A DNA stretch of 64,000 nt from Cecembia sp. (GTDB lineage: Bacteria; Bacteroidota; Bacteroidia; Cytophagales; Cyclobacteriaceae). The notes beneath the pieces are model-generated. The model was not told the origin of the DNA. It searched no databases and saw nothing but the letters and a program-made list of their open reading frames with translations. The position numbers and the translations under genes were made by a program. Each line of letters opens with the position of its first letter. Position 1 is the first letter of the stretch. The stretch covers positions 1 to 64,000 of the forward strand of contig NZ_SLAP01000166.1 in assembly GCF_007126775.1 (NCBI RefSeq), read 5' to 3'. Below, in pieces: positions 1 to 64,000 of the stretch.

Positions 1-56
1 CCAAAGTTTATTTGGTTAGTTTTTCCCTCCAAGCATGACCTCTGAAAAAAATCAAG

Positions 57-64
57 TACCTTTG
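57..64 (+). promoter_or_regulatory. -7 promoter box upstream of era
   Basis: TACCTTTG fits the Bacteroidota -7 consensus TAnnTTTG and is followed by CAC, as at the other good promoters in the window. It lies 17 nt before the era start. No TTG -33 box is present at the ideal distance (ATG at 35-37 is the nearest), so the call rests on the -7 box. Confidence 0.55.
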
Positions 65-81
65 CACAAAAAATTGTAGTC

Positions 82-972
82 ATGACCGAAAATACACACA
101 AAGCAGGATTTGTCAATATCATTGGAAAACCCAATGTCGGCAAGTCCACGCTTATGAATGTGCTTATCGGTGAGCGACTTTCGATCATCTCCTCCAAGGC
201 CCAGACCACCAGACATAGGATTATGGGCATCATCAATGATGACCAATACCAAATCGTGTTTTCGGATACACCGGGTATGCTCAAACCTAAGTACGAGCTA
301 CATAAGAACATGATGAGTTTTGTCAATATGTCCCTGGAGGATGCAGATGTGATTCTTTTCGTAACCGATCTATTTGAAACCGATGAGGAAATAGAAGACG
401 TGATTGAAAAGATGAACAAGTCAGGTGTTCCTGTACTCTTAGTCATCAACAAAATTGACCTGTCCAAGGAGAATCAATTGGAAGAAGTGACGGCTTATTG
501 GACGCAGCGTATCCAAACAGATGCGGTGATACCAATTTCTGCTACCGAAAGTTTCAATACCGAACGCATTCTTCAGGAAATCCTGGACAGACTTCCAGTG
601 CATCCCCCCTTTTATGATAAGGAGGAACTTACAGATAGGCCTGAGCGCTTTTTTGCATCTGAAATTGTAAGGGAGAAAATCTTTCTCAACTATAAAAAAG
701 AAATACCTTACAGTACAGAAGTGTACATAGAGGATTTTTTAGAAGAGGAAAAAATCATTCGCATCCGTGCAGTAATTTATGTTGAACGCAATAGCCAAAA
801 AGGCATCATCATAGGGGAAGGCGGAAAAGCATTAAAAAGAGTAGGTATGCAGGCCAGAGAAGAAATGGAAAAATTTTTCGGAAAAAAAATCTTTCTGGAA
901 ACCCATGTGAAAGTGGCTGAAAACTGGAGAAAAGATAAAATTAAGTTGAAACGATTTGGTTACGACCAATAA
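82..972 (+). CDS. era: GTPase Era, ribosome assembly factor
   Basis: Era is an essential GTPase that binds the 3' end of 16S rRNA and checks maturation of the small ribosomal subunit. The 296 residues match the family length. Visible are the P-loop GKPNVGKST (residues 15-23), switch DTPG near residue 63, NKID near residue 127, and a C-terminal KH RNA-binding domain with the GxxG-like segment IIGEGGKAL. The ATG at 82 is 17 nt after a promoter box. Der follows after 12 nt, so the two ribosome-assembly GTPases are probably co-transcribed. Identification is secure. Confidence 0.97.
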   Translation: MTENTHKAGFVNIIGKPNVGKSTLMNVLIGERLSIISSKAQTTRHRIMGIINDDQYQIVFSDTPGMLKPKYELHKNMMSFVNMSLEDADVILFVTDLFETDEEIEDVIEKMNKSGVPVLLVINKIDLSKENQLEEVTAYWTQRIQTDAVIPISATESFNTERILQEILDRLPVHPPFYDKEELTDRPERFFASEIVREKIFLNYKKEIPYSTEVYIEDFLEEEKIIRIRAVIYVERNSQKGIIIGEGGKALKRVGMQAREEMEKFFGKKIFLETHVKVAENWRKDKIKLKRFGYDQ

Positions 973-984
973 GAAGAGCAGATA

Positions 985-2298
985 ATGGCAAATATAGTAG
1001 CAATAGTGGGTAGACCCAATGTTGGAAAATCTACCTTTTTCAATAGATTGATTGAAGAGCGCAAAGCAATAGAGGATAATGTCTCTGGCGTAACCCGAGA
1101 CCGTCACTATGGACATGCCCAATGGGGAGGGAAGTTTTTTTCGGTCATTGATACTGGGGGCTATGTCATCGGTTCTGATGATGTATATGAGGCTGAAATC
1201 CGAAAACAAGTAAAATTGGCCATTGAAGAGGCGAATGTAATCCTATTGGTAGTTGATTGCCATGATGGTCTTACAGATCTGGATAAGGAATTTGCCAATG
1301 AACTGAGGAGTACTCAGAAACCCATTTATATTGTCGCCAATAAGGCAGATAGCCCAGAGAAAACCCTGCTCGCCGCAGAATTTTATGGTCTGGGCCTGGG
1401 AGATAATGATGTGTTTCCCATCGTTGCGGTAAGTGGTAGTGGTACCGGTGACCTGCTGGATGAAGTAATCAAAAATTTTCCTGACGAGGGAGAAGAAGAC
1501 CCGGATGAAGGCATCCCCAAGATAGCCATTCTGGGACGTCCCAATGTGGGTAAATCCTCCTTTCTCAATGCACTTTTGGGTACAGAACGTTCTATAGTAA
1601 CCAATGAAGCAGGTACCACCAGAGATGCCATACATACCCGGTACAAACTCTTTGGAAAGGATTTTATCATCACAGATACTGCCGGTATCCGTAAAAAAGC
1701 CAAAGTAAAAGAAGATATCGAGTTCTACTCTGTTATGCGATCTCTTAGAACACTGGAAGAATCGGATGTATTGATCATTATGGTGGATGCGACCCGAGGC
1801 TTGGAAGCCCAAGACATTAATCTGATCTCTTTAGGGATAAAAAACAATAAAGGTATCATGATCATGGTCAACAAATGGGACCTGATCGAGAAGGATCACA
1901 AAACCTTGGACAAAATCAAAAAGGATATGTTGGAGAAACTGGGTGAAAACCGCTGGATCCCCATTATTTTCACTTCGGTAGAGGCCAAGCAGCGGATATT
2001 TCAGGCGATTGAACTGGCAGTAAAGGTGTACGATAACAAAACAAGGAAAGTGGCCACCTCAAAACTGAATGATAAAATCCTTCCTGAAATAGAGAAATAT
2101 CCCCCTCCAGCGAATAAAGGGAAATATATCAAAATTAAATATATCACCCAATTACCTACTAAGAATCCTGTATTTGCATTTTTCTGTAATCTGCCACAGT
2201 ATATCAAAGAACCCTATACAAGATTCTTGGAAAACCGATTAAGGGAAAACTTTGATTTTGAGGGAGTTCCAATAAAAATCACCTATAAAAAGAAATAA
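985..2298 (+). CDS. der: GTPase Der (EngA), double-GTPase ribosome assembly factor
   Basis: Der is needed for maturation of the 50S subunit and is unusual in carrying two G domains in tandem. Both P-loops are visible, GRPNVGKST at residues 9-17 and GRPNVGKSS near 183-191, each with its DTxG motif and NKxD-type base-recognition motif (ANKAD and NKWD), followed by the C-terminal KH-like domain. The length of 437 residues is normal. It lies 12 nt downstream of era, with which it probably forms an operon. No terminator is seen before the next promoter at 2320. Confidence 0.97.
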   Translation: MANIVAIVGRPNVGKSTFFNRLIEERKAIEDNVSGVTRDRHYGHAQWGGKFFSVIDTGGYVIGSDDVYEAEIRKQVKLAIEEANVILLVVDCHDGLTDLDKEFANELRSTQKPIYIVANKADSPEKTLLAAEFYGLGLGDNDVFPIVAVSGSGTGDLLDEVIKNFPDEGEEDPDEGIPKIAILGRPNVGKSSFLNALLGTERSIVTNEAGTTRDAIHTRYKLFGKDFIITDTAGIRKKAKVKEDIEFYSVMRSLRTLEESDVLIIMVDATRGLEAQDINLISLGIKNNKGIMIMVNKWDLIEKDHKTLDKIKKDMLEKLGENRWIPIIFTSVEAKQRIFQAIELAVKVYDNKTRKVATSKLNDKILPEIEKYPPPANKGKYIKIKYITQLPTKNPVFAFFCNLPQYIKEPYTRFLENRLRENFDFEGVPIKITYKKK

Positions 2299-2319
2299 AA
2301 ATAAATTTCCTTATTTTAC

Positions 2320-2349
2320 TTGTTAATTATCTGAATGGCAGTACCTTTG
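2320..2349 (+). promoter_or_regulatory. Bacteroidota-type promoter of the small lipoprotein gene
   Basis: TTG at 2320-2322 is followed after 19 nt by TACCTTTG at 2342-2349, an excellent match to the -33/-7 promoter of the phylum. The lipoprotein start codon is 28 nt downstream. Confidence 0.75.
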
Positions 2350-2376
2350 CACGCTTAATTTAAGAAACAAAAAATT

Positions 2377-2574
2377 ATGAAAAAGGTATTTGCATTATTC
2401 GCTATCACTGGCATGTTGTTCGCAGCATCTTGTGGCAACAAAGCGGAAGACACAACTGAAGAAGTAGAAGTAATCATCGAAGATACTGAAGAGGCTATCG
2501 AAGATGCTGCTGAAGCGATCGAAGAAGAAGTTGAAGAGGTGGTTGAAGAAGTTGAAGAGGTAGTAGAAGGTTAA
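2377..2574 (+). CDS. Small acidic lipoprotein with Glu/Val repeats
   Basis: This 65-residue protein begins with a lipoprotein signal (hydrophobic residues 4-18, lipobox ending at the Cys of AASCG). The mature part is almost wholly acidic: after a short GNKAED linker it consists of repeats of E, V, I and A such as EEVEEVVEE, with hardly any basic residue. It probably forms an amphipathic helix or flexible acidic tail anchored to a membrane. It has its own strong promoter and its own terminator, so it is a monocistronic and possibly highly expressed gene. No function can be given; similar tiny acidic lipoproteins are seen in Bacteroidota. Confidence 0.8.
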   Translation: MKKVFALFAITGMLFAASCGNKAEDTTEEVEVIIEDTEEAIEDAAEAIEEEVEEVVEEVEEVVEG

Positions 2575-2592
2575 TGCTAACTTCTAAAAAAA

Positions 2593-2630
2593 AAGAGGCT
2601 GTCCTTAATAAGGTCAGCCTTTTTTTTTAT
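2593..2630 (+). terminator. Intrinsic terminator after the small lipoprotein
   Basis: The stem AGGCTG-T-CCTT, loop AAT, AAGG-T-CAGCCT is preceded by an A-run and followed by nine T residues. It lies about 20 nt after the lipoprotein stop. It falls inside the only possible upstream extension of the next ORF, which argues that the next gene starts at 2646 and not at 2574. Confidence 0.85.
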
Positions 2631-2645
2631 TTTGCTGGCAACAAA

Positions 2646-3275
2646 ATGAGTCAAGAAGATCAATTTTTAAACGCCTTTAAAAAGCACCTGCCCGAAGAGG
2701 CGGTTAACTATTGTTTTCAGCTATGGAAGCAACAGCCTTTTCATTTTCACATTACCAAAAGTAGGGCATCCAAACTTGGGGACTTTCGGTATCGCAGGGA
2801 TAGGAAAATACAAACCATTACGATCAATCATAACCTGAGCCCCTATCAGTTTCTGATCACTTATGTACATGAAGTGGCCCATCTTAGGGCTTTTGAAAAG
2901 TATGGATTAAAAATCAAACCGCACGGATTAGAATGGAAACAGACATTCAGGGAATTGATGCTTCCTGTACTTTCAGAAGAGATTTTCCCTAAAGATATTT
3001 ATTTGGCACTAAATAGGCACATGAGAAACCCCAAGGCCAGTACAGGAGCAGATTTGATTTTGGCAAAAGTCCTGAAACCTTATGATCAGAATTTCAGTCC
3101 GGACAAAGCACTATTGATTGATCTGCCCATTGGAGAGATATTTTTCATACAAGGGAGAAGATTCAGAAAAGATCAGACCAGAAGGACCAGAGTCGTTTGT
3201 GAAGAATTATCCACGGGGAGGAAGTACCTTATCTCCGCCCATGCAGAAGTAAAGAAATCGCATCAAGATAACTGA
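2646..3275 (+). CDS. SprT-like zinc metalloprotease domain protein
   Basis: The 209-residue protein has the zincin motif HEVAH (near residue 77) followed by HGLEWK, as in SprT/SprT-like proteins, where HExxH and a later His bind zinc. Eukaryotic relatives (Spartan) cut DNA-protein crosslinks; bacterial SprT is poorly characterised, so only the domain is claimed. The reading frame is open back to 2574, but that stretch is the previous gene's terminator, and the ATG at 2646 gives a sensible N-terminus (MSQEDQFL). Its 3' end overlaps the convergent scpB by 13 nt. Confidence 0.8.
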   Translation: MSQEDQFLNAFKKHLPEEAVNYCFQLWKQQPFHFHITKSRASKLGDFRYRRDRKIQTITINHNLSPYQFLITYVHEVAHLRAFEKYGLKIKPHGLEWKQTFRELMLPVLSEEIFPKDIYLALNRHMRNPKASTGADLILAKVLKPYDQNFSPDKALLIDLPIGEIFFIQGRRFRKDQTRRTRVVCEELSTGRKYLISAHAEVKKSHQDN

Positions 3276-3859
3276 TCTTTTTCTTCTCCGATCTGATTGG
3301 TCTCTTGAGAAAAATCCTTGGGTTGTGGCAGATCACTCAGGCTATTGATGCCAAAATACTCCATGAACTTGTTGCTCGTTCCGTATAAAAGCGGCTTACC
3401 TATAGCATCAGATTTTCCTTTGATCGCCACAAGTTCTTTTTCAAGAAGTTTTTGAATAGAATAATCACAGCTAACTCCTCGGATTTGCTCTATTTCTGTT
3501 TTGGTTACTGGTTGTTTGTAGGCAATGATAGACAAAGTTTCCAGCTGCGCTGTGGACAGTCTTTTCTGGGACTGTTGTTTTAGCAAAATGGAAATACTGC
3601 TTTGGTAGGCTGGTTTTGTTAAAAACTGATACCCTCCGCCCAATTGCTCCAATGCAAAAGAAAATTCCTCTTGCTGATATTTGTCCTGCAAATCATTCAA
3701 GGCCTCTTGTATATGTTCAAAGGGTACCTCTGATTCAAACATCTCCGTTAGACATTTCTGAATTTCTTCTATGTCTAAGGGAGATGGAGAACAGAAAACC
3801 AATGCTTCTATGTGTCGATGTAAAAATTCCAATTTATTTCTTGGCAAGTTTGGCTTCAA
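3263..3859 (-). CDS. scpB: Segregation and condensation protein B
   Basis: ScpB dimers bind the kleisin ScpA in the SMC-ScpAB condensin, which organises and segregates chromosomes. The 198 residues show the paired winged-helix layout, with the conserved segment LSTAQLETLSIIAYKQPV and the later RGVSCDYSIQKLLEK and LYGTSNKFMEYFGI motifs. The ATG at 3859 overlaps the end of the upstream dksA-like gene by 26 nt. A TTG at 3832, just past that stop, would give an N-terminus LEFLHRHIEAL and is an equally plausible start. scpA is not in the window. Confidence 0.93.
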   Translation of the reverse strand: MKPNLPRNKLEFLHRHIEALVFCSPSPLDIEEIQKCLTEMFESEVPFEHIQEALNDLQDKYQQEEFSFALEQLGGGYQFLTKPAYQSSISILLKQQSQKRLSTAQLETLSIIAYKQPVTKTEIEQIRGVSCDYSIQKLLEKELVAIKGKSDAIGKPLLYGTSNKFMEYFGINSLSDLPQPKDFSQETNQIGEEKDQLS

Positions 3860-4217
3860 TAGAATGCATGGTATGGGGAACAGCTCTCAGTCGTTCTTTG
3901 GAAATCAGTTTCCCAGTATCTACACAGACCCCGTAAGTACCGTTTTTGATCCTAACCAAGGCATTTTCCAGATTAATGATAAATTTTTGTTGACGTGCTG
4001 CCAACTGGCTCATACTTTCTCTTTCCAACGTATCTGCTCCATCTTCAAGGAGTTTGGAAGTAGATGCTGTAAAATCTGTCCCACTGTCATTTTTTTTACT
4101 CAGCGTTTCCTTCAACATAGTGAGCTCCTCTTTGGCAATAGCCAGTTTCTTGAGGATAATTTCTTCAAATTCCTTTAACTCCTCTGGAGCGTAGGCAGTT
4201 TTTCCTTCTTGGCTCAT
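3834..4217 (-). CDS. DksA/TraR-family transcription factor with degenerate zinc finger
   Basis: DksA-like proteins enter the RNA polymerase secondary channel and, with ppGpp, alter initiation at stable-RNA promoters. The 127 residues have an N-terminal coiled coil (about 10-80) and a C-terminal segment, YGVCVDTGKLI then ERLRAVPHTMHSI, that aligns with the DksA zinc finger but keeps only one of the four zinc-binding Cys. Such degenerate DksA relatives are common in Bacteroidota. It is transcribed with scpB (overlapping ends) from a probable promoter at 4275-4303. Confidence 0.87.
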   Translation of the reverse strand: MSQEGKTAYAPEELKEFEEIILKKLAIAKEELTMLKETLSKKNDSGTDFTASTSKLLEDGADTLERESMSQLAARQQKFIINLENALVRIKNGTYGVCVDTGKLISKERLRAVPHTMHSIEAKLAKK

Positions 4218-4274
4218 AACAAATTCTTTTTGCGGTTTATATCCTCCAATCCTGTCCTGCGATTGAAAAGTCCC

Positions 4275-4303
4275 CTAAATTACGCTTACCATTTTAAAAT
4301 CAA
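4275..4303 (-). promoter_or_regulatory. Probable promoter of the dksA-like/scpB pair
   Basis: Read on the minus strand, TTG (4303-4301) is followed after 18 nt by TAATTTAG (4282-4275), one mismatch from TAnnTTTG. It begins right behind the terminator of the upstream small gene. Confidence 0.45.
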
Positions 4304-4309
4304 AAATAA

Positions 4310-4332
4310 AAAACCGCCATGCAGGCGGTTTT
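4310..4332 (-). terminator. Intrinsic terminator of the 49-codon gene
   Basis: The perfect inverted repeat AAAACCGCC-TGCAT-GGCGGTTTT has, on the minus strand, a T-rich tail (TTTTTTATTTTTG). It lies 5 nt after the stop of the small gene at 4338. No plus-strand gene ends nearby, so it serves the minus strand. Confidence 0.8.
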
Positions 4333-4337
4333 ATAAT

Positions 4338-4487
4338 TTAAGAAAGGTTTTCAAGTCGTTTTTGAAGTACTTTTTCGTCCATAATGAGTTTGTATTTTAT
4401 ACTTAAATACCTTTGAATGACCTTCAGGTTTTTTCCTTTTTGAATGAAATAAGTTTTTAGGGTTTGAGTGATCAGGTCAGGTTTCAT
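4338..4487 (-). CDS. Unrecognised small basic protein, 49 residues
   Basis: An uninterrupted ATG-to-TAA frame of 49 codons starts MKPDLITQTLKTYFIQ and ends QKRLENLS. It is Lys-rich and could form two helices (about 5-28 and 35-48). Support for a real gene: a purine-rich AAAGGAG lies 17 nt upstream of the ATG, and a strong intrinsic terminator begins 5 nt after the stop. It sits 63 nt downstream of the lamin-tail gene on the same strand, so it could be the last gene of that transcript. I recognise no family, and a non-coding transcript is the alternative. Confidence 0.5.
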   Translation of the reverse strand: MKPDLITQTLKTYFIQKGKNLKVIQRYLSIKYKLIMDEKVLQKRLENLS

Positions 4488-4550
4488 AGGGATATAGGTT
4501 TATTTTCTCCTTTAAGATACTACAAAAGCGGGATTTAAGTTGTATTAATA

Positions 4551-7500
4551 CTAAAAAAAAGTTCCTACAATGATCGTACTTTTAAAGGATTTAACATTCC
4601 CATCTAGATCAAAAAATTCCCCCAAAAGCACATAATGCCCTGGCCTGACTTTTCTTTCCCGAAGATCAGTGCCATCCCATAAATAAAATCCTTCTTGACC
4701 CCAAACCGCATTTTGGCAAATTTCACGTACCAAAGTCCCGTTAAGTCCATAAATACGCATATTGGCAATCATCCCAGGGACTTCCATCTTGTAGCTTATG
4801 GTTACAAAAGCATCCTGTCCAGGACTCTCGGGATTAAAAACTTTAGGATAGATCTCTATGCCAAAGCCTTCCTGACCTTCAAAAACCTGAGAATTTCTGG
4901 TACCGGGGGTGGCAAAACCTATGGAAGCAGCTGCAGACTGCCAATTGTTTGGGTCATCCACAGGAGCAGTAGGCGAAAGGCGTTCGAGAGAAACCCCACG
5001 CCTGTCCCTCAATAAAGGATGGTGCATGCGCTCATGATAACTGAAAATTTCCATTAGATTTTCATCAGGGTTCAATAGTACCACATTGCCACTAGCAATG
5101 GGATAACTTGGCAGGGTATTCAGAAGGATGAATCTGTCTGGCTTCCCCTTTGGATATTCCTGATAAAGTTTTTCCACGTCGGTCGTAAAAACCAAATGGC
5201 TGAAGGGCTCTAGAATGTAGTCTTCTGTAAAAAGTATCCTCCTATTGGCAACCTCAGCTGTTGAATTCAGATTGGCCAGTTTCCAGTCCCTTAGATTAAT
5301 GAATTTTCCTGACCTGTTATATATTTCTACAAATTTCGGTGCCTGTAATCTGGCATTGAAGAGCACTTCATTGATCACAATGTCCCCTTCGGCTGCTTCA
5401 CTAGGCCGGGCCATCCATGCCAACTGGTTTTTATCGTAAAGATTTCCACTACAATCCCGAAGGTTGTTGATTTTTACCTCATACCTGGTACCCTCTTTGA
5501 GCTCCTCCTCAAAGTCTAAAATAAGCTGATTGGGTGCTGGGCCTAACTCCACTTTGCGTAGGCTAATTGAAGGTTTAAATGACAGGGATACGCTTTGAAG
5601 ATTGGTATTCAGGATTTTGGAAAAATGCAAGATGGCCCGCCGCTCACCGACCCAAATGCCCTTCAAAAACTTTGGTGGGCTTAAATCAGGGCTGGTTTCA
5701 TATACAGAGTTTTGTTTCCCCGGAGTACCCCTTTTTTCATTCCTTGACGTTTTCAGGTTTTCTGGTAAGTGACATATCAAATAAGGATTTATAATTTCCA
5801 AACTATAACCTCCCCTTGCAAAATCTGTCCCACCAAAGGAAGTGCTGGTGTAATTCAAGCTGTCCAATACCATGCCATCACTGTCAAAAAGCTTTACCTG
5901 ATCAGCAGTATTCAGTAAGGTGGGCCAGTTACTCAAGCCCAATACCTCTCCATATTTTTCAAATTCCCCAGCCCTGGTCCTCGGACATAAGATGAGATAG
6001 GATTGAGGACCAAGCACCGCTGAAGGCAAGGTAGTTACCCTCCGAGAATTGGCCAACTGCATACCACCTAGATAGATGTTGTTATCTGTAGGATTGTAAA
6101 GTTCTACATATTCTACATTAGGGAGACTATTACCTGGTCTTGGTGCAGGCATCAACTCATTGACTACAATGGATTTGAAACTTAGCGTGGCTTCCTTTTC
6201 GAAAATAAATTCAAAATCATAGTTTTCCCCTAAGTTGCCACTCAGGTCACTGGCTTTGGTAATATGCAAGGTATAAGTCTTGCCTACTTCAAATTCGCTT
6301 GGAAAAGTAAGGATAACCTGACTGTCATTTTTTTGGAGCAGAATGTTACTAGGAGAAATACCCCCAACTTGATACATATCCGGCAGTAAAGCATAAATAG
6401 GGTCCAGCGGTTCAGAAAATATCACCAGTATTTTATCTGACTCAAGAGGAGCCACTTTAACGATTTCGGGTGGGGTTCTGTCCCAGAAAAAATCCCTTTT
6501 AGAAGCATGTATCGGCAGTCCCCGAATACTTTTTCTTGCAGGAAGTAATAAGCTGAAAATAGGACCTTCTTCAAATGGGCTTTCTGACTTTAAGCGGATC
6601 TGAAAAGCATTGGGGAAAGTTGGAATGAATGTGATTTCGGGATATTCCAGTACCTGAAAATCTGCTGTAGAAAAACTGTTAAAATCCAGTGGAATGAAAG
6701 AAAATATCTCCAATTGCTCCTGATCGGAGAGGAATAATTGTTCAATGCGGTCCTCATACCGAAATATTTTTGAAAGCGTGCCGGATTGGACTTCGCCTAG
6801 GTGATTTTTGATTTCTTTGGCCTCCAACCTGAGCCATTGATCCAGCTCAAATTCCCGTTCAAAAATTAAATCTATTTGGTAGCGGTTTTCATTTACCGCA
6901 ATGTCAATAGGCTGTTGGCTATTGACCAGGAAATGGGAACTCCTACTCACAGAAGCTTCTTCGAAGATATGACTGAAACTAAGTCTTAATATATGGGGAG
7001 CTGTAAGCAATACTTCTCCCAACTGAATCTGCCTGTTGTCCAAACCAATACTTGTAAATGGGGTCAAAATACCCTTTTTATCCTGAAGATTGAAAATGTT
7101 GATTGGGAGTATTTCGTTAGGAATTAATTCGGGAGATTCCAGTACCAAAAGGGTGTCCGATGGAAAAGATAAAGTCAATCCCCTTAAATAGCCTGCTTCT
7201 ATCTGTCCGATAAGGGGAGGAGCGATAGCCTTGTCCAAGTGCATGGCAATCCTAAAGGGATCTAGTAAAAAAGCTTTTTTTATCTTAATGGGGTCTACTA
7301 CCTCATCCCCATCAAAAATCCCAAAATCATCCATAAAAAATCTGGCGCCTGAACCAGAACCCCCGCCCAAACCCACTTCAATTTTGACAAAAACCTCTTC
7401 TTCCATTCGGTAAGCTTCGGGAATGGGAAGTTCTATGAGTTGGAATTCTGTATCCTGATTAGGAAAAGAGAAATCCTCTCCCAACTCATAGGAGTATTTA

Positions 7501-7889
7501 AAATCCTCAAATCCTGAATTGGAAAAGTAGATACTGACCAAAGCAGATCGGGTTCCTGAGCCATTTCTTTTGGTTTTTGCAAAAAAGGCAATCTTGGCTT
7601 GCGTATAATTTACAGGGTCGACTTTGGTGTAAATTTCTCCAGTAAAAGAACTGATAGCTTGCACTGCAAGGGCCCGGCTTCCATTCCTACCTTCTTGGTT
7701 GGCCTGAAAAATCCTTGAAGCTGTTGCCCTCACCTCGTTGCCGGACCAATTGGGCAAAAAGGTTTCAGGGTGATTGACTACAAGAAAATCCCTTTCAAAA
7801 TCCTGAACTTGTGCCCAAATCATACTTTGCCGGAAAAAAAGCAAGCAGGACGCCACATAAAAACACCTTATTAAGCAAAAAGTATCCAT
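4551..7889 (-). CDS. Large secreted lamin-tail/Ig-like protein with FlgD-like C-terminus
   Basis: This 1112-residue protein carries an N-terminal signal sequence (residues 1-27). It has at least two SbsA-like bacterial Ig repeats (about 470-570, beginning TPPEIVKVAPL, and about 730-830). Two lamin-tail domains follow the pattern IVVNELMPAPRPG...EYVELYNP (about 573-690) and GDIVINEVLF...KFVEIYN (about 835-940). The C-terminal 80 residues (VFNPESPG...VRPGHYVLLGEF) resemble FlgD-type Ig or type IX secretion sorting domains. Proteins of this build are cell-surface or secreted in Bacteroidota; the ligand is unknown. It is divergent from asd. Confidence 0.85.
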   Translation of the reverse strand: MDTFCLIRCFYVASCLLFFRQSMIWAQVQDFERDFLVVNHPETFLPNWSGNEVRATASRIFQANQEGRNGSRALAVQAISSFTGEIYTKVDPVNYTQAKIAFFAKTKRNGSGTRSALVSIYFSNSGFEDFKYSYELGEDFSFPNQDTEFQLIELPIPEAYRMEEEVFVKIEVGLGGGSGSGARFFMDDFGIFDGDEVVDPIKIKKAFLLDPFRIAMHLDKAIAPPLIGQIEAGYLRGLTLSFPSDTLLVLESPELIPNEILPINIFNLQDKKGILTPFTSIGLDNRQIQLGEVLLTAPHILRLSFSHIFEEASVSRSSHFLVNSQQPIDIAVNENRYQIDLIFEREFELDQWLRLEAKEIKNHLGEVQSGTLSKIFRYEDRIEQLFLSDQEQLEIFSFIPLDFNSFSTADFQVLEYPEITFIPTFPNAFQIRLKSESPFEEGPIFSLLLPARKSIRGLPIHASKRDFFWDRTPPEIVKVAPLESDKILVIFSEPLDPIYALLPDMYQVGGISPSNILLQKNDSQVILTFPSEFEVGKTYTLHITKASDLSGNLGENYDFEFIFEKEATLSFKSIVVNELMPAPRPGNSLPNVEYVELYNPTDNNIYLGGMQLANSRRVTTLPSAVLGPQSYLILCPRTRAGEFEKYGEVLGLSNWPTLLNTADQVKLFDSDGMVLDSLNYTSTSFGGTDFARGGYSLEIINPYLICHLPENLKTSRNEKRGTPGKQNSVYETSPDLSPPKFLKGIWVGERRAILHFSKILNTNLQSVSLSFKPSISLRKVELGPAPNQLILDFEEELKEGTRYEVKINNLRDCSGNLYDKNQLAWMARPSEAAEGDIVINEVLFNARLQAPKFVEIYNRSGKFINLRDWKLANLNSTAEVANRRILFTEDYILEPFSHLVFTTDVEKLYQEYPKGKPDRFILLNTLPSYPIASGNVVLLNPDENLMEIFSYHERMHHPLLRDRRGVSLERLSPTAPVDDPNNWQSAAASIGFATPGTRNSQVFEGQEGFGIEIYPKVFNPESPGQDAFVTISYKMEVPGMIANMRIYGLNGTLVREICQNAVWGQEGFYLWDGTDLRERKVRPGHYVLLGEFFDLDGNVKSFKSTIIVGTFF

Positions 7890-7954
7890 ATTTTGAAAAT
7901 ATAGAATTCTTCACAGATGAAAGAACTTTATCCGTGTATCTAAATAAATTTTAA

Positions 7955-7983
7955 TTGTTCTTAAAAAAGGAGGCTTAATTTTG
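7955..7983 (+). promoter_or_regulatory. Candidate distal promoter of asd, within a 17-bp palindrome
   Basis: TTG at 7955-7957 and TAATTTTG at 7976-7983 are separated by 18 nt, matching the phylum's promoter. The -7 box lies in a perfect palindrome TTAATTTT-G-AAAATTAA (7975-7991), which could bind a regulator of asd or of the divergent surface-protein gene. Confidence 0.45.
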
Positions 7984-8035
7984 AAAATTAAGTAATTATA
8001 AGCTCGGGGACTGTCTTTTTTGGGAATTCTTCTTT

Positions 8036-8043
8036 TACCTTTG
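8036..8043 (+). promoter_or_regulatory. -7 box proximal to asd
   Basis: TACCTTTG followed by CGG resembles the other TACCTTTGC boxes in the window and is 27 nt before the asd ATG at 8071. No good -33 TTG is at the usual distance. Its position shows that the in-frame upstream extension to 8020 is not translated. Confidence 0.5.
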
Positions 8044-8070
8044 CGGTTCATAAAAAAACGCCAAATAAAA

Positions 8071-9060
8071 ATGAAACTAGCCGTTGTAGGAGCTACCGGA
8101 TTGGTAGGCTCAGAAATCCTAGAAGTGCTGGATGAGCACAATTTTCCATTTAATGAATTACTCTTAGTGGCCAGTGAAAGGTCCGCAGGGAAGAAGATGA
8201 CATTTAAGGGTAAGGAGTATACGGTAATGGGATTGAAACAGGCTGTTTCTGAGAAGCCGGATATTGCTATTTTTTCTGCCGGTGGCAGTACCTCTCTGGA
8301 ATGGGCGCCGCAGTTTGCTGCAGTTGGAACCATCGTTATTGACAATTCTTCCGCCTGGAGAATGGACCCTACCAAGAAATTGATTGTACCGGAAATCAAT
8401 GCCAAGGACCTCAGAATTGATGATAGGATCATTGCCAACCCCAATTGCTCTACCATCCAAATGGTAGTTGCATTGAACCTGCTACACAAAAGATACGGTA
8501 TAAAAAGGATTGTTGTGTCTACTTATCAGTCAGTAACCGGAACTGGAAAAGCAGCAGTGGACCAAATGATGGCAGAAAGAAATGGACAGCCTGTAGAGAT
8601 GGTTTATCCTCATAAAATAGATATGAATGTACTTCCTCATATTGATGTTTTCCAGCCCAATGGTTATACCAAAGAGGAAATGAAAATGATTAATGAGACC
8701 AAGAAAATTTTTGGAGATGATAACATACAGGTTACGGCTACTACTGTTAGAATCCCCACCATGGGAGGACATTCTGAGGCAGTCAATGTAGAGTTCCACA
8801 GGGATTTCGATTTGAAAGAAGTAAAAGAGATTTTGGCCAAAACCCCAGGAGTGGCCATTCAAGATGACCCCGTCAATAATGTATACCCCATGCCTTTGAC
8901 AGCGCATAAGAAAGATGAAGTATTTGTTGGTAGGCTGAGGAGGGATGAATCGCAGCCCAATACATTGAACATGTGGGTAGTGGCCGATAATCTAAGAAAA
9001 GGAGCAGCTACCAATGCGGTTCAGATTGCTGAATACCTGAGCGCGCACAGTATGGTCTGA
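8071..9060 (+). CDS. asd: Aspartate-semialdehyde dehydrogenase
   Basis: Asd reduces L-aspartyl-4-phosphate to aspartate semialdehyde with NADPH, the branch-point step to lysine/diaminopimelate, threonine and methionine. The 329 residues begin with the Rossmann motif VVGATGLVG. The catalytic Cys is C126 in NPNCST, and GGHSEAVN holds the conserved His. The start was set at the ATG at 8071 because the reading frame upstream overlaps a promoter box and would spoil the N-terminal beta strand. A strong terminator follows, so it is probably transcribed alone. Confidence 0.96.
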   Translation: MKLAVVGATGLVGSEILEVLDEHNFPFNELLLVASERSAGKKMTFKGKEYTVMGLKQAVSEKPDIAIFSAGGSTSLEWAPQFAAVGTIVIDNSSAWRMDPTKKLIVPEINAKDLRIDDRIIANPNCSTIQMVVALNLLHKRYGIKRIVVSTYQSVTGTGKAAVDQMMAERNGQPVEMVYPHKIDMNVLPHIDVFQPNGYTKEEMKMINETKKIFGDDNIQVTATTVRIPTMGGHSEAVNVEFHRDFDLKEVKEILAKTPGVAIQDDPVNNVYPMPLTAHKKDEVFVGRLRRDESQPNTLNMWVVADNLRKGAATNAVQIAEYLSAHSMV

Positions 9061-9070
9061 AAAATATTAT

Positions 9071-9100
9071 GCGATGGCTGTTTAAGCCATCGCAATTTTT
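9071..9100 (+). terminator. Intrinsic terminator after asd
   Basis: GCGATGGCT (9071-9079), loop GTTTA, AGCCATCGC (9085-9093), then AATTTTT: a perfect 9-bp stem with a T tail, 10 nt after the asd stop. Confidence 0.88.
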
Positions 9101-9121
9101 ATTCATTTGAAAAGGGGCGAC

Positions 9122-10315
9122 TTGGAGATTTCAATCATTTACACGGAAAAAGTAAAAAAATTCATCCAGGAATATCTGTATGAGAAAGACCCGTTTAAGC
9201 TTTTTTTAAAACTTCAAAGCAAAGTTGATTTCGACTTGAAACTTGCAGTTAATCAATTGACTTCCCGCCAAAAAAGCCTTAAGAAACTCCCCAACTGGGC
9301 CAATAATCTGTCACTGTTTTTTCCTGTCAACCTTTCTGTGGAACAGGCTTCTTCTGAGGAAACCGCCAGTTTTAAAGCAGAATTGATAGAAGGAAAATCT
9401 ATGATGGACCTGACCGGTGTCTCTGGGATAGATACTTTTCACATGGGTGCTCATTTCAAATCGGTAAGTTATTGTGAGCGGGATAAAGATTTGGTGGATA
9501 TTTTTAGGTATAACATGGATGTCTTGGGCATGTCCCATTTCAAGACTTATCATGGAGATGGGCTGGCAATACTCGCTGGATCCTCGGAGCAATTTGACCT
9601 TATATATGTAGACCCGGCCAGAAGGGGTGCCCAAAATCAAAAATTGTATAATTTGGCTGACTGCGAACCGGATGTTTCTACCCATTGGCAATTCCTGAAA
9701 ACCAAAGCCAAAAGTATTTTGATCAAAGTATCACCCATGTTGGACCTCAAGAAGGCACTGACTGAATTGCCCGATATCCGGGAGGTTTGGGTATTGTCTG
9801 TTAAGAATGAGGTGAAGGAGGTACTTTTACTTTGGAAAAGAGATCAAAATTTGCCGGAGCCCCGAATCCATTGTGTAGATTTGGGAACTGCCGGAAGAAA
9901 GGAATTCACTTTTTCTTTTCAAGAGGAGGTTGCTGCTCTCAGTGCTTTTTCACCGGTAAAATCCTATATCATTGAACCCATGGCCAGTATTATGAAAGCA
10001 GGGGCATTCCACCTTTTTGGTCAGCAATACGGATTGGAAAAACTACATGCCAATAGCCACCTTTATACTACTGATATCTACCTGGAGGAAATTCCAGGAA
10101 GGTTTTTTAAAGTGATCAGGGAATTCCAACAGCCCAAAAAAGAAATTAAAACCACTTTCCCCTCAGGGAAAGTGAATGTGATTGCCAGAAATTTCGCACT
10201 TTCGGCAGAGGAGATAAAAAAGAAATTCAAACTCAAAGATGGAGGAGAGGATTTCTTGATTTGGACCAAAGTGGGTGACAATTTCAAGGTTTTTCATGCT
10301 CGAAAATTGATCTAA
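9122..10315 (+). CDS. SAM-dependent methyltransferase with THUMP-like domain
   Basis: This is a class I methyltransferase-like protein of 397 residues. The SAM-binding motif is DLTGVSGIDT, followed by an acidic YCERDKDL strand end, HGDGLAIL, and the catalytic-site-like YVDPARRG. The DPARR motif and the C-terminal region are typical of the THUMP-like proteins of Bacteroidota, which are presumed RNA methyltransferases; the target is unknown. The frame has no ATG: TTG at 9107 or 9122 can start it. I prefer 9122, because AAAAGGGG at 9110-9117 then forms a Shine-Dalgarno sequence. Confidence 0.75.
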   Translation: MEISIIYTEKVKKFIQEYLYEKDPFKLFLKLQSKVDFDLKLAVNQLTSRQKSLKKLPNWANNLSLFFPVNLSVEQASSEETASFKAELIEGKSMMDLTGVSGIDTFHMGAHFKSVSYCERDKDLVDIFRYNMDVLGMSHFKTYHGDGLAILAGSSEQFDLIYVDPARRGAQNQKLYNLADCEPDVSTHWQFLKTKAKSILIKVSPMLDLKKALTELPDIREVWVLSVKNEVKEVLLLWKRDQNLPEPRIHCVDLGTAGRKEFTFSFQEEVAALSAFSPVKSYIIEPMASIMKAGAFHLFGQQYGLEKLHANSHLYTTDIYLEEIPGRFFKVIREFQQPKKEIKTTFPSGKVNVIARNFALSAEEIKKKFKLKDGGEDFLIWTKVGDNFKVFHARKLI

Positions 10316-10377
10316 AGATATACCTGGAATGCAGGAAATGCTTATCTTTTCCACTGATTCATGATGTCGCTTTCAAA

Positions 10378-11964
10378 ATGAAAAAAATACTACTTCTATT
10401 TTGTGCCTTACTTATCTCTTTTCAGGGCTTTGCCCAAATCCAAAAAAACTGGGCTTGGGGAGGTCCTTTGGATCCATTACAAGGGAAGTACCGGGTAATG
10501 CATTACCAGTTGGAACTGGAATTGTTCCCGGAATCCCAGGAAATTCATGGGAAAAACAAAATATCTTTTGAATCAGAGGAAAAACTGGATACAATTCGGC
10601 TGAATCTAATCGAAGAATACCGGGTGGAAAAAGTAATTATGGACGGTCAGGAGATCAATTTCCGGCATTTTGGAGACACACTGGACATTTATCCCATTGA
10701 CTGCACATGTGAGGAAGTGGAGGTGTATTATGGAGGAAAGACGCCGATTGCCATCCGACCACCATGGACAGGTGGTTTTACTTGGGAAGTGGACGAGCTG
10801 GGTAACCATTGGATGGGCCTTTCATCCCAAAATGAAGGGGCCAAAATATTTATGCCCTGTTTGGACCATCCATCCAGTGAGCCTTTAAATGGGGTGGACC
10901 TGATTTTTACTGCACCCCAACCTTATTTTGTGGCCTCCAATGGCAGGTTGGTAGGCAGTAGGGAGTCGGATGGTAAAGTCAGCTACCACTGGACCACCCA
11001 ATACCCCATCAACAATTATAATATCAACTTTACTTTGGGGATATTCCATGAGGAATCCATTGTTTTTGAAAGTATAGATGGGAAAGAAATCCCTATGTTT
11101 GTCTGGGTCTTACAGCAAAACAAGGATCAAGCCTTGCCTCTTTTGGACGTACTGAAAACCTCAGCATCCACCCATGAAAATTATTTTGGCCCTTATCCAT
11201 TTTCAAATGACAAGATCGCTGTGGTAGAAACTCCCTACCTGGGGATGGAACACCAGACCATCAATGCATATGGAAATAATTTTCAGTTTGAAAAAATCGG
11301 AGACGTTACTGCTGATTGGTTGCTTCATCATGAGTTGGGCCATGAATGGTTTGGTAACAAAGTATCCGTTAAAGATTGGGCAGATTTTTGGATTCACGAG
11401 GGCTTAACGGCTTATGGAGATTGGCTGTTTTACCTGAAACATGCGGGAGAAGAAGCTTACTTTGAAAAAGTGGCCAGCGTCAAGGCAAATATCAGAAATC
11501 TAAGACCGGTAGTCTCGTCTAGAAATTCTACTTCAGATTTTGCCTATCATCCGGAAATTTACACCAAAGGTGCTTTTATTATCCATTCGCTGCGCTATCA
11601 TATAGGTGATGAATTATTTTTCCCCATGCTAAAGGCCTTTGCATCTGATGAGCGCTTTATCTATGAAAATTTGGTTGAAACCAAGGATTTCACAGGTTTT
11701 GTACAAGACTATACAGGACTGGATTTACAGGGCTTTTTCGACCTTTATCTCAAATCTGTTCGTTTACCCGAGGTGAAAATGCGTAAGAAAGGCAGGAAAG
11801 GATACCAGGTGAGTCTGCCCAACATTTCCTTCCAAATGCCCATAGAAATCAAAACATCCAACGGTTATGAGCGGCATGTGCTCTCCTCAAAACCTGTTTT
11901 GGTAAAAAGTGAAGGGCCAATCGAAATAGATCCCAGGGGTTGGTATTTGTTGTCAAAAAAATGA
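10378..11964 (+). CDS. M1-family zinc aminopeptidase, exported
   Basis: M1 peptidases remove N-terminal amino acids from peptides. The 528-residue protein has a signal peptide (MKKILLLFCALLISFQGFAQ). The exopeptidase motif appears as GMEHQT near residue 290, the zinc site is HELGH (H318, E319, H322) and the third ligand is E341 in WIHEG. It lacks the long C-terminal HEAT-like region of E. coli PepN and so belongs to the short form. The next gene overlaps it by an ATGA junction, implying co-translation. The enzyme should act in the periplasm or be exported. Confidence 0.9.
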   Translation: MKKILLLFCALLISFQGFAQIQKNWAWGGPLDPLQGKYRVMHYQLELELFPESQEIHGKNKISFESEEKLDTIRLNLIEEYRVEKVIMDGQEINFRHFGDTLDIYPIDCTCEEVEVYYGGKTPIAIRPPWTGGFTWEVDELGNHWMGLSSQNEGAKIFMPCLDHPSSEPLNGVDLIFTAPQPYFVASNGRLVGSRESDGKVSYHWTTQYPINNYNINFTLGIFHEESIVFESIDGKEIPMFVWVLQQNKDQALPLLDVLKTSASTHENYFGPYPFSNDKIAVVETPYLGMEHQTINAYGNNFQFEKIGDVTADWLLHHELGHEWFGNKVSVKDWADFWIHEGLTAYGDWLFYLKHAGEEAYFEKVASVKANIRNLRPVVSSRNSTSDFAYHPEIYTKGAFIIHSLRYHIGDELFFPMLKAFASDERFIYENLVETKDFTGFVQDYTGLDLQGFFDLYLKSVRLPEVKMRKKGRKGYQVSLPNISFQMPIEIKTSNGYERHVLSSKPVLVKSEGPIEIDPRGWYLLSKK

Positions 11965-12782
11965 ACAAAAATAAATTGATCCTCCGGATTCCTTTTATCA
12001 GCCTTTTTTGCCTGTTGCTTACGGGTCTTCAGGCCCAAAGCCTGCGAGCGCTCTTGGAGGAAGGGAAAACCTTGGTGTTTGCCCATAGAGGAGCAGTCAA
12101 TCCCGAAATCCCTGAAAATAGCATGAAGGGCATGAAGCAGGCCTTGGATTCAGGGATGTATATGTTAGAGATCGACATCATGGAGAGCCAAGATGGTATT
12201 TTGTACCTGCTTCATGACAGGACTTTGGACAGGACAACTTTTGGCACTGGAAATATTTCTGATTGGAGCAGCAAGGATTTGGATAATTTGGGTTTAAAAG
12301 GTACAGAGGAGCAACTTCCTCGCTTTGCTGACTTTCTAGCGGAGGCAGCCCAAAATGGACTTTTTTTGATGCTGGATGTAAAAAATGCTCCGCTTGACAA
12401 GGTATTGAACTTGGTGGAAGCGGCGGACATGCTGGATAGGATTTTACTTCTCACTTTTTCCCTGGAGCGGGCACAGGAAGCCTTCGCACTAAACCACCGG
12501 TTTTTGGTCTCAGTGCTGGTCAAAGAAGAGGAGGAATTTGACGAGTACCTATGTAAAAGCAATGACCCTTATCAGTTGGCTGTTTACCTCAACAAAGACG
12601 CTGATCTAATGCTTTATGATCGCGCCAAAAAATTGGGTTTGCCCATCATTACGGACGTAATGGGAAATATTGATCGTCAGGGAATGGATGACCCCACTAT
12701 TTATAGGGAATTTGTACAAAAAAGAAATCCTGATATAGTAGTGAGTGATTATCCTGTTATTTTAAAGCATGTATTACATTGA
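11961..12782 (+). CDS. Glycerophosphodiester phosphodiesterase, exported
   Basis: GDPD enzymes split glycerophosphodiesters into glycerol-3-phosphate and an alcohol. The 273-residue protein has a signal peptide (to about residue 26, LTGLQAQ). The motif FAHRGAVNPEIPENS contains the catalytic HR, followed by EIDIMESQDG and LLHDRTLDRTT with the second catalytic His, as in the family. The ATG at 11961 overlaps the preceding stop as ATGA; the frame can be read from a TTG at 11940 but this would spoil the signal peptide. With the peptidase it forms a two-gene unit for scavenging at the envelope. Confidence 0.9.
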   Translation: MNKNKLILRIPFISLFCLLLTGLQAQSLRALLEEGKTLVFAHRGAVNPEIPENSMKGMKQALDSGMYMLEIDIMESQDGILYLLHDRTLDRTTFGTGNISDWSSKDLDNLGLKGTEEQLPRFADFLAEAAQNGLFLMLDVKNAPLDKVLNLVEAADMLDRILLLTFSLERAQEAFALNHRFLVSVLVKEEEEFDEYLCKSNDPYQLAVYLNKDADLMLYDRAKKLGLPIITDVMGNIDRQGMDDPTIYREFVQKRNPDIVVSDYPVILKHVLH

Positions 12783-12921
12783 CCAGGTTTGATTCTTGAA
12801 AAGAATTTGGAAAAAAGTTAAAGAGGAATAATATTCATAAACTTTGGATTAGAGAGTTGATTATGTTTTTTTTGTTTTCAACCCAGTAGCCACTTTTTCT
12901 CAAACCTAAAAAAGTATCTTA

Positions 12922-14703
12922 ATGGAAAAACATATTTATGACTCTGGGCTGATTGGTAACTGTTCTTATATTGCCCATGTTGAAAAGAACACGAATATCT
13001 CTTGGCTTTGCTTTCCGCGATTTGATTCAGATTTTATTTTTGGAGGGATGCTTGATAGGGAGAAAGGTGGTCAGTTTACCATTTTTCCGGAGGCAAAGGA
13101 CTTTGAATCCACTCAGGCCTATGTTGAAAACACCAATATCCTGGAAACATTCATCAGTGCTGAAGACTACAGCTATAAAGTCACTGATTTTGCCCCGCGG
13201 TTTAAGAATTATGACCGGTATTTCAAACCATTAATGCTGGTTAGGATAATCGAACCACTTACCGGAGCACCGAGAATAAAAATTTCCTGCAAACCTGTCA
13301 GGGAAAGAGGCAACAAAAACCTTGTCCCCAGTATTGGAAGCAACCATATTCGCTATATGGGAGAGGGGCAGGAAATCAGACTGTCTACCAATGCGGCCCT
13401 GAGTTATGTGGTGGAGGAAAAGTATTTTGTGCTTCAAAGGCCTATTTATCTCGTGTTCACTTATGGAAGACCTTTAGAAGCGCCAATTGAGTCAACCTGT
13501 GATCGGTTTCTTCGAGCCACTACAGAATATTGGCAATCTTGGGTCAAATCCACCAGTATTTCAACTTTTCATCAGCGCTTGGTTCTCAGGTCTGCACTGA
13601 TTTTAAAAATACATCAATATGAAGATACAGGAGCAATAATAGCAGCTTCCACGACTTCTCTTCCCGAATCACCGGGGTCTACCAGGAATTGGGACTATCG
13701 TTACTGTTGGATTAGAGATAGCTATTACACGCTAACTTCCTTCAACAGTATAGGGCACTTTGAAGAATTGGAAAAATATTTTGAGTTCATTCAAAATCTA
13801 CCCACAGGTGTGGGAGGCAGGTATCAGCCATTGTATTCTATTACTGGCGAAAGCCTGCTTATCGAGGAAATATTGCCTTTGGAAGGATATTTGGGAAATA
13901 AGCCTGTTCGATTCGGAAATCAGGCTTACACACATATTCAAAACGATTTATATGGACAGGTATTGGTTTCTTTATTGCCTTTGTATTCAGATCAGCGCTT
14001 TACATCGAAGGAACGCAGCTATTCAGAACCCATGATTATGAATCTTTTGGATAAGATCGAGCAAACAATGCATGAAAAAGATGCAGGACTGTGGGAGTTC
14101 AGAAATCTCGCACAGGAACATTGCTATACCTTCCTCTTTCATTGGGCAGGATCTCTGGCAGCTGCTAAAATTGGTAAACGCCTCAAGAATGATGAGATGT
14201 ACCAAAAGGCCATGTACCTCAAAGATGAGGCGGTCAAAAAAATAGAAGCCTGTTATCTTCCGGACAGAAAAGCTTATGCCCAGGCCATAGGAGTTAACCA
14301 TATGGATGCTTCGACTTTGCAATTGATTACTATGGGGTATTTTGGAGATGACGTTGAGCGTGCGAATAATCACCTCAAAGAATTGGAAAAGGAACTTTTA
14401 TCAAAAGGATATTTATTTTTCCGATACAAGCATATGGATGATTTTGGAGTTCCTGACACTACATTTTTGATTTGTGCCTTTTGGTATATCGAAGCCTTGG
14501 CTTGTGTCAACAGGCTGGAAGAGGCCGTAGAAGGTTTTGAGACCTTGATCAAATATGCTAACCATCTTAACCTCTTTTCGGAGGATGTAGACCAAAAAAC
14601 GGGAAGTCAGTGGGGCAATTTCCCTCAAGCCTATTCTCATGTAGGATTAATGAATGCTGCGTTTAGAATTGGGAAAAAACTCGACCGTCCCAACTTTCTT
14701 TAA
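12922..14703 (+). CDS. Glycoside hydrolase family 15 protein (glucoamylase/trehalase-like)
   Basis: GH15 enzymes release glucose from alpha-glucans or, in several bacteria, split trehalose. The 593-residue protein has the N-terminal beta-sandwich (IGNCSYIAHVEKNTNISWLCFPRFDS) and an (alpha/alpha)6 catalytic domain with the signature NWDYRYCWIRDS and the segment AGLWEFR that carries the likely general acid. No signal peptide is seen, so it is cytoplasmic. It faces the OtsA-OtsB fusion, which makes trehalose, so trehalose or a related alpha-glucan is a reasonable substrate guess, but the sequence alone does not decide it. Confidence 0.88.
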   Translation: MEKHIYDSGLIGNCSYIAHVEKNTNISWLCFPRFDSDFIFGGMLDREKGGQFTIFPEAKDFESTQAYVENTNILETFISAEDYSYKVTDFAPRFKNYDRYFKPLMLVRIIEPLTGAPRIKISCKPVRERGNKNLVPSIGSNHIRYMGEGQEIRLSTNAALSYVVEEKYFVLQRPIYLVFTYGRPLEAPIESTCDRFLRATTEYWQSWVKSTSISTFHQRLVLRSALILKIHQYEDTGAIIAASTTSLPESPGSTRNWDYRYCWIRDSYYTLTSFNSIGHFEELEKYFEFIQNLPTGVGGRYQPLYSITGESLLIEEILPLEGYLGNKPVRFGNQAYTHIQNDLYGQVLVSLLPLYSDQRFTSKERSYSEPMIMNLLDKIEQTMHEKDAGLWEFRNLAQEHCYTFLFHWAGSLAAAKIGKRLKNDEMYQKAMYLKDEAVKKIEACYLPDRKAYAQAIGVNHMDASTLQLITMGYFGDDVERANNHLKELEKELLSKGYLFFRYKHMDDFGVPDTTFLICAFWYIEALACVNRLEEAVEGFETLIKYANHLNLFSEDVDQKTGSQWGNFPQAYSHVGLMNAAFRIGKKLDRPNFL

Positions 14704-14707
14704 AAAT

Positions 14708-14898
14708 GAGGCTGTCTCATAAGTGAAAATTCCAAAATTTTATTTGGGGCTAGATTTAACTAATCTTCACGTCTTTGTTCTTTTGTAGCATTTTTGGACA
14801 ATTTTAGGCACAAAGATTCTGAGTCACAAAAAGCCTAATTGTAAAAGAGATGCTTTATTTGGAAATTAAATTTGGAAGACGATTTATGAGACAGCCTC
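14708..14898. repeat. 191-bp element with 15-bp terminal inverted repeats (MITE-like)
   Basis: GAGGCTGTCTCATAA at 14708-14722 is repeated exactly in inverted form at 14884-14898. The roughly 160 nt between have no ORF and no internal pairing that I can see. The element fills the whole gap between two convergent genes, starting 4 nt after one stop codon and ending 3 nt before the other. No clear target duplication flanks it. The end sequence resembles termini of some insertion sequences and also the stems of terminators in this genome, so it may be a non-autonomous mobile element or a long-range bidirectional terminator. Confidence 0.6.
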
Positions 14899-14901
14899 TT
14901 C

Positions 14902-17076
14902 TTACTCCATCAGTTTTTTAAGTAATTCCCGAACTTCTCGGAAGGATTTTATATTGTAATTGGCTTGTGTAAATGCGTACCCTACCCTGATAGAATAGGC
15001 ACTTTTTGGCATGGCCTTGAATGTATCCTCGTCTGTCCAATCATCTCCGATAGCCAATACGAAGTCATATTCATTGCCTTTCATCATTGCTACTGCGGCC
15101 CTCCCTTTGTTGATATCAGGCCTTTTTATTTCCAGTACCATGTTTCCTTCCAAAACCTGCAGGTTATGACCTCGGGCCATGTATTTAAGGTGGGAGAAGA
15201 GCTCCCGCATTCTGAGATCTCCCAAACCTGTTTGCACCTTTCTATAGTGCCATACTAGGGAGTGGTGTTTTTCCTCGATAAATGCGCCAGGAGTCCTTAG
15301 TACATAATACTCCATGATTTCCCTGATATCACTTTTCCAACTATCATCCACTTCAGCGTATAGTTGCCACCCATCTTTGGAAGCTTTCCGCTTAACCCAA
15401 ACCCCATGCTCGGCTATCATATCAATTGATTGCCCCTTAAACCATTTGCCCAATGTATCCTTGTCTCTACCTGAAATGATAACCACTTGGGCTTTTGTAC
15501 TTAATCCTTTTATAATGGATTTTAACTCAGCATCGGGCAATGCTTCTTCTGGGTTGGCTTTGAAACCGGTAAGGGTACCATCGTAATCCAAGAAAAGCAC
15601 AGGATTTTTGGCGGACTTGAATTTTTGTTCCATCTCACGGACCACCTTGTTGTCAATCTCTTTTGATATCAGTTCAGCCTGCTTGTTCTTGACATGGTCC
15701 AACCGATCGGTAAAAACCTTTACCCATTGAAAAATGTCATACTTCTTGAGGTTGTATTGCATGGATACCATCCTTGCTTTCTGCTCTTCCGGCTTCATGG
15801 TCAATGATTGGTAAATCGCATCCATCACTGACTTTTGATCATTGGGGTTGACTAAAACTGCTTCCTGCAGTTCTTTGGAGGCACCTGCCATTTCCGAAAG
15901 GATCAATACGCCGGATTGGTCAGTTTTACTTGCCACATACTCTTTACAAACCAAATTCATCCCGTCCCGCAGTGGAGTCACCAAGGCGATATCCGACATG
16001 CTATAGAAAGCACTCAATTCATCAAAAGGAAAGCCTCTATAAAAATAATGTATCGGAACCCAATTAAGGGTTGAATATTCTGCATTTACCCTACCTACTA
16101 ATAAATCAATTTCCTCCCTCAATTCTTTATAAGATTGTACTTTATCCCTGCTGGGGACGACAATCATGATCATTGATATTTTCCCGTGCAATTCCTTATG
16201 GTTTTTCAAAAGCTCATGAAAAACGTGAATCCTCTGAGGAATACCTTTGGAATAATCTAATCTATCTATGGTCAGGATCAATTTAGAATCGCCAACTTGG
16301 GTTCTAAATTTTTTGACAATATTTTGGGTTTTTCTACTTTTTGCCTGTTTCTCAAATTTCCCGTAGTCAATACCCATTGGAAAGGAATCCACATTGATTA
16401 TCCTATTCTCTGCTTGAATATAGCCACTCTCCGAGGACAGGCCAGTTATCCTACCTACGGCACTCAGAAAGTGCCGCATATCATCATAAGTGTGAAATCC
16501 AATCAAGTCAGAACCACAGATCCCCTCTAGTAATTCTTTCCTCCAAGGGATCATTCGGATTATCTCATAGGAGGGAAAAGGAATATGTTGAAAAAATGCG
16601 ATCGTAGCATTGGGTAGTTCGTCCCTCAGTAATTTGGGTAATAGCAGAAGTTGGTAGTCATGTACCCAAATGGTATCATCTGGATCTGCTTTTTTTAGAA
16701 TGGCTTCACAAAATAATTGATTTACCCGCTTATAGGCTTCCCAATGCTTAGCATTATAAACCATGTATTGCGTGAAATAATGGAATGCTGGCCACAAGGT
16801 TTCATTACTGAAGCCTTCATAAAACTCTTCCACGTCTTTTTTTGTAAGAAAAACGGGAGCCATTTTCAATTCATGCAATTCTAAGATAATTTCTGCCCGT
16901 TGTTCCGGATCTTCAACGGTGTTTCCAGGCCAACCAATCCAAATATTCTCGCCGGATTTATAAATGGATCCAAGCCCGGTAGCCAATCCGCCTGCTGAGG
17001 GTTTAAATTCAAATCGGCCATTTCTATGTCTTAATGAAATCGGAAGTCTGTTAGAAACAATGATGGTTTTTGCCAT
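14902..17076 (-). CDS. Bifunctional trehalose-6-phosphate synthase/phosphatase (OtsA-OtsB fusion)
   Basis: The 724-residue protein fuses the two enzymes of the OtsAB trehalose pathway. Residues 1-470 are a GT20 synthase (N-terminal SNRLPISL, then GGLATGLG, HDYQLLLLP and the DGMNLVCKEYVA segment) that joins UDP-glucose to glucose-6-phosphate. Residues about 490-724 are a HAD-type phosphatase with LDYDGTLTGF and the late motif GDDWTDEDTF. The fusion supplies trehalose, a compatible solute and stress protectant, in the cytoplasm. It is convergent with the GH15 gene, suggesting synthesis and breakdown side by side. Confidence 0.94.
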   Translation of the reverse strand: MAKTIIVSNRLPISLRHRNGRFEFKPSAGGLATGLGSIYKSGENIWIGWPGNTVEDPEQRAEIILELHELKMAPVFLTKKDVEEFYEGFSNETLWPAFHYFTQYMVYNAKHWEAYKRVNQLFCEAILKKADPDDTIWVHDYQLLLLPKLLRDELPNATIAFFQHIPFPSYEIIRMIPWRKELLEGICGSDLIGFHTYDDMRHFLSAVGRITGLSSESGYIQAENRIINVDSFPMGIDYGKFEKQAKSRKTQNIVKKFRTQVGDSKLILTIDRLDYSKGIPQRIHVFHELLKNHKELHGKISMIMIVVPSRDKVQSYKELREEIDLLVGRVNAEYSTLNWVPIHYFYRGFPFDELSAFYSMSDIALVTPLRDGMNLVCKEYVASKTDQSGVLILSEMAGASKELQEAVLVNPNDQKSVMDAIYQSLTMKPEEQKARMVSMQYNLKKYDIFQWVKVFTDRLDHVKNKQAELISKEIDNKVVREMEQKFKSAKNPVLFLDYDGTLTGFKANPEEALPDAELKSIIKGLSTKAQVVIISGRDKDTLGKWFKGQSIDMIAEHGVWVKRKASKDGWQLYAEVDDSWKSDIREIMEYYVLRTPGAFIEEKHHSLVWHYRKVQTGLGDLRMRELFSHLKYMARGHNLQVLEGNMVLEIKRPDINKGRAAVAMMKGNEYDFVLAIGDDWTDEDTFKAMPKSAYSIRVGYAFTQANYNIKSFREVRELLKKLME

Positions 17077-17329
17077 GATTGGGTTTTTATGAGCAATAAA
17101 TTAAATATCGGAAATAAAAAGTGACGATTAAATATAAGTAAAAAAGTACACTAAAGGCCCTTTTTTAAGCTTTTTTGAACTTTTTACAACAAGAATGATT
17201 GGAAATGAGCTGCCAAAATCCCTGAAGGGTATTATGCAAAATGTGATTTTTTTATCTACTCCCGTCCTTGTAAAGGAAAATCTTTTAAAAACTTTCAAGA
17301 AAAAAATTCAATGTAAAAGCAATAAAAAG

Positions 17330-17337
17330 TAGTTTTG
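17330..17337 (+). promoter_or_regulatory. -7 box upstream of the metallophosphatase gene
   Basis: TAGTTTTG fits TAnnTTTG; a TTC rather than TTG lies 20 nt upstream. It is 27 nt before the ATG at 17365 and overlaps a TTG at 17335 that could otherwise extend the ORF. Confidence 0.4.
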
Positions 17338-17364
17338 AATAATCATATAAAATTCAGGTCATCA

Positions 17365-18603
17365 ATGTCATACCTACAAAAAAACCTTACCATTCTCTTT
17401 CTTCTATTTTCTGGCTATTTTGCCCAAGCACAAGAAGCCCCTTTTGCATTTTACCTTACCTGGAATCAGGATCCCACCACTTCTATGGTGGTGGATTGGC
17501 ATGCAAATGGTTTGGAGCCACAGACTTTAAAAATCAGAAGAAAGGGTACCGAGTCATGGACTGATATGGAGAGCGATGTCATGCCCTATCCGTTTTCTGA
17601 GCGGATTGTACACCGGGTAGCCCTGCACGGATTGAGACAGGACACGGCTTATGAAATCATGTTTCCAGGAAAAGAGGAAATTTATTATTTCAGGACAATG
17701 CCCGGTAATTTAAATGAAAAGTCACTTAAAATTGCAATTGGAGGTGATTCAATGCATCGGAAAGAATGGTTTGAAAAGACCAATAGAATGGTAACTTTTT
17801 TTGAGCCTGATTTTATCATTATTGGTGGAGATATGGCCTATGAGAATGGCTTGGCAGAAAATCTTGGCCGTATTTATGATTGGTTTGATGCATATTCCAA
17901 TTCCCTTGTGACTGCCGATAAGCGTATTTTGCCTTGCGTAGTGGCCATAGGGAATCATGAAGTAGTGGGCGGTTACTATGGGAGAAATCCAGGTTATGAA
18001 CAAACCAATTCCTTTAGGAAGCGGATTGCTCCTTACTTCTATAGCCTTTTCGCTTTCCCTGGTCAGCCAGGGTACAATGTGCTTGATTTTGGTTCTTATC
18101 TGAGTTTGATCATTTTGGATACCGAGCATTCTAACCCTATTGTAGGAGTACAGACTGAATGGTTGGCGAAGACCCTTAAGGAAAGAGAAAATGTGCTGCA
18201 TAGAATTCCAATCTATCATGTTCCCGCCTTTCCTTCGGTGAGGAATTATGAGGGACAAACTCAAACCCTGGTTAGGGAAAATTGGGTGCCGATATTTGAG
18301 GAAAATGGCGTGCGCATTGCTTTTGAAAATCATGACCACGCTTACAAAAGAACCTTTCCTATTCGGAACCTAGAGGTTGATCAATCTGGGATTATCTACG
18401 TCGGAGACGGTTCCTGGGGAGTAGCAGAAAGAGAGATCCATGAGGTGGATGCCACTTGGTATCTGAAAAAGGCCCAGTCTGTTAAAGCCTTTACCTTACT
18501 GACTTTGGAAGGGCAGCAATTCAGCCTGATTTCTGTGGATGAAGAAGGGAAAATTATTGACACTTATCCAGAAAGCCCTTTGCAATTTCAGTCGGAAAGA
18601 TAG
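17365..18603 (+). CDS. Purple acid phosphatase-like metallophosphoesterase
   Basis: The 412-residue protein has a signal peptide (residues about 5-23, ending YFAQAQ), an N-terminal fibronectin III-like domain (about 30-115) and a calcineurin-type metallophosphoesterase domain. Metal motifs are visible: GGDSMH, GGDMAYE, GNHEVVGG, a later YHVPAFPS and the closing ENHDHAYKR. This arrangement is that of purple acid phosphatases, which hydrolyse phosphomonoesters outside the cytoplasm. The first motif reads GGDS rather than GDxG, a small deviation. Its end overlaps the convergent symporter gene by 16 nt. Confidence 0.85.
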   Translation: MSYLQKNLTILFLLFSGYFAQAQEAPFAFYLTWNQDPTTSMVVDWHANGLEPQTLKIRRKGTESWTDMESDVMPYPFSERIVHRVALHGLRQDTAYEIMFPGKEEIYYFRTMPGNLNEKSLKIAIGGDSMHRKEWFEKTNRMVTFFEPDFIIIGGDMAYENGLAENLGRIYDWFDAYSNSLVTADKRILPCVVAIGNHEVVGGYYGRNPGYEQTNSFRKRIAPYFYSLFAFPGQPGYNVLDFGSYLSLIILDTEHSNPIVGVQTEWLAKTLKERENVLHRIPIYHVPAFPSVRNYEGQTQTLVRENWVPIFEENGVRIAFENHDHAYKRTFPIRNLEVDQSGIIYVGDGSWGVAEREIHEVDATWYLKKAQSVKAFTLLTLEGQQFSLISVDEEGKIIDTYPESPLQFQSER

Positions 18604-20072
18604 TGAGTACTTTTTTTACTCATTAAAATTCCTGTAAAGAAACCCATGATTATGATGGCCATTGTTCCCAAAACAATGGCCCAATTTTTATGTATAATGG
18701 GAAAAGAAAGTTGTGGGAAAAACTCCGCCAAACTGACCCAAGCAATCACCATTAATCCTGAAATTACACCCAGGATAGCCGGGGTTTTTGAAAGTTTGGG
18801 AGAAATCAAACCCAAAAATAATAAACCTAAGAGCCCGCCGCTAAAAATAGAAGCCAAGCCCCACCAGGCATCCAATGCACTTTCTACCCCATTGAACCCA
18901 ATGGCCACCCATATGCTCAAAAAACCAATGCTTCCAGAACTCCAATAAAGTACTTTCATACTTTCTTTTTCAGTCAGTCCAGGGCGAAGGTATTTTTTCA
19001 CATGATCTTCCAGAATCACAGTTGCAGAACTGTTGATGGAAGTGGATAAGGTACTCATTCCAGCGGCAAATATTCCTGCAATCAGTAAACCTGTGATCCC
19101 ATCCGGAAGGGCATTGATGATAAAATAGGGGAACACCTTATCTCCTTCTGCTGCCAAGTCCTGAGGAATGCTATCGGGAAAACTCTGGTAATAGATAAAT
19201 AGAGCGGCACCGATCATAAAAAAGAGGAGAGAAACGGGAATGTAAAGCAAGCTCCCCAAGGCCGTGGATCTTTGTGCCGATGGCATGTCTTTGGCACCTA
19301 GGTAGCGTTGGATGTAGCTTTGGTCTACCCCAAAGTTTTGCAGGTTGATAAATAGTCCATATATCAATACCAACCAAAACGTACTTTCTGACCAAGACCA
19401 ATGGTAAGAACCCAGAGAGAATTTTTCCAATGTCATGCCCTCGCTCCAAAATTGTCCTAAGCCTCCAGGTAATTCAAGAAGGATAAAGACCAAACAGGCC
19501 AATGCCCCAAGTATCAGGAGAATGCCTTGAATAGCATCTGTCCATACCACTGCCTCTAGGCCTCCTAAGGTTGCATACAACAAAACCCCTAGACCCGTTA
19601 TCCAGATGATATTGGTGATGCTCCAGCCCAGCATCAAATGCATAGGCAGGGCCAGGAGGTACAAAATAGCACCCATACGGGCCATTTGTGTCAAAAGGTA
19701 GCAAACTGAAGCATAAATTCTTGCCCATAACCCAAAGCGAGCCTCAAAATAAGCATAAGCAGAAGGGCTTTGCAGCTTTCTATACAGCGGGACAAAAACC
19801 AAAATGGCAAAAACAGCGGCTACAGGGATTGATAGACTGAAAACAAAAGCATTCCAATTGCCGGAATAGGCATTTCCCGGTAAGGCAAGAAAGCTGATGC
19901 TGCTGAGGTAAGTCGCAAAAATGGACATGCCAAGTGCCCAAGCGGGTAATTTACCGCTTCCGGTGGTATAATCCAGGCTATTTCTTTTCCTGAAATAGAA
20001 GGAAGCCCCAAAAGCAATGATGCCCAGCAAATATATAGTAAATACCAATAGGTCTATTGAGGGCAGGTGCAT
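18588..20072 (-). CDS. Sodium:solute symporter (SSS family)
   Basis: A 494-residue inner-membrane protein with about 13 hydrophobic helices of the SSS type. Family features include the N-terminal SIDLLVFTIYLLGIIAFG helix, the segment GSGKLPAWALGMSIFATYLSSISFLALPG with the Ser/Thr-rich TM1 sodium site, and the later AGIFAAGMSTLSTSINSSATV signature. It lies 4 nt after a lyase of the N-acetylneuraminate lyase/dihydrodipicolinate synthase family and is surely co-transcribed with it, so it probably imports that enzyme's substrate. A sialic acid is one possibility; the substrate is not settled by the sequence. Confidence 0.9.
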   Translation of the reverse strand: MHLPSIDLLVFTIYLLGIIAFGASFYFRKRNSLDYTTGSGKLPAWALGMSIFATYLSSISFLALPGNAYSGNWNAFVFSLSIPVAAVFAILVFVPLYRKLQSPSAYAYFEARFGLWARIYASVCYLLTQMARMGAILYLLALPMHLMLGWSITNIIWITGLGVLLYATLGGLEAVVWTDAIQGILLILGALACLVFILLELPGGLGQFWSEGMTLEKFSLGSYHWSWSESTFWLVLIYGLFINLQNFGVDQSYIQRYLGAKDMPSAQRSTALGSLLYIPVSLLFFMIGAALFIYYQSFPDSIPQDLAAEGDKVFPYFIINALPDGITGLLIAGIFAAGMSTLSTSINSSATVILEDHVKKYLRPGLTEKESMKVLYWSSGSIGFLSIWVAIGFNGVESALDAWWGLASIFSGGLLGLLFLGLISPKLSKTPAILGVISGLMVIAWVSLAEFFPQLSFPIIHKNWAIVLGTMAIIIMGFFTGILMSKKSTHYLSD

Positions 20073-20076
20073 AGGC

Positions 20077-21009
20077 TCAAAGTTGGATGACTTTTTCGCT
20101 GATTTTAATTATAGCTGATTGAATGTCGGCCTCCAAATCCGGATTAATCTTTAAAAGTGGCGAAGCCAATTGTGAGCCACAGATTCCAAGCTTTTCCATA
20201 GCGACCTTAAGCCCTTGAAAATAGCCATAACTTTTCTCTCCTCTTCCATAGATTCTTTTCGAGATTTCAAGAATAAGGGGTTGTATTCGCTGCATTGTCT
20301 TCCAGTCTTTTGCCTTGGCTGCTTCAAAAAGCCTCGTGTAGAGTTTTGGGAAAAGATTGGCCCCACCACTTACACCCCCATCTGCTCCGGCCAAAACAGT
20401 CTGAGCCAGCATTTCTTCGGGTCCCGTCAGGATGTAAAAATCCGGTTTTTCTGCTTTTATTTCCAAAAGCTTTTCTAAATATACCCCATTTCCCGAACTG
20501 TCCTTGATGCCGATGATCCGGGGATGATTGGCCAGGGCACTCACCGTCTGCACCTCTAAATGGCATTTGGTCATATGAGGGAAGTTGTAAAGAATCAGTG
20601 GAAGCGCGCATTGTTCTGCCAATTGGGTATAATAATGGAATAAATCTTCCTGGTCCAAGTGGAAGAAAAATGGTGTCAGGGCTACTACGGCAACAGCTCC
20701 CCCGCTTTTAGCGGCCTCAGCCAAGTCCAAGCTGACTTCCAAGCAAGTATCACTGATGCCAACCAATACAGGTATTTCCTTGTTGGCGGACTGACAGGCA
20801 GTTTTGATCAAATCTTTTCTTAATTGGACCGTTAAACTTGGGCTTTCTCCTGTGGTACCCAAAATAAACATGCCATGCACGCCCCCGTCTACTAAATGCC
20901 GCGTGAGTGTTTCAGTTCCTTTCAGGTCTAGCTTACCGTTCCCTAAAAGGGGAGTTACAGCAGGAACCACAATTCCTTCTATCTTTGGTAATAGGTTTGT
21001 AGGTATCAT
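20077..21009 (-). CDS. Dihydrodipicolinate synthase/N-acetylneuraminate lyase family protein
   Basis: These class I aldolases form a Schiff base between a Lys and a 2-keto acid. The 310 residues have GTTGE at 51-55, Y141 in YNFP and the Schiff-base K169 in GIKDSSG. YNFP differs from the YNVP/YNIP seen in DapA and NanA, so the substrate is open. Pairing with a sodium symporter argues for catabolism of an imported sugar acid rather than lysine synthesis. The epimerase and kinase usually found in sialic-acid loci are missing here. Confidence 0.88.
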   Translation of the reverse strand: MIPTNLLPKIEGIVVPAVTPLLGNGKLDLKGTETLTRHLVDGGVHGMFILGTTGESPSLTVQLRKDLIKTACQSANKEIPVLVGISDTCLEVSLDLAEAAKSGGAVAVVALTPFFFHLDQEDLFHYYTQLAEQCALPLILYNFPHMTKCHLEVQTVSALANHPRIIGIKDSSGNGVYLEKLLEIKAEKPDFYILTGPEEMLAQTVLAGADGGVSGGANLFPKLYTRLFEAAKAKDWKTMQRIQPLILEISKRIYGRGEKSYGYFQGLKVAMEKLGICGSQLASPLLKINPDLEADIQSAIIKISEKVIQL

Positions 21010-21093
21010 CTTGGTAATTTAAAAAATATTTTCAGGTCAGCGATCAATTATCCAAAATTGGTAATAGTAATACATCAGAAAAAATTGTATGTA

Positions 21094-21228
21094 ATGGCTA
21101 AAGGAATCGAAATACTCATACAACCCTATCCATACTATTACAATGGGCTTAATTTTCTTGATACCCGTCACAGCCCGCAATTTTGGAGCTCAAATCAATT
21201 TACATTTGGGAAAAAACCAGATCAGTGA
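21094..21228 (+). CDS. Candidate 44-residue small protein coupled to the acyltransferase
   Basis: An ATG frame of 44 codons ends in TGA at 21226-21228, and the acyltransferase ATG starts on the last base of this stop (TGATG), the classic layout of translational coupling. The peptide is rich in aromatic residues (PYPYYYNGLNF, then PQFWSSNQFTF) with no signal sequence or membrane helix. No Shine-Dalgarno sequence is visible. It could be a leader peptide or a small partner protein; a chance ORF is possible, since the frame is short. I recognise no family. Confidence 0.4.
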   Translation: MAKGIEILIQPYPYYYNGLNFLDTRHSPQFWSSNQFTFGKKPDQ

Positions 21229-22364
21229 TGAGAAGATATGATTTAGATTGGCTCCGGGTCATCGTGTTTGCCTTGTTGATACTATACCATGTGGGGATGT
21301 TTTTTGTCCCTTGGGGTTTCCATATCAAAAACAATGTGATCTACGAAGGGATTAAGTGGCCCATGTTGTTTGTCAACCAATGGCGCCTTCCTATTCTTTT
21401 TGTGATTTCCGGTATGGGTACTTACTATGCTTTATCCAAAAGGAGTGGCGGACAATTCGCTATGGAAAGAATAAAGCGCTTGTTTTTGCCCTTGGTGGTC
21501 GGGATTCTATTTATCGTTCCTCCTCAAGTATATTTTGAAAGATTGGATAAAGGGCAATTCGAAGGTGGTTTTTTGGGTTATTGGCCTGCCGAAGCATTTA
21601 TCGGTATTTACCCAGAAGGAAATTTCTCTTGGCACCACCTTTGGTTTTTGCCTTACCTCTTGGTTTTTTCTTTGTTGTTAATCCCCGGCTTTTTATACCT
21701 GAGAAACAATTCCCAAACTGGTTTGATTAAGCGAGTGGGGCGCTTGGCGGCGAGACCCATCGGCTTGTTTTGGTTGATCATTCCCCTGTATCTCTGGGAG
21801 GCATTTCTGGAACCCTTCTTTCCCTCCACCCATGCTTTATGGGGAGATTGGTTTAATGTGGTCAATTACCTCACGCTTTTCTTTTATGGTTTTTTGCTGA
21901 TTTCGGTGGGTGATGTTTTTTGGACAACCGTAGCTGCAAATCGCAGGAAATACCTGTATTTGGGCATCTTGGGCTTTAGTTTGATGTTTGGTTTAAGGTT
22001 GGTTTTTGAGGATTCGGTCTTCATTCATTTTATAGAGGCCTTATTTAAAGTGGTCAACCTTTGGGCTTGGATTCTGGCTCTCTTTGGCTATGCATCGGCT
22101 TATTTGAACCAATCCAGTAACACTTTGAGCTATGCCAATGAGGCAGTTTATCCATTTTATATTCTTCATCAGACCATCACCATCGCCATCGGGTTTTATT
22201 TGATGGATTTGGATTGGGGATTTTGGCCAAAATTCCTGATCATGGCAGTTGGAACCTTTGTCATTTCATGGTTCATCTATGAAGCAGGGATCAGGAGGTG
22301 GACATGGATCAGGCCTTTATTCGGTTTGAAAAACCGTAATCAGGTTACTTCCGAAGCTACCTGA
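21228..22364 (+). CDS. Acyltransferase 3 family membrane protein (OpgC-like)
   Basis: A 378-residue integral membrane protein with about ten helices. The N-terminus RRYDLDWLRVIVFALLILYH has the Arg and His of the acyltransferase 3 fold, and PMLFVNQWRLPILFVISGMG matches the family's second helix; the build is closest to OpgC/MdoC-type glucan modifying enzymes. Such proteins transfer acyl groups (acetyl or succinyl) onto cell-surface carbohydrates. The ATG at 21228 overlaps the stop of a 44-codon ORF; the frame is open back to a TTG at 21183 but the family N-terminus begins at 21228. It overlaps the convergent App1 gene by 25 nt. Confidence 0.88.
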   Translation: MRRYDLDWLRVIVFALLILYHVGMFFVPWGFHIKNNVIYEGIKWPMLFVNQWRLPILFVISGMGTYYALSKRSGGQFAMERIKRLFLPLVVGILFIVPPQVYFERLDKGQFEGGFLGYWPAEAFIGIYPEGNFSWHHLWFLPYLLVFSLLLIPGFLYLRNNSQTGLIKRVGRLAARPIGLFWLIIPLYLWEAFLEPFFPSTHALWGDWFNVVNYLTLFFYGFLLISVGDVFWTTVAANRRKYLYLGILGFSLMFGLRLVFEDSVFIHFIEALFKVVNLWAWILALFGYASAYLNQSSNTLSYANEAVYPFYILHQTITIAIGFYLMDLDWGFWPKFLIMAVGTFVISWFIYEAGIRRWTWIRPLFGLKNRNQVTSEAT

Positions 22365-23458
22365 ACCCGTTCCAAAGCCGACTTAGGAATCCACCCCTGA
22401 GCAGCGGCATGGGAGGCAGCCTCATGGGTGTTCTTGATCAGCAGCATAGGGATGCCAAGATTTTTCAGTTCGGATTCAATGGCTAGTAATTCTGGATGTC
22501 TGGATGTTTTGATATCCCTGATATAGATCATTTTTACCCTGCCAGGGTAATCCTTGACTACTTGCAGGTAAATTTCCGGATCATGCTGTCCAGAGTCTCC
22601 GATCAAGACGAATTGGAGATGTTTTTCAATTTCGAATATTTTTTCCACCTGCTTCAATTTGTGCTCCCAATGGCTTCCTGCAATAAATTGCTCCCTGGAT
22701 AAACCCAAATCCCTTAACATTAAGGGACCCTTTGGGATCTGGTGAACTTCCAGAAACTCCATGAGAAAATCGTAGAGGTTCCATGGTGAACTGGAAACAT
22801 AGAAAAAGGGATGACTCACCTGATCTGCGTTTCCTTTGGCCAAGGCTTGGTAAAATGCTGCGATACCTGGGAAAGGTAAGCGCGTATGTGCATTGCCCAT
22901 AAAGGTGGTTTTCAACATAGTAAACAAGCGGGTAGCTCCTGTGGGCACAATGGTGTCATCTATATCAGAAATCACTCCAAATCCTATATTTTTTAAGGGT
23001 ATAAATACTTGGTTGATGGCCCGTACTTCTCCTTGATTTTTTACTACCTTATCCAAAAGCTCGACTCTTACTTCCTGCCATGGAGAATCCAAGGTAATGG
23101 GCTTTTGAAAATGCAGATGAATAACAAAATATCCCTCATCGTCAGTGGTGGCAGTTTGGACAATACCTTGGAATTCGGCCCTGACCCGTACATTGGGGAT
23201 TTCCCATGACATAAAGCGTTTGTACATTTTTTTGAAATTTTGCCACTTCTTATCCTCTAAATTGGAGGCTACTATGCCCCGGTCCCGAAGCACCCTTCCT
23301 AAAAAATATATTTCATGACTATTTCCGAATCCTTTATAAGGCAAAATCATCAGCGATTTAACCAGGCCACTTTGAATCCCAAACCACAACTTGGCTTTAG
23401 AAAAATAGATTTTGAGGGCATTTAAAATGTGAAGACTTGTTTTTTTGAAGGCAGGCAA
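22340..23458 (-). CDS. App1-family phosphatase (phosphatidate phosphatase-like)
   Basis: The C-terminal half of this 372-residue protein is a HAD-like App1 catalytic domain: SDIDDTIVPTG (near residue 165) gives the DxDxT nucleophile motif, YVSSSPWNLYD the second, and LIGDSGQHDPEIY the last. Yeast App1 is a Mg-dependent phosphatidate phosphatase; bacterial members are less studied. The N-terminal part (about 40-150) forms a beta-rich domain with RVRAEFQGIVQTATTDDEGYF. No signal peptide is evident. The product is likely a lipid or membrane-associated phosphatase. Confidence 0.85.
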   Translation of the reverse strand: MPAFKKTSLHILNALKIYFSKAKLWFGIQSGLVKSLMILPYKGFGNSHEIYFLGRVLRDRGIVASNLEDKKWQNFKKMYKRFMSWEIPNVRVRAEFQGIVQTATTDDEGYFVIHLHFQKPITLDSPWQEVRVELLDKVVKNQGEVRAINQVFIPLKNIGFGVISDIDDTIVPTGATRLFTMLKTTFMGNAHTRLPFPGIAAFYQALAKGNADQVSHPFFYVSSSPWNLYDFLMEFLEVHQIPKGPLMLRDLGLSREQFIAGSHWEHKLKQVEKIFEIEKHLQFVLIGDSGQHDPEIYLQVVKDYPGRVKMIYIRDIKTSRHPELLAIESELKNLGIPMLLIKNTHEAASHAAAQGWIPKSALERVQVASEVT

Positions 23459-23510
23459 AATTAAATTTTTTAATTTCCGACAAAATAAGGAAAAAACAGG
23501 AGATCAATTT

Positions 23511-23541
23511 TTGTATTCCTGTAAGGCTATGGGTAAATTTC
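23511..23541 (+). promoter_or_regulatory. Probable promoter of the TIM-barrel gene
   Basis: TTG at 23511-23513 and TAAATTTC at 23534-23541, spaced by 20 nt; one mismatch from TAnnTTTG. It is 40 nt upstream of the start. Confidence 0.5.
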
Positions 23542-23581
23542 TCATTCTTATTTGATACCCGCAACTAAACTACCTTAAAAA

Positions 23582-24538
23582 ATGAAGAATCAAGCATCCC
23601 TCCAAAGAAGAACATTCCTTAAAAAAGCCAGTCTAGCCTCCATGGCCTTGGGTTTGTTTTCTAGTCCTTTTGACCTTTTAGGCAGAAATCCTGCCAACCC
23701 AGCCTTCAAAATATCCTTAGCAGAGTGGTCGGTCAACAGGTTGATCTTTTCGGGGAAATTGGATCATCTGGATTTTCCTTTGGAAAGTAAGAAGCATGGT
23801 GTTCATGCGGTAGAATATGTGAATCAGTTTTTTATGGATAAAGCCCAGGATAAGGCTTATCTCGGGGAGATGAATACCCGCTGCCAGAATGAGGGCATAG
23901 AGCAGGTGCTCATCATGTGTGACAGGGAAGGGATGCTCGGTGCCAAGTCGGAGTCGGATCGGCTCCAGACTGTGGAAAACCATAAAAAGTGGGTAGAAGC
24001 AGCGCAGTTTTTAGGTTGCCACTCCATCCGTATCAATGCTTATACGGAAATTCCATGGTCTGAAGATCCCCAGGTAGCTGCTGAAGCCATGAAACTCTGC
24101 GCAGATGGCATGCGGCCTTTGTGTGAATTTGCTGATGATTATGGCATTGATGTCCTGATAGAAAACCACGGGGGCTACTCCAGTGATGGGAAGTGGCTAT
24201 CAGGGATGCTGAAGATGGTGGATCATTCCAGGGCTGGAAGTCTGCCTGATTTTGGTAATTTCATCATTCAATCCAAGGAAGGGAACACCATTTCTTATGA
24301 TTCTTACCGAGGGGTCAATGAATTGATGCCATTGGCCAAAGGGGTAAGTTTGAAGCCCTATGTATATGATGATGCTGGCAATCGCTCGCCTTTAGATTAT
24401 GAACGGATGATGCACTTGGTTCTTTCTCATGGCTACCAGGGTTATGTGGGCATTGAGCACGGGGATAGAGACAGGGAATGGGAAAGTATTGTAGAAATCA
24501 GAAGTATTCTGGAAAGTTTGCAAAAAAAATTGGCCTGA
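23582..24538 (+). CDS. Tat-exported sugar phosphate isomerase/epimerase-like TIM barrel protein
   Basis: The 318-residue protein begins with a twin-arginine signal (RRTFLKKASLASMALGLF) and continues with an AP-endonuclease-2/xylose-isomerase-like TIM barrel. Typical pieces are AVEYVN, SIRINAY, VLIENHGG, SLPDFGNF and YVGIEHGD, which supply the Glu, Asp and His metal ligands. Members act on sugars or hydroxypyruvate-type ketoacids; those with Tat signals are numerous in Bacteroidota and mostly uncharacterised. It has its own promoter and is followed by glyS with a separate promoter. Confidence 0.87.
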   Translation: MKNQASLQRRTFLKKASLASMALGLFSSPFDLLGRNPANPAFKISLAEWSVNRLIFSGKLDHLDFPLESKKHGVHAVEYVNQFFMDKAQDKAYLGEMNTRCQNEGIEQVLIMCDREGMLGAKSESDRLQTVENHKKWVEAAQFLGCHSIRINAYTEIPWSEDPQVAAEAMKLCADGMRPLCEFADDYGIDVLIENHGGYSSDGKWLSGMLKMVDHSRAGSLPDFGNFIIQSKEGNTISYDSYRGVNELMPLAKGVSLKPYVYDDAGNRSPLDYERMMHLVLSHGYQGYVGIEHGDRDREWESIVEIRSILESLQKKLA

Positions 24539-24590
24539 TTCAAAAAAGCAGTATTTGTTATTTCCAGAAGGAATTAATCCTTTTCAAACC

Positions 24591-24619
24591 TTGCTATTCA
24601 GGCATTTTAATTAATTTTG
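24591..24619 (+). promoter_or_regulatory. Promoter of glyS
   Basis: TTG at 24591-24593, 18 nt, then TAATTTTG at 24612-24619; the ATG is at 24626, so the untranslated leader must be very short. A frame open from 24617 overlaps the box and is not used. Confidence 0.65.
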
Positions 24620-24625
24620 CGCCTT

Positions 24626-26092
24626 ATGGCAAAAAATGAACAAACTGCGGAAAATACGCAACTGAAAGATATTATTGCGCATGCCAAGGAATACGGCTTT
24701 GTGTATCCCTCTTCTGAAATCTATGATGGCCTGCAGGCCGTCTATGATTACGGAGCTTATGGGGTAGAATTGAAAAATAACCTGAAGCGGCTTTGGTGGG
24801 AAACCATGACCCGGCTCAATGACAATATTGTAGGCATAGATGCTGCAATTTTTATGCATCCCACCACTTGGAAAGCTTCCGGTCACGTGGACAGCTTCAA
24901 CGATCCCATGATTGATAATAAGGACAGCAAAAAGCGCTACCGTGCAGATGTGCTTATTGAGGAAAAAGCTGCCCAATATGAAAAAGGCGGTGACAAAGAA
25001 AGGGCCCAAAATCTGCTCAACGCTATGGCACGATTACTGGAGGCCGAAGATTTATCAGGGGTTAGAGACCTAATCATCAATGAAAATATTGTCTGCCCCA
25101 TCAGCAGTACTGCCAATTGGACTGAGGTGCGCCAGTTTAACCTGATGTTTTCCACACAAGTTGGGTCCGTGGCTGAGGATGCTTCTACCATTTACCTAAG
25201 ACCGGAAACCGCACAAGGGATTTTTGTCAACTTCCTCAATGTGCAGAAAACGGCCAGGATGAAGGTGCCTTTTGGGATAGCACAGATAGGGAAAGCATTC
25301 AGGAATGAAATTGTGGCACGGCAGTTTATATTCCGTATGCGGGAGTTTGAGCAAATGGAGATGCAATTCTTTGTAAGGCCTGGCACCGAGTTGGAATGGT
25401 ACAAAGAATGGGCAGCTACCCGTATGAAATGGCACAAGGCCCTGGGTATTCCGGAGGAGAAGTTGAGAAGGCATGACCATGAGAAATTAGCCCACTATGC
25501 CAATGCGGCGATGGATATTGAATACGAATTCCCTTTCGGCTTTAAGGAAGTGGAAGGTATACACTCGAGGACAGATTTTGATCTGAAGAGCCATCAGGAG
25601 TATTCCAAAAAGAAGCAGCAATATTTCGATCCCGAGGTCAATCAGAATTATATCCCTTATGTGATCGAGACTTCCATTGGGGCGGACAGGCTTTTCCTTA
25701 TGACCTTGTGCAATGCCTATGTGGAGGAAGAGGTAGAAGGAAAGCAAAGAACTTACCTGAAGTTCCACCCGGCTTTAGCCCCTGTGAAAGCAGCCATTTT
25801 GCCTTTGACCAAGAAGGATGGATTGCCGGAAAAAGCCCAAGAGATTGTAGAAAATCTGAAATACGATTTCAATATCATTTATGAGGAAGCAGCGTCTATT
25901 GGCAAACGTTATGCCCGACAGGATTTGATCGGTACACCATTTTGTATTGCCGTAGATCATCAGACTTTGGAGGATAATACGGTTACCATCAGGCATAGAG
26001 ATACGACCGAACAGGAAAGGGTAGCCATTGCTGACCTGTATGCCCGTTTGGCAGCAGCTTGTAGCTTTAGGAGGGTGTTTGAGAAAATTTGA
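24626..26092 (+). CDS. glyS: Glycyl-tRNA synthetase, single-chain (alpha2) type
   Basis: The 488-residue class II synthetase charges tRNA-Gly. It is the eukaryote/archaea-like homodimeric form used by Bacteroidota, not the two-subunit GlyQ-GlyS of proteobacteria. Visible are the N-terminal YGFVYPSSEIY and GVELKNNLKRLWW, the class II motif 2 region FRNEIVARQFIFRMREFEQME, motif 3 ETSIGADRLFL and an anticodon-binding C-terminus with FCIAVDHQTLEDNTVTIRHRD. The ATG at 24626 gives the usual MAKNE start. A very strong terminator follows. Confidence 0.96.
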   Translation: MAKNEQTAENTQLKDIIAHAKEYGFVYPSSEIYDGLQAVYDYGAYGVELKNNLKRLWWETMTRLNDNIVGIDAAIFMHPTTWKASGHVDSFNDPMIDNKDSKKRYRADVLIEEKAAQYEKGGDKERAQNLLNAMARLLEAEDLSGVRDLIINENIVCPISSTANWTEVRQFNLMFSTQVGSVAEDASTIYLRPETAQGIFVNFLNVQKTARMKVPFGIAQIGKAFRNEIVARQFIFRMREFEQMEMQFFVRPGTELEWYKEWAATRMKWHKALGIPEEKLRRHDHEKLAHYANAAMDIEYEFPFGFKEVEGIHSRTDFDLKSHQEYSKKKQQYFDPEVNQNYIPYVIETSIGADRLFLMTLCNAYVEEEVEGKQRTYLKFHPALAPVKAAILPLTKKDGLPEKAQEIVENLKYDFNIIYEEAASIGKRYARQDLIGTPFCIAVDHQTLEDNTVTIRHRDTTEQERVAIADLYARLAAACSFRRVFEKI

Positions 26093-26128
26093 TAGCAAGT
26101 CAATTGAAGAATTTTACTCCAAAAATAA

Positions 26129-26162
26129 AGGAGGGCTCTAAAAGCAAGAGCCCTCCTTTTTT
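26129..26162 (+). terminator. Intrinsic terminator after glyS
   Basis: AGGAGGGCTCT, loop AAAAGCA, AGAGCCCTCCT and a T run: an 11-bp perfect stem 36 nt after the glyS stop. Confidence 0.9.
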
Positions 26163-26447
26163 ATGGTCGGCCCTACAGGCCTCAGGTTTCGTGTTATCCT
26201 GCTGTCCCAGACTTCCGCAAGCTACAGTCTGGGTTGTCACGGGACAGCCTTTCAGGCTTTTTTTTAACCAGGGCTTATCAAACAATAGTATCTGTAGGGT
26301 TTTACAAAGTTATCCAAGTCACATTTTTTTGGAAGCCCCATTGACTGCTCAACCTCAGAGTTTTTTCTTTAGGAGACACAGGTTCTGTCATTTCGCAGGA
26401 AAATACCTTAATTTTAAACCGAAATACCAAGAGGCTGTTTAAATCAT
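26163..26447. repeat. Intergenic region with nested palindromic repeat
   Basis: No convincing gene lies between glyS and the carotenoid gene. At 26201-26248 the outer arms GCTGTCCC and GGGACAGC enclose inner arms CCCAGACT (26206-26213) and AGTCTGGG (26226-26233), so two alternative hairpins share the CCC; a T run follows at 26258-26265. The rest is low-complexity. GAGGCTGT at 26431-26438, just before the next gene, matches the stem of terminators elsewhere in the window. Reading frames that cross this region run through the glyS terminator and were not called. Confidence 0.55.
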
Positions 26448-27911
26448 ATGTCTAAAAAAGCGATCGTCATTGGTGCAGGAATCGCAGGGCTTGCAGCCGC
26501 TGTGCGTCTTGCCAATAAAGGTTTTCAGGTACAGGTTTTCGAAGCCAATCCCTACCCTGGAGGAAAATTATCTGAAATCAAGCATGGGGACTACCGTTTT
26601 GATGCGGGTCCTTCACTTTTCACTTTGCCCGAACAAGTGGAAGAACTCTTCCGCATTTCAGGAAGGTCTCCTGAGCAGCATTTTGAATACGTTAAATTGC
26701 CTGTGGCCTGCCATTACTTTTGGGAAGATGGCAATCAAGTGAAAGCTTGGTCGGATATTAACCGCTTTGCAGAGGAAGTAGAAACAAAATTGGGAGAACC
26801 TGCCGAAAATGTCCGAAAGGCACTGAAGGAATCAGCTTTTATTTATGAACACCTTTCCCCGCTGTTTATGCACCGCTCTCTGCATAAACTGAATACATGG
26901 ACCAATAAGGAAGCGCTGAAATCTTACCTCAAGATGGGCAAACTGGGTATTTTCAGTACCATGAACAAGTCCAACGAAAAGCGATTTTCCCAGTCCAAAA
27001 TGGTGCAGCTATTTAATCGCTATGCCACTTATAATGGTTCCAATCCATATGAGACTCCGGCTACACTGAGCATTATACCCCATTTAGAATTCAATATAGG
27101 AGCTTTTTTTCCAAAGAAAGGCATGCATGATATTACCCTTTCCATTTACAACTTGGCGCTTGATCTTGGGGTGAATTTCGAATTCAACACCAAAGTAGAT
27201 GAAATCCTTGTGCAAAATAAGCAAGCGATTGGGATTGCGGTAAATGGTATCAGGAAAGAGGCAGACCTTGTGGTCAATAATATGGATATGGTTAATGCTT
27301 ATAAAACCATTCTGAAGAAGCAGAAGCAACCTAGGCTTTTGCTTGATCAGCCAAAATCCAGTTCGGCGCTTATATTTTACTGGGGGATCAAGAAGAATTT
27401 TCCTGAACTTGACCTTCACAATATCCTCTTCTCGGAAAATTATAGAGAGGAGTTTAACCATATTTTCCATAAGAAAAGTATCTACCATGATCCTACTGTG
27501 TATATCAATATCACTTCAGTTTACAAGTCTGATGATGCGCCAGAGGGCTGTATGAATTGGTTTACCATGATCAATGTCCCCAATAATCAGGGGCAGAACT
27601 GGGATATTATGATTTCTGAGGCCAGAAAAAATATCATTGCCAAGGTCAACCGCATTTTAAAAACTGATATTGAATCTCTGATCGATGTGGAAGATGTGCT
27701 TGAACCCAGAACCATAGAAAGTCGGACTTCCAGTGCCAATGGGGCGCTCTATGGTAATAGTTCGAATAACATGTATGCTGCTTTCCTTCGTCACGCCAAT
27801 TACTCCTCCGATATCAAAAACCTGTATTTCTGTGGCGGTAGTGTGCACCCTGGAGGAGGCATTCCATTGTGTTTGCTTTCTGCAAAGATTATGACGGAAA
27901 TGGTGGATTAG
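26448..27911 (+). CDS. Carotenoid desaturase, CrtD-like (CrtI/CrtN superfamily)
   Basis: FAD enzyme of 487 residues that introduces a double bond into a carotenoid. It opens with the dinucleotide-binding motif VIGAGIAGLAAAVRLANKG and ends with the family motif YFCGGSVHPGGGIPLCLLSAKI. The segment RFDAGPSLFTLP is what I associate with 1-hydroxycarotenoid 3,4-desaturase (CrtD) in Bacteroidota, whereas phytoene desaturase CrtI there usually has FDMGPSWYWMP; that assignment is from memory. No other carotenoid gene is adjacent. Pigments of this pathway (flexixanthin- or saproxanthin-like) are usual in this order. Confidence 0.75.
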   Translation: MSKKAIVIGAGIAGLAAAVRLANKGFQVQVFEANPYPGGKLSEIKHGDYRFDAGPSLFTLPEQVEELFRISGRSPEQHFEYVKLPVACHYFWEDGNQVKAWSDINRFAEEVETKLGEPAENVRKALKESAFIYEHLSPLFMHRSLHKLNTWTNKEALKSYLKMGKLGIFSTMNKSNEKRFSQSKMVQLFNRYATYNGSNPYETPATLSIIPHLEFNIGAFFPKKGMHDITLSIYNLALDLGVNFEFNTKVDEILVQNKQAIGIAVNGIRKEADLVVNNMDMVNAYKTILKKQKQPRLLLDQPKSSSALIFYWGIKKNFPELDLHNILFSENYREEFNHIFHKKSIYHDPTVYINITSVYKSDDAPEGCMNWFTMINVPNNQGQNWDIMISEARKNIIAKVNRILKTDIESLIDVEDVLEPRTIESRTSSANGALYGNSSNNMYAAFLRHANYSSDIKNLYFCGGSVHPGGGIPLCLLSAKIMTEMVD

Positions 27912-28297
27912 GTGAAAGGAAAAAGGGAAAAGAGTTTTAACCGGTGGGACTTAGGAACGGAGAGAATTTGAGATTTTAGAGACGAAGGGACATAGGGGCG
28001 GAGAGAGAGAGGCTAGAAGCGTGAGAATGGGTTGTACCAGGTACCAAGTACAATGTACCAAGCCACAGTTCGAGCAAATAGGAAGCGAGTTTGCCTACCT
28101 TGAGTTAGGATGCTAGAGATGAGAATTTTGTAAGTGTGAAGGGGGATTTCGGAAGTGATTTAAGTTTAAAGCTTAAGGATTAAAGGGGTTTATTTTAACC
28201 ACAAAAGATACAAAAGGGAACAAAAGAAATAATTCACCTAAAATCGGATTTTGGAAGGCGGATGGAAAATCCCACTTCACAAGAAATCCGAAATCAT
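27912..28297. repeat. Purine-rich intergenic stretch with GTACCA tandem motif
   Basis: No gene is supported in these 386 nt. The plus strand is strongly purine-rich. At 28033-28060 the heptamer-like unit GTACCA occurs in tandem with small changes (GTACCAG, GTACCAA, GTACAAT, GTACCAA). At 28197-28226 AACCACAAAAGATACAAAAGG resembles the ACCACnnAGGA type of dispersed intergenic repeat. Stop codons occur in all frames often enough to exclude a conserved ORF of useful length. Confidence 0.45.
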
Positions 28298-28915
28298 TTA
28301 TCTTTTCCTAAAAACAAATACCCCCATACTCCGCTGTCCGTGGACAAGGACGCTTTTGGGGGACTCCAGGTACTCAAGTCCATAGCGATTGAGCATGTTT
28401 TTTTCCAGGTTTTCGGTCAGGACAAAGCGCTCAGACCCATCCGGCAGGAGGTAAACACCTTCTCCCAAATGTGGGGAATTTTCTAAGATGTTGCCTGCAT
28501 CGGTACACATGCGCATGAAGAAAGTACCCCCGGGTTTAAGCACCCGCATCATTTCATCCAGCATTTGGAAAAAATGGGTTTCTGATTGGGCAAAATGAAG
28601 GACAGCAGAACTCAATATCGCATCAAAAGCCTCTGAATGAAAGGGCATGTCCTCAATATGGCAGTCCTGAAAGCGGTATAGGTCATAGTCAGGCTTTATG
28701 GTTTGGGCAATTATTCTTGCCATTTGTATGGCACTGCCATTGGCATCTGCTCCAAATATCTGATACCCTTGCTGCAAAAAATATATGCAGTTTCGGCCTT
28801 CACCAGAGCCTGCATCCAAAATTTTCATGGATTTGTCAAATCTTCCCTTGAGGATCTGATCCAAGAGGTACAGGTCCACATTGCCGAGCAAATTATTCAG
28901 TTCTTTAATTTCCAT
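28298..28915 (-). CDS. Class I SAM-dependent methyltransferase
   Basis: A 205-residue methyltransferase with the SAM-binding motif ILDAGSGEGRN, motif II acidic residue in FGADANGSAI, and the later DAILSSAVLHFA and RVLKPGGTFFMR segments, typical of the UbiE/type 11 group. No substrate is apparent. The ATG at 28915 overlaps the patatin stop by 11 nt, so the two are co-transcribed; an ATG at 28936 would lengthen the overlap and add seven residues (MPLRYLK) that look unlike the family. Confidence 0.82.
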   Translation of the reverse strand: MEIKELNNLLGNVDLYLLDQILKGRFDKSMKILDAGSGEGRNCIYFLQQGYQIFGADANGSAIQMARIIAQTIKPDYDLYRFQDCHIEDMPFHSEAFDAILSSAVLHFAQSETHFFQMLDEMMRVLKPGGTFFMRMCTDAGNILENSPHLGEGVYLLPDGSERFVLTENLEKNMLNRYGLEYLESPKSVLVHGQRSMGVFVFRKR

Positions 28916-29810
28916 CTTCAAATACCTTAATGGCATGTATCATTTTTTCTCTTCCCACACGAATGAGTTCCTCAGCCCTATGGAATTCCAAAGTCCCGGC
29001 CTGCTCCCTCGATATTTCAATCAAAATGTCAACCTCATGTTTTTCTATGACCAATGCGGAAAGTTTATCCTGTAAGAGGTCAAAAGAAAAGTTCAACAAC
29101 TCCACAGAGCTCATGGCTTTCAATTTGTCTTCTTTTTCGGCTTTTTCATCAGAATAGAAGTAATTGGTGAATTTATTCTGGTAATCCTTCAACCAAGAGG
29201 GTAATTTAAGCGAAGAGGCTCTTTTATCCTTATTTTTAACATTCAAAATTGCATTTTTGGGGCCATTAAGGTCTACAGCTACCACAATATCTCCCAGATG
29301 GTCTTTATCCAGCAAATTGAAAGGAATCGGATTGATAATACCCCCGTCGATGAACTCTTGATTGCCAATTTTAGCAGGTGTCAGCACAGTAGGAATAGAG
29401 AGAGAAGCCCTTATGGCTTCAAAAATGCTTCCTGATTCAAAAATCCTTTCCTTTCCTGAGGGAATTTCTACTGCTGTACAGCGAAAGGGTATCATCAGTT
29501 TTTCAATTTCGCAGTCATTTATGAGTTTTTTGAGCTCGCCAAAGACCTTGTCCCCTTTGATAAATCCTTTGCTTGATAATGTGAAATCCATCAGGGAAAA
29601 AACATCAATCCGGTCCAGGTTACAAATCCACTCTTTAAATTTGGGCAATTGCCCGGTGGCATAAATACCGCCTATCAAGGCTCCTGCTGAACAACCGGCT
29701 ATAGAGACGATTTCATAGCCATTTTCTTCCAAAGCCTCTATGGCACCTATATGGGCCATCCCTCTCGCACCACCACTGGAAAGTACCAATGAAACAGTTT
29801 TCTTACCCAT
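28905..29810 (-). CDS. Patatin-like phospholipase (RssA/NTE group)
   Basis: Patatin-fold lipid acyl hydrolases use a Ser-Asp dyad. The 301 residues show the oxyanion loop SGGARG (12-17), the nucleophile S41 in GCSAG, and the catalytic Asp in FIDGGI (near residue 155). There is no signal peptide, so it would act on membrane lipids from the cytoplasm. It is the first gene of a pair with the methyltransferase and is divergent from the VOC gene, the two start codons being only 64 nt apart. Confidence 0.9.
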   Translation of the reverse strand: MGKKTVSLVLSSGGARGMAHIGAIEALEENGYEIVSIAGCSAGALIGGIYATGQLPKFKEWICNLDRIDVFSLMDFTLSSKGFIKGDKVFGELKKLINDCEIEKLMIPFRCTAVEIPSGKERIFESGSIFEAIRASLSIPTVLTPAKIGNQEFIDGGIINPIPFNLLDKDHLGDIVVAVDLNGPKNAILNVKNKDKRASSLKLPSWLKDYQNKFTNYFYSDEKAEKEDKLKAMSSVELLNFSFDLLQDKLSALVIEKHEVDILIEISREQAGTLEFHRAEELIRVGREKMIHAIKVFEDGN

Positions 29811-29874
29811 AATTAACTTTCGTTTTTTTCAAAATAAAATTGGATGCTATTTTGTGATGCAAAATTAATGAATT

Positions 29875-30297
29875 ATGAGCCAATGTAAACCTTTTCATCT
29901 TGCCTTTCCTATTCGTGATATCGAAGAAACCAAGGCATTTTACGGTGACCTACTGGGATGTGAAATAGGTCGAAGTACTGAAAAATGGATAGATTTTAAT
30001 TTCTTTGGGCACCAACTTTCAGCCCATATCAAACCCGAAGAACTTTCTGTGGCGCATTCCAACCAGGTAGATGGTAAAAATGTTCCGGTAAGACATTTTG
30101 GTGCCATTTTGCCTTGGGATGAATGGCATCAGCTCGCAGATAAGCTCAAAGCGCATGGAATATCCTTCATCATAGAGCCTTATACCCGATTTCAAGGGGA
30201 AGTAGGAGAACAAGCTACGATGTTTTTCCTTGACCCAGCCGGGAATGCGCTAGAATTCAAGTCATTTCAAGATGAAAGTCAGATCTTTGCTAAATAA
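29875..30297 (+). CDS. VOC family (glyoxalase/dioxygenase-fold) protein
   Basis: A 140-residue single-module pair typical of the vicinal-oxygen-chelate fold: the N-terminal [26 protein letters not shown] and the C-terminal [15 protein letters not shown] with its metal-binding Glu, plus HFG in the middle. VOC proteins include glyoxalase I, extradiol dioxygenases and resistance proteins; nothing in the context picks one. It is followed by a non-coding stretch with two inverted repeats before the efflux operon. Confidence 0.82.
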
Positions 30298-30312
30298 CAA
30301 CTACATTAATTA

Positions 30313-30331
30313 TTATGTAAATTTAACATAA
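30313..30331. promoter_or_regulatory. Operator-like palindrome before the efflux operon
   Basis: TTATGT, AAATTTA, ACATAA form a 19-bp inverted repeat 143 nt before the hydrolase/RND operon and 15 nt after the VOC stop. It has the size of a TetR- or MarR-type operator, but no such regulator is encoded in the window. A weak terminator role is possible, though no T run follows. Confidence 0.35.
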
Positions 30332-30422
30332 TGAATACTGATTGAAGTTGCATTTATTTTACAGAAATTGACCATTAATCGCACCTTACAGCCTTCTATA
30401 TTTATTTCATTTCAAAGCAGAA

Positions 30423-30441
30423 CGAAAGGCCTTAGCTTTCG
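30423..30441 (+). promoter_or_regulatory. Small hairpin in the leader of the efflux operon
   Basis: CGAAAG, GCCTTAG, CTTTCG pair as a 6-bp stem with a 7-nt loop, ending 32 nt before the hydrolase start codon. It could be part of the 5' untranslated region. Confidence 0.3.
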
Positions 30442-30473
30442 GTTGAATAACTATCTGCCATCGCTTGAGTTAT

Positions 30474-31307
30474 ATGCTAGGAAAAATATCAAAAGGCATG
30501 TTGTACTATAAAACATACCCTCACCCAAAAAGTCAGGAATGGATTGTATTCATTCATGGAGCAGGTGGGTCCTCAGCTATCTGGCATAAGCAGATCAGGG
30601 AGTTCAGAGAAGAGTTTAACCTGCTTCTGATAGACCTCAGGGGGCATGGAAAGTCTGCGGGGCACATCAAAAATATTTGGAATGATAAGTATACTTTCCA
30701 AGCCCTTACAAAAGATATCATTGAAGTACTGGATCATTTGAACCTTCCACCGGCACATTTCATGGGAGTTTCATTGGGTACTATTTTGACAAGGCAATTG
30801 GCTGAAATGGAGCCGCAAAGGGTGAAATCCATGGTTATGGCAGGTGCAGTTACCAAACTGACCATTACTTCAAGAATGCTGGTGGTGTTGGGAAATGCAT
30901 TCAAATCGCTTGTCCCATATATTTGGCTATACAGTCTTTTTGCATGGATTATTATGCCCAGGAGGCACCACGCCGAATCAAGGAATTTGTTTATCAGGGA
31001 GGCCAAGAGACTTTGCCAAAAAGAATTTATTCGGTGGTTTAAACTGACCAAGGATGTGAATCCTTTACTCAGGTATTTTAAAGAGAAGGATATTGGTATT
31101 CCTACCCTTTATGTCATGGGTGAGGAGGATATCATGTTTTTGGAGCCTGTAAAAAAAATTGTCCAAGAGCATAAACTTTCACTGCTCAAAATTGTCAAAG
31201 CTTGTGGACATGTCGTCAATGTTGAGCAACCAGAGGTATTTAATCGTGTATCTTTGCAATTTCTCAAAAACCAAAATCAAAACCTAAATTACAGTCTGGT
31301 AGACTGA
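30474..31307 (+). CDS. Alpha/beta hydrolase, first gene of the efflux operon
   Basis: The 277-residue alpha/beta fold protein has the oxyanion motif HGAGGSS, LIDLRGHGKS, the nucleophile elbow GVSLG (near residue 100), the acid in GEEDIMF and the catalytic His in ACGHVVNVEQ. There is no signal peptide. It ends 6 nt before the RND adaptor gene, so it is surely transcribed with the efflux pump, suggesting that it acts on a compound exported by, or toxic in the absence of, the pump. The ATG at 30474 is preferred over a TTG three codons upstream. Confidence 0.82.
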   Translation: MLGKISKGMLYYKTYPHPKSQEWIVFIHGAGGSSAIWHKQIREFREEFNLLLIDLRGHGKSAGHIKNIWNDKYTFQALTKDIIEVLDHLNLPPAHFMGVSLGTILTRQLAEMEPQRVKSMVMAGAVTKLTITSRMLVVLGNAFKSLVPYIWLYSLFAWIIMPRRHHAESRNLFIREAKRLCQKEFIRWFKLTKDVNPLLRYFKEKDIGIPTLYVMGEEDIMFLEPVKKIVQEHKLSLLKIVKACGHVVNVEQPEVFNRVSLQFLKNQNQNLNYSLVD

Positions 31308-31313
31308 TAAAGA

Positions 31314-32405
31314 ATGAAAAAACAAACCAAAATTATTTTAACAGTATTGATTATTGCGGTCATCGCAGTGATTTTTATTTATCCCAGAAGGGATACAATT
31401 TTTGGTGGAGGAAAAGAAGGCCCTGCTGCGGGCCCAGCCACAGGAGCCGGTTCCTCCGGTCAGAATTTACCGGTCAATGTGGTTGAACTAAGGCCAGAAC
31501 GATTGGAAAATGTCCTCAGTCTAACAGGTACTATTCTTCCCAATGAAACAGTGAATCTCAGGTCTGAAATTTCGGGACTGGTCTCCCGTATTAGTTTTCG
31601 GGAAGGAGAGTTTGTCAAAAAGGGCAGCCCCTTGGTATACCTCAATGATGATGAATTAAAAGCCCAATACCAAAGACTGGAATATACCAAAAAACTGTTT
31701 GAAAGTCAGGAAAACAGACAAAAGCAGCTCTTAGAGAAAGAGGCCATTTCCCAGGAAGAATATGATATAGTTTTAAATCAGTTTAATACGAACCTTGCAG
31801 ATTTAAGATTGGTAGAGGCACAGTTGAACAAAACGATAATCGTAGCACCTTTTGATGGGGTTTTGGGTTTGCGACAGATCTCGGAAGGGAGTGTCATAGG
31901 AACTGCTGACGTAATTGCCAGTATAGTCAATATTGACCCCATTAAAGTTGAATTTTCTATTCCAGAAAGGTATGCCAACCTAGTTGAGTTGGGATCAAAA
32001 ATATATTTCACCAATGAAGCCGGTGGAGAGGAGGCAGAAGGTACAGTTTATGCTTTTGAACCCACGATTGATGCAGGTACCAGGACACTTAGGCTAAGGG
32101 CTACCAGTTCCAACAAAGGCAGGAGGTTTCTTCCGGGGATGTTTGCCCGTATACGTTACATCCTGGGGGTTGAGGAGGATGCCCTCATGGTACCTTCTGA
32201 ATCCATCATTCCTGAATTGAATGGCTATAAGGTTTTTATTGTGAACACAGAGGGGAAAGTGGAAGAAAGACAGGTATCCATTGGTACAAGGACAGAAAGA
32301 TATGTTCAAATTGTCAATGGATTGAATGAAGGTGATTTGGTATTGACCACCGGAGTGCTGCAAGTAAGGGCTGGAATGCCTGTGAATTACAATAAAATCA
32401 ATTAA
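31314..32405 (+). CDS. RND efflux periplasmic adaptor subunit (membrane fusion protein)
   Basis: This 363-residue adaptor links the inner-membrane RND pump to the outer-membrane channel. It has an N-terminal anchor helix (about 6-24), a lipoyl-like half motif NLRSEISGLVSRISFREGEFVKKG, a helical hairpin (about 120-165), the second lipoyl half IVAPFDGVLGLRQISEGSV and the beta-barrel and membrane-proximal domains that follow. Spacing to both neighbours is 3-6 nt, so it forms an operon with the hydrolase, pump and channel. Confidence 0.94.
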   Translation: MKKQTKIILTVLIIAVIAVIFIYPRRDTIFGGGKEGPAAGPATGAGSSGQNLPVNVVELRPERLENVLSLTGTILPNETVNLRSEISGLVSRISFREGEFVKKGSPLVYLNDDELKAQYQRLEYTKKLFESQENRQKQLLEKEAISQEEYDIVLNQFNTNLADLRLVEAQLNKTIIVAPFDGVLGLRQISEGSVIGTADVIASIVNIDPIKVEFSIPERYANLVELGSKIYFTNEAGGEEAEGTVYAFEPTIDAGTRTLRLRATSSNKGRRFLPGMFARIRYILGVEEDALMVPSESIIPELNGYKVFIVNTEGKVEERQVSIGTRTERYVQIVNGLNEGDLVLTTGVLQVRAGMPVNYNKIN

Positions 32406-32408
32406 GCA

Positions 32409-35400
32409 ATGGCGAGTTTATCAACCATAAGTATCCGCAGGCCTGTTTTAGCCATTGTGATGTCCCTGACCATCCTTCTTTTCGGATCCATAGGAATCAC
32501 ATTATTGGGAGTAAGGGAATTCCCTAGCGTCGATCCGCCAATCATCAATGTAAGGACGACTTATGTCGGAGCCAATGCAGATGTTATTGAAGCGCAGATA
32601 ACTGAACCATTAGAAGAAGCCATCAATGGTATAGCCGGTATCAAGTCACTTACTTCAACCAGTAATGATGGTACCAGCAATATCACAGTGGAGTTCGATG
32701 TTGGTGCCGATTTGGAAGCTGCTGCCAATGACGTGAGAGATAAAGTATCAGGTGCAGTAAGGAGATTGCCCCCTGACACAGAACCTCCTGTTGTTTCCAA
32801 AGCTGATTCTGATTCGCAACCCATTGTTTTTTTGAATGTACAAAGTGACAGGAGAAACTTGATGGAGCTTTCGGATATAGCCAATAACGTATTTAAGGAA
32901 AGGTTGCAGACCATTCCAGGTGTGAGTACCGTTCAGATTTGGGGTGAAAAACGCTATGCCATCAGGTTGAGAATTGACCCTTTGAAGATGGCTTCATATG
33001 GTATTACACCCTTAGATGTACTGACCAAAGTGCAGACAGAAAACATAGAGCTTCCATCAGGAAGGATTGAAGGATCTGTGATAGAATTGTCAGTGAGAAC
33101 CAAAAGCCGGTTGAATACGCCACAGGAATTCAATGAATTGATAATCAAAGAAGATCAAAATAACATTGTAAGATTTCAGGATGTGGGTAGAGCCGAGTTG
33201 GCTGCATTGAATGAAAGAACCGTCCTTAAAAGGGATGGAATTCCAATGGTGGGTGTGGTTTTGGTACCACTGCCCGGTTCCAACAATATTGAAATAGTAG
33301 ACGAATTTTACAAGAGGCTGGAAATCATAGAAAAGGATATTCCTGAAGATATCAAACTAGGGATCGGTTTTGATTCTACAAAGTTTATTCGAAATTCCAT
33401 AAAGGAAGTACAGGAAACCATTTTAATTGCTTTTTTACTGGTAGTCTCCATTATCTTCCTATTTCTGAGAGATTGGCGTACGACATTTATACCAGTGCTT
33501 ACTATTCCTATTTCATTGATAGGAGTATTTTTCATCATGTATATTATGGGCTTTTCCATCAATGTACTCACCTTGCTGGGCATCGTGCTTTCCATTGGCT
33601 TGGTAGTTGATGATGCCATTGTGGTATTGGAAAACATATATACTAAAATCGAGCAGGGAGAAAATCCTGATAAAGCTGCAGAAAAAGGGGCCGAAGAAAT
33701 CTTTTTTGCGGTTATTTCTACCACGGTGGCACTGGCCGCAGTGTTTCTTCCCGTAATTTTCCTTACGGGTACTACAGGAAGGTTATTCCGGGAGTTCGGT
33801 ATTGTGGTCGCAGGAGCAGTAATTATTTCTTCCTTTGTGGCTTTGACCATGACACCGATGTTGAGTTCTAAGCTTTTGAAGAAAAGAGAGAAGCAAAACG
33901 CATTTTACAATATTACCGAACCCTTCTTTGTTTGGTTGAATGAAAAATACAGTATTGCCTTGGCCGCCTTCATGAAATTTAGATGGTCTGCTTTTATCAT
34001 TATTGTACTTATGGGTTTTGGTATTTATCAATTTTTCCAAATCATTCCTACCGAACTTTCGCCCATAGAAGATAGGGGTGAAATGAGAGTAAATCTAACC
34101 GGACCGGAAGGAGCTACTTTTTCATATATGGATAATGTCCTGGATGAAATGACCCAGGATTTTATGGAACAGATTCCTGATGAGGAAAGGGCTGGAATTA
34201 TCACTGTAACATCTCCCGGCTTTGGTACAGCCAGTACAAATTCAGGTTTTCTACGCTTGATACTTACAGAGGCTTCTGAAAGGAACAGATCCCAGCAGGA
34301 AATCTTCAATCAGGTTCAGAATAAATTGAGAGATTATACTGCGGTAAGGGCATTTGCAACACAACCGCCCTCTATCGGTGACAGAAGAGCAGGCTTGCCT
34401 GTTCAGTATGTGATCCAAGCGCCTACCTTGGATAAATTGAAGGAGGTTATCCCTTCCTTCCTGGAACAGGCTAATCAAAGTCCAGTCTTCAGTTTTGCTG
34501 ATGTCAATCTTAAATTTACCAAACCTGAAATTGAGGTGGAAATAGACAGACAAAAAGCCAGGAATGTTGGGGTATCCGTCCAAGAGATTGCAAGAACACT
34601 GCAACTTTCCTATTCAGGACAGCGGTTTGGATATTTTATAATGGGCGGTAAACAATACGAGGTGATTGGTGAAATGCAACTGCAGGACAGGAATGAGCCG
34701 ATCAACCTGAGGATGTTGTATGTGCGGGCCGATAATGGGGAGTTGGTACAATTAGATAACCTGGTGACAATTTCGGAAAAAAGCACTCCTCCCCAACTTT
34801 ACCGTTTTAACCGATTTGTCTCTGCGACAGTCTCGGCCGGTTTGGCTGAGGGATATACAATTGGAGTTGGGCTGGAGGAAATGGACCGCATTGCTGCAGA
34901 AGTGTTAGATGATTCCTACAGTACGGATTTGGCAGGGCTTTCGAAGGAATACAGGGATAGCTCCAACAGTTTGATTTTTGCCTTCTTGTTTGCGCTGATT
35001 TTGATTTACCTGGTACTATCTGCACAATTTGAGAGCTTTAAGGATCCATTGACCATTATGTTTACTGTGCCTTTGGCCTTGTTCGGCGCCTTGTTCTCTT
35101 TGTGGTACTTTGATTTTACCTTAAATATCTTCAGTCAGATCGGTATCATCATGTTGATTGGGTTGGTGACCAAAAACGGTATTCTGATTGTAGAGTTTGC
35201 CAATCAGCGAAAAGCCCTTGGGATGTCCATAGATGAAGCAATTATCGGTGCAGCGGGGGCTAGGTTTAGACCCATTTTGATGACAAGTTTATCCACCATT
35301 TTGGGTATCCTTCCGATCGCGTTGGCTTTGGGAGCAGGGGCGGAAAGCCGGGTGCCAATGGGTGTGGTGGTGATTGGAGGTCTGGCCTTTGCAACCATAC

Positions 35401-35471
35401 TTACCCTATTTGTTATCCCAGCGGTTTACACGTATTTAACTTCGAAAAAAGGAAGATTAGCGAGAGTCTGA
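32409..35471 (+). CDS. RND efflux transporter permease subunit (AcrB/HAE1-like)
   Basis: The 1020-residue pump has the twelve-helix RND architecture with two large periplasmic loops. Proton-relay Asp residues are in LVVDDAIVVLENIY of TM4, and the matching Lys is in GLVTKNGILIVEFANQ of TM10. The N-terminus SLSTISIRRPVLAIVMSL is typical of the hydrophobic and amphiphilic efflux group. The export substrate is not predictable, although the hydrolase gene upstream may hint at an ester. The TolC gene start overlaps its stop as TGATG. Confidence 0.95.
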   Translation: MASLSTISIRRPVLAIVMSLTILLFGSIGITLLGVREFPSVDPPIINVRTTYVGANADVIEAQITEPLEEAINGIAGIKSLTSTSNDGTSNITVEFDVGADLEAAANDVRDKVSGAVRRLPPDTEPPVVSKADSDSQPIVFLNVQSDRRNLMELSDIANNVFKERLQTIPGVSTVQIWGEKRYAIRLRIDPLKMASYGITPLDVLTKVQTENIELPSGRIEGSVIELSVRTKSRLNTPQEFNELIIKEDQNNIVRFQDVGRAELAALNERTVLKRDGIPMVGVVLVPLPGSNNIEIVDEFYKRLEIIEKDIPEDIKLGIGFDSTKFIRNSIKEVQETILIAFLLVVSIIFLFLRDWRTTFIPVLTIPISLIGVFFIMYIMGFSINVLTLLGIVLSIGLVVDDAIVVLENIYTKIEQGENPDKAAEKGAEEIFFAVISTTVALAAVFLPVIFLTGTTGRLFREFGIVVAGAVIISSFVALTMTPMLSSKLLKKREKQNAFYNITEPFFVWLNEKYSIALAAFMKFRWSAFIIIVLMGFGIYQFFQIIPTELSPIEDRGEMRVNLTGPEGATFSYMDNVLDEMTQDFMEQIPDEERAGIITVTSPGFGTASTNSGFLRLILTEASERNRSQQEIFNQVQNKLRDYTAVRAFATQPPSIGDRRAGLPVQYVIQAPTLDKLKEVIPSFLEQANQSPVFSFADVNLKFTKPEIEVEIDRQKARNVGVSVQEIARTLQLSYSGQRFGYFIMGGKQYEVIGEMQLQDRNEPINLRMLYVRADNGELVQLDNLVTISEKSTPPQLYRFNRFVSATVSAGLAEGYTIGVGLEEMDRIAAEVLDDSYSTDLAGLSKEYRDSSNSLIFAFLFALILIYLVLSAQFESFKDPLTIMFTVPLALFGALFSLWYFDFTLNIFSQIGIIMLIGLVTKNGILIVEFANQRKALGMSIDEAIIGAAGARFRPILMTSLSTILGILPIALALGAGAESRVPMGVVVIGGLAFATILTLFVIPAVYTYLTSKKGRLARV

Positions 35472-36817
35472 TGAAAAAACTATTTTGTATGCTGACCCTG
35501 TTGATGCTGGGTCAGCATTTAAGCTTTGCACAAGAAGAAATCAATATAGATTTAGAAGAGGCTATTCTCATTGGTCTTGATCAAAATTTTGGTGTCAAAA
35601 TCGCCAGTAATAACCAGAATATTGCTGAAAGAGAGGTAAGGATTACCAAGGGTAGCCTGCTTTTTCCTATAATAGATGCCAATTTTTTGAGAGCATATAC
35701 AGTAGACGATGTGACTCAGCAATTCGTTAACTCGCCAGAACCCAATGAGATAAAGGGAGCGGAATCAAATAATGAAAACTATTCTTTAGTTGGAATATAT
35801 GGCTTAAGACCTGAGGCGATTTACACCATGAAGGTTGTTGGGAAGCTGGCCGAGGTCAGTGAATTGCAGGCTAAAGTAATGGTAGAAAATACAGTTGCCG
35901 GGATTGCTACTGCTTATTACCGGTTGGTTTTGGAACAGCAGCGACAAAAAGTCTTGGAAACAACGCTGGAATTGTCCGAATCCCGCTTGAACATAGCACA
36001 GGCTAGGTATGAACTGGGCGGGGCTGGGAAAAGGGATTACCTGACTGCGCAAGTGGATTACAATACGGACCGTTCCCTGCTGGTGAATCAGCAATTGGCT
36101 ATTAAAAATGCCAGGATCAATCTCAATGAATTGCTGGCACTTTCCCCCGAAACCCAGCTTGCGGTTAAAGACACCATTGTGGTTAAAAATAACCTGATAC
36201 TGGATGACTTATTGGAAAATGCTTATATCCACAACAAAGAGTTCTTAATTACCCAGAGGAATGAAAACGTAGCTTTCCTTAGTCTAAGAGAAACCCAAGC
36301 TTTAAGACTCCCATCTGTAAACCTGAATGCCTCTTACAATAACAATACCTTGAATGCTGAGGCCGGTTTCTTGCTGTTCAACCAAAGACAGGGGTTTAAT
36401 TATGGCTTTACAGCATCTTTTAATGTCTTCAATGGTTTTGCGCTTAACAGAAGGATACAGAATGCCAAAGTCCAAAGGGTAAATGCAGAATTGGCTGTGG
36501 AACAAATGGAAATTCAGATGGCCTCGGATATCCAAAGGGCCTATAACATATACAATACCAACCTGCAGTTGTTGGATATAGAATATGCAAATTACAAAGT
36601 TGCAGTTGAAAGTGCTGACATCGCCTTGGAAAGGTTCCGTTTGGGTATTGCCGATTACCTGCAGTTCCGGGATGCGCAGGTCAATCTCCTGACAGCAGAG
36701 GACAGGTTGATCACCGCCTTATATAATATCAAGGAAATGGAAATTGAATTGATGCGCTTGTCGGGAAGGATATTTTACCAAGGAGATGAAAACAGATTTT
36801 CTCTCGTCGTTAAATAG
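35471..36817 (+). CDS. TolC-family outer membrane efflux channel
   Basis: The 448-residue protein has a signal peptide (MKKLFCMLTLLMLGQHLSFAQ) and two repeats of the TolC helical-barrel type with long alpha-helical stretches such as VLETTLELSESRLNIAQARYE and its counterpart VAVESADIALERFRLGIADYLQF. It completes the tripartite pump. Translation starts on the last base of the permease stop, indicating coupling. A strong terminator follows. Confidence 0.94.
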   Translation: MKKLFCMLTLLMLGQHLSFAQEEINIDLEEAILIGLDQNFGVKIASNNQNIAEREVRITKGSLLFPIIDANFLRAYTVDDVTQQFVNSPEPNEIKGAESNNENYSLVGIYGLRPEAIYTMKVVGKLAEVSELQAKVMVENTVAGIATAYYRLVLEQQRQKVLETTLELSESRLNIAQARYELGGAGKRDYLTAQVDYNTDRSLLVNQQLAIKNARINLNELLALSPETQLAVKDTIVVKNNLILDDLLENAYIHNKEFLITQRNENVAFLSLRETQALRLPSVNLNASYNNNTLNAEAGFLLFNQRQGFNYGFTASFNVFNGFALNRRIQNAKVQRVNAELAVEQMEIQMASDIQRAYNIYNTNLQLLDIEYANYKVAVESADIALERFRLGIADYLQFRDAQVNLLTAEDRLITALYNIKEMEIELMRLSGRIFYQGDENRFSLVVK

Positions 36818-36840
36818 TCCAAAATATATTTATTTTTGAA

Positions 36841-36875
36841 AAGCCATCCTGATTATCAATGGGATGGCTTTTTTG
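36841..36875 (+). terminator. Intrinsic terminator of the RND operon
   Basis: AAGCCATCC (36841-36849) pairs with GGATGGCTT (36862-36870) and is followed by a T run. It lies 23 nt after the TolC stop. Confidence 0.88.
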
Positions 36876-36951
36876 CTTTTCAAAATTGACACATAGTTTC
36901 CAAATATTATTTGGTATAAAATTTGTTATTTTTACTACTTGTGCTCACCAT

Positions 36952-36967
36952 GTCCATGATTATGGAC
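36952..36967 (+). promoter_or_regulatory. 5' leader hairpin before the MltF-like gene
   Basis: GTCCAT-GATT-ATGGAC is a perfect 6-bp stem with a 4-nt loop ending 9 nt before the start codon, where it could affect ribosome access. Confidence 0.3.
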
Positions 36968-36976
36968 CTAAAATAA

Positions 36977-38377
36977 ATGAAAAAAGCCCTGGTAGGAGTT
37001 TTTATAATTATTGTAATTTCCCTTTTTGGATTCCAGTGTACTTCCCTTGATAAAAGAGAAGTGCTAGAAAATCCTTGGGATAATCCTGTATCCCTGGATC
37101 TTGATGAAATCGTAAAAAGAGGATATATCAGAGCGGTAGTGGACAATTCTTCTACCAGTTATTATATCTACAGGGGCAGAAGGATGGGTTATGAGTTTGA
37201 AATGCTCAGAAGCTTGGCCAAGCATTTAGGAGTAAAGCTGCATTTGATCGTCAAATCTGATATCAAAGAGGCATTCAAATTGCTCAATAAGGGTACAGCT
37301 GATATTATCGCCATGAATCTGGAAGTAACAGATGCCAGAAGCAAAATGGCCAATTTTACAACTCCATTGGGACAAATGGGTACGGTTCTGGTGCAAAGGA
37401 AAGACGGTGATCCTGCCAAAGATTTTTGGGAGCTTCAGGGCAAAGTATTGCATATCAGAAAGGATGCAGTATACAGGGCCCAATTAGACCAGATTCAGGA
37501 AGCTTATGGCATCGAATTCTCTATTATGGAAGGACAGGGAGACAATGAATTCTTCATACAAAAAGTCGTTAATAAAGAAATTGACTTTACAGTGGTAGAC
37601 AGGGTAGAAGCCCTTGTCAATGCGACCTATTACAACAGCCTGGACATAGACTTTGAAATCAGTCCCAAGTCTGATGTGGCCTGGGCTATTAGAAAAAATG
37701 CGCCTGAACTCGAAATAGCAGTTAACCAGTGGATTGAAAATGGGAGAAGTTCAGGTTATATAAATACTGTGTACGCCAAATATTTCAAAAATTCTAAGAA
37801 CAGTTATTTCCGGAACAACAGCCCTTTTTCTTCTCTAGCCGGAAATTCCATTTCTCCCTATGATGAGATCATTAAAAGGGGTTCGGAAGATTTGGGTTGG
37901 GATTGGAGATTATTGGCCTCATTGGTTTACAAAGAATCCAGATTTGATACCACAGCCATCTCCTATGCGGGCGCAGTTGGGCTTTTGCAATTGATGCCCG
38001 TGACTTTAGAGAGATTTGGCGTGGAAAACCCCAACGATCCCTTTGAAAGTCTGATGGGTGGAGTCAGCTACCTCAAGTATTTGGACCGTTTTTGGAGAGC
38101 AAGGATTCCTGAAGCCAATGAAAGGATAAAAGTGATTTTGGCCTCCTATAACATAGGACATGGTCATGTAGAGGATGCCTGGAAATTGACCATCAAATAT
38201 GGTGGAAACCCCCAAAATTGGGAAAGTATTGCTACTTTTCTCCAGCTTAAAACAGATCCCATGTATTATAGAGACCCTGTGGTAAGGAGCGGTTATGCAA
38301 AAGGCCACCTCGCTGTCAATTATGTCGATGACATTATGATCCTATATGATTCCTACAGGGTCCTGATTGATCCCTGA
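36977..38377 (+). CDS. MltF-like lytic transglycosylase lipoprotein
   Basis: Lytic transglycosylases cleave peptidoglycan to 1,6-anhydro-muropeptides. The 466-residue protein has a lipoprotein signal (lipobox FGFQC), a periplasmic binding-protein domain (about 50-270, with GYEFEMLRSLAKHLG and DIIAMNLEVTDAR) and a C-terminal SLT domain with catalytic E320 in YKESRFDT, then AVGLLQLMP and ASYNIGHGHVEDA. This is the order of E. coli MltF, in which the first domain controls the second. It would sit on the outer membrane facing the periplasm. Confidence 0.92.
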   Translation: MKKALVGVFIIIVISLFGFQCTSLDKREVLENPWDNPVSLDLDEIVKRGYIRAVVDNSSTSYYIYRGRRMGYEFEMLRSLAKHLGVKLHLIVKSDIKEAFKLLNKGTADIIAMNLEVTDARSKMANFTTPLGQMGTVLVQRKDGDPAKDFWELQGKVLHIRKDAVYRAQLDQIQEAYGIEFSIMEGQGDNEFFIQKVVNKEIDFTVVDRVEALVNATYYNSLDIDFEISPKSDVAWAIRKNAPELEIAVNQWIENGRSSGYINTVYAKYFKNSKNSYFRNNSPFSSLAGNSISPYDEIIKRGSEDLGWDWRLLASLVYKESRFDTTAISYAGAVGLLQLMPVTLERFGVENPNDPFESLMGGVSYLKYLDRFWRARIPEANERIKVILASYNIGHGHVEDAWKLTIKYGGNPQNWESIATFLQLKTDPMYYRDPVVRSGYAKGHLAVNYVDDIMILYDSYRVLIDP

Positions 38378-38382
38378 TCGGT

Positions 38383-39105
38383 TCAATAGATTTTTAATCC
38401 TCCGGAAATCACAAATACAACAGGGATTTTATGCAGATCCAGTTTGTTGTTTTTCCAATCCTTGGCTGACTTGGTTTGGATCAGTTCATCTTTTCCAGTT
38501 AGATTTTTGGCGATGCAAAGCAGGGTTTCGGGGTGAAGATGGGTTATCAGGTCTTGGAACAATTGATTGTTTCTAAAAGGCGTTTCCATAAAAATCTGTG
38601 TCCGGTTTTGTTGAATGGCCTCTGACTCCAGTGCTTTGATGGCTTGAACCCTCATTTTTTTATCGATGGGCAGGTAACCATGGAATGCAAAAGACTGACC
38701 ATTAAAACCTGAACCCATCAGTGCCAAAAACATGGAACTTGGACCACTAAGGGGCACCACCTGAACGCCTTTCTCATGAGCCAATGCCACAGCAGCAGCC
38801 CCTGGATCTGCTATTCCCGGACAACCTGCCTCTGACATTATGCCCATATCCACTCCTTCCATAAGCGGCTGCGTAATGCGCTCCAGTTCTGCCCTTCTGG
38901 TCTTTTTGTCCATTACTTCAAAGTGCAATTCCTCTATATTCAGTCCCAATTTCAGGCTACTGATAAATCTTCTGGCGGTACGCACATTTTCTACCAGGTA
39001 ATGCTTGGTATGGCTAATGATTTCCCGGATTTCTTCTGAAATGACTTTATCCGCGGTGTCCTCGGCCACAACAGTGGGTATAAGGTACAGTTTTCCTCTT
39101 TTCAT
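38383..39105 (-). CDS. RsmI-like SAM-dependent methyltransferase (tetrapyrrole methylase fold)
   Basis: The 240-residue protein has the RsmI/tetrapyrrole-methylase fold: N-terminal GKLYLIPTVVAED (where RsmI has GTLYLVPTPIGN), MGIMSEAGCPGIADPGA (RsmI-type SDAGTPGISDPG) and VVPLSGPSSMFLALMGSGFN. RsmI methylates C1402 of 16S rRNA; the changed N-terminal motif suggests a paralogue of unknown target rather than RsmI itself. The ATG at 39105 matches the family N-terminus better than the ATG at 39129. It is convergent with the MltF-like gene, 5 nt apart. Confidence 0.82.
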   Translation of the reverse strand: MKRGKLYLIPTVVAEDTADKVISEEIREIISHTKHYLVENVRTARRFISSLKLGLNIEELHFEVMDKKTRRAELERITQPLMEGVDMGIMSEAGCPGIADPGAAAVALAHEKGVQVVPLSGPSSMFLALMGSGFNGQSFAFHGYLPIDKKMRVQAIKALESEAIQQNRTQIFMETPFRNNQLFQDLITHLHPETLLCIAKNLTGKDELIQTKSAKDWKNNKLDLHKIPVVFVISGGLKIY

Positions 39106-39179
39106 CCTATAAAGATATATGGTTCGCATTATTTTTCTTAATCCATCTGTTTTTGAGCAATTACAGGCTTTATTGTTTG

Positions 39180-39210
39180 TTGGTCATGTAATCCAGCATT
39201 TTTAATTTTG
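39180..39210 (+). promoter_or_regulatory. Promoter of the 160-residue protein gene
   Basis: TTG (39180-39182), 20 nt, TAATTTTG (39203-39210); the start codon lies 57 nt downstream. Confidence 0.6.
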
Positions 39211-39267
39211 CTTTCCTTAGGAATAAAAATAAGTTCTTATATTTAGTAGGAAAACAGTCAAAAAAAC

Positions 39268-39750
39268 ATGAAAAATTTAGTCTTTATAGTTGTTTTGTTT
39301 GCCTTGCCTTATGTGCAGGTTTTTGGACAGACGGATAAGCAAATGATTGATGTGGAATATGATTTTTTTGGTTCCATCAACTCTTATTCAGTTTCTGGAA
39401 AGACATTGCACTATAAGGATTTGAAAGCCATTTTTGAAAATTATCCAGAACCTAAGGTTCATATGGACAAGGCCATTAAAAGAAAAAATATAGCCACTCC
39501 ACTTTTAGCAATAGGAGGGGCAGGGCTTATCACCAGTTTCATCGTAAGGACGACCGATGCAGGTCCTGCTGTATTTTGGTCATCTTTTGGCGTTTTTGCG
39601 GTTGGTGCGTCTTATCACCAAGGATACCGCGTGAACCTCCAACGTGCTGTCAATACCTATAATAAAAATCTATTTGAGTCTACCAGGGTAAGAAGTAGTT
39701 TGGATTTAAAGTTAAGTCCCCTTCAAACAGGCTTGATTTACAGTTTTTGA
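39268..39750 (+). CDS. Exported hypothetical protein with a hydrophobic middle
   Basis: I do not recognise this 160-residue protein. It has a signal peptide (MKNLVFIVVLFALPYVQVFGQ), a soluble stretch with YDFFGSINSYSVSGKTLHYKDL, and two adjacent hydrophobic segments (about 75-93 and 97-113) separated by RTTDAG. Its own promoter supports it as a gene. Envelope location is inferred. Confidence 0.7.
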   Translation: MKNLVFIVVLFALPYVQVFGQTDKQMIDVEYDFFGSINSYSVSGKTLHYKDLKAIFENYPEPKVHMDKAIKRKNIATPLLAIGGAGLITSFIVRTTDAGPAVFWSSFGVFAVGASYHQGYRVNLQRAVNTYNKNLFESTRVRSSLDLKLSPLQTGLIYSF

Positions 39751-39841
39751 TAATTTTACCCAACTTAATTATTTTGGTTCCTTTTTTTCTAATTTAGGTT
39801 TAATTTCCAATTGGTTTAAAATTGATAAAAGAGATTCATTC

Positions 39842-41194
39842 ATGAAGCAGTATAAGCATCTTGGTACTCTGATGTGCCTTTTCTTTTACATGATGGCAAT
39901 TCCGTTTTCCGGCAAAGCTCAAGAAGTCAAAGCATTGGTGGGAGGGACATTGATTGATGGTTTTGGAGGACCACCCATTAGAAACTCGGTCATTATCATT
40001 GAAGGGGAGAGGATCAAAGAAGTCGGACAGGTCGGTTTCCTTCAGGTTCCTGAGGGGGCAGAGATTATTTCCACAGAAGGCATGTCTGTTATGCCAGGGC
40101 TCTGGGACATGCATGTGCACTTGATGATCAATGGGCATAGCAATTACACCCATTGGGACAGTACCTACATCGATCTTTTTGAATCAGTCATCATGCCATC
40201 CTCCGCCCATCAGCTTCTTTTGGCAGGAGTGACCTCCGCCAGAGATTTGGGGGCTCCTTTAGAGGCTAGCATCAATGTCCGTGAGCGCATCAATAAGGGC
40301 GAAATCCCAGGTCCTACACTGTATGTTTCAGGACCATTTATACAAAAAGAACCTTATCCAGGAACCAAGGCCTTCCGCTGGGGAGTCAATGGACCTGCTG
40401 ATGCCAGGGCTAAGGTTAAAAAACTGATAGATGCCGGTGTAGACCTAATCAAACTGATTGATCATGATGAAATGACTTTTGAAGAAGCAAAAGCAGTCGT
40501 CGAGGAGGCCCATAAATATGGGAAACCTGTTATTGCCCATTCGCATAGACCCGAGGAAATTCGAATAGGAATGCAAATCGGAGTGGATTGCTTTGAACAT
40601 ACAGGGCTTGCCTCCGCTCCTGAATATCCGGAAGATATAATTGAATTGATCAAAGAGCGTACTGCCAAGATGAATTTAGGGCCACTTTATTGGACACCTA
40701 CTGTGGAAGGTCTGTACAATTATGAGTACACACGCAACAACCCCGAGAAACTGGATGATCCTTCATGGCATTTGGGATTGCCTGATTCCATTATTCGCGA
40801 CATAAGGGCCTCTCTACGTTTTCCGGGAAGAATGCCCTATTTTCAATTGACACCAGTGAGAAAACCCACTCTGGAAAGAAAGATCAATCAGCTCAAAGAT
40901 GCAGGAGTAGTCATGCTTATTGGCACAGACAGTGGTATTCCCATGAAGTTCCACAGTCAAAGTACTTGGAATGAATTGGATGTATGGGTCAATGAATTTG
41001 GTTTTGATCCATTATTGACAATTAAAGCCGCAACTTACTGGCCAGCAGTAGCCATGCGGGCAGATCATGATTATGGAACAATCAGTGAAGGTAAATACGC
41101 CGATATCATTGCCGTCAGAGGGGATGTGTTACGCTATATCAGTTTGCTCCAAAATGTGGATATGGTGGTGAAGCATGGTAAAAGGGTCAAGTGA
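39842..41194 (+). CDS. Exported amidohydrolase (imidazolonepropionase-like)
   Basis: The 450-residue protein has a signal peptide (to about residue 27) and a metal-dependent hydrolase barrel. Metal motifs are MPGLWDMHVHLMI for the first HxH, the Lys region VDLIKLIDHDE, PVIAHSH and GVDCFEHTG for later His ligands, and LIGTDSGIPM for the catalytic Asp. Such exported amidohydrolases of Bacteroidota often act on dipeptides or cyclic amides; the substrate is unknown. It ends in a hairpin repeat shared with 62 kb. Confidence 0.87.
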   Translation: MKQYKHLGTLMCLFFYMMAIPFSGKAQEVKALVGGTLIDGFGGPPIRNSVIIIEGERIKEVGQVGFLQVPEGAEIISTEGMSVMPGLWDMHVHLMINGHSNYTHWDSTYIDLFESVIMPSSAHQLLLAGVTSARDLGAPLEASINVRERINKGEIPGPTLYVSGPFIQKEPYPGTKAFRWGVNGPADARAKVKKLIDAGVDLIKLIDHDEMTFEEAKAVVEEAHKYGKPVIAHSHRPEEIRIGMQIGVDCFEHTGLASAPEYPEDIIELIKERTAKMNLGPLYWTPTVEGLYNYEYTRNNPEKLDDPSWHLGLPDSIIRDIRASLRFPGRMPYFQLTPVRKPTLERKINQLKDAGVVMLIGTDSGIPMKFHSQSTWNELDVWVNEFGFDPLLTIKAATYWPAVAMRADHDYGTISEGKYADIIAVRGDVLRYISLLQNVDMVVKHGKRVK

Positions 41195-41215
41195 CGGATT
41201 CAGTAATCTGTCACT
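41190..41215. repeat. Hairpin repeat at the amidohydrolase stop
   Basis: AGTGAC-g-GATT-cagt-AATC-t-GTCACT forms a stem with one internal mismatch. It starts inside the last codons of the amidohydrolase gene and ends 16 nt before the convergent hydrolase stop. Thirteen bases (GTGACGGATTCAG) recur at 62468-62480. No T tail, so termination is doubtful. Confidence 0.55.
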
Positions 41216-41230
41216 GTATCTATCGGTGAA

Positions 41231-41998
41231 TTACATCTTATTCAAAAAGGAACGCACTGTTTCAATGACGGCGGCTGGTTGCTCGGCATGTAACCAGTGT
41301 CCCGCATTTTTGATGTAAATCAGGTGACTGTTAGGGAAGAGCTGCTCTATATCTTTCTTATCAGTTTCCAGAATATAGTCTGAATTTTCACCCCCCATAA
41401 AGAGTGTAGGTTTATCAAAATGAGCATTGGAATCCATGGCTTCCCCTACATTGGCAATTTTTTCTGTGATCACAGGCAGATTGACTTTCCATTTGAAACC
41501 ACCATTATCTCCCCTGCCGAGACTTTTGAGTAAAAATTGGCGAATGCCCTGAGTCTGGATGTATTGGGCCAAGATATCTTCTGCTTCTTTTCTCGATTTT
41601 AAGTCATTGACGGGAATGGCATTCAGTCCCTCTAATATTCTTTGGTGGTGAATGGGATAAAAGCGAGGAGCGATATCAGCCACGATGAGCTTATCCACCA
41701 ACTCAGGATGTTTTAATGCCAAGGTCATAACGGTTTTTCCTCCCATAGAATGGCCCATAAAGAAAGCAGAGGAGAGTCCTTCTTCCTCCATGAGGTCTTT
41801 TAGGTCTTCTGCCATGACAGTATAGTTCCATTCATCTGTATGTGGGGAATCTCCATGATTCCTTTGGTCCACCAAATACAAGGTGAAATATTTTTCCAAT
41901 TCTCTGGCAATGGTAAACCAATTGTCTGCAGATCCAAAAAGACCGTGGACAATAATAAGGGGCTTTCCAGCCCCCATTTTTTTAAAATTCAATTTCAT
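41231..41998 (-). CDS. Alpha/beta hydrolase (YbfF-like)
   Basis: A 255-residue esterase-like hydrolase with the oxyanion motif IVHGLFGSADNW, VDQRNHGDSPH, the nucleophile elbow MGHSMGGK, the Asp of APRFYPIHH region or GENSDYI, and the catalytic His in NAGHWLHAEQP. This set of motifs is that of E. coli YbfF, an acyl-CoA esterase-like enzyme. The ATG at 41998 (MKLNFKKMG) is chosen because the longer frame from 42067 would run 44 nt into the ThuA gene. It closes a five-gene minus-strand cluster. Confidence 0.87.
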   Translation of the reverse strand: MKLNFKKMGAGKPLIIVHGLFGSADNWFTIARELEKYFTLYLVDQRNHGDSPHTDEWNYTVMAEDLKDLMEEEGLSSAFFMGHSMGGKTVMTLALKHPELVDKLIVADIAPRFYPIHHQRILEGLNAIPVNDLKSRKEAEDILAQYIQTQGIRQFLLKSLGRGDNGGFKWKVNLPVITEKIANVGEAMDSNAHFDKPTLFMGGENSDYILETDKKDIEQLFPNSHLIYIKNAGHWLHAEQPAAVIETVRSFLNKM

Positions 41999-42023
41999 CA
42001 AAATATTTTTTATGCAAATCCTA

Positions 42024-42779
42024 TCAGTCAATTGGGAATCCTTTAGCTGCCCACCAGATACCACCATAGAGGTGTTTTAGGAAATCTTTGTCTTCATAAG
42101 TTGACTCCAAATGTCCCAGCGCAGTATAAAATACCCTGCCTCCATCAAACTCATGGTACCAAGCCATGGGATGGAAGTCCCCCATACCATCTTTGGCATC
42201 ATAAGTCCTTTCATCAGCTGTGATCAAAACGGTTACTTCCTGATTAAAGTTCTTGAAGGCATAAAGCTCATCAGTCCATATCCATTTTTCGGGAAGGTGA
42301 TAGGTAGCAGGATGGTTTCTATTGACCACATCTAGTTTTAAAGTTTGATTATGGGGGTGATTTTTAAATTGTGCCCCAATCATTTTATTATACCACTCCC
42401 AATCATACTCGGTATCAGTGGCGCTGTGAATACCGACCACTCCTTTGCCGGATTGCACAAAGCGTTGAAATGCTGCCCGCTGCTCCTCGTTGAAAATGGT
42501 TCCAGTAGTGTTATTCATCACGAGGACATCATATTTGGCAAGATTTTCATCATTGATAAGATTGGCGTCCTCACTTACATATACATCAAATAAGTGTTCC
42601 TTGCTGAGTCGCTTGATGGCTGCTGCTGCTTCAGGGATGGCCTGATGTCTGAACCCTTGGGTTTTACTGAAAATCAAGACCCGGAATTGACCTCTTTGTT
42701 GGGCCATGGTCTCTAGGCTGAAGCACATCATCAGTACCATCATCAATATCAGCTGAAAGTATTGTTTCATTCTGTTCAT
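42024..42779 (-). CDS. ThuA-domain protein, exported
   Basis: The 251-residue protein has a signal peptide (to about residue 26, LETMAQ) and a ThuA domain of the glutamine-amidotransferase-like fold, with VLIFSKTQGFRHQAI, DVLVMNNTTGTIF, GVVGIHSATDTEY and PMAWYHEFDGGRVFYTALGH. ThuA was named for trehalose utilisation in rhizobia, but the family is broad and its biochemistry is uncertain. It lies 25 nt upstream of the YbfF-like hydrolase and is likely co-transcribed. Confidence 0.88.
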   Translation of the reverse strand: MNRMKQYFQLILMMVLMMCFSLETMAQQRGQFRVLIFSKTQGFRHQAIPEAAAAIKRLSKEHLFDVYVSEDANLINDENLAKYDVLVMNNTTGTIFNEEQRAAFQRFVQSGKGVVGIHSATDTEYDWEWYNKMIGAQFKNHPHNQTLKLDVVNRNHPATYHLPEKWIWTDELYAFKNFNQEVTVLITADERTYDAKDGMGDFHPMAWYHEFDGGRVFYTALGHLESTYEDKDFLKHLYGGIWWAAKGFPID

Positions 42780-42831
42780 GGTGTTAGGGTTTTATGTTGA
42801 GATTTTTGTAAATTAATATAACCAATGTTTT

Positions 42832-43602
42832 TCAGTGGACAAGTCCATACAATTCTGCTGCTTTCTTTCTGGAAAAAGCGTTGAAATGCCACCACTCTGA
42901 GCCAATTCCGGTAAATCCTCCCGCCTTCATTGCTTCTCTTAAGATTTTTCTATTGTCGATATGGGCCTGGGTGATTTTTCCTTCTTTGAGCATTTGGTCC
43001 TCCCTATCAGGGTAGGCAGGATATCCAAAATAATCGTAGGCGGTTCCTAAATCCAAAGCCTCTCCACTATCCGCCCATGCCAGGGTAAGGTCCACAGCTA
43101 CTCCATAATTATGAAGCCCTCCTATTTTGGGATCCGCTACATAAAGGGGTTTGATACTGTCTGGCTTGTCTAAATTATCCCATAGAATTTGCTGTACCCT
43201 TAAGGGCCTGACTCCGTCGTAAATCAAAAATGTCAGTTCAGGATGGTATTTTTGTAAATGTTCATACGCTTTTTTTAACATTTCTGCTACCTCTGTCTGT
43301 AGGTAGCAGTTGTATAAATCACCATATACGTCCTGTCCAAAAAAATTATCGCTGCTGGAGTATTTCAAGTCTACAAATACACCTGGGATTATATCTTTTA
43401 CATCAACAAGACCGGCATCGATAAGACTTTGTTCTAATTCACCTACAGTTTCGGTTTCCTCAGGTTCCTGATCATCTTGGGACCAATCTTCTTCAGTTTC
43501 CAATACAATTGCCGCATTGTCATCTACTGTTTCATTTTTTGGGTTACAGCCAAAAGCAAGAAAGGCAATTAAGCATAAGGTTTGGTAAATTCTTCTGTAC
43601 AT
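42832..43602 (-). CDS. M15 family D-Ala-D-Ala dipeptidase-like lipoprotein (VanX-type)
   Basis: A 256-residue zinc peptidase with a lipoprotein signal (lipobox before Cys in FGCNPK) and an acidic linker rich in E and D. The VanX-type features are VDLKYSSSDNFFG, DGVRPLRVQQ, the zinc ligands in GGLHNYGVAVDLTL and EWWHFNAF. Such enzymes cleave D-Ala-D-Ala dipeptides or peptidoglycan peptides; membrane anchoring favours wall-peptide recycling rather than glycopeptide resistance, as no van partners are present. It sits 3 nt after the SDR gene upstream. Confidence 0.88.
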   Translation of the reverse strand: MYRRIYQTLCLIAFLAFGCNPKNETVDDNAAIVLETEEDWSQDDQEPEETETVGELEQSLIDAGLVDVKDIIPGVFVDLKYSSSDNFFGQDVYGDLYNCYLQTEVAEMLKKAYEHLQKYHPELTFLIYDGVRPLRVQQILWDNLDKPDSIKPLYVADPKIGGLHNYGVAVDLTLAWADSGEALDLGTAYDYFGYPAYPDREDQMLKEGKITQAHIDNRKILREAMKAGGFTGIGSEWWHFNAFSRKKAAELYGLVH

Positions 43603-43604
43603 TA

Positions 43605-44366
43605 TTAAAGGTTTTTCTTGACCATGGCTGCTGTTGCCTGGGCAGAGGGAAGGATTACGATATCTGCCAATACCACATGGGCAGGTCTGCTGACAGCAAA
43701 GGCTATGGTTTCTGCAATGTCCTCTGCTGTCAGTGCTTGGTAACCTGTATACACTGATCTGGACCGGCCTTCGTCTCCTTTGAACCTGACCAAGGAAAAT
43801 TCTGTCTCGACCAGACCAGGATGAATCCCCATTACCCGAATACCATGAGGATTGAGGTCAATGCGCATGCCTTTGGTAAGGGCGTCCACAGCGTGCTTGG
43901 AAGCACAATATACATTACCTAATGGATAAACTTCTTTTCCTGCGATGGATCCGATATTGACAATCGTCCCTGTATTCCTTTTGACCATTTCAGGAATAAC
44001 TTCGTTGGAGACATAAAGCAAACCTTTGACATTGATGTCCATCATGGCATCCCAGTCATCTGGATTACCAGACTGAATAGGGTCCATGCCATGGGCATTT
44101 CCTGCATTATTGATCAAAACATCTACTTTTTTCCAGGCATCAGGCAAGGTTGCAAAAGCATCTTTCACAGCTTCCTTGTCCCTGACATCAAACGTCAGGC
44201 TCAATGAATCTACCCCTTCCTTGTTTAATTCTATTTGTAATTCCTGCAGCCTTTTATACCTTCTCCCGGTAGCAATGATGTTGTATCCAAGTTGCGCAAG
44301 AGAAAGTGCTGTAGCCCACCCGATACCAGAGCTGGCACCGGTGACCATCGCTATTTTCTTTTCCAT
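43605..44366 (-). CDS. Short-chain dehydrogenase/reductase (YdfG-like)
   Basis: A classical SDR of 253 residues with the cofactor motif TGASSGIGWA, INNAGNAHG, a catalytic Ser in NIGSIAGK and the YxxxK pair in YCASK. The similarity is to YdfG-type enzymes (3-hydroxy acid and serine dehydrogenases), with GRR after the second strand suggesting NADP. It is 2 nt upstream of the VanX-like gene and 39 nt downstream of the epimerase-like gene. Substrate cannot be named. Confidence 0.88.
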   Translation of the reverse strand: MEKKIAMVTGASSGIGWATALSLAQLGYNIIATGRRYKRLQELQIELNKEGVDSLSLTFDVRDKEAVKDAFATLPDAWKKVDVLINNAGNAHGMDPIQSGNPDDWDAMMDINVKGLLYVSNEVIPEMVKRNTGTIVNIGSIAGKEVYPLGNVYCASKHAVDALTKGMRIDLNPHGIRVMGIHPGLVETEFSLVRFKGDEGRSRSVYTGYQALTAEDIAETIAFAVSRPAHVVLADIVILPSAQATAAMVKKNL

Positions 44367-44405
44367 GACATGAATTTAATTATTTAAGTCTGCTAAATGA
44401 AATAA

Positions 44406-45227
44406 TTATCGAAGACGGTAAGAAAAATTCAAAGGATTAGGGAATTTAAATTCAAATCCTGTGTCCAGAATTTTATCTGCTGAAATTTCTTTCCAGGAAT
44501 TCCCAGCAGTAGTGTAGCTAAGGGGAGGAGAAAAGCCCAGATCATTGGCATTTTTTTCATAAATATCCCTTCTCTTGGGATGTAGTGGAGCCACTCCATT
44601 CAGGATCTCGTTTTTGATCTTTTGTTCAATCACCCAGGCTACAAGCCTAACCGCGTCTTCCTGGTGAATATAGTTAACAGGTGAATCTCCTATCACATTT
44701 TCTTTGCCTGAAAAATATTTTCCTGGAATCCTGTCCAAGCCAAGTAGCCCTCCAAAACGGATAATGGTCAGGTCATAGGGTGGGAAGCCTGCTAAAAGGA
44801 TGCTTTCTGCTTTGATGATGGCATTATTCCCACCCCCCTCATCATGTATGACATCACTTTCTTTGGCAATTTGAGCATTGTCAGGGTATACAGAGGTAGA
44901 GGAAACGAAAATGACCCATGGAATTTTGGCTTGAATGGCCATTTCTTTGATATGCTTGATTTGCTCGGGATGGAAACTTTCCGGCATCACCCTTGTCCTA
45001 GGAGGAATATTGATGAAAAGAATATCTGTATCCAATAATTTTTCATAGTGGAGTCCCTCAGGTTGGGGGCCTAACCTCAATTCGTATGCTTCTACTCCTT
45101 TTTGGTTCAATTTATCTACCTTCTCAGGACTTGTTGCACTCCCTTTCACAGTATATCCCTGTTGAATCAGCGCATGGGATAAGGGTTCTCCCAGCCATCC
45201 TAAACCTATGATACTCACTCTACTCAT
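44406..45227 (-). CDS. NAD-dependent epimerase/dehydratase-like protein (YeeZ-like)
   Basis: The 273-residue extended-SDR protein starts with the Rossmann motif IIGLGWLGEPL and has the VSSTSVYPD active-site strand. It lacks the YxxxK catalytic pair in its usual position, as is common for YeeZ-like atypical SDRs. Function is unknown. It is the first gene of the minus-strand cluster that runs to 41231. Confidence 0.8.
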   Translation of the reverse strand: MSRVSIIGLGWLGEPLSHALIQQGYTVKGSATSPEKVDKLNQKGVEAYELRLGPQPEGLHYEKLLDTDILFINIPPRTRVMPESFHPEQIKHIKEMAIQAKIPWVIFVSSTSVYPDNAQIAKESDVIHDEGGGNNAIIKAESILLAGFPPYDLTIIRFGGLLGLDRIPGKYFSGKENVIGDSPVNYIHQEDAVRLVAWVIEQKIKNEILNGVAPLHPKRRDIYEKNANDLGFSPPLSYTTAGNSWKEISADKILDTGFEFKFPNPLNFSYRLR

Positions 45228-45279
45228 GTCAAATTAAATTTTTGCTGAAATTTTAAGTAAATTAGAAATACAAATAAGC

Positions 45280-45287
45280 TAATTTTG
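45280..45287 (+). promoter_or_regulatory. -7 box of the lipoprotein gene
   Basis: TAATTTTG fits TAnnTTTG; there is no good -33 TTG at the expected distance. The lipoprotein ATG lies 40 nt downstream. Confidence 0.35.
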
Positions 45288-45327
45288 GAATGGTTTTGGT
45301 TTTTAATATGAAGCGTACATTTTAATT

Positions 45328-45756
45328 ATGAGGACAAAAATTTTAATCATATTGTTCCTTTTTATCTCATTTACCTCATGTAAAAAAGAAAAGGAAGATA
45401 ATCCTTTGGTAGGGAATTGGTTTGGCTTTGATTCAGATTCTCTGTATTACGAGTTATACATTACGGATACAATAATCATTCTTAATCATGAAAGTATGGG
45501 TATTGCAGAATATGGGTATGAAAAAGACGGAAAAAAGCTAATAACCATCACACCTTTATTTTTTGAGAGATTTTGGACATTTGAGGAGTTGAACGATTCG
45601 GTTTTTATAATTTCTGATACCTTGGAAAGGCATCATTATAGAAAACTCGAAATTCCTATAGATTTTTTTAAAAGTATTCAGGATTCTGTTGAAATGCAGA
45701 ATTTTAAAGAAGGTTTTGCGGAACGTCTGAGTAAATTCAAACAAGTAGAAGAATAA
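45328..45756 (+). CDS. Small lipoprotein of unknown function (lipocalin-like?)
   Basis: A 142-residue lipoprotein with a clear lipobox (FISFTSC). The mature part starts KKEKEDNPLVGNWFG, the opening phrase of lipocalin-like domains in Bacteroidota, and continues with alternating beta-strand-like stretches, then a charged helical tail ending QVEE. I cannot assign a function. A perfect terminator follows. Confidence 0.75.
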   Translation: MRTKILIILFLFISFTSCKKEKEDNPLVGNWFGFDSDSLYYELYITDTIIILNHESMGIAEYGYEKDGKKLITITPLFFERFWTFEELNDSVFIISDTLERHHYRKLEIPIDFFKSIQDSVEMQNFKEGFAERLSKFKQVEE

Positions 45757-45790
45757 AAAAAAAAGCCCTGATCAGGGCTTTTTTTTTATT
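45755..45790. terminator. Bidirectional terminator
   Basis: The palindrome AGCCCTGATCAGGGCT (45764-45779) is flanked by an A run on the left and a T run on the right, so it can stop the lipoprotein transcript (plus) and the fatty acid hydroxylase transcript (minus). Confidence 0.85.
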
Positions 45791-46427
45791 CCTTTTTTGG
45801 CATGGTGCCTAAAATATAATCCCAAAGGGGAGAACTCACACCAAAAGCTACATCCGGATCCTTATAATGGTGTACGGCATGGTTGACCCAAAGAATTTTC
45901 AAGAAATTTTTTGGGGGTTGAAATGCATGCACTGCATAATGCACTCCAAGGTAGGCAGCATAACCGGTCAGAAAACCAGGTAAGAAATAAAGTGCATAAT
46001 CTCCCATGACCAAAGTAAATACAATGTAGAAAATAAAAGCATATGCCGCACTCACGAAAGGAGGCATCGCCAATCTGTCCTTATCTTTCGGGTAATCATG
46101 ATGCACCCCATGAACTGTATATTGTAACTTGTCCTTGGTAGGTGTATCCGGTTCCATATGGAAAAAGTGTTTGTGCATCATATATTCCACAAATGTGAAT
46201 ACAAGAAAACCCCCAAGGAGGACAATAAATCCCAAGTAAACTGAAATTTCAGTACTAGTCAGTGCATAGAAGAGAGACACTGCTGAAATGGAAAAAAACA
46301 GGATTATCGGAATACTGATATGGGTTCTGGACAACTTTTCAAGAACCGGGTTTTTAAAGATCCTCGCAGATCCGTTATTATCCGGCCTGTCCAGTCTCCC
46401 AATTTTCTTTAAGGTAGTCGTACTCAT
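45786..46427 (-). CDS. Fatty acid hydroxylase/sterol desaturase superfamily membrane protein
   Basis: A 213-residue di-iron membrane enzyme. The His clusters expected of the superfamily are present: HKHFFH, HGVHHDYP, HYAVHAF and NHAVHHY, set among four to five hydrophobic helices. The spacing is that of fatty acid 2-hydroxylases, which hydroxylate acyl chains of sphingolipids; Bacteroidota make sphingolipids and hydroxy lipids, so this is a reasonable guess but not proven. The ATG at 46427 is preferred to one four codons upstream. Confidence 0.85.
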   Translation of the reverse strand: MSTTTLKKIGRLDRPDNNGSARIFKNPVLEKLSRTHISIPIILFFSISAVSLFYALTSTEISVYLGFIVLLGGFLVFTFVEYMMHKHFFHMEPDTPTKDKLQYTVHGVHHDYPKDKDRLAMPPFVSAAYAFIFYIVFTLVMGDYALYFLPGFLTGYAAYLGVHYAVHAFQPPKNFLKILWVNHAVHHYKDPDVAFGVSSPLWDYILGTMPKKE

Positions 46428-46509
46428 GATTTGTAACAATTTAGTTAAACAAGTGGCCTAAATGACAAATTATATTATCCCAATATCCTTGGGAATATGG
46501 TATTCGGGA

Positions 46510-46517
46510 CAAATTTA
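46510..46517 (-). promoter_or_regulatory. -7 box of the fatty acid hydroxylase-like gene
   Basis: On the minus strand TAAATTTG fits TAnnTTTG, about 83 nt before the ATG at 46427. There is no clear -33 box at the usual spacing. Confidence 0.3.
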
Positions 46518-46572
46518 ATGCAAATGGTTAAATATCTATGTTTTCGGCAAACTAATTAATACATGATTTTCC

Positions 46573-47718
46573 TCATACATCCATCAGTTTCTTATGTGCC
46601 TTTTCAATTGTATCCCTATAAAACTGTTCATATAATGGGCGTATGTTTGTAACATCAAATTCCTTCGCCCTGTTTAGCGCATTGGCCTTAAATCTTGGTA
46701 AATTTTTGTCATCAAGTATATCCAGCGCCTTTTCAGTCATGGTAGTTACATCCCCGATATTACACACATAGCCAGTAACCCCGTCAATATTCAGTTCAGG
46801 AATCCCTCCAGCATTGGAAGAGAGCACAGGTACTTCGCAGGCCATGGCTTCAAGTGCTGCCAAACCGAAGCTTTCTTTTTCGGAGGGCATCAGGAACAAA
46901 TCAGCCACAGACAGCACCTCTTCCACTGCTTCTAGCTTTCCTAAAAACCTGATATCATCGCATGTGCCCAAATCTCTGCACAAGCGCTCCATTTTGTCTC
47001 TTTCAGGACCATCTCCAACCAACAATAGCTTAGCAGGTATTTCTTTTCTTAATTGGTAAAATACCCGAATGACATCCTCTACCCGCTTTACTTTTCTGAA
47101 ATTGGAGGTGTGAACAAGTAATTTCTCATCAAATGGGCAAATCGCTCTTTTGAAATGTTCCTTTTTTTGTTTTTTGAAACGCTCCAAATCAATAAAATTC
47201 GGAATGACCTCAATGTGTGTTTTAATAGGGAAATGCTCAAAGGTATCTTTCTTCAGGTCTTCTGAAACCGCTGTAACCCCATCAGATTGGTTGATGCTGA
47301 AGGTGACAACAGGTTCATAACTTGGATCTTTTCCCACTAAGGTTATGTCTGTTCCGTGAAGTGTGGTGACAACCGGAATATAAATACCTTCCTCTTTTAG
47401 TATTTGCTTTGCCATATAAGCAGAAGATGCATGAGGGATTGCATAATGCACATGCAAAAGATCAAGTCCTTCATACTTTACCACATTTACCATTTTACTG
47501 GCAAGCGCAAGTTCATAGGGGGCGTGTTCAAAAAGAGGATAGCTTTTGATATCTACTTCATGATAAAATAGATTTTCGCTGAAAAAATCCAGCCGTGTAG
47601 GTTGCCTGTATGTAATGAAGTGGACCTGATGTCCCTCTTTAGCCAAGGCTTTACCCAATTCTGTCGCAACGACACCGCTACCACCAAAGGTGGGATAGCA
47701 GACGATTCCAATTTTCAT
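46573..47718 (-). CDS. bshA: N-acetyl-alpha-D-glucosaminyl L-malate synthase BshA
   Basis: BshA joins N-acetylglucosamine to L-malate, the first step of bacillithiol synthesis, the thiol that replaces glutathione in many Firmicutes and Bacteroidota. The 381-residue GT4 glycosyltransferase starts CYPTFGGSGVVATELGKALA, the family signature, with HVHYAIPHASSAYMA and the C-terminal donor-site segment MPSEKESFGLAALEAMACEVPV. Length is normal. bshB and bshC are not in the window. Confidence 0.93.
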   Translation of the reverse strand: MKIGIVCYPTFGGSGVVATELGKALAKEGHQVHFITYRQPTRLDFFSENLFYHEVDIKSYPLFEHAPYELALASKMVNVVKYEGLDLLHVHYAIPHASSAYMAKQILKEEGIYIPVVTTLHGTDITLVGKDPSYEPVVTFSINQSDGVTAVSEDLKKDTFEHFPIKTHIEVIPNFIDLERFKKQKKEHFKRAICPFDEKLLVHTSNFRKVKRVEDVIRVFYQLRKEIPAKLLLVGDGPERDKMERLCRDLGTCDDIRFLGKLEAVEEVLSVADLFLMPSEKESFGLAALEAMACEVPVLSSNAGGIPELNIDGVTGYVCNIGDVTTMTEKALDILDDKNLPRFKANALNRAKEFDVTNIRPLYEQFYRDTIEKAHKKLMDV

Positions 47719-47801
47719 AACGGTTGCTTTCTGTATATCTTGGTAAACATGAGTTTATGGTATTATTGTTCAAATCTCACCAAAAATCATTCCATAAGGG
47801 T

Positions 47802-50780
47802 TTAACTTTTTCGTTGGGCCTGATAGATGATATCATGGATTTTGGTGCGGATTTCATCTTTTAGTAAAATATTGTTGTTGGCATTTGGATGTACCCTGTT
47901 GGAAAGGAATACATAAATCAGTTCATTTTCAGGATCCGCCCAGACACAGGTACCTGTAAAACCGGTATGACCAAAAGTGCTTTTGGACGCCAATACACCT
48001 GCGCTGCCACCTTTTCCCCTTTCGGGTTCAGGCTTGTCCCAGCCCCATCCTCTTCTGCTTTGCTGGGACTGTCTTTTGGTAAAGTCCCGGATGGTTTTTT
48101 CATCCAAAATCTCAACATCCCCATATTTACCCCCATTCAGCATCAATTGCATCATGACCGCTAAGTCATTGGCCTTGCCAAATAGGCCTGCATGTCCAGC
48201 CACGCCACCATACATTGCCGCGCCGGGGTCGTGTACATACCCTTGAATCAACCTTTTTCTAAACGTTATATCATCTTCTGTAGGTGCAATCAGGTATTGT
48301 GGCATTTTTTTTACCGGATTAAAAGTAAGGCTATTCAGGCCCAAGGGCTCATAGAAGTTCTGACTGACAAAGTCATCCAGGGGCTGATTGGTAAGCCTTT
48401 CCACCAGTTCCTGTAGGAGATACATCGTCAGGTCAGAGTACACATAACTGTAATTTCTTCTGCCTGGCTCCAATTTTCGTAGATCTGACTTCAAGGTCCA
48501 GGACCAAATGCTGTCTCTTAAACTATTTCTGGCAAACATGTCATTCGAAACCGGTAGGGTAAATTCCTGCTCTGGTTTTTCCCGGTAGTATTCATTTTTC
48601 CAACTTCCGGCTTCCACCGTTTTGGCATAATGGGGTATAAAGGCCACTAGCCCTGCCTCATGGGCCATGATATCCTTTAAGATGAGTTTGCCTTTGTTGG
48701 TGCCGTTCAATTCCGGGAGGTAATGGCCAATCGGAAGGTTCATGTCAATCAGGTCCCTGCTGGCCAGAAACATTACCGCCTGGGTCGTGGCCAAGACCTT
48801 GGTAATTGAAGCCAGGTCGTAAACCGTTTCTGTACTTACCGGCTTGGATTTGTTATAATCATAATGGCCATATGCTTTTTCAAAGACGACTTGTCCATTT
48901 TTTGCTACAAGTACTACCCCGCCGGGGAAAGCCCTTTTGGCAATGCTGATTTCCATTACCTGGTCAATCTCAGCCAATTTTCTGCTGTTGAGCCCCTGAC
49001 TTTCAGGAATAGAATAGGACAGTCTGCCAAGTCCCTCCAAATATCCACCTGAACCTATCCTGAGCGCTTCACTGATGGATACTGGAAGCATTCCGTAGGC
49101 ATTTCTTGCACCAAAAATAACTTCAGGAGTCAGGCTTTGGGTAAAATTATTGTTCTCAAAGGTGATGATGTGATGGGGCATTTCCGAAAGTTTTTTGGAT
49201 GCATAAGCATTTCCAAAAAGCACAGTTATGACGGTTTTTTCCTGACTTAGTTTGTTTAAATACAAGATATCAGCCCCGCTGATTCCAAATCCTTTTGAGG
49301 GATTATTGGTAACTCCCATAATACCCACAACAACGGTGCTATGCCCGGCAAGTTTTTTCTCCATTTGGGACCAAGCACCTACATCTGAATTCTTGGGAAG
49401 TTCAAAGTGATCAAATGAAGCATATTTGGAAAGTTTTTCCTGAAAGACTTTTCCGTCCCCTCCAATGGTCAAGGAGGCAAAATTATGTAAATCCAGATGT
49501 TTCAGCGGAAGCACATTATTTCGATTGCTTGTTACCGTAATGGCTTCTGCAAAGAGTTTCTCTGCAAGGAGTTTGGTCTCCGAACCATTGATCCGGTCCA
49601 GTAACTTATTCGTCTCAATTGGAGTATTTTGATGTAGACCTGCCCAATATTTGGCTTTAAGAATTTTTTTAACCCGATTATCTATTTCTTCCTTGCTGAT
49701 TTTGCCTTCTTCTACGGCCTGCAAAATCATTTCTTTGGCTTTGGGGACATCCTGAGAGTAGACCAAAATATCATTTCCTGCCAATAGGGCCATTAGGTCC
49801 ACCTCTCCGGGTTTGTAAAAATTCGAAACCCCTTTCATGTTGAGCGCGTCAGTAAATACAAGCCCATTGAAATTCATTTGTGTTTTCAATAAATCCGAAA
49901 CCACATACTTGGAAAGGGTGCTGGCTTTGTTGCGCTCGGAATCCAGGCTAGGGATGTACAAATGGGCAACCATCACACTCATAAGGTCTTGGTCAATAAG
50001 TTCCCGATAAGGATAGAGGTCTATATCTTTGATTCTGTTCTCGGAGTGATTGATGACCGGTAAGGTGTAATGGGAATCCGATTCCGTATCACCATGTCCT
50101 GGAAAATGTTTCGCATTGGCCATTACCCCATGGTCCTGTAATCCTTTCATGTAAGCCAGGGATTTTTTGGCAACCAATCTTTTTTCCTCACCGAAAGCCC
50201 TGTATCCGATCACAGGGTTATTTGGATTTGAGTTCACATCCACTACTGGAGCAAAATTAATATGCATGCCCAATTCTTTGAACTGACGGGCCATTTCTTT
50301 ACCCATATCATAAATCAGGTCTTCTTGGGGCAGGGCCCCCAGAGTCATGGCTTTTGGAAAGGCGATGACAGAATCCAGCCGCATGTTGATGCCCCATTCT
50401 GCATCCATGGCAATAAATAAAGGTACCGGTGAAATGGATTGGTAATAATTGGTGAGGTTGGCTTGGCGGACAGGGCCTCCCTGAAAAAAAATCAGCCCTC
50501 CCAGTTGCTGTTCGCGGATAAGCCGGGCAATTTCCTGCCTGTGTCTCGCATCTTTATTTGAATAGGCAGCGACCATAAAAAGTTGTCCCAAACGTTCCTC
50601 AAAGGTCTGTGCATGGAAGACACTGTCCACCCAGGCCATTTGCTTTCTTTGGTCTTTGGCTGACAAAGGATCCCTTTCCTCTCTTTTGCGGTCTTCATTT
50701 ACTTTTTCCCATCCCATCACCGCATCGGCCTGAAATACGACCATTAGCGTAATCAAAATGCCCCAAACTTTAATCCGCAT
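47802..50780 (-). CDS. GH3 N-acetyl-hexosaminidase fused to a beta-lactamase-fold serine hydrolase
   Basis: The 992-residue protein has a signal peptide (to about residue 22). The GH3 domain (about 45-370) is of NagZ type, with KHFPGHGDTESDSH and the nucleophile Asp in VFTDALNMKG. A GH3 C-terminal domain follows, and a class C beta-lactamase/esterase-like domain spans about 610-980: SITK (near 655) as SxxK, YSDLTMY as YxN-like motif and HTGFTG as the KTG equivalent. The fusion probably trims muropeptides or amino-sugar-containing glycans in the periplasm. It is widespread in Bacteroidota. Confidence 0.92.
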   Translation of the reverse strand: MRIKVWGILITLMVVFQADAVMGWEKVNEDRKREERDPLSAKDQRKQMAWVDSVFHAQTFEERLGQLFMVAAYSNKDARHRQEIARLIREQQLGGLIFFQGGPVRQANLTNYYQSISPVPLFIAMDAEWGINMRLDSVIAFPKAMTLGALPQEDLIYDMGKEMARQFKELGMHINFAPVVDVNSNPNNPVIGYRAFGEEKRLVAKKSLAYMKGLQDHGVMANAKHFPGHGDTESDSHYTLPVINHSENRIKDIDLYPYRELIDQDLMSVMVAHLYIPSLDSERNKASTLSKYVVSDLLKTQMNFNGLVFTDALNMKGVSNFYKPGEVDLMALLAGNDILVYSQDVPKAKEMILQAVEEGKISKEEIDNRVKKILKAKYWAGLHQNTPIETNKLLDRINGSETKLLAEKLFAEAITVTSNRNNVLPLKHLDLHNFASLTIGGDGKVFQEKLSKYASFDHFELPKNSDVGAWSQMEKKLAGHSTVVVGIMGVTNNPSKGFGISGADILYLNKLSQEKTVITVLFGNAYASKKLSEMPHHIITFENNNFTQSLTPEVIFGARNAYGMLPVSISEALRIGSGGYLEGLGRLSYSIPESQGLNSRKLAEIDQVMEISIAKRAFPGGVVLVAKNGQVVFEKAYGHYDYNKSKPVSTETVYDLASITKVLATTQAVMFLASRDLIDMNLPIGHYLPELNGTNKGKLILKDIMAHEAGLVAFIPHYAKTVEAGSWKNEYYREKPEQEFTLPVSNDMFARNSLRDSIWSWTLKSDLRKLEPGRRNYSYVYSDLTMYLLQELVERLTNQPLDDFVSQNFYEPLGLNSLTFNPVKKMPQYLIAPTEDDITFRKRLIQGYVHDPGAAMYGGVAGHAGLFGKANDLAVMMQLMLNGGKYGDVEILDEKTIRDFTKRQSQQSRRGWGWDKPEPERGKGGSAGVLASKSTFGHTGFTGTCVWADPENELIYVFLSNRVHPNANNNILLKDEIRTKIHDIIYQAQRKS

Positions 50781-50815
50781 ATACCTGTTAAATTTTTATT
50801 GCTTAAATTTTAAAA

Positions 50816-50823
50816 TAACTTTG
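50816..50823 (+). promoter_or_regulatory. Possible -7 box of the mutL operon
   Basis: TAACTTTG fits TAnnTTTG but lies 119 nt upstream of the first start and its TTG is only 14 nt away, so it is weak. Confidence 0.25.
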
Positions 50824-50942
50824 TATGAATATACACCGTTTTGTACAAACATACACGAAATTCCCTTAGTCTGGAATCAAATTTGACCAAAGGTTAAGAT
50901 GAGTACTTAACGTCATGTGTTTCATTTGAATTGAGTAGCACC

Positions 50943-51353
50943 ATGAAATTTCCTCAAATATTCCGTACGACCCAACCCATGCGCTTTGATATCAAGCCAC
51001 GCTATTACGATCCCGTCAAGGAAGAGATCCAACAGCGGACTTCAAGGATAAAAAAAGAACTGCAATCAGAGGGTAAATTGCCCCTTGAGGGAGATAATCT
51101 CGATGATTACAACGGCTATGATGGATCCTCGATCCGTGGGGCCTTTACTGCGGGAAGTCAGATCAAGGGCAGGAAAAGCTCTGCCCTTAACAGCGCCGGC
51201 ATGTTGAGACTGGTGATCTTTGTTCTGTTGATCGGAAGTCTTTTTGGATATATCTATTATGGTCCAGAGGCCATTTACCTAATACTTTATGCTTTGGGCG
51301 GTATTTTGTTGCTTGTGCTCTTTTTTAGAATCAGAAGACAGCAGCGGCGATGA
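50943..51353 (+). CDS. Small membrane protein upstream of mutL
   Basis: A 136-residue protein I do not recognise. The N-terminal half is hydrophilic and charged (MRFDIKPRYYDPVKEEIQQRTSRIKKE, then GYDGSSIRGAF); the C-terminal 50 residues hold two membrane helices (about 87-105 and 110-129) and a basic tail RIRRQQRR. The conserved look of the FDIKPRYYDP motif suggests a real family. Its stop overlaps the mutL start as ATGA, so it is translationally coupled to mutL, the usual arrangement for this gene pair in relatives I recall. Confidence 0.78.
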   Translation: MKFPQIFRTTQPMRFDIKPRYYDPVKEEIQQRTSRIKKELQSEGKLPLEGDNLDDYNGYDGSSIRGAFTAGSQIKGRKSSALNSAGMLRLVIFVLLIGSLFGYIYYGPEAIYLILYALGGILLLVLFFRIRRQQRR

Positions 51354-53233
51354 GCGATATTATTCAGCTTTTACCTGATGCAATAGCCAATCAGATTGCT
51401 GCAGGAGAAGTAGTACAGCGACCGGCTTCTGCATTGAAGGAATTGATGGAAAATGCCATTGATGCAGGGGCAACTCAGGTTCAGGTTTTGGTAAAAGAGG
51501 CAGGGAAAGTCCTCATTCAGGTCATTGATAATGGCAATGGAATGAGTATGACTGATGCACGCATGAGTTTTGAACGGCATGCCACCTCCAAAATCCGAAC
51601 CTCTGAGGATCTTTTTGCTATCCGTACATTCGGTTTCAGAGGAGAAGCCCTGGCCTCAATTGCTGCTGTGGCCCAAGTTGAAATGAAAACCCGTCCCAAA
51701 ACAGAAGAATTGGGCACACTGATTCAAATCGAAGGCTCCGAAGTAAAAAAACAAGAGGCTGTATCCTGCATGGAGGGTACGCAGATTACTATCAAAAACT
51801 TATTTTTTAATGTTCCCGCAAGAAGAAATTTCCTCAAGTCCAATCCTGTAGAAATGCGACATATGGTGGAAGAATTCCAGCGGGTCGCGCTAGCTTACCC
51901 CCATGTGGGATTTAGCCTTTCTCAAAATGACATGGAGCTATTTAATCTTCCGGAAGGAGGTAAATTGAGCCAAAGGATAATTGGACTTTTTGGGAAGTCT
52001 TATCAGGGTCAATTAGTGGCCTGTAAAGAAGAAACCCCTCATTTGCATGTGAGAGGGTATATAGGTAAACCTGAACATGCCAAAAAAACCAGAGGAGAAC
52101 AGTATTTCTTTGTCAATAACCGCTTTATCAAAAGCAATTACCTGCATCATGCAGTGGCCAATGCTTTTGAAGGATTGATGGCACCAGATATGCATCCTTT
52201 TTATGTGCTTTTTTTGGAAATTGATCCTACGCACATAGATATCAATGTTCATCCTACCAAAACAGAAATAAAATTTGATGATGAAAGGACCGTTTATGCC
52301 GTGGTCCGGTCAGCAGTGAAACAGGCACTTGGAGCACATAATGTGGTGCCTACACTCGATTTCTCCATGGATGTCAACTTTGCTGAAAACTGGAAAAATG
52401 ATACCCATAAAAAATCTCAGGTACAATGGGAAAATGAACTGATACCTGAGGACCTGAACAAAGAAAGTAGCTATAAAACGTTTCAAAGCCCAGGATTTAA
52501 AAAGCAATCAGTGACCGGTTGGGAGAAACTCTTTGAAGGCAATAAGCCCTTTGAAACACAAGAAGGTACAATTGCTTCTCAGGAGGGGCATGATATCATG
52601 ACATTTACTTCAAAAGCAAGTGAAGAAATTCCTTCACCGGATGGAGAAGTCGAACAGCCACTAGAAAAAACGGGAGTTACATTTCAGATTGAATTGAACT
52701 ATATTGTAGCGCAGATTTCAGCAGGTCTGATGATCATCGATCAGCAGTCAGCCCATGAACGCATACTCTATGAAAGGTTTACCAAGCAGCTTTTACAGGC
52801 ATCGGGAGCCTCTCAGCAATGCCTGTTCCCCCCACATATACAGCTATCTGCAGCAGATTTTTCATTGGTAATGGATATCAGGGAAGAATTGCATAGCCTG
52901 GGATTTGTGGTCTCAGAATTTGGAAAAGATACCATACTGATACAAGGGGTACCTGCCGATGTTCAGGTAACCAATGAGAAGGCACTATTTGAGGGCTTAT
53001 TGGAGCAGTTTAAGCATTTCAAGTCTGAGCTATCCCTAGATAAAAGGGAAAATCTGGCCAGATCATTGGCCAGAAAATCTGCGCTTAAAAAAGGCACGAA
53101 ATTGGATGCTTCCGAAATGGAGGCAGTTGTGGCGCAGTTATTTTCCTGTCAAAATCCGAATTATGGGCTTTCGGGGAACAAAACCTTCATAAAACTTGAT
53201 TTACAAAAAATACACGCTTTTTTTACCAGATAA
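51350..53233 (+). CDS. mutL: DNA mismatch repair protein MutL
   Basis: MutL links mismatch recognition by MutS to later repair steps. The 627 residues have a GHKL ATPase domain with ELMENAIDAGATQ, DNGNGM and GFRGEALASIAAV, the transducer domain with DINVHPTKTEIKF, a low-complexity linker (about 340-450) and a C-terminal dimerisation domain. The endonuclease motif DQHAxxExxxxE appears as DQQSAHERILYE, and the Cys-containing ACRSA and CPHGRP motifs are replaced (ARKSA and CQNPNYG), so nicking activity may be altered; this is phylum-typical as far as I recall. Confidence 0.95.
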   Translation: MSDIIQLLPDAIANQIAAGEVVQRPASALKELMENAIDAGATQVQVLVKEAGKVLIQVIDNGNGMSMTDARMSFERHATSKIRTSEDLFAIRTFGFRGEALASIAAVAQVEMKTRPKTEELGTLIQIEGSEVKKQEAVSCMEGTQITIKNLFFNVPARRNFLKSNPVEMRHMVEEFQRVALAYPHVGFSLSQNDMELFNLPEGGKLSQRIIGLFGKSYQGQLVACKEETPHLHVRGYIGKPEHAKKTRGEQYFFVNNRFIKSNYLHHAVANAFEGLMAPDMHPFYVLFLEIDPTHIDINVHPTKTEIKFDDERTVYAVVRSAVKQALGAHNVVPTLDFSMDVNFAENWKNDTHKKSQVQWENELIPEDLNKESSYKTFQSPGFKKQSVTGWEKLFEGNKPFETQEGTIASQEGHDIMTFTSKASEEIPSPDGEVEQPLEKTGVTFQIELNYIVAQISAGLMIIDQQSAHERILYERFTKQLLQASGASQQCLFPPHIQLSAADFSLVMDIREELHSLGFVVSEFGKDTILIQGVPADVQVTNEKALFEGLLEQFKHFKSELSLDKRENLARSLARKSALKKGTKLDASEMEAVVAQLFSCQNPNYGLSGNKTFIKLDLQKIHAFFTR

Positions 53234-53236
53234 TTT

Positions 53237-54028
53237 ATGTTCGGAAATCTAACACCAGTTGTAAAGAATCTGCTGCTAATAACAGTCGGTGCATTCGTGG
53301 TTGCTGCTTATTTAATGCCGCAGCTGCAGGCAATTTTTGCATTGTATTACGTCAATAGCAATCGGTTTATGCCTACACAGTTTTTGACTTATATGTTCAT
53401 GCATGCCGATGGCTGGCATCTATTCAGCAATATGTTTGGATTATTTATATTTGGACCATTGTTGGAACAATTTCTGGGACCAAAGAAATTGTTGACCCTT
53501 TGGATGGTATGTGGGGTAGGTTCCGGGCTACTTTACTCAGGGTATACAGCTTACCGGATGAGCCAAATGGACAAAACCATCAGTGAGTTTTATACCGACC
53601 CAAGCCCTGAGGGTTTCAGTAAATTTGTAAAAGATTATCCGGCTTTCTTCAAATCTGGAGTTTATGACTTTATAGATGCGTATAGCAGGAATCCTCAAAA
53701 TGACAATTTGGAACAAAGAGCCAAGGACAACCTGCTCACTGTTCGTGAGATGCAGGCAAATATTCCCATGGTTGGGGCCTCAGGGGCTTTATTTGGGGTT
53801 TTAATTGCATTTGCCATGCTTTTTCCAAACACCCAGCTGTTTTTGTTGTTTCCACCTATGCCGGTGAAAGCCAAATATTTGGTTTTCTTTTATGGCCTTT
53901 ACACAGTTTATAACGTAATTTATAACAACCCAACAGACAATGTGGCGCATTTCGCCCATTTAAGTGGTTTGGTGATAGGTGCAGCAATGATTTGGTACTG
54001 GAGAAAGGATAGAAAAAGTTTCTACTAA
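53237..54028 (+). CDS. Rhomboid-family intramembrane serine protease 1
   Basis: A 263-residue rhomboid with catalytic S182 in GASGALFG and H241 in FAHLSG; the helix pair YMFMHADGWHLFSNMFGLFIFG is the rhomboid signature. It has an extra hydrophilic stretch of about 70 residues (about 112-180, with DKTISEFYTDPSPEGF) between the early helices and the active-site helix. It cleaves membrane proteins within the bilayer; substrates are unknown. It is 3 nt after mutL and 9 nt before a second rhomboid. Confidence 0.92.
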   Translation: MFGNLTPVVKNLLLITVGAFVVAAYLMPQLQAIFALYYVNSNRFMPTQFLTYMFMHADGWHLFSNMFGLFIFGPLLEQFLGPKKLLTLWMVCGVGSGLLYSGYTAYRMSQMDKTISEFYTDPSPEGFSKFVKDYPAFFKSGVYDFIDAYSRNPQNDNLEQRAKDNLLTVREMQANIPMVGASGALFGVLIAFAMLFPNTQLFLLFPPMPVKAKYLVFFYGLYTVYNVIYNNPTDNVAHFAHLSGLVIGAAMIWYWRKDRKSFY

Positions 54029-54037
54029 AATATAATT

Positions 54038-54973
54038 ATGTACGGAGGATTCTGGGACAATTTGAGGAATGCATTCAGGCACAGCAACAACAGCCTGTAC
54101 AAGATCATGGCCATCAATATATTGGTCTTTTTTGTCATGGTCATCATGCGGGTTTTCTTTACTTTTTCAGGTGCTGGAAATATTTATGACGGTTTGCGGG
54201 GTTTATTGATGATGCCTGCTGACCTTTCCGTATTTATTGTGCGGCCCTGGTCTATTCTTACCTATATGTTTTTTCATGAAGGTCTCTTCCATATTCTTTT
54301 TAATATGCTGTTTCTATATTGGTTTGGACTGATAGTAGACCAATATTTGGGGAGTAGAAAATTAGCGAATCTGTACATACTCGGAGGTATTGCAGGAGCA
54401 GTGCTGTATGTCGTCATGTACAATATATCCCCATATTTTGAAGAGGTACTGCCGATGGCCAAAATGCTTGGGGCCAGTGCAGGTGTTTATGCGATCGTAG
54501 TCGGAGCTGCCACACTTGCTCCCAATACCACCTTCCAATTGATCCTGCTTGGACCTGTGAAAATAAAATACATCGCTATTTTCTATGTAGTCATTGCCTT
54601 CGTTAATTCCGCAGGCAGCAATGCAGGTGGAGAATTGGCCCATTTAGGTGGTGCCGCCTTGGGATTTTTTTATATTATCCAGCTCAGGAAAGGCAATGAT
54701 TGGGGAAGACCCATTCAAGCTATTGGTATTTTCTTTGAAAAATTATTGGAGAAGAAACCCAGTGTAAAGGTTTCTTACAGAAAAAAGAAGACTTATTCTA
54801 CTACGGAAAAATACACCTCTGAAAAAAACAGTTCAAAAACCAATGTTTCAGGTTCAGGAACTGCTCCCACGCAGGAGGAAATAGACCTGATCCTTGACAA
54901 AATAGCAGATAAGGGTTATGATGGTCTGAGTAAGGAAGAGAAACGCAAACTTTTTGAATTCAGTAAGAAATAA
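54038..54973 (+). CDS. Rhomboid-family intramembrane serine protease 2
   Basis: The 311-residue protein keeps the rhomboid fold with S147 in GASAGVYA, H202 in LAHLGG, and YMFFHEGLFHILFNMLFLYWFG as signature. It lacks the long insert of the neighbour and instead carries a soluble C-terminal tail (about 240-311) rich in Lys, Ser and Thr and ending in EEIDLILDKIADKGYDGLSKEEKRKL, a small helical tail domain seen on many rhomboids of the phylum. Two rhomboids in tandem suggest division of labour. It is convergent with the small barrel gene, 14 nt apart. Confidence 0.92.
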   Translation: MYGGFWDNLRNAFRHSNNSLYKIMAINILVFFVMVIMRVFFTFSGAGNIYDGLRGLLMMPADLSVFIVRPWSILTYMFFHEGLFHILFNMLFLYWFGLIVDQYLGSRKLANLYILGGIAGAVLYVVMYNISPYFEEVLPMAKMLGASAGVYAIVVGAATLAPNTTFQLILLGPVKIKYIAIFYVVIAFVNSAGSNAGGELAHLGGAALGFFYIIQLRKGNDWGRPIQAIGIFFEKLLEKKPSVKVSYRKKKTYSTTEKYTSEKNSSKTNVSGSGTAPTQEEIDLILDKIADKGYDGLSKEEKRKLFEFSKK

Positions 54974-54987
54974 TCCTTTTTTCGGTA

Positions 54988-55464
54988 TCAGTACTGTCCA
55001 ATTTTAAATACCAAAGCCACCCGGAGAACAGGTTGCCGCGTGTTCTGACTTTGTATTTTAAATTCTGTATTCAGGCCAAAGTTGTCTGCTACATCCAAAA
55101 AAGCACCCAGGCCAAAGTTACCTCCTGGTCTTGAAAGCGTAGTTCCAGGAAGACCTGGCTGGGCATTGATCCACAGGTTGTTATAGCCCCCCATCACATA
55201 AATTTGAGAAATACCTTCTGTAAGGTAATAGCGAAGATCCATATTGAGGTTGGAACTTCGTCCAAAATCAGGAAACCAATAGGTGAAACTTGGCGCCAAT
55301 GAGAATTTGTCAATAAATAGGTATTCCAAACCTGCATGGGCACCCAGATCATTGATCTGTAATTTATAATCTGCACCTAATTGCAACCTAAAATCTCCTT
55401 GCTCTTGGGCATAGATGAGGCTTGTTGTCAAAGTCAATAGAAATATAATCGCCAGTTTTTTCAT
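54988..55464 (-). CDS. Small outer membrane beta-barrel protein
   Basis: A 158-residue protein with a signal peptide (MKKLAIIFLLTLTTSLIYAQ) followed by alternating amphipathic strands with aromatic ends (FRLQLGADYKLQ, LAPSFTYWFPD, ISQIYVMGGYNNLW, LRVALVFKIGQY), the pattern of a small 8-stranded outer membrane barrel. No enzyme motif is visible. The terminal Tyr fits an outer membrane insertion signal, although Phe is more usual. Confidence 0.75.
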   Translation of the reverse strand: MKKLAIIFLLTLTTSLIYAQEQGDFRLQLGADYKLQINDLGAHAGLEYLFIDKFSLAPSFTYWFPDFGRSSNLNMDLRYYLTEGISQIYVMGGYNNLWINAQPGLPGTTLSRPGGNFGLGAFLDVADNFGLNTEFKIQSQNTRQPVLRVALVFKIGQY

Positions 55465-55489
55465 GCATCAAATATAGGAAAAAAGAAAG

Positions 55490-55508
55490 AAGCCCCGAAT
55501 AGAGGCTT
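55490..55508 (-). terminator. Intrinsic terminator after the plug protein
   Basis: On the minus strand AAGCCTC-TATTC-GGGGCTT (one G-U pair) is followed by CTTTCTTTTTT; it lies 31 nt after the plug-protein stop. Confidence 0.7.
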
Positions 55509-55539
55509 ATTTTCATGGTTAATTTTTGTTCTTGGAAGC

Positions 55540-58239
55540 TTATAATTCTTGTTCCAGATAGGAAATACGTCCATACCTGTCCATTCCCTGTACGACAATT
55601 TTAAATTTCTGAACCACATCATTGTTGAAAAAATCGATCTGGGCCGTGTTGCCCTGCCACTGTATTTTAGGATTCCAATAAAGGGTAGACCTATAATCTG
55701 GAGCAGGAGAATTCTCTCTATCGTATTGGGGGATGTAAAATTCTTTTGAAACCGAATAACCTGGAAAGCGCACATTGATTACGCCATCTCCTAAAGGCTC
55801 AAGACCGGCTCCTCTTCGGGTATAGAGGGCTATAGCTCCATTCGCTCCTCCGGCACCAAAGACAGATAGAGTAGCTGCATCTTTAAATATTTCCACAGAG
55901 GCAAGATCTCTTGGGGAAATTGAGCTAGCGAAAGAAATATCTACCGGAACATTGTCCAAGAGGATAAGGGGATCAGTTCCAGCCTGTATAGACCCTACAC
56001 CCCTGATCCGAATAGATGGATTACCAAATGCATCAGGGATAACCCTTACACCAGCAAATCTTCCCTGCAACAGTTCCCAAATATCTCTGAATGCCTCGAA
56101 TCCCCCGATTTCAGATGGGGTAAGGGAAACATCACCCTTCCCATAAACCCGGGTAATTTCTTCTTCGTTTGCGTCAAATTTTTGACTTTCTAGTACAAAC
56201 TCATCAATTTGTATCTCCTTCATTTCTCCAAATGCAGCCTCTGCTACCCTGCGCTTTTCTGCAGTCGAAAGAAAATCCCTGACCATTGGTGACACTTCAA
56301 ATTGGTTGATCTCTGGGCTGAAGCCACTCCATTTCACATACTTTGAAAGCGGAGGATCCAGATCCAGATTCACCATTTCCTTATGCCTTCTATCACTTGC
56401 AGCTATGGTGAGCAAGGTGGTATCCTGAAATTCAAGATCATCAATTATGAATTTTCCATTTTCACCAAATTCCACAGCCAAAAAATCCTCAGACTCTCCT
56501 TTGGAGAATACATTGATCAGACCTCCCGTCAAACCTCTTCTTCCTTCATTTTTTGGGCTTATCTTGCCTGTAATATTGATGCCCTGTTCTATAAAGTTTT
56601 TGTTTTCAATGTTGCCTGCCAATACATCCTGCCAATTGAATCTTCTCCATCCATGCGTAAGTAAGATCAGGTCTATGCCTGCTTCATCGTAGGTGCTGCC
56701 AAAAAACTTTTTGGCTTCGTGGATATTTCCCTGGAGCTCTGATTCTAATTTTAAATAGGAAATGATGTTGGATTGAAAACTGTAAGGAGCCTCTTTGGCA
56801 TCTGTGATGGAGACTGAGTAAATTCCACCTTCAAAACCATCTCCATCCACTTTAAGCTGCCAACTGTTTTTACCACGGGCCTTAGTATTTATTTGGTCTG
56901 CCTCAAGTTTTAAAGAGAATCCATTTTCCATAGCCACAAAGGCCAATCTTTCTGCCAAAGGTGTTCCCTCTGGCTCAAATATGGTTACCTGGTTGATACC
57001 TGGTGGCAGTTGTTCTTTGTTCACCCTTGCTCCTGTAACCCCATTGCGCAAGTCAAGTACCTGCATATAACCAATGCGGCCTCTTGCATGAATGACCAGC
57101 AAAGCCTCTCCATTTGGAGATATTTTCAGATAATCTTGGGATTGAACAAGAATATTTAAAAGTTTGGGATGGGAATTGTCAACAGCAAGATTGATGCCTT
57201 GTGTTTTGATTTGAGGTAATTTCTTTTTGATTTTGCCATATGACGTTTCTATTTCTGCCTCAATGATTTGGTCAGCTTGAGGAGTGAGAGAAAAAGCCCC
57301 AAGTCCGGAAGCATTGGTCTCGAAATCTATATCCCCAGCCTCATTGCGTACTTTTCCTTTTAAGGCTATTGGGGAACCATCTGGATAAACAGCCCTGACA
57401 GCTACTCTGTTACTGAATCCAGCTATCAAATCACCTCCCTCAGGAAGAAATTGAATATCCATACTGGAGGAAGCAAAGGGAAGGATGAATTTTCTAGATA
57501 TGCTGTAGGCTTCATTTTCTTCTTGGGTCAATTGTAAAGCAGTTACCTGACTCAGATCTGCCTCAGGGATATCAAAAGACAAGATATGTTTTCCTTCTGC
57601 ATCAAGTTGAAAAGTCCCTGACTGAAGTGTCTTTTCCCGGTTGAGCAACTCAAACTGAATGGTTTCATTGGCCAATGGTCTCAAGGTATTGTTTACCGCG
57701 GTAATATTTGCCCTATAGCTTGCTTGATCCCCAAACTCTTCTACCTCAAAACTGACTTCGGGCTGAAATTTTAAATTGTAAGGATCCATTACCCTAAGAC
57801 TGGACTGAAAGACCATTTCTTCACCAAAACCTTTTAGCCAGTAGGAGTAGGCTTTGATGTGGTACAAGCCCTCTCTTGTAAAAACATCCAGCTTGAAGTC
57901 CCCGAATCCATGCCCATTATCTATTTTAATGGTCTTTTGCTGCAATAAACTTCCCTCATTGTCCAGAAGATCCACGTAGACCACTTTGCTCAAGGGAGAA
58001 GGGATATCGGGACTACCCGCAGTCAAAAACACAGAAAACCAAATATTGTCTCCCGCAGCATACAAATTTTTGTCCATGTGTACAAAAACCTTCTCCTCTG
58101 GTATATCATCCACATAATTTTCCATTAAGGAGATGATTTTTTCTGTTAGTTCGCTGATGCCAGGCTTGTTTTGAAATGATGTGAAAAGGTAGAATGCAGG
58201 AATTACTAGTAAAAGAATAATGTACGGTACTTTCTTCAT
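55540..58239 (-). CDS. TonB-plug protein with MG2-like domains and no barrel
   Basis: The 899-residue protein starts with a hydrophobic N-terminus (about 3-20) and continues with beta-rich MG2/macroglobulin-like domains (VFVHMDKNLYAAGDNIWFSVFL, then repeats to about 600). Near residues 690-820 comes a TonB-dependent receptor plug (DIWELLQGRFAGVRV, IRIRGVGSIQAGTDPLILLDNVPV, VEIFKDAATLSVFGAGGANGAIALYTRRG). The outer membrane barrel expected after a plug is absent; only about 80 residues follow. Proteins of this type are known in Bacteroidota but have no settled role. The ATG at 58239 is preferred over one three codons upstream. Confidence 0.85.
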   Translation of the reverse strand: MKKVPYIILLLVIPAFYLFTSFQNKPGISELTEKIISLMENYVDDIPEEKVFVHMDKNLYAAGDNIWFSVFLTAGSPDIPSPLSKVVYVDLLDNEGSLLQQKTIKIDNGHGFGDFKLDVFTREGLYHIKAYSYWLKGFGEEMVFQSSLRVMDPYNLKFQPEVSFEVEEFGDQASYRANITAVNNTLRPLANETIQFELLNREKTLQSGTFQLDAEGKHILSFDIPEADLSQVTALQLTQEENEAYSISRKFILPFASSSMDIQFLPEGGDLIAGFSNRVAVRAVYPDGSPIALKGKVRNEAGDIDFETNASGLGAFSLTPQADQIIEAEIETSYGKIKKKLPQIKTQGINLAVDNSHPKLLNILVQSQDYLKISPNGEALLVIHARGRIGYMQVLDLRNGVTGARVNKEQLPPGINQVTIFEPEGTPLAERLAFVAMENGFSLKLEADQINTKARGKNSWQLKVDGDGFEGGIYSVSITDAKEAPYSFQSNIISYLKLESELQGNIHEAKKFFGSTYDEAGIDLILLTHGWRRFNWQDVLAGNIENKNFIEQGINITGKISPKNEGRRGLTGGLINVFSKGESEDFLAVEFGENGKFIIDDLEFQDTTLLTIAASDRRHKEMVNLDLDPPLSKYVKWSGFSPEINQFEVSPMVRDFLSTAEKRRVAEAAFGEMKEIQIDEFVLESQKFDANEEEITRVYGKGDVSLTPSEIGGFEAFRDIWELLQGRFAGVRVIPDAFGNPSIRIRGVGSIQAGTDPLILLDNVPVDISFASSISPRDLASVEIFKDAATLSVFGAGGANGAIALYTRRGAGLEPLGDGVINVRFPGYSVSKEFYIPQYDRENSPAPDYRSTLYWNPKIQWQGNTAQIDFFNNDVVQKFKIVVQGMDRYGRISYLEQEL

Positions 58240-58460
58240 TGTGAACAATTATGTTTAACCTAAAATTGAAATCATTTGCTTCCTTTAAAACGTTTTAAAA
58301 TAAAACTTAGTTTTACTTTTTTTGAAGTCTTGGAGCAAAAATTTCCCAAGTGTTGTATTTTTAGGTCACAATTATAACTAATAAAATAAAATATACAAAT
58401 AGCTATCTTATATTATCTCTGGAAAAAGTATAATTTGATTTTTATAATTTAATTATGTTT

Positions 58461-59522
58461 TTATTGAATTTGTGCTACCTCATTTTTATTCGCCAATTGG
58501 CCACAGGCAGCGTCGATATCCTGCCCTCTGGATTTCCGAACCTTAGCAATAATGCCATTGGTTTCCAAAATACGTACATACATGTCCACGGCATCTTGGG
58601 ACGCCTGTCGGAAATCTCCCTCATCAATGGGATTGTATTGGATGATGTTGACTTTTGATGGGATAATTTTGCAGAATTTGGCTAAGGCTTTGGCATGCTG
58701 TTCATCATCATTCACAGCGTCCCAAATAACGTATTCATAAGTTACCTTTCTTTTGGTTTTTTGATACCAATACTGGAGTGCCTCACTCAGGTCTTCCAGT
58801 GGGTTGACATCATTGATGGGCATCAGCATGCTTCTGGTTTCATTGATGGCAGAATGTAAGGAAATGGCAAGATTGAATTTTACGCCATCATCGGCCATTT
58901 TTTTGATCATTTTTGGAATACCGACTGTAGAGAGGGTAATTCTTCTCGCTGCCATTCCCAAGCCTTCCGGAGAGGTGATTTTATCAATGGCCTCGATGAC
59001 ATTATTGTAATTGAGTAAGGGTTCTCCCATACCCATAAACACAATATTGGTCAATGGCCTGTTGAAAAAAGTTTCCGCCTCTTCTTTAATGGCCACTACC
59101 TGATCATAAATTTCATCAGGGTTGAGGTTACGCATTCTTTTCAACCTTGCTGTGGCACAAAAATTACAGTCAAGGCTGCAACCTACTTGGGAAGATACGC
59201 ATGCAGTTATTCTCTTGCTGGTAGGAATAAGTACCGATTCGACAATTTTGTCGTCATACAGCTTGACCGCATTTTTAATGGTGCCGTCCACCGAATGCTG
59301 CATCAGGTCAACTTTAACATGGTTGATGGAAAAGTTGGCCTTGAGCATTTCTCTGGTCTCTTTGGAGATATTGCTCATGTCATCAAAATTTTTGAGGGAC
59401 TTATTCCAAAGCCAGTCATATACCTGCTTGGCACGGAATTTTTTGTCTCCCTGTGCTACAAAAAATTCCTCCAGCTGTGTCAAGGTCAACTTTCTGATGT
59501 CTCTTTTTCCGGTACTCTCCAT
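58461..59522 (-). CDS. rlmN: Dual-specificity RNA methyltransferase RlmN
   Basis: RlmN is a radical-SAM enzyme that methylates C2 of A2503 in 23S rRNA and A37 of certain tRNAs. The 353 residues have the cluster motif CSLDCNFCATA, the GMGEPLLNY segment and the late catalytic Cys in DIDAACGQL. A TACCTTTG box ends only four bases before the ATG, so the transcript may start at or within the first codon; no other good start is nearby. The gene is downstream of pdxJ but 38 nt away, with its own box. Confidence 0.95.
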   Translation of the reverse strand: MESTGKRDIRKLTLTQLEEFFVAQGDKKFRAKQVYDWLWNKSLKNFDDMSNISKETREMLKANFSINHVKVDLMQHSVDGTIKNAVKLYDDKIVESVLIPTSKRITACVSSQVGCSLDCNFCATARLKRMRNLNPDEIYDQVVAIKEEAETFFNRPLTNIVFMGMGEPLLNYNNVIEAIDKITSPEGLGMAARRITLSTVGIPKMIKKMADDGVKFNLAISLHSAINETRSMLMPINDVNPLEDLSEALQYWYQKTKRKVTYEYVIWDAVNDDEQHAKALAKFCKIIPSKVNIIQYNPIDEGDFRQASQDAVDMYVRILETNGIIAKVRKSRGQDIDAACGQLANKNEVAQIQ

Positions 59523-59526
59523 GGTG

Positions 59527-59534
59527 CAAAGGTA
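59527..59534 (-). promoter_or_regulatory. -7 box directly abutting the rlmN start
   Basis: On the minus strand TACCTTTG is followed by CACC and the ATG. With a start site a few nt after the box, the message would be leaderless or nearly so. A -33 TTG is not at the usual distance (29 nt). Confidence 0.5.
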
Positions 59535-59560
59535 AGAAAAATTTAGCCCGAATTAGATAC

Positions 59561-60277
59561 TTACAATTCCAGTTGCCTTCTATACATCTGTATGGTATTT
59601 TCCAGACCATAGTAGAGTGCATCGCAGATCAGGGCATGCCCTATGGACACTTCATCCAAAAATGGAATGTTTTGTTTTAGGAATTTGAGGTTTTGCAAAT
59701 CCAGGTCATGGCCTGCATTCAGTCCAAGTCCCAGTTCTTTGGCCAATAGGGAAACCTCTTTGTAGGATTGGACTGCTTTTTCCCGATCAGAAGGATATTG
59801 AGATGCATAAGGCTCCGTATACAGCTCTACCCGGTCTGTCCCTGTAGTTTTTGCAGGCTCGAAATATTTGTGCTCTGGATTAATGAAGATGGATACACGG
59901 GTACCGTATTCCTTCAACTCAGCGACGATATCTTTTAACAATTCCTGGTGGGTGATGGTATCCCAGCCATTGTTGGATGTAAGCACATGAGGGGGATCCG
60001 GCACCAAGGTGGCCTGTGCTGGCTTTACCATTCTGATGATTTCCATGAAGCGCTTATCCGGATAGCCCTCAATATTGAATTCAGTGGTCAATACCGGCGC
60101 CAAGTCCACTACATCCTGATACCTGATATGTCTTTCATCTGGTCTTGGGTGAACAGTAATACCCTGAGCACCGAACCGCTCGCAGTCCAAGGCTACTTTA
60201 ACCACATTTGGATTGCTCCCACCACGGGCATTGCGAAGGGTGGCGATTTTGTTAATATTTACACTGAGCTTGGTCAT
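59561..60277 (-). CDS. pdxJ: Pyridoxine 5'-phosphate synthase PdxJ
   Basis: PdxJ condenses 3-amino-1-hydroxyacetone phosphate with deoxyxylulose 5-phosphate to form pyridoxine 5'-phosphate. The 238-residue TIM barrel opens with [15 protein letters not shown] and has [12 protein letters not shown] (catalytic His pair), FNIEGYP and [12 protein letters not shown]. The usual [11 protein letters not shown] reads [11 protein letters not shown], as in other Bacteroidota. It is divergent from yqeY, with 61 nt between the start codons. Confidence 0.95.
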
Positions 60278-60303
60278 TTTCCTAAATTAAAAAGGTATTT
60301 TTG
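60270..60303 (+). promoter_or_regulatory. Candidate promoter of the yqeY operon
   Basis: TATTTTTG (60296-60303) fits TAnnTTTG; TTG at 60270-60272 gives a long spacer of 23 nt. The first start codon is 36 nt downstream. Confidence 0.35.
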
Positions 60304-60338
60304 TACAAATTTACACCTATAACACAAAGAACAAGACA

Positions 60339-60788
60339 ATGAGTTTAAAGACAAGTGTAGAAAGTGAAATTAAAAAGGCCATGCTGGCCAAAGATAAGGA
60401 CAGATTAAGGGCACTCAGAGCGATAAAATCGCAGATATTGCTGGAAGAGACAAAAGGGGGTGCCGCAGGGTCCATTTCAGAAGAAGATGAATTGAAACTC
60501 TTGACCAAAGCAGCCAAACAAAGAAAGGATTCTGCAGATATTTATAAACAGCAAAATAGAGAAGATCTTTATGCGGTGGAAATGGCTGAACTGGAAATTA
60601 TCAATGAATTTTTACCTAAGCAGCTTTCAGAGGAAGAACTGGAAGTAGCTCTCAAAAACATTATAGCGGATATTGGAGCCGAGGGGCCTAAAGATATGGG
60701 TAAGGTTATGGGTGCAGCTACCAAAGCCTTGGCGGGCAAAGCCGATGGAAAAATGATTTCCCAAAAAGTAAAAGCATTGTTGGCTTAA
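60339..60788 (+). CDS. GatB/YqeY domain protein
   Basis: A 149-residue free-standing YqeY-type domain, which in GatB binds the tRNA. The N-terminal helix (SLKTSVESEIKKAMLAKDKDRLRALRAIKSQI) and the C-terminal MGKVMGAATKALAGKADGKMISQKVKALLA are family features. The role of the free-standing form is unknown; it is thought to bind RNA. It is followed by a CvpA-family gene after 6 nt. Confidence 0.9.
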   Translation: MSLKTSVESEIKKAMLAKDKDRLRALRAIKSQILLEETKGGAAGSISEEDELKLLTKAAKQRKDSADIYKQQNREDLYAVEMAELEIINEFLPKQLSEEELEVALKNIIADIGAEGPKDMGKVMGAATKALAGKADGKMISQKVKALLA

Positions 60789-60794
60789 TAAATA

Positions 60795-61340
60795 TTGGAG
60801 GCAATAGATATATTCATATTGGTTTTTTTGGCCATTGGAGCTTACAGCGGCTACAAACAGGGGCTTTTTATCAGTATCCTGTCTATAGTCGCTTTTATCA
60901 TTGCTTTGATTTTGGCTTTCCACCTTATGGACTGGGGAGCCCAGCACTTGGCTGAACACGTTACGGAACTGACTTTTGTGCTTCCTTTTATCGCTTTTAT
61001 CATGATCTTCTTAGGGGTAATTCTGATAATAAGGGGCTTGGCCTATTTGGTTAAAAAGACCTTGGATTTTACCATATTGGGTTCGGTTGATAATATAGCG
61101 GGAGGCGTATTGGGTGTTTTGAAAACTGCCTTTATTTTGAGTTTTTTTTTATGGATTGCAGACTCTTTAGAATTCAAAATTACAAATGAATGGATTGCGG
61201 ATTCTAAGTCTTATCCTCTGATTCAGCCCTTGGCACCAGTTGTGATCAGTTTTTTGGATGATTATACCCCGATCATCTCAGAAGCAGTACAATCGATACA
61301 AGCTTTGGTAAATTTAAGTGCAGATGGTATTGCTGATTGA
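60795..61340 (+). CDS. CvpA-family membrane protein
   Basis: The 181-residue protein has four hydrophobic helices (about 5-22, 25-44, 58-83, 102-122) and the CvpA-type Gly-rich turns SGYKQGLFISILS and GSVDNIAGGVLGVLK. CvpA is associated with colicin V production and envelope stress; its activity is unknown. The frame has a TTG at 60795 and no ATG early; a GGAGG lies just inside, so the true start may be a little downstream. It overlaps the next gene's start. Confidence 0.85.
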   Translation: MEAIDIFILVFLAIGAYSGYKQGLFISILSIVAFIIALILAFHLMDWGAQHLAEHVTELTFVLPFIAFIMIFLGVILIIRGLAYLVKKTLDFTILGSVDNIAGGVLGVLKTAFILSFFLWIADSLEFKITNEWIADSKSYPLIQPLAPVVISFLDDYTPIISEAVQSIQALVNLSADGIAD

Positions 61341-61911
61341 TAATTTTGATTCCTTTTCCCATATGTTGGCGGATTACCTTAAGCAAATAGGCATAGAGCT
61401 GCATATTGTACGCAATGATGTGGATCCAGAATTCCTATTGAAGGATGAGTGGGAAGCCTTGGTATTGTCTCCGGGCCCGGAAATTCCCGATAAGGCAGGA
61501 AATCTCAATAAGATCCTTGCGCAGTATATAGGTAAAATCCCAATTTTGGGCATCTGTTTGGGACATCAAGCTTTGGGACAGTATTTTGGGGCTGCATTGG
61601 TCAAAGGGCAGCACCCAGTGCATGGGAAAGTCCATCAGGTTATTCAGAAGAAGGCACACCCTTACCTTAAAGGCCTGCCTCCACAGTTCTTGGTAACCCG
61701 GTACCATTCTTTGGAGATCAGGGATATGCCTACTGATTTGGAAGTTTTACTGGAAACTACCAGTGGGGAGATTATGGCTTTTGCACATAAGTATCTTCCA
61801 ATCTTAGGAATCCAATACCATCCTGAAGCCTTTCTTACAGAATTTGGCCTGGAAATTTTGAGCAATTGGTGGAAGGAGTGCCTTGCTTCAAAGGTGAAAA
61901 TTTACTTCTGA
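61324..61911 (+). CDS. Glutamine amidotransferase, anthranilate/aminodeoxychorismate synthase component II
   Basis: The 195-residue class I amidotransferase supplies ammonia from glutamine to a chorismate enzyme. The oxyanion strand LSPGP, nucleophile Cys in GICLGHQALGQ (near residue 79) and the His-Glu of QYHPEAF are present, with the N-terminal MVLLIDNFDSFSHML. It could be PabA (folate) or TrpG (tryptophan); no synthase component I is adjacent. The ATG at 61324 starts 17 nt inside the end of the CvpA gene. Confidence 0.88.
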   Translation: MVLLIDNFDSFSHMLADYLKQIGIELHIVRNDVDPEFLLKDEWEALVLSPGPEIPDKAGNLNKILAQYIGKIPILGICLGHQALGQYFGAALVKGQHPVHGKVHQVIQKKAHPYLKGLPPQFLVTRYHSLEIRDMPTDLEVLLETTSGEIMAFAHKYLPILGIQYHPEAFLTEFGLEILSNWWKECLASKVKIYF

Positions 61912-62538
61912 GAATTCAACATTTAGGGAAATGTTCTGAAAAAGAAATGACACTTATTGAAGCTTCATCTTTCTCTACCACAGGGGGATAAGTTCTGGCA
62001 GATATTTTTTTAACCACGTAGGAGAAGATAGCACACATAGCTTTCCCGGTATCTACCGCCTGAATTTAAAAATAAAGGTTTGCTGCTGCCCTGCTATGTT
62101 TTCTATGCATCTATGTGGCAGATTTATATTTTTAACACCAAACATAGTACATATAGTTTTCCTGGAGTCAACTGTATGATTTTAAAGAAGGTTTGGTGTC
62201 GCCAAAATATCCTTTATACATGGGACATTTGCTTTCTATGTCACTTTGCCAATTTGGAGAAGTATCTATTTCGCTTTTGGAGACCCTTCTCCCGAGCCAT
62301 CGGGTTACCATTGACAGACTACAGTAACCGTCACCCTGATCCCGAGTAATTCGGGAGAAGGGTCTCCTATCATATGGGAGATGCTTCGACTCCGCAGGCT
62401 CCGCTCAGCATGACGTTTCAATAACTGTCATTGCTTTTCTGTCAATGCCAAATTTTAAAATCTCAGAGTGACGGATTCAGTTATCTCCATTGATTAAGCG
62501 TTTGATTTTCTTTACTTTTAACAGAAACTTCGACGCAC
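61912..62538. repeat. Intergenic region with stacked dispersed repeats
   Basis: No credible gene in 627 nt. At about 62013-62121 two imperfect inverted copies of an ACCACGTAGG/CTATGTGGC type repeat lie apart. At 62279-62295 and 62351-62367 is a perfect 17-bp inverted repeat (arms GGAGACCCTTCTCCCGA and its complement) enclosing further arms GGTTAC (62303-62308) and GTAACC (62324-62329). At 62378-62413 is GAGATGCTTCGACTCCGC and CTCAGCATGACG, a type of dispersed repeat familiar from this phylum. At 62468-62480 GTGACGGATTCAG recurs from 41 kb. Confidence 0.6.
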
Positions 62539-63591
62539 ATGAAAAATACGCTGCTTCTTTATTTCTCCTTTTTTGTGGGCATGTCCCATGCTTTTGCCCA
62601 ATCAGCTTCTGTTAGTAAAATGGTTCCCGAAATTGAGCATTTTGAATTGGTTTTTCAAGGAGAAATGCCTTTTGAGCAGTGTCATGCATCCTCCATTGAA
62701 GCATTGGGGGATGGTCAATACATGATGGTTTGGTTTGCAGGAACGCATGAAAAAAATGATGATGTGGGTATTTGGATGGCAAAGGGAAGCCCCGGCAATT
62801 GGTCTGTACCAAAACTCTTGGTAAAAGTCAGAAATGACGCGCATTGGAATCCAGTCCTTTTCCAAAGCCCTGAAGGAAGACTTTTTCTTTTTTTCAAGGT
62901 GGGAAAGGAGATCGATGACTGGGAAACATGGCAGATCTTTTCAGATGATTTAGGGAAAACATGGTCCAGTCCGAAGGAGTTGGTTGAAGGAGATAGGGGT
63001 GGAAGAGGGCCTGTAAGGAACCATATATTGGTTTTGTCCAATGGGGTTTGGCTGGCTCCTGCATCTATAGAAAAAGACAAGGTCTGGAATGCATTTGTAG
63101 ATGTATCTGAAGACAAAGGAGAGACTTGGACCAAATCTGACACCCTTTTGCTAGATAGGAAGCTAATAACAGGAGAAGGGGTGATACAGCCCTCTTTGTG
63201 GGAATCATCTACTGGTAATGTGCACATGCTATTGAGAACATCAGCTGGGAAAATTGGCCGGAGTGATTCCTTTGATTATGGGAGAACCTGGTCTGTACTT
63301 AGTTTGACCGATCTCCCGAATAATAATTCCGGAATTGATATAGCACAGATCCAAGGGAATACTTTGGCTTTGGCTTATAACCCTGTAGGGAAAAATTGGG
63401 GTCCTAGGTACCCTATGAGCCTGGCCATTTCTACTGATAACGGGAAATCATGGACTGTTAAAATGGATATTGAGGAAGGTGAGGACGACAATGAGTTTTC
63501 ATACCCCTCTTTGATCTATGAGGAGGGGTACTTGGTCTTGTGCTATACCTGGAACAGGACCAATATCCGTTTTGTGAAGATTAGGATGTAA
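62539..63591 (+). CDS. BNR-repeat sialidase-superfamily protein, exported
   Basis: The 350-residue protein has a signal peptide (MKNTLLLYFSFFVGMSHAFAQ) and a six-bladed propeller of the BNR/sialidase type: Asp-boxes are SDDLGKTW, SEDKGETW, SFDYGRTW and STDNGKSW. The N-terminal segment CHASSIEALGDGQYMMVWFAG and a GRGPVRNHILVLSNG segment are usual in exo-alpha-sialidase-like (PF13088) proteins of Bacteroidota, which include hydrolases of other glycans. It could act on sialic acids or plant polysaccharides; no polysaccharide utilisation genes are next to it. Confidence 0.86.
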   Translation: MKNTLLLYFSFFVGMSHAFAQSASVSKMVPEIEHFELVFQGEMPFEQCHASSIEALGDGQYMMVWFAGTHEKNDDVGIWMAKGSPGNWSVPKLLVKVRNDAHWNPVLFQSPEGRLFLFFKVGKEIDDWETWQIFSDDLGKTWSSPKELVEGDRGGRGPVRNHILVLSNGVWLAPASIEKDKVWNAFVDVSEDKGETWTKSDTLLLDRKLITGEGVIQPSLWESSTGNVHMLLRTSAGKIGRSDSFDYGRTWSVLSLTDLPNNNSGIDIAQIQGNTLALAYNPVGKNWGPRYPMSLAISTDNGKSWTVKMDIEEGEDDNEFSYPSLIYEEGYLVLCYTWNRTNIRFVKIRM

Positions 63592-63869
63592 TGAGGGGAA
63601 TAGGTAAAAGGAGAACCGACTGTAAAGAAATCAGCCCCTTGGCTGCCCCTGATAGCTACCGGGGTAGGGGGGCAGATTGAAGGGAGGGAATAAGAGCCAA
63701 GGAAAAAGATAAAAGAGGGATGTCGAGAAAGAGGCTGGATAATAGGCCAAAAGAAAGCCCTGATTTGTTGTTTGAAATTTGATTTAGGTTTTTCCCAAAT
63801 AAAAAAGAGGCCGTCCCAATTGATGAGACAGCCTCAATTTATTATATCTTGGTACAATCCCTCTAGACA
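63592..63869. repeat. Intergenic region with nested palindrome
   Basis: CTGCCCC (63643-63649) and GGGGCAG (63669-63675) enclose CTACC (63656-63660) and GGTAG (63663-63667), a two-tier hairpin. The remainder is purine-rich and shows no gene. Confidence 0.45.
63807..63835 (-). terminator. Intrinsic terminator of dnaN
   Basis: On the minus strand GAGGCTGTCTCA, ATCAAT loop, TGGGACGGCCTC (with two G-U pairs) is followed by TTTTTTATTT. It starts 34 nt after the dnaN stop. The left arm shares its first 12 bases with the ends of the 14.7-14.9 kb element. Confidence 0.8.
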
Positions 63870-64000
63870 TTAAACGTAATTGTTTAACATCACCGGCATG
63901 ACCAACATGAGGATATCTTCATTTTCAGAAGTATCGGATGGTACGATGAGACCGGCACGGTTTGGTGCAGAAAACTGTAAGGTTACCTGCCTGCAATCCA
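63870..64000 (-). CDS. dnaN: DNA polymerase III beta subunit (sliding clamp), C-terminal end only
   Basis: The last 42 residues of a protein run off the right edge. The frame reads DCRQVTLQFSAPNRAGLIVP and closes with EDILMLVMPVMLNNYV. The MPVML(N) ending is the C-terminal signature of the sliding clamp, which tethers polymerase to DNA. Everything upstream lies outside the window. The gene is followed by its terminator and is convergent with the BNR gene. Confidence 0.9.
   Translation of the reverse strand, partial: DCRQVTLQFSAPNRAGLIVPSDTSENEDILMLVMPVMLNNYV

Follow-up and report, generated by a model that had tools for sequence, protein, structure and literature searches.

The closest described relatives of the element analysed here are two staphylococcal transposons, IS1272 and TnSha1, which are reported to target DNA secondary structures (Furi et al., 2016; PMC4923244). 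As set out there, a stem-loop is deleted, the ends are blunt and no target duplication arises, and several of the targets are confirmed terminators. The IS1272 mode was termed inverted-repeat-replacing transposition (Wan et al., 2017; PMC5678879), and both papers assign IS1272 to the IS1182 family. A large survey lists IS1182 among the families over-represented between convergent genes (PMC9208149). The replacing mode is not universal in the family, as another study tabulates a Paracoccus IS1182 member with an apparent 4-bp duplication (PMC3281130). The sites described below resemble those of IS1272 and TnSha1 in having a hairpin target, a removed stem-loop and no target duplication; absence of primary-sequence specificity and inverted ends of ~16 bp are likenesses as well. 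The staphylococcal elements differ in being an autonomous IS (IS1272) and a 3-kb transposon (TnSha1), whereas ours is a 190-bp non-coding MITE of Bacteroidota, and in that the MITE's own ends may restore a terminator. Compared with bacterial MITEs in general, it is likewise short, non-coding, multicopy and bounded by terminal inverted repeats; unlike them, it has no target duplication at the sites read and appears to replace terminators.

In the window (the whole stretch of Cecembia sp. DNA that was analysed, 64,000 nt), the element lies between two convergent genes, with the following features.

14708-14898, strand not assigned: MITE with IS1182-type ends, non-coding, 191 bp (from sequence reading, repeats, copies, alignment and tree).
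14708-14722, plus strand: left terminal inverted repeat, GAGGCTGTCTCATAA; the IS1182-family IS at locus L067 has the identical sequence at its ends.
14884-14898, minus strand: right terminal inverted repeat, a perfect match to the left repeat.
14704-14707, plus strand: residual left flank AAAT, reading TAAAAAT with the stop codon, the same string as in the Cecembia lonarensis empty site.
14899-14901, plus strand: what is left of the right flank, TTC, preceding the stop codon of OtsAB (sequence read).
12922-14703, plus strand: GH15 family protein with trehalase-like N-terminus, left convergent neighbour (ORF and protein family search).
14902-17076, minus strand: OtsAB, bifunctional trehalose-6-phosphate synthase/phosphatase, right convergent neighbour (ORF and protein family search).
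63807-63835, strand not assigned: 29-nt hairpin with a stem nearly as in the MITE (GAGGCCGTCCCA / TGAGACAGCCTC), an A run before it and an AT-rich tract at the other side.

An earlier note on this DNA had described a 191-bp element with perfect 15-bp terminal inverted repeats between the GH15 and OtsAB genes, and direct reading agrees: the exact reverse complement of GAGGCTGTCTCATAA at 14884-14898 encloses, with 14708-14722, 191 nt. Its statement that the element starts within a few nucleotides of both stop codons also holds, since the last base of the GH15 ORF is 14703 and the minus-strand stop of OtsAB occupies 14902-14904, giving spacings of 4 nt and 3 nt. A repeat search lengthened the terminal repeat to 20 nt at 90% match (14703-14722 / 14884-14903). 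By arithmetic for this composition, 64 kb should contain about 0.03 inverted repeats that match perfectly over 15 bp and have arms less than ~250 bp apart. Family search backed both neighbours (Glyco_hydro_15 plus a trehalase-like N-terminus for the GH15 gene, and likewise OtsAB), a search for tandem repeats found none, and 191 bp leave no room for a transposase gene.

The same gap is empty of the MITE in a sister species. In C. lonarensis, OtsAB is 95% and GH15 93% identical to the window proteins and the genes are convergent across a 45-nt gap, which contains TGCCATCAGA-AAGGAAAAA-TCTGATGGCA, a simple hairpin with T/A tracts on either side. In the rows listed, the genome of this locus (G234) has coordinates identical to those of G001, a genome of the same genus as the window, and we therefore take G001 to be C. 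lonarensis. The window reads TAAAAAT, MITE, TTC, stop, with the hairpin gone, against TGATAAAAATATTTGCCATCAGA...TCTGATGGCATTTTTA and stop in C. lonarensis; the right flank TTC matches the T-rich tract of C. lonarensis inexactly. The earlier claim that the element exactly fills a convergent gap stands, but its reason was missed, as the terminator hairpin was apparently replaced rather than the gap entered. An OtsAB search of named genomes returned 80 loci, and scanning these (793 kb) recovered one other paired-end element (L113). In several Algoriphagus species the gap downstream of OtsAB is filled by other repeats of the GAAATACGCTTCGC type (L089, L098, L100, L115), so this gap collects repeats.

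Counting GH15–OtsAB, six between-species comparisons of filled and empty sites were read, and in each the hairpin was lost in the filled state and the MITE lay between A- and T-rich flanks, with no target duplication seen and the original hairpin retained at none of the six. (Names of pfkA, amylase, pyrE, rfbB, clpX, DUF3050 and threonine dehydratase come from reading translations rather than family searches.) Between pfkA and the amylase gene the states are reversed: C. lonarensis is filled, with TAAAA[MITE]TTTTAATC (in a longer read ...CATAAAA, MITE, TTTTAATCTTC), and the window's own genome is empty, with TAAAAAAGGAGGCAAAGTGCCTCCTTTTTTAATC (longer read ...CGTAAAAAAGGAGGCAAAGTGCCTCCTTTTTTAATCTTC); seven other genomes (G152, G076, G134, G021, G066, G123, G002) have hairpins there that look terminator-like by eye. 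The MITE sits between pyrE and rfbB in G152, where the congener G076 has the hairpin AAAAGGAAGCCGGATT...AATCCGACTTCCTTTT. At clpX, a MITE in G066 corresponds to a CCGCAG...CTGCGG hairpin in G002, though the downstream gene is possibly not the same. Between a DUF3050-like gene and threonine dehydratase, G066 has the MITE and G062, G022, G021 and G134 have hairpins. The own-genome copy on contig C202 follows the same DUF3050-like gene, with a right flank of just 10 nt before the contig end, where C. lonarensis has CTCCCGC...GCGGGAG. The copies after this gene in the own genome and in G066 are 67% identical and belong to different starred clades of the tree described below, so the end of the DUF3050-like gene was probably hit twice. 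An empty counterpart was also sought for copy L228, whose neighbours were not syntenic in the sole congener searched. The filled and empty sites match the IS1272 mode in every respect that sequence can show.

The explanation that we favour, and hold to be quite probable, is that an IS1182-type MITE takes the place of a terminator hairpin and probably serves as terminator for both neighbouring genes. The element would be a non-autonomous relative of the IS1182 family that moves by inverted-repeat replacement. A transposase, presumably supplied in trans, would recognise a hairpin in the DNA, in this case the terminator lying between a convergent gene pair; in the likely order of steps, it would excise the hairpin near its base and the MITE would be joined in its place without duplicating the target. 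What would remain of the old terminator is its A-rich and T-rich tracts, now flanking the MITE. Its terminal repeats could form a stem directly beside these tracts, and the product would therefore again be a hairpin with a T-rich tract, on both strands, with probable termination of both genes.

Among the alternatives, the one that fares best, and still an unlikely one, is that an ordinary MITE inserted in or beside a terminator and the redundant native hairpin was then lost neutrally. The window site leaves some space for such a course, as it shows 5-7% protein divergence from the sister, enough to allow later deletions, and later drift is not fully separable from replacement there. The shortening of the gap at filled sites is also statistically weak: residual gaps at filled convergent sites, summed by hand from the context listing, were shorter at p 0.05 for 39 copies and at 0.19 within G066. 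Against this account stands the repetition of the same outcome at six sites, among them pfkA–amylase and pyrE–rfbB, where the comparison is clean, with the hairpin kept at none of the six, and the flanks of individual copies point the same way. The 6 nt on the left are 70% A and those on the right 73% T, and within one copy the left flank pairs with the right at 4.60 of 8 positions, compared with 4.20 of 8 for random pairing (3 of 5000 shuffles). Being complementary beyond A/T tracts alone, the flanks fit the arms of a former hairpin, as replacement of the terminator would leave them.

The earlier note had proposed a MITE-like element, and several copies, the empty sister site, near-identical copies elsewhere and ISs with the same ends all support this. 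The own genome (G000; 3.8 Mb in 254 contigs, 91.7% complete) contains three full-length copies, at the window site, at C202:20118-20312 (74% identity to the window copy) and at C166:3789-3970 (recovered with a relative's copy as query); the other full-length copies are 60-75% identical to that of the window. A 78-nt element on C181 has ends related to the MITE. Homologues of the window copy occurred in 7 of the 59 genomes searched, the own genome counted, and the G066 copy as query matched 31 of 196, in many of the 31 by its internal part only. The 15-mer end, with at most one mismatch, was present in 42 of 98 genomes, whereas a reversed control pattern mostly gave 0 and at most 2 per genome and strand. 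Copies of 99.5% identity occupy separate loci in G066 (190/191) and G134 (189/190), evidence that the family moved recently. In a tree built from 51 copies, the window copy clusters with the C202 copy and with copies of G002 and G123 (a starred set of nine rows), apart from the copies of the congener G001. The window element is a member of a ~190-bp MITE family of Cyclobacteriaceae, and the GH15–OtsAB site does not show the pattern of a single copy held at the same place in distant relatives. The middle of the MITE (approximately 14769-14850 in the window) is a dispersed near-palindromic repeat, CTTTGTG...GGC...GCC...CACAAAG, which occurs alone in many Cyclobacteriaceae (partial matches in G010, G073, G117, G227 and others), so the MITE may combine IS ends with a different repeat. 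Other MITE-like families have the same ends and unrelated interiors (L070, L071, L074 and L257-L266, in G003 and G010), of ~189 bp in G010 and 265-354 bp in G003. At L031:877-1221 (G022), a 345-nt copy apparently has another inverted repeat (AACCCTTCAAGGGTT...) nested within it.

An autonomous partner in the same genome is usual for an active MITE, though not strictly defining. Intact IS1182-family ISs with the same ends, which the earlier note had proposed looking for, were found in related genera. In G003, G063 and G070, the end pairs lie 1.7-1.8 kb apart around transposase ORFs of 512-515 aa, and the three transposases tested scored 436-471 bits against NF033551, the model for IS1182 family transposases in NCBIfam (cut-off 270). 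Matches above this cut-off occurred in 5 of 12 genomes searched (G003, G014, G021, G022, G070), with nine transposase copies of nearly equal score in G014 and five copies in G070. The IS at L067 is identical to the MITE end at 15 of 15 positions at both termini, and L068, L069 and the copies read in G014 and G070 have termini GAGGCTGTCTCAAAA or close variants, so that the terminal sequence of these ISs is that of the MITE. Several of their copies also have A-rich and T-rich flanks, as the MITE does. The ISs differ from it in having a transposase of ~510-515 aa, and beyond the ends no common internal sequence was seen by inspection. Searches with NF033551 gave 0 matches in the own assembly (91.7% complete) and 0 each in G001 and G002; the MITE has the ends of IS1182-family ISs, but the putative source of its transposase is absent from its own assembly. 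In G021, a transposase frame with three internal TAA stops (L170) and further fragments on C13 represent a decayed autonomous element, and the same genome has a copy near-identical to the G134 copies.

The copies, which come from best matches and paired pattern matches rather than a full census, are biased in position. With a simple ORF-based gene call (minimum ORF 90 aa), both neighbours could be called for 60 of 63 copies, the other three being dropped, and these were convergent at 39, tandem at 20 and divergent at 1. The baseline of 317 adjacent pairs, from 20 stretches totalling 400 kb of the single genome G066, was 48 convergent, 48 divergent and 221 tandem pairs, which gives a binomial p of 3e-18 for the excess of convergent sites and 6e-4 for the shortage of divergent ones. 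The one divergent assignment, that of L229, depends on a crude choice of ORF. Minimum ORF length alters few calls (32 of 52 convergent at 70 aa, 39 of 60 at 90 aa), and the 70-aa count contained a few spurious end pairs (391, 348 and 207 nt) that are absent from the 90-aa count. The context set includes one locus without an end pair (L384) and the ten with the same ends and other internal sequences (L257-L266). Among the 20 tandem copies, 15 are closer to the upstream stop, 4 closer to the downstream gene and 1 tied, as counted from the listing. The absence of all 63 copies from called genes, with only 1 of 60 between divergent genes, would also be expected if the MITE inserted anywhere and selection alone left survivors at gene ends; this account leaves the loss of the native hairpin and the complementarity of the flanks unexplained, and we regard it as very improbable.

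The earlier note had further suggested that the element provides termination for both genes, which folding makes plausible and to which covariation lends no support. The element folds far better than shuffled sequences (z -5.3 on the plus and -5.5 on the minus strand; 0 of 200 shuffles as good), its ends forming a stem of ~17 pairs that adjoins T-rich tracts and encloses a long loop; in the window copy the T tract is poor on both sides. A simple terminator scan of the window gap called no standard short-loop or other terminator-like hairpin. With a strong stem, no other such hairpin in the gap and replaced hairpins that resemble terminators, the MITE probably terminates both the GH15 and OtsAB transcripts in the cell. 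In an alignment of 47 of the 51 tree copies (four excluded by hand), the terminal stem is paired in 90% of cells, with no covariation beyond shuffles (paired cells reached by 46 of 500, double-change pairs by 84 of 500), and covariation was dropped as support for a terminator. Conservation of the ends may accordingly reflect transposase binding only. The RNAalifold consensus retains a 7-pair stem only, at -0.8 kcal/mol, and an Rfam search with the element gave no match, on which ground an RNA family was ruled out. That the element is not mobile at all, and is instead a terminator grown large or an RNA gene passed down at the site, would suit its strong folding and convergent position and is scarcely credible given copies at unrelated loci, pairs that are nearly identical yet lie at different loci, IS ends, no Rfam match or covariation and, already contradicting it, the empty sister site and the other filled and empty sites. 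The hairpin at 63807-63835 is possibly a collapsed or deleted remnant of a related element, or an independent terminator. Short hairpins with the stem of the MITE were also considered as native terminators that could receive it and are not common, exact paired 12-mers 0-30 nt apart occurring in 1 of 16 genomes.

The inverted-repeat-replacing mode itself is known already, from staphylococci. A search of the open literature (subscription journals and ISfinder being outside its scope) found no earlier reports of such MITEs, and as far as that search reaches, it is new that a non-autonomous element acts in this way, that it does so in this phylum and that its copies are placed at terminators across the family. 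A comparison of naturally occupied and unoccupied sites here lets replacement be traced in a phylum remote from the staphylococci, for a non-autonomous element whose targets are native terminators. Tentatively, and with slightly more doubt than confidence, we suggest that the family acts as a mobile terminator, destroying a terminator hairpin and at one stroke forming a new one from its terminal repeats. If so, insertion between convergent genes would cost the host little, and a non-autonomous element would have a niche strategy for spreading to terminators throughout an entire bacterial family. Two testable questions are raised: by what means a DDE transposase locates a hairpin and takes it out, and whether the ends of transposons evolve as substitutes for a host signal that they remove. 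For Cyclobacteriaceae genomes, the finding is also a warning that terminators can be mobile DNA.
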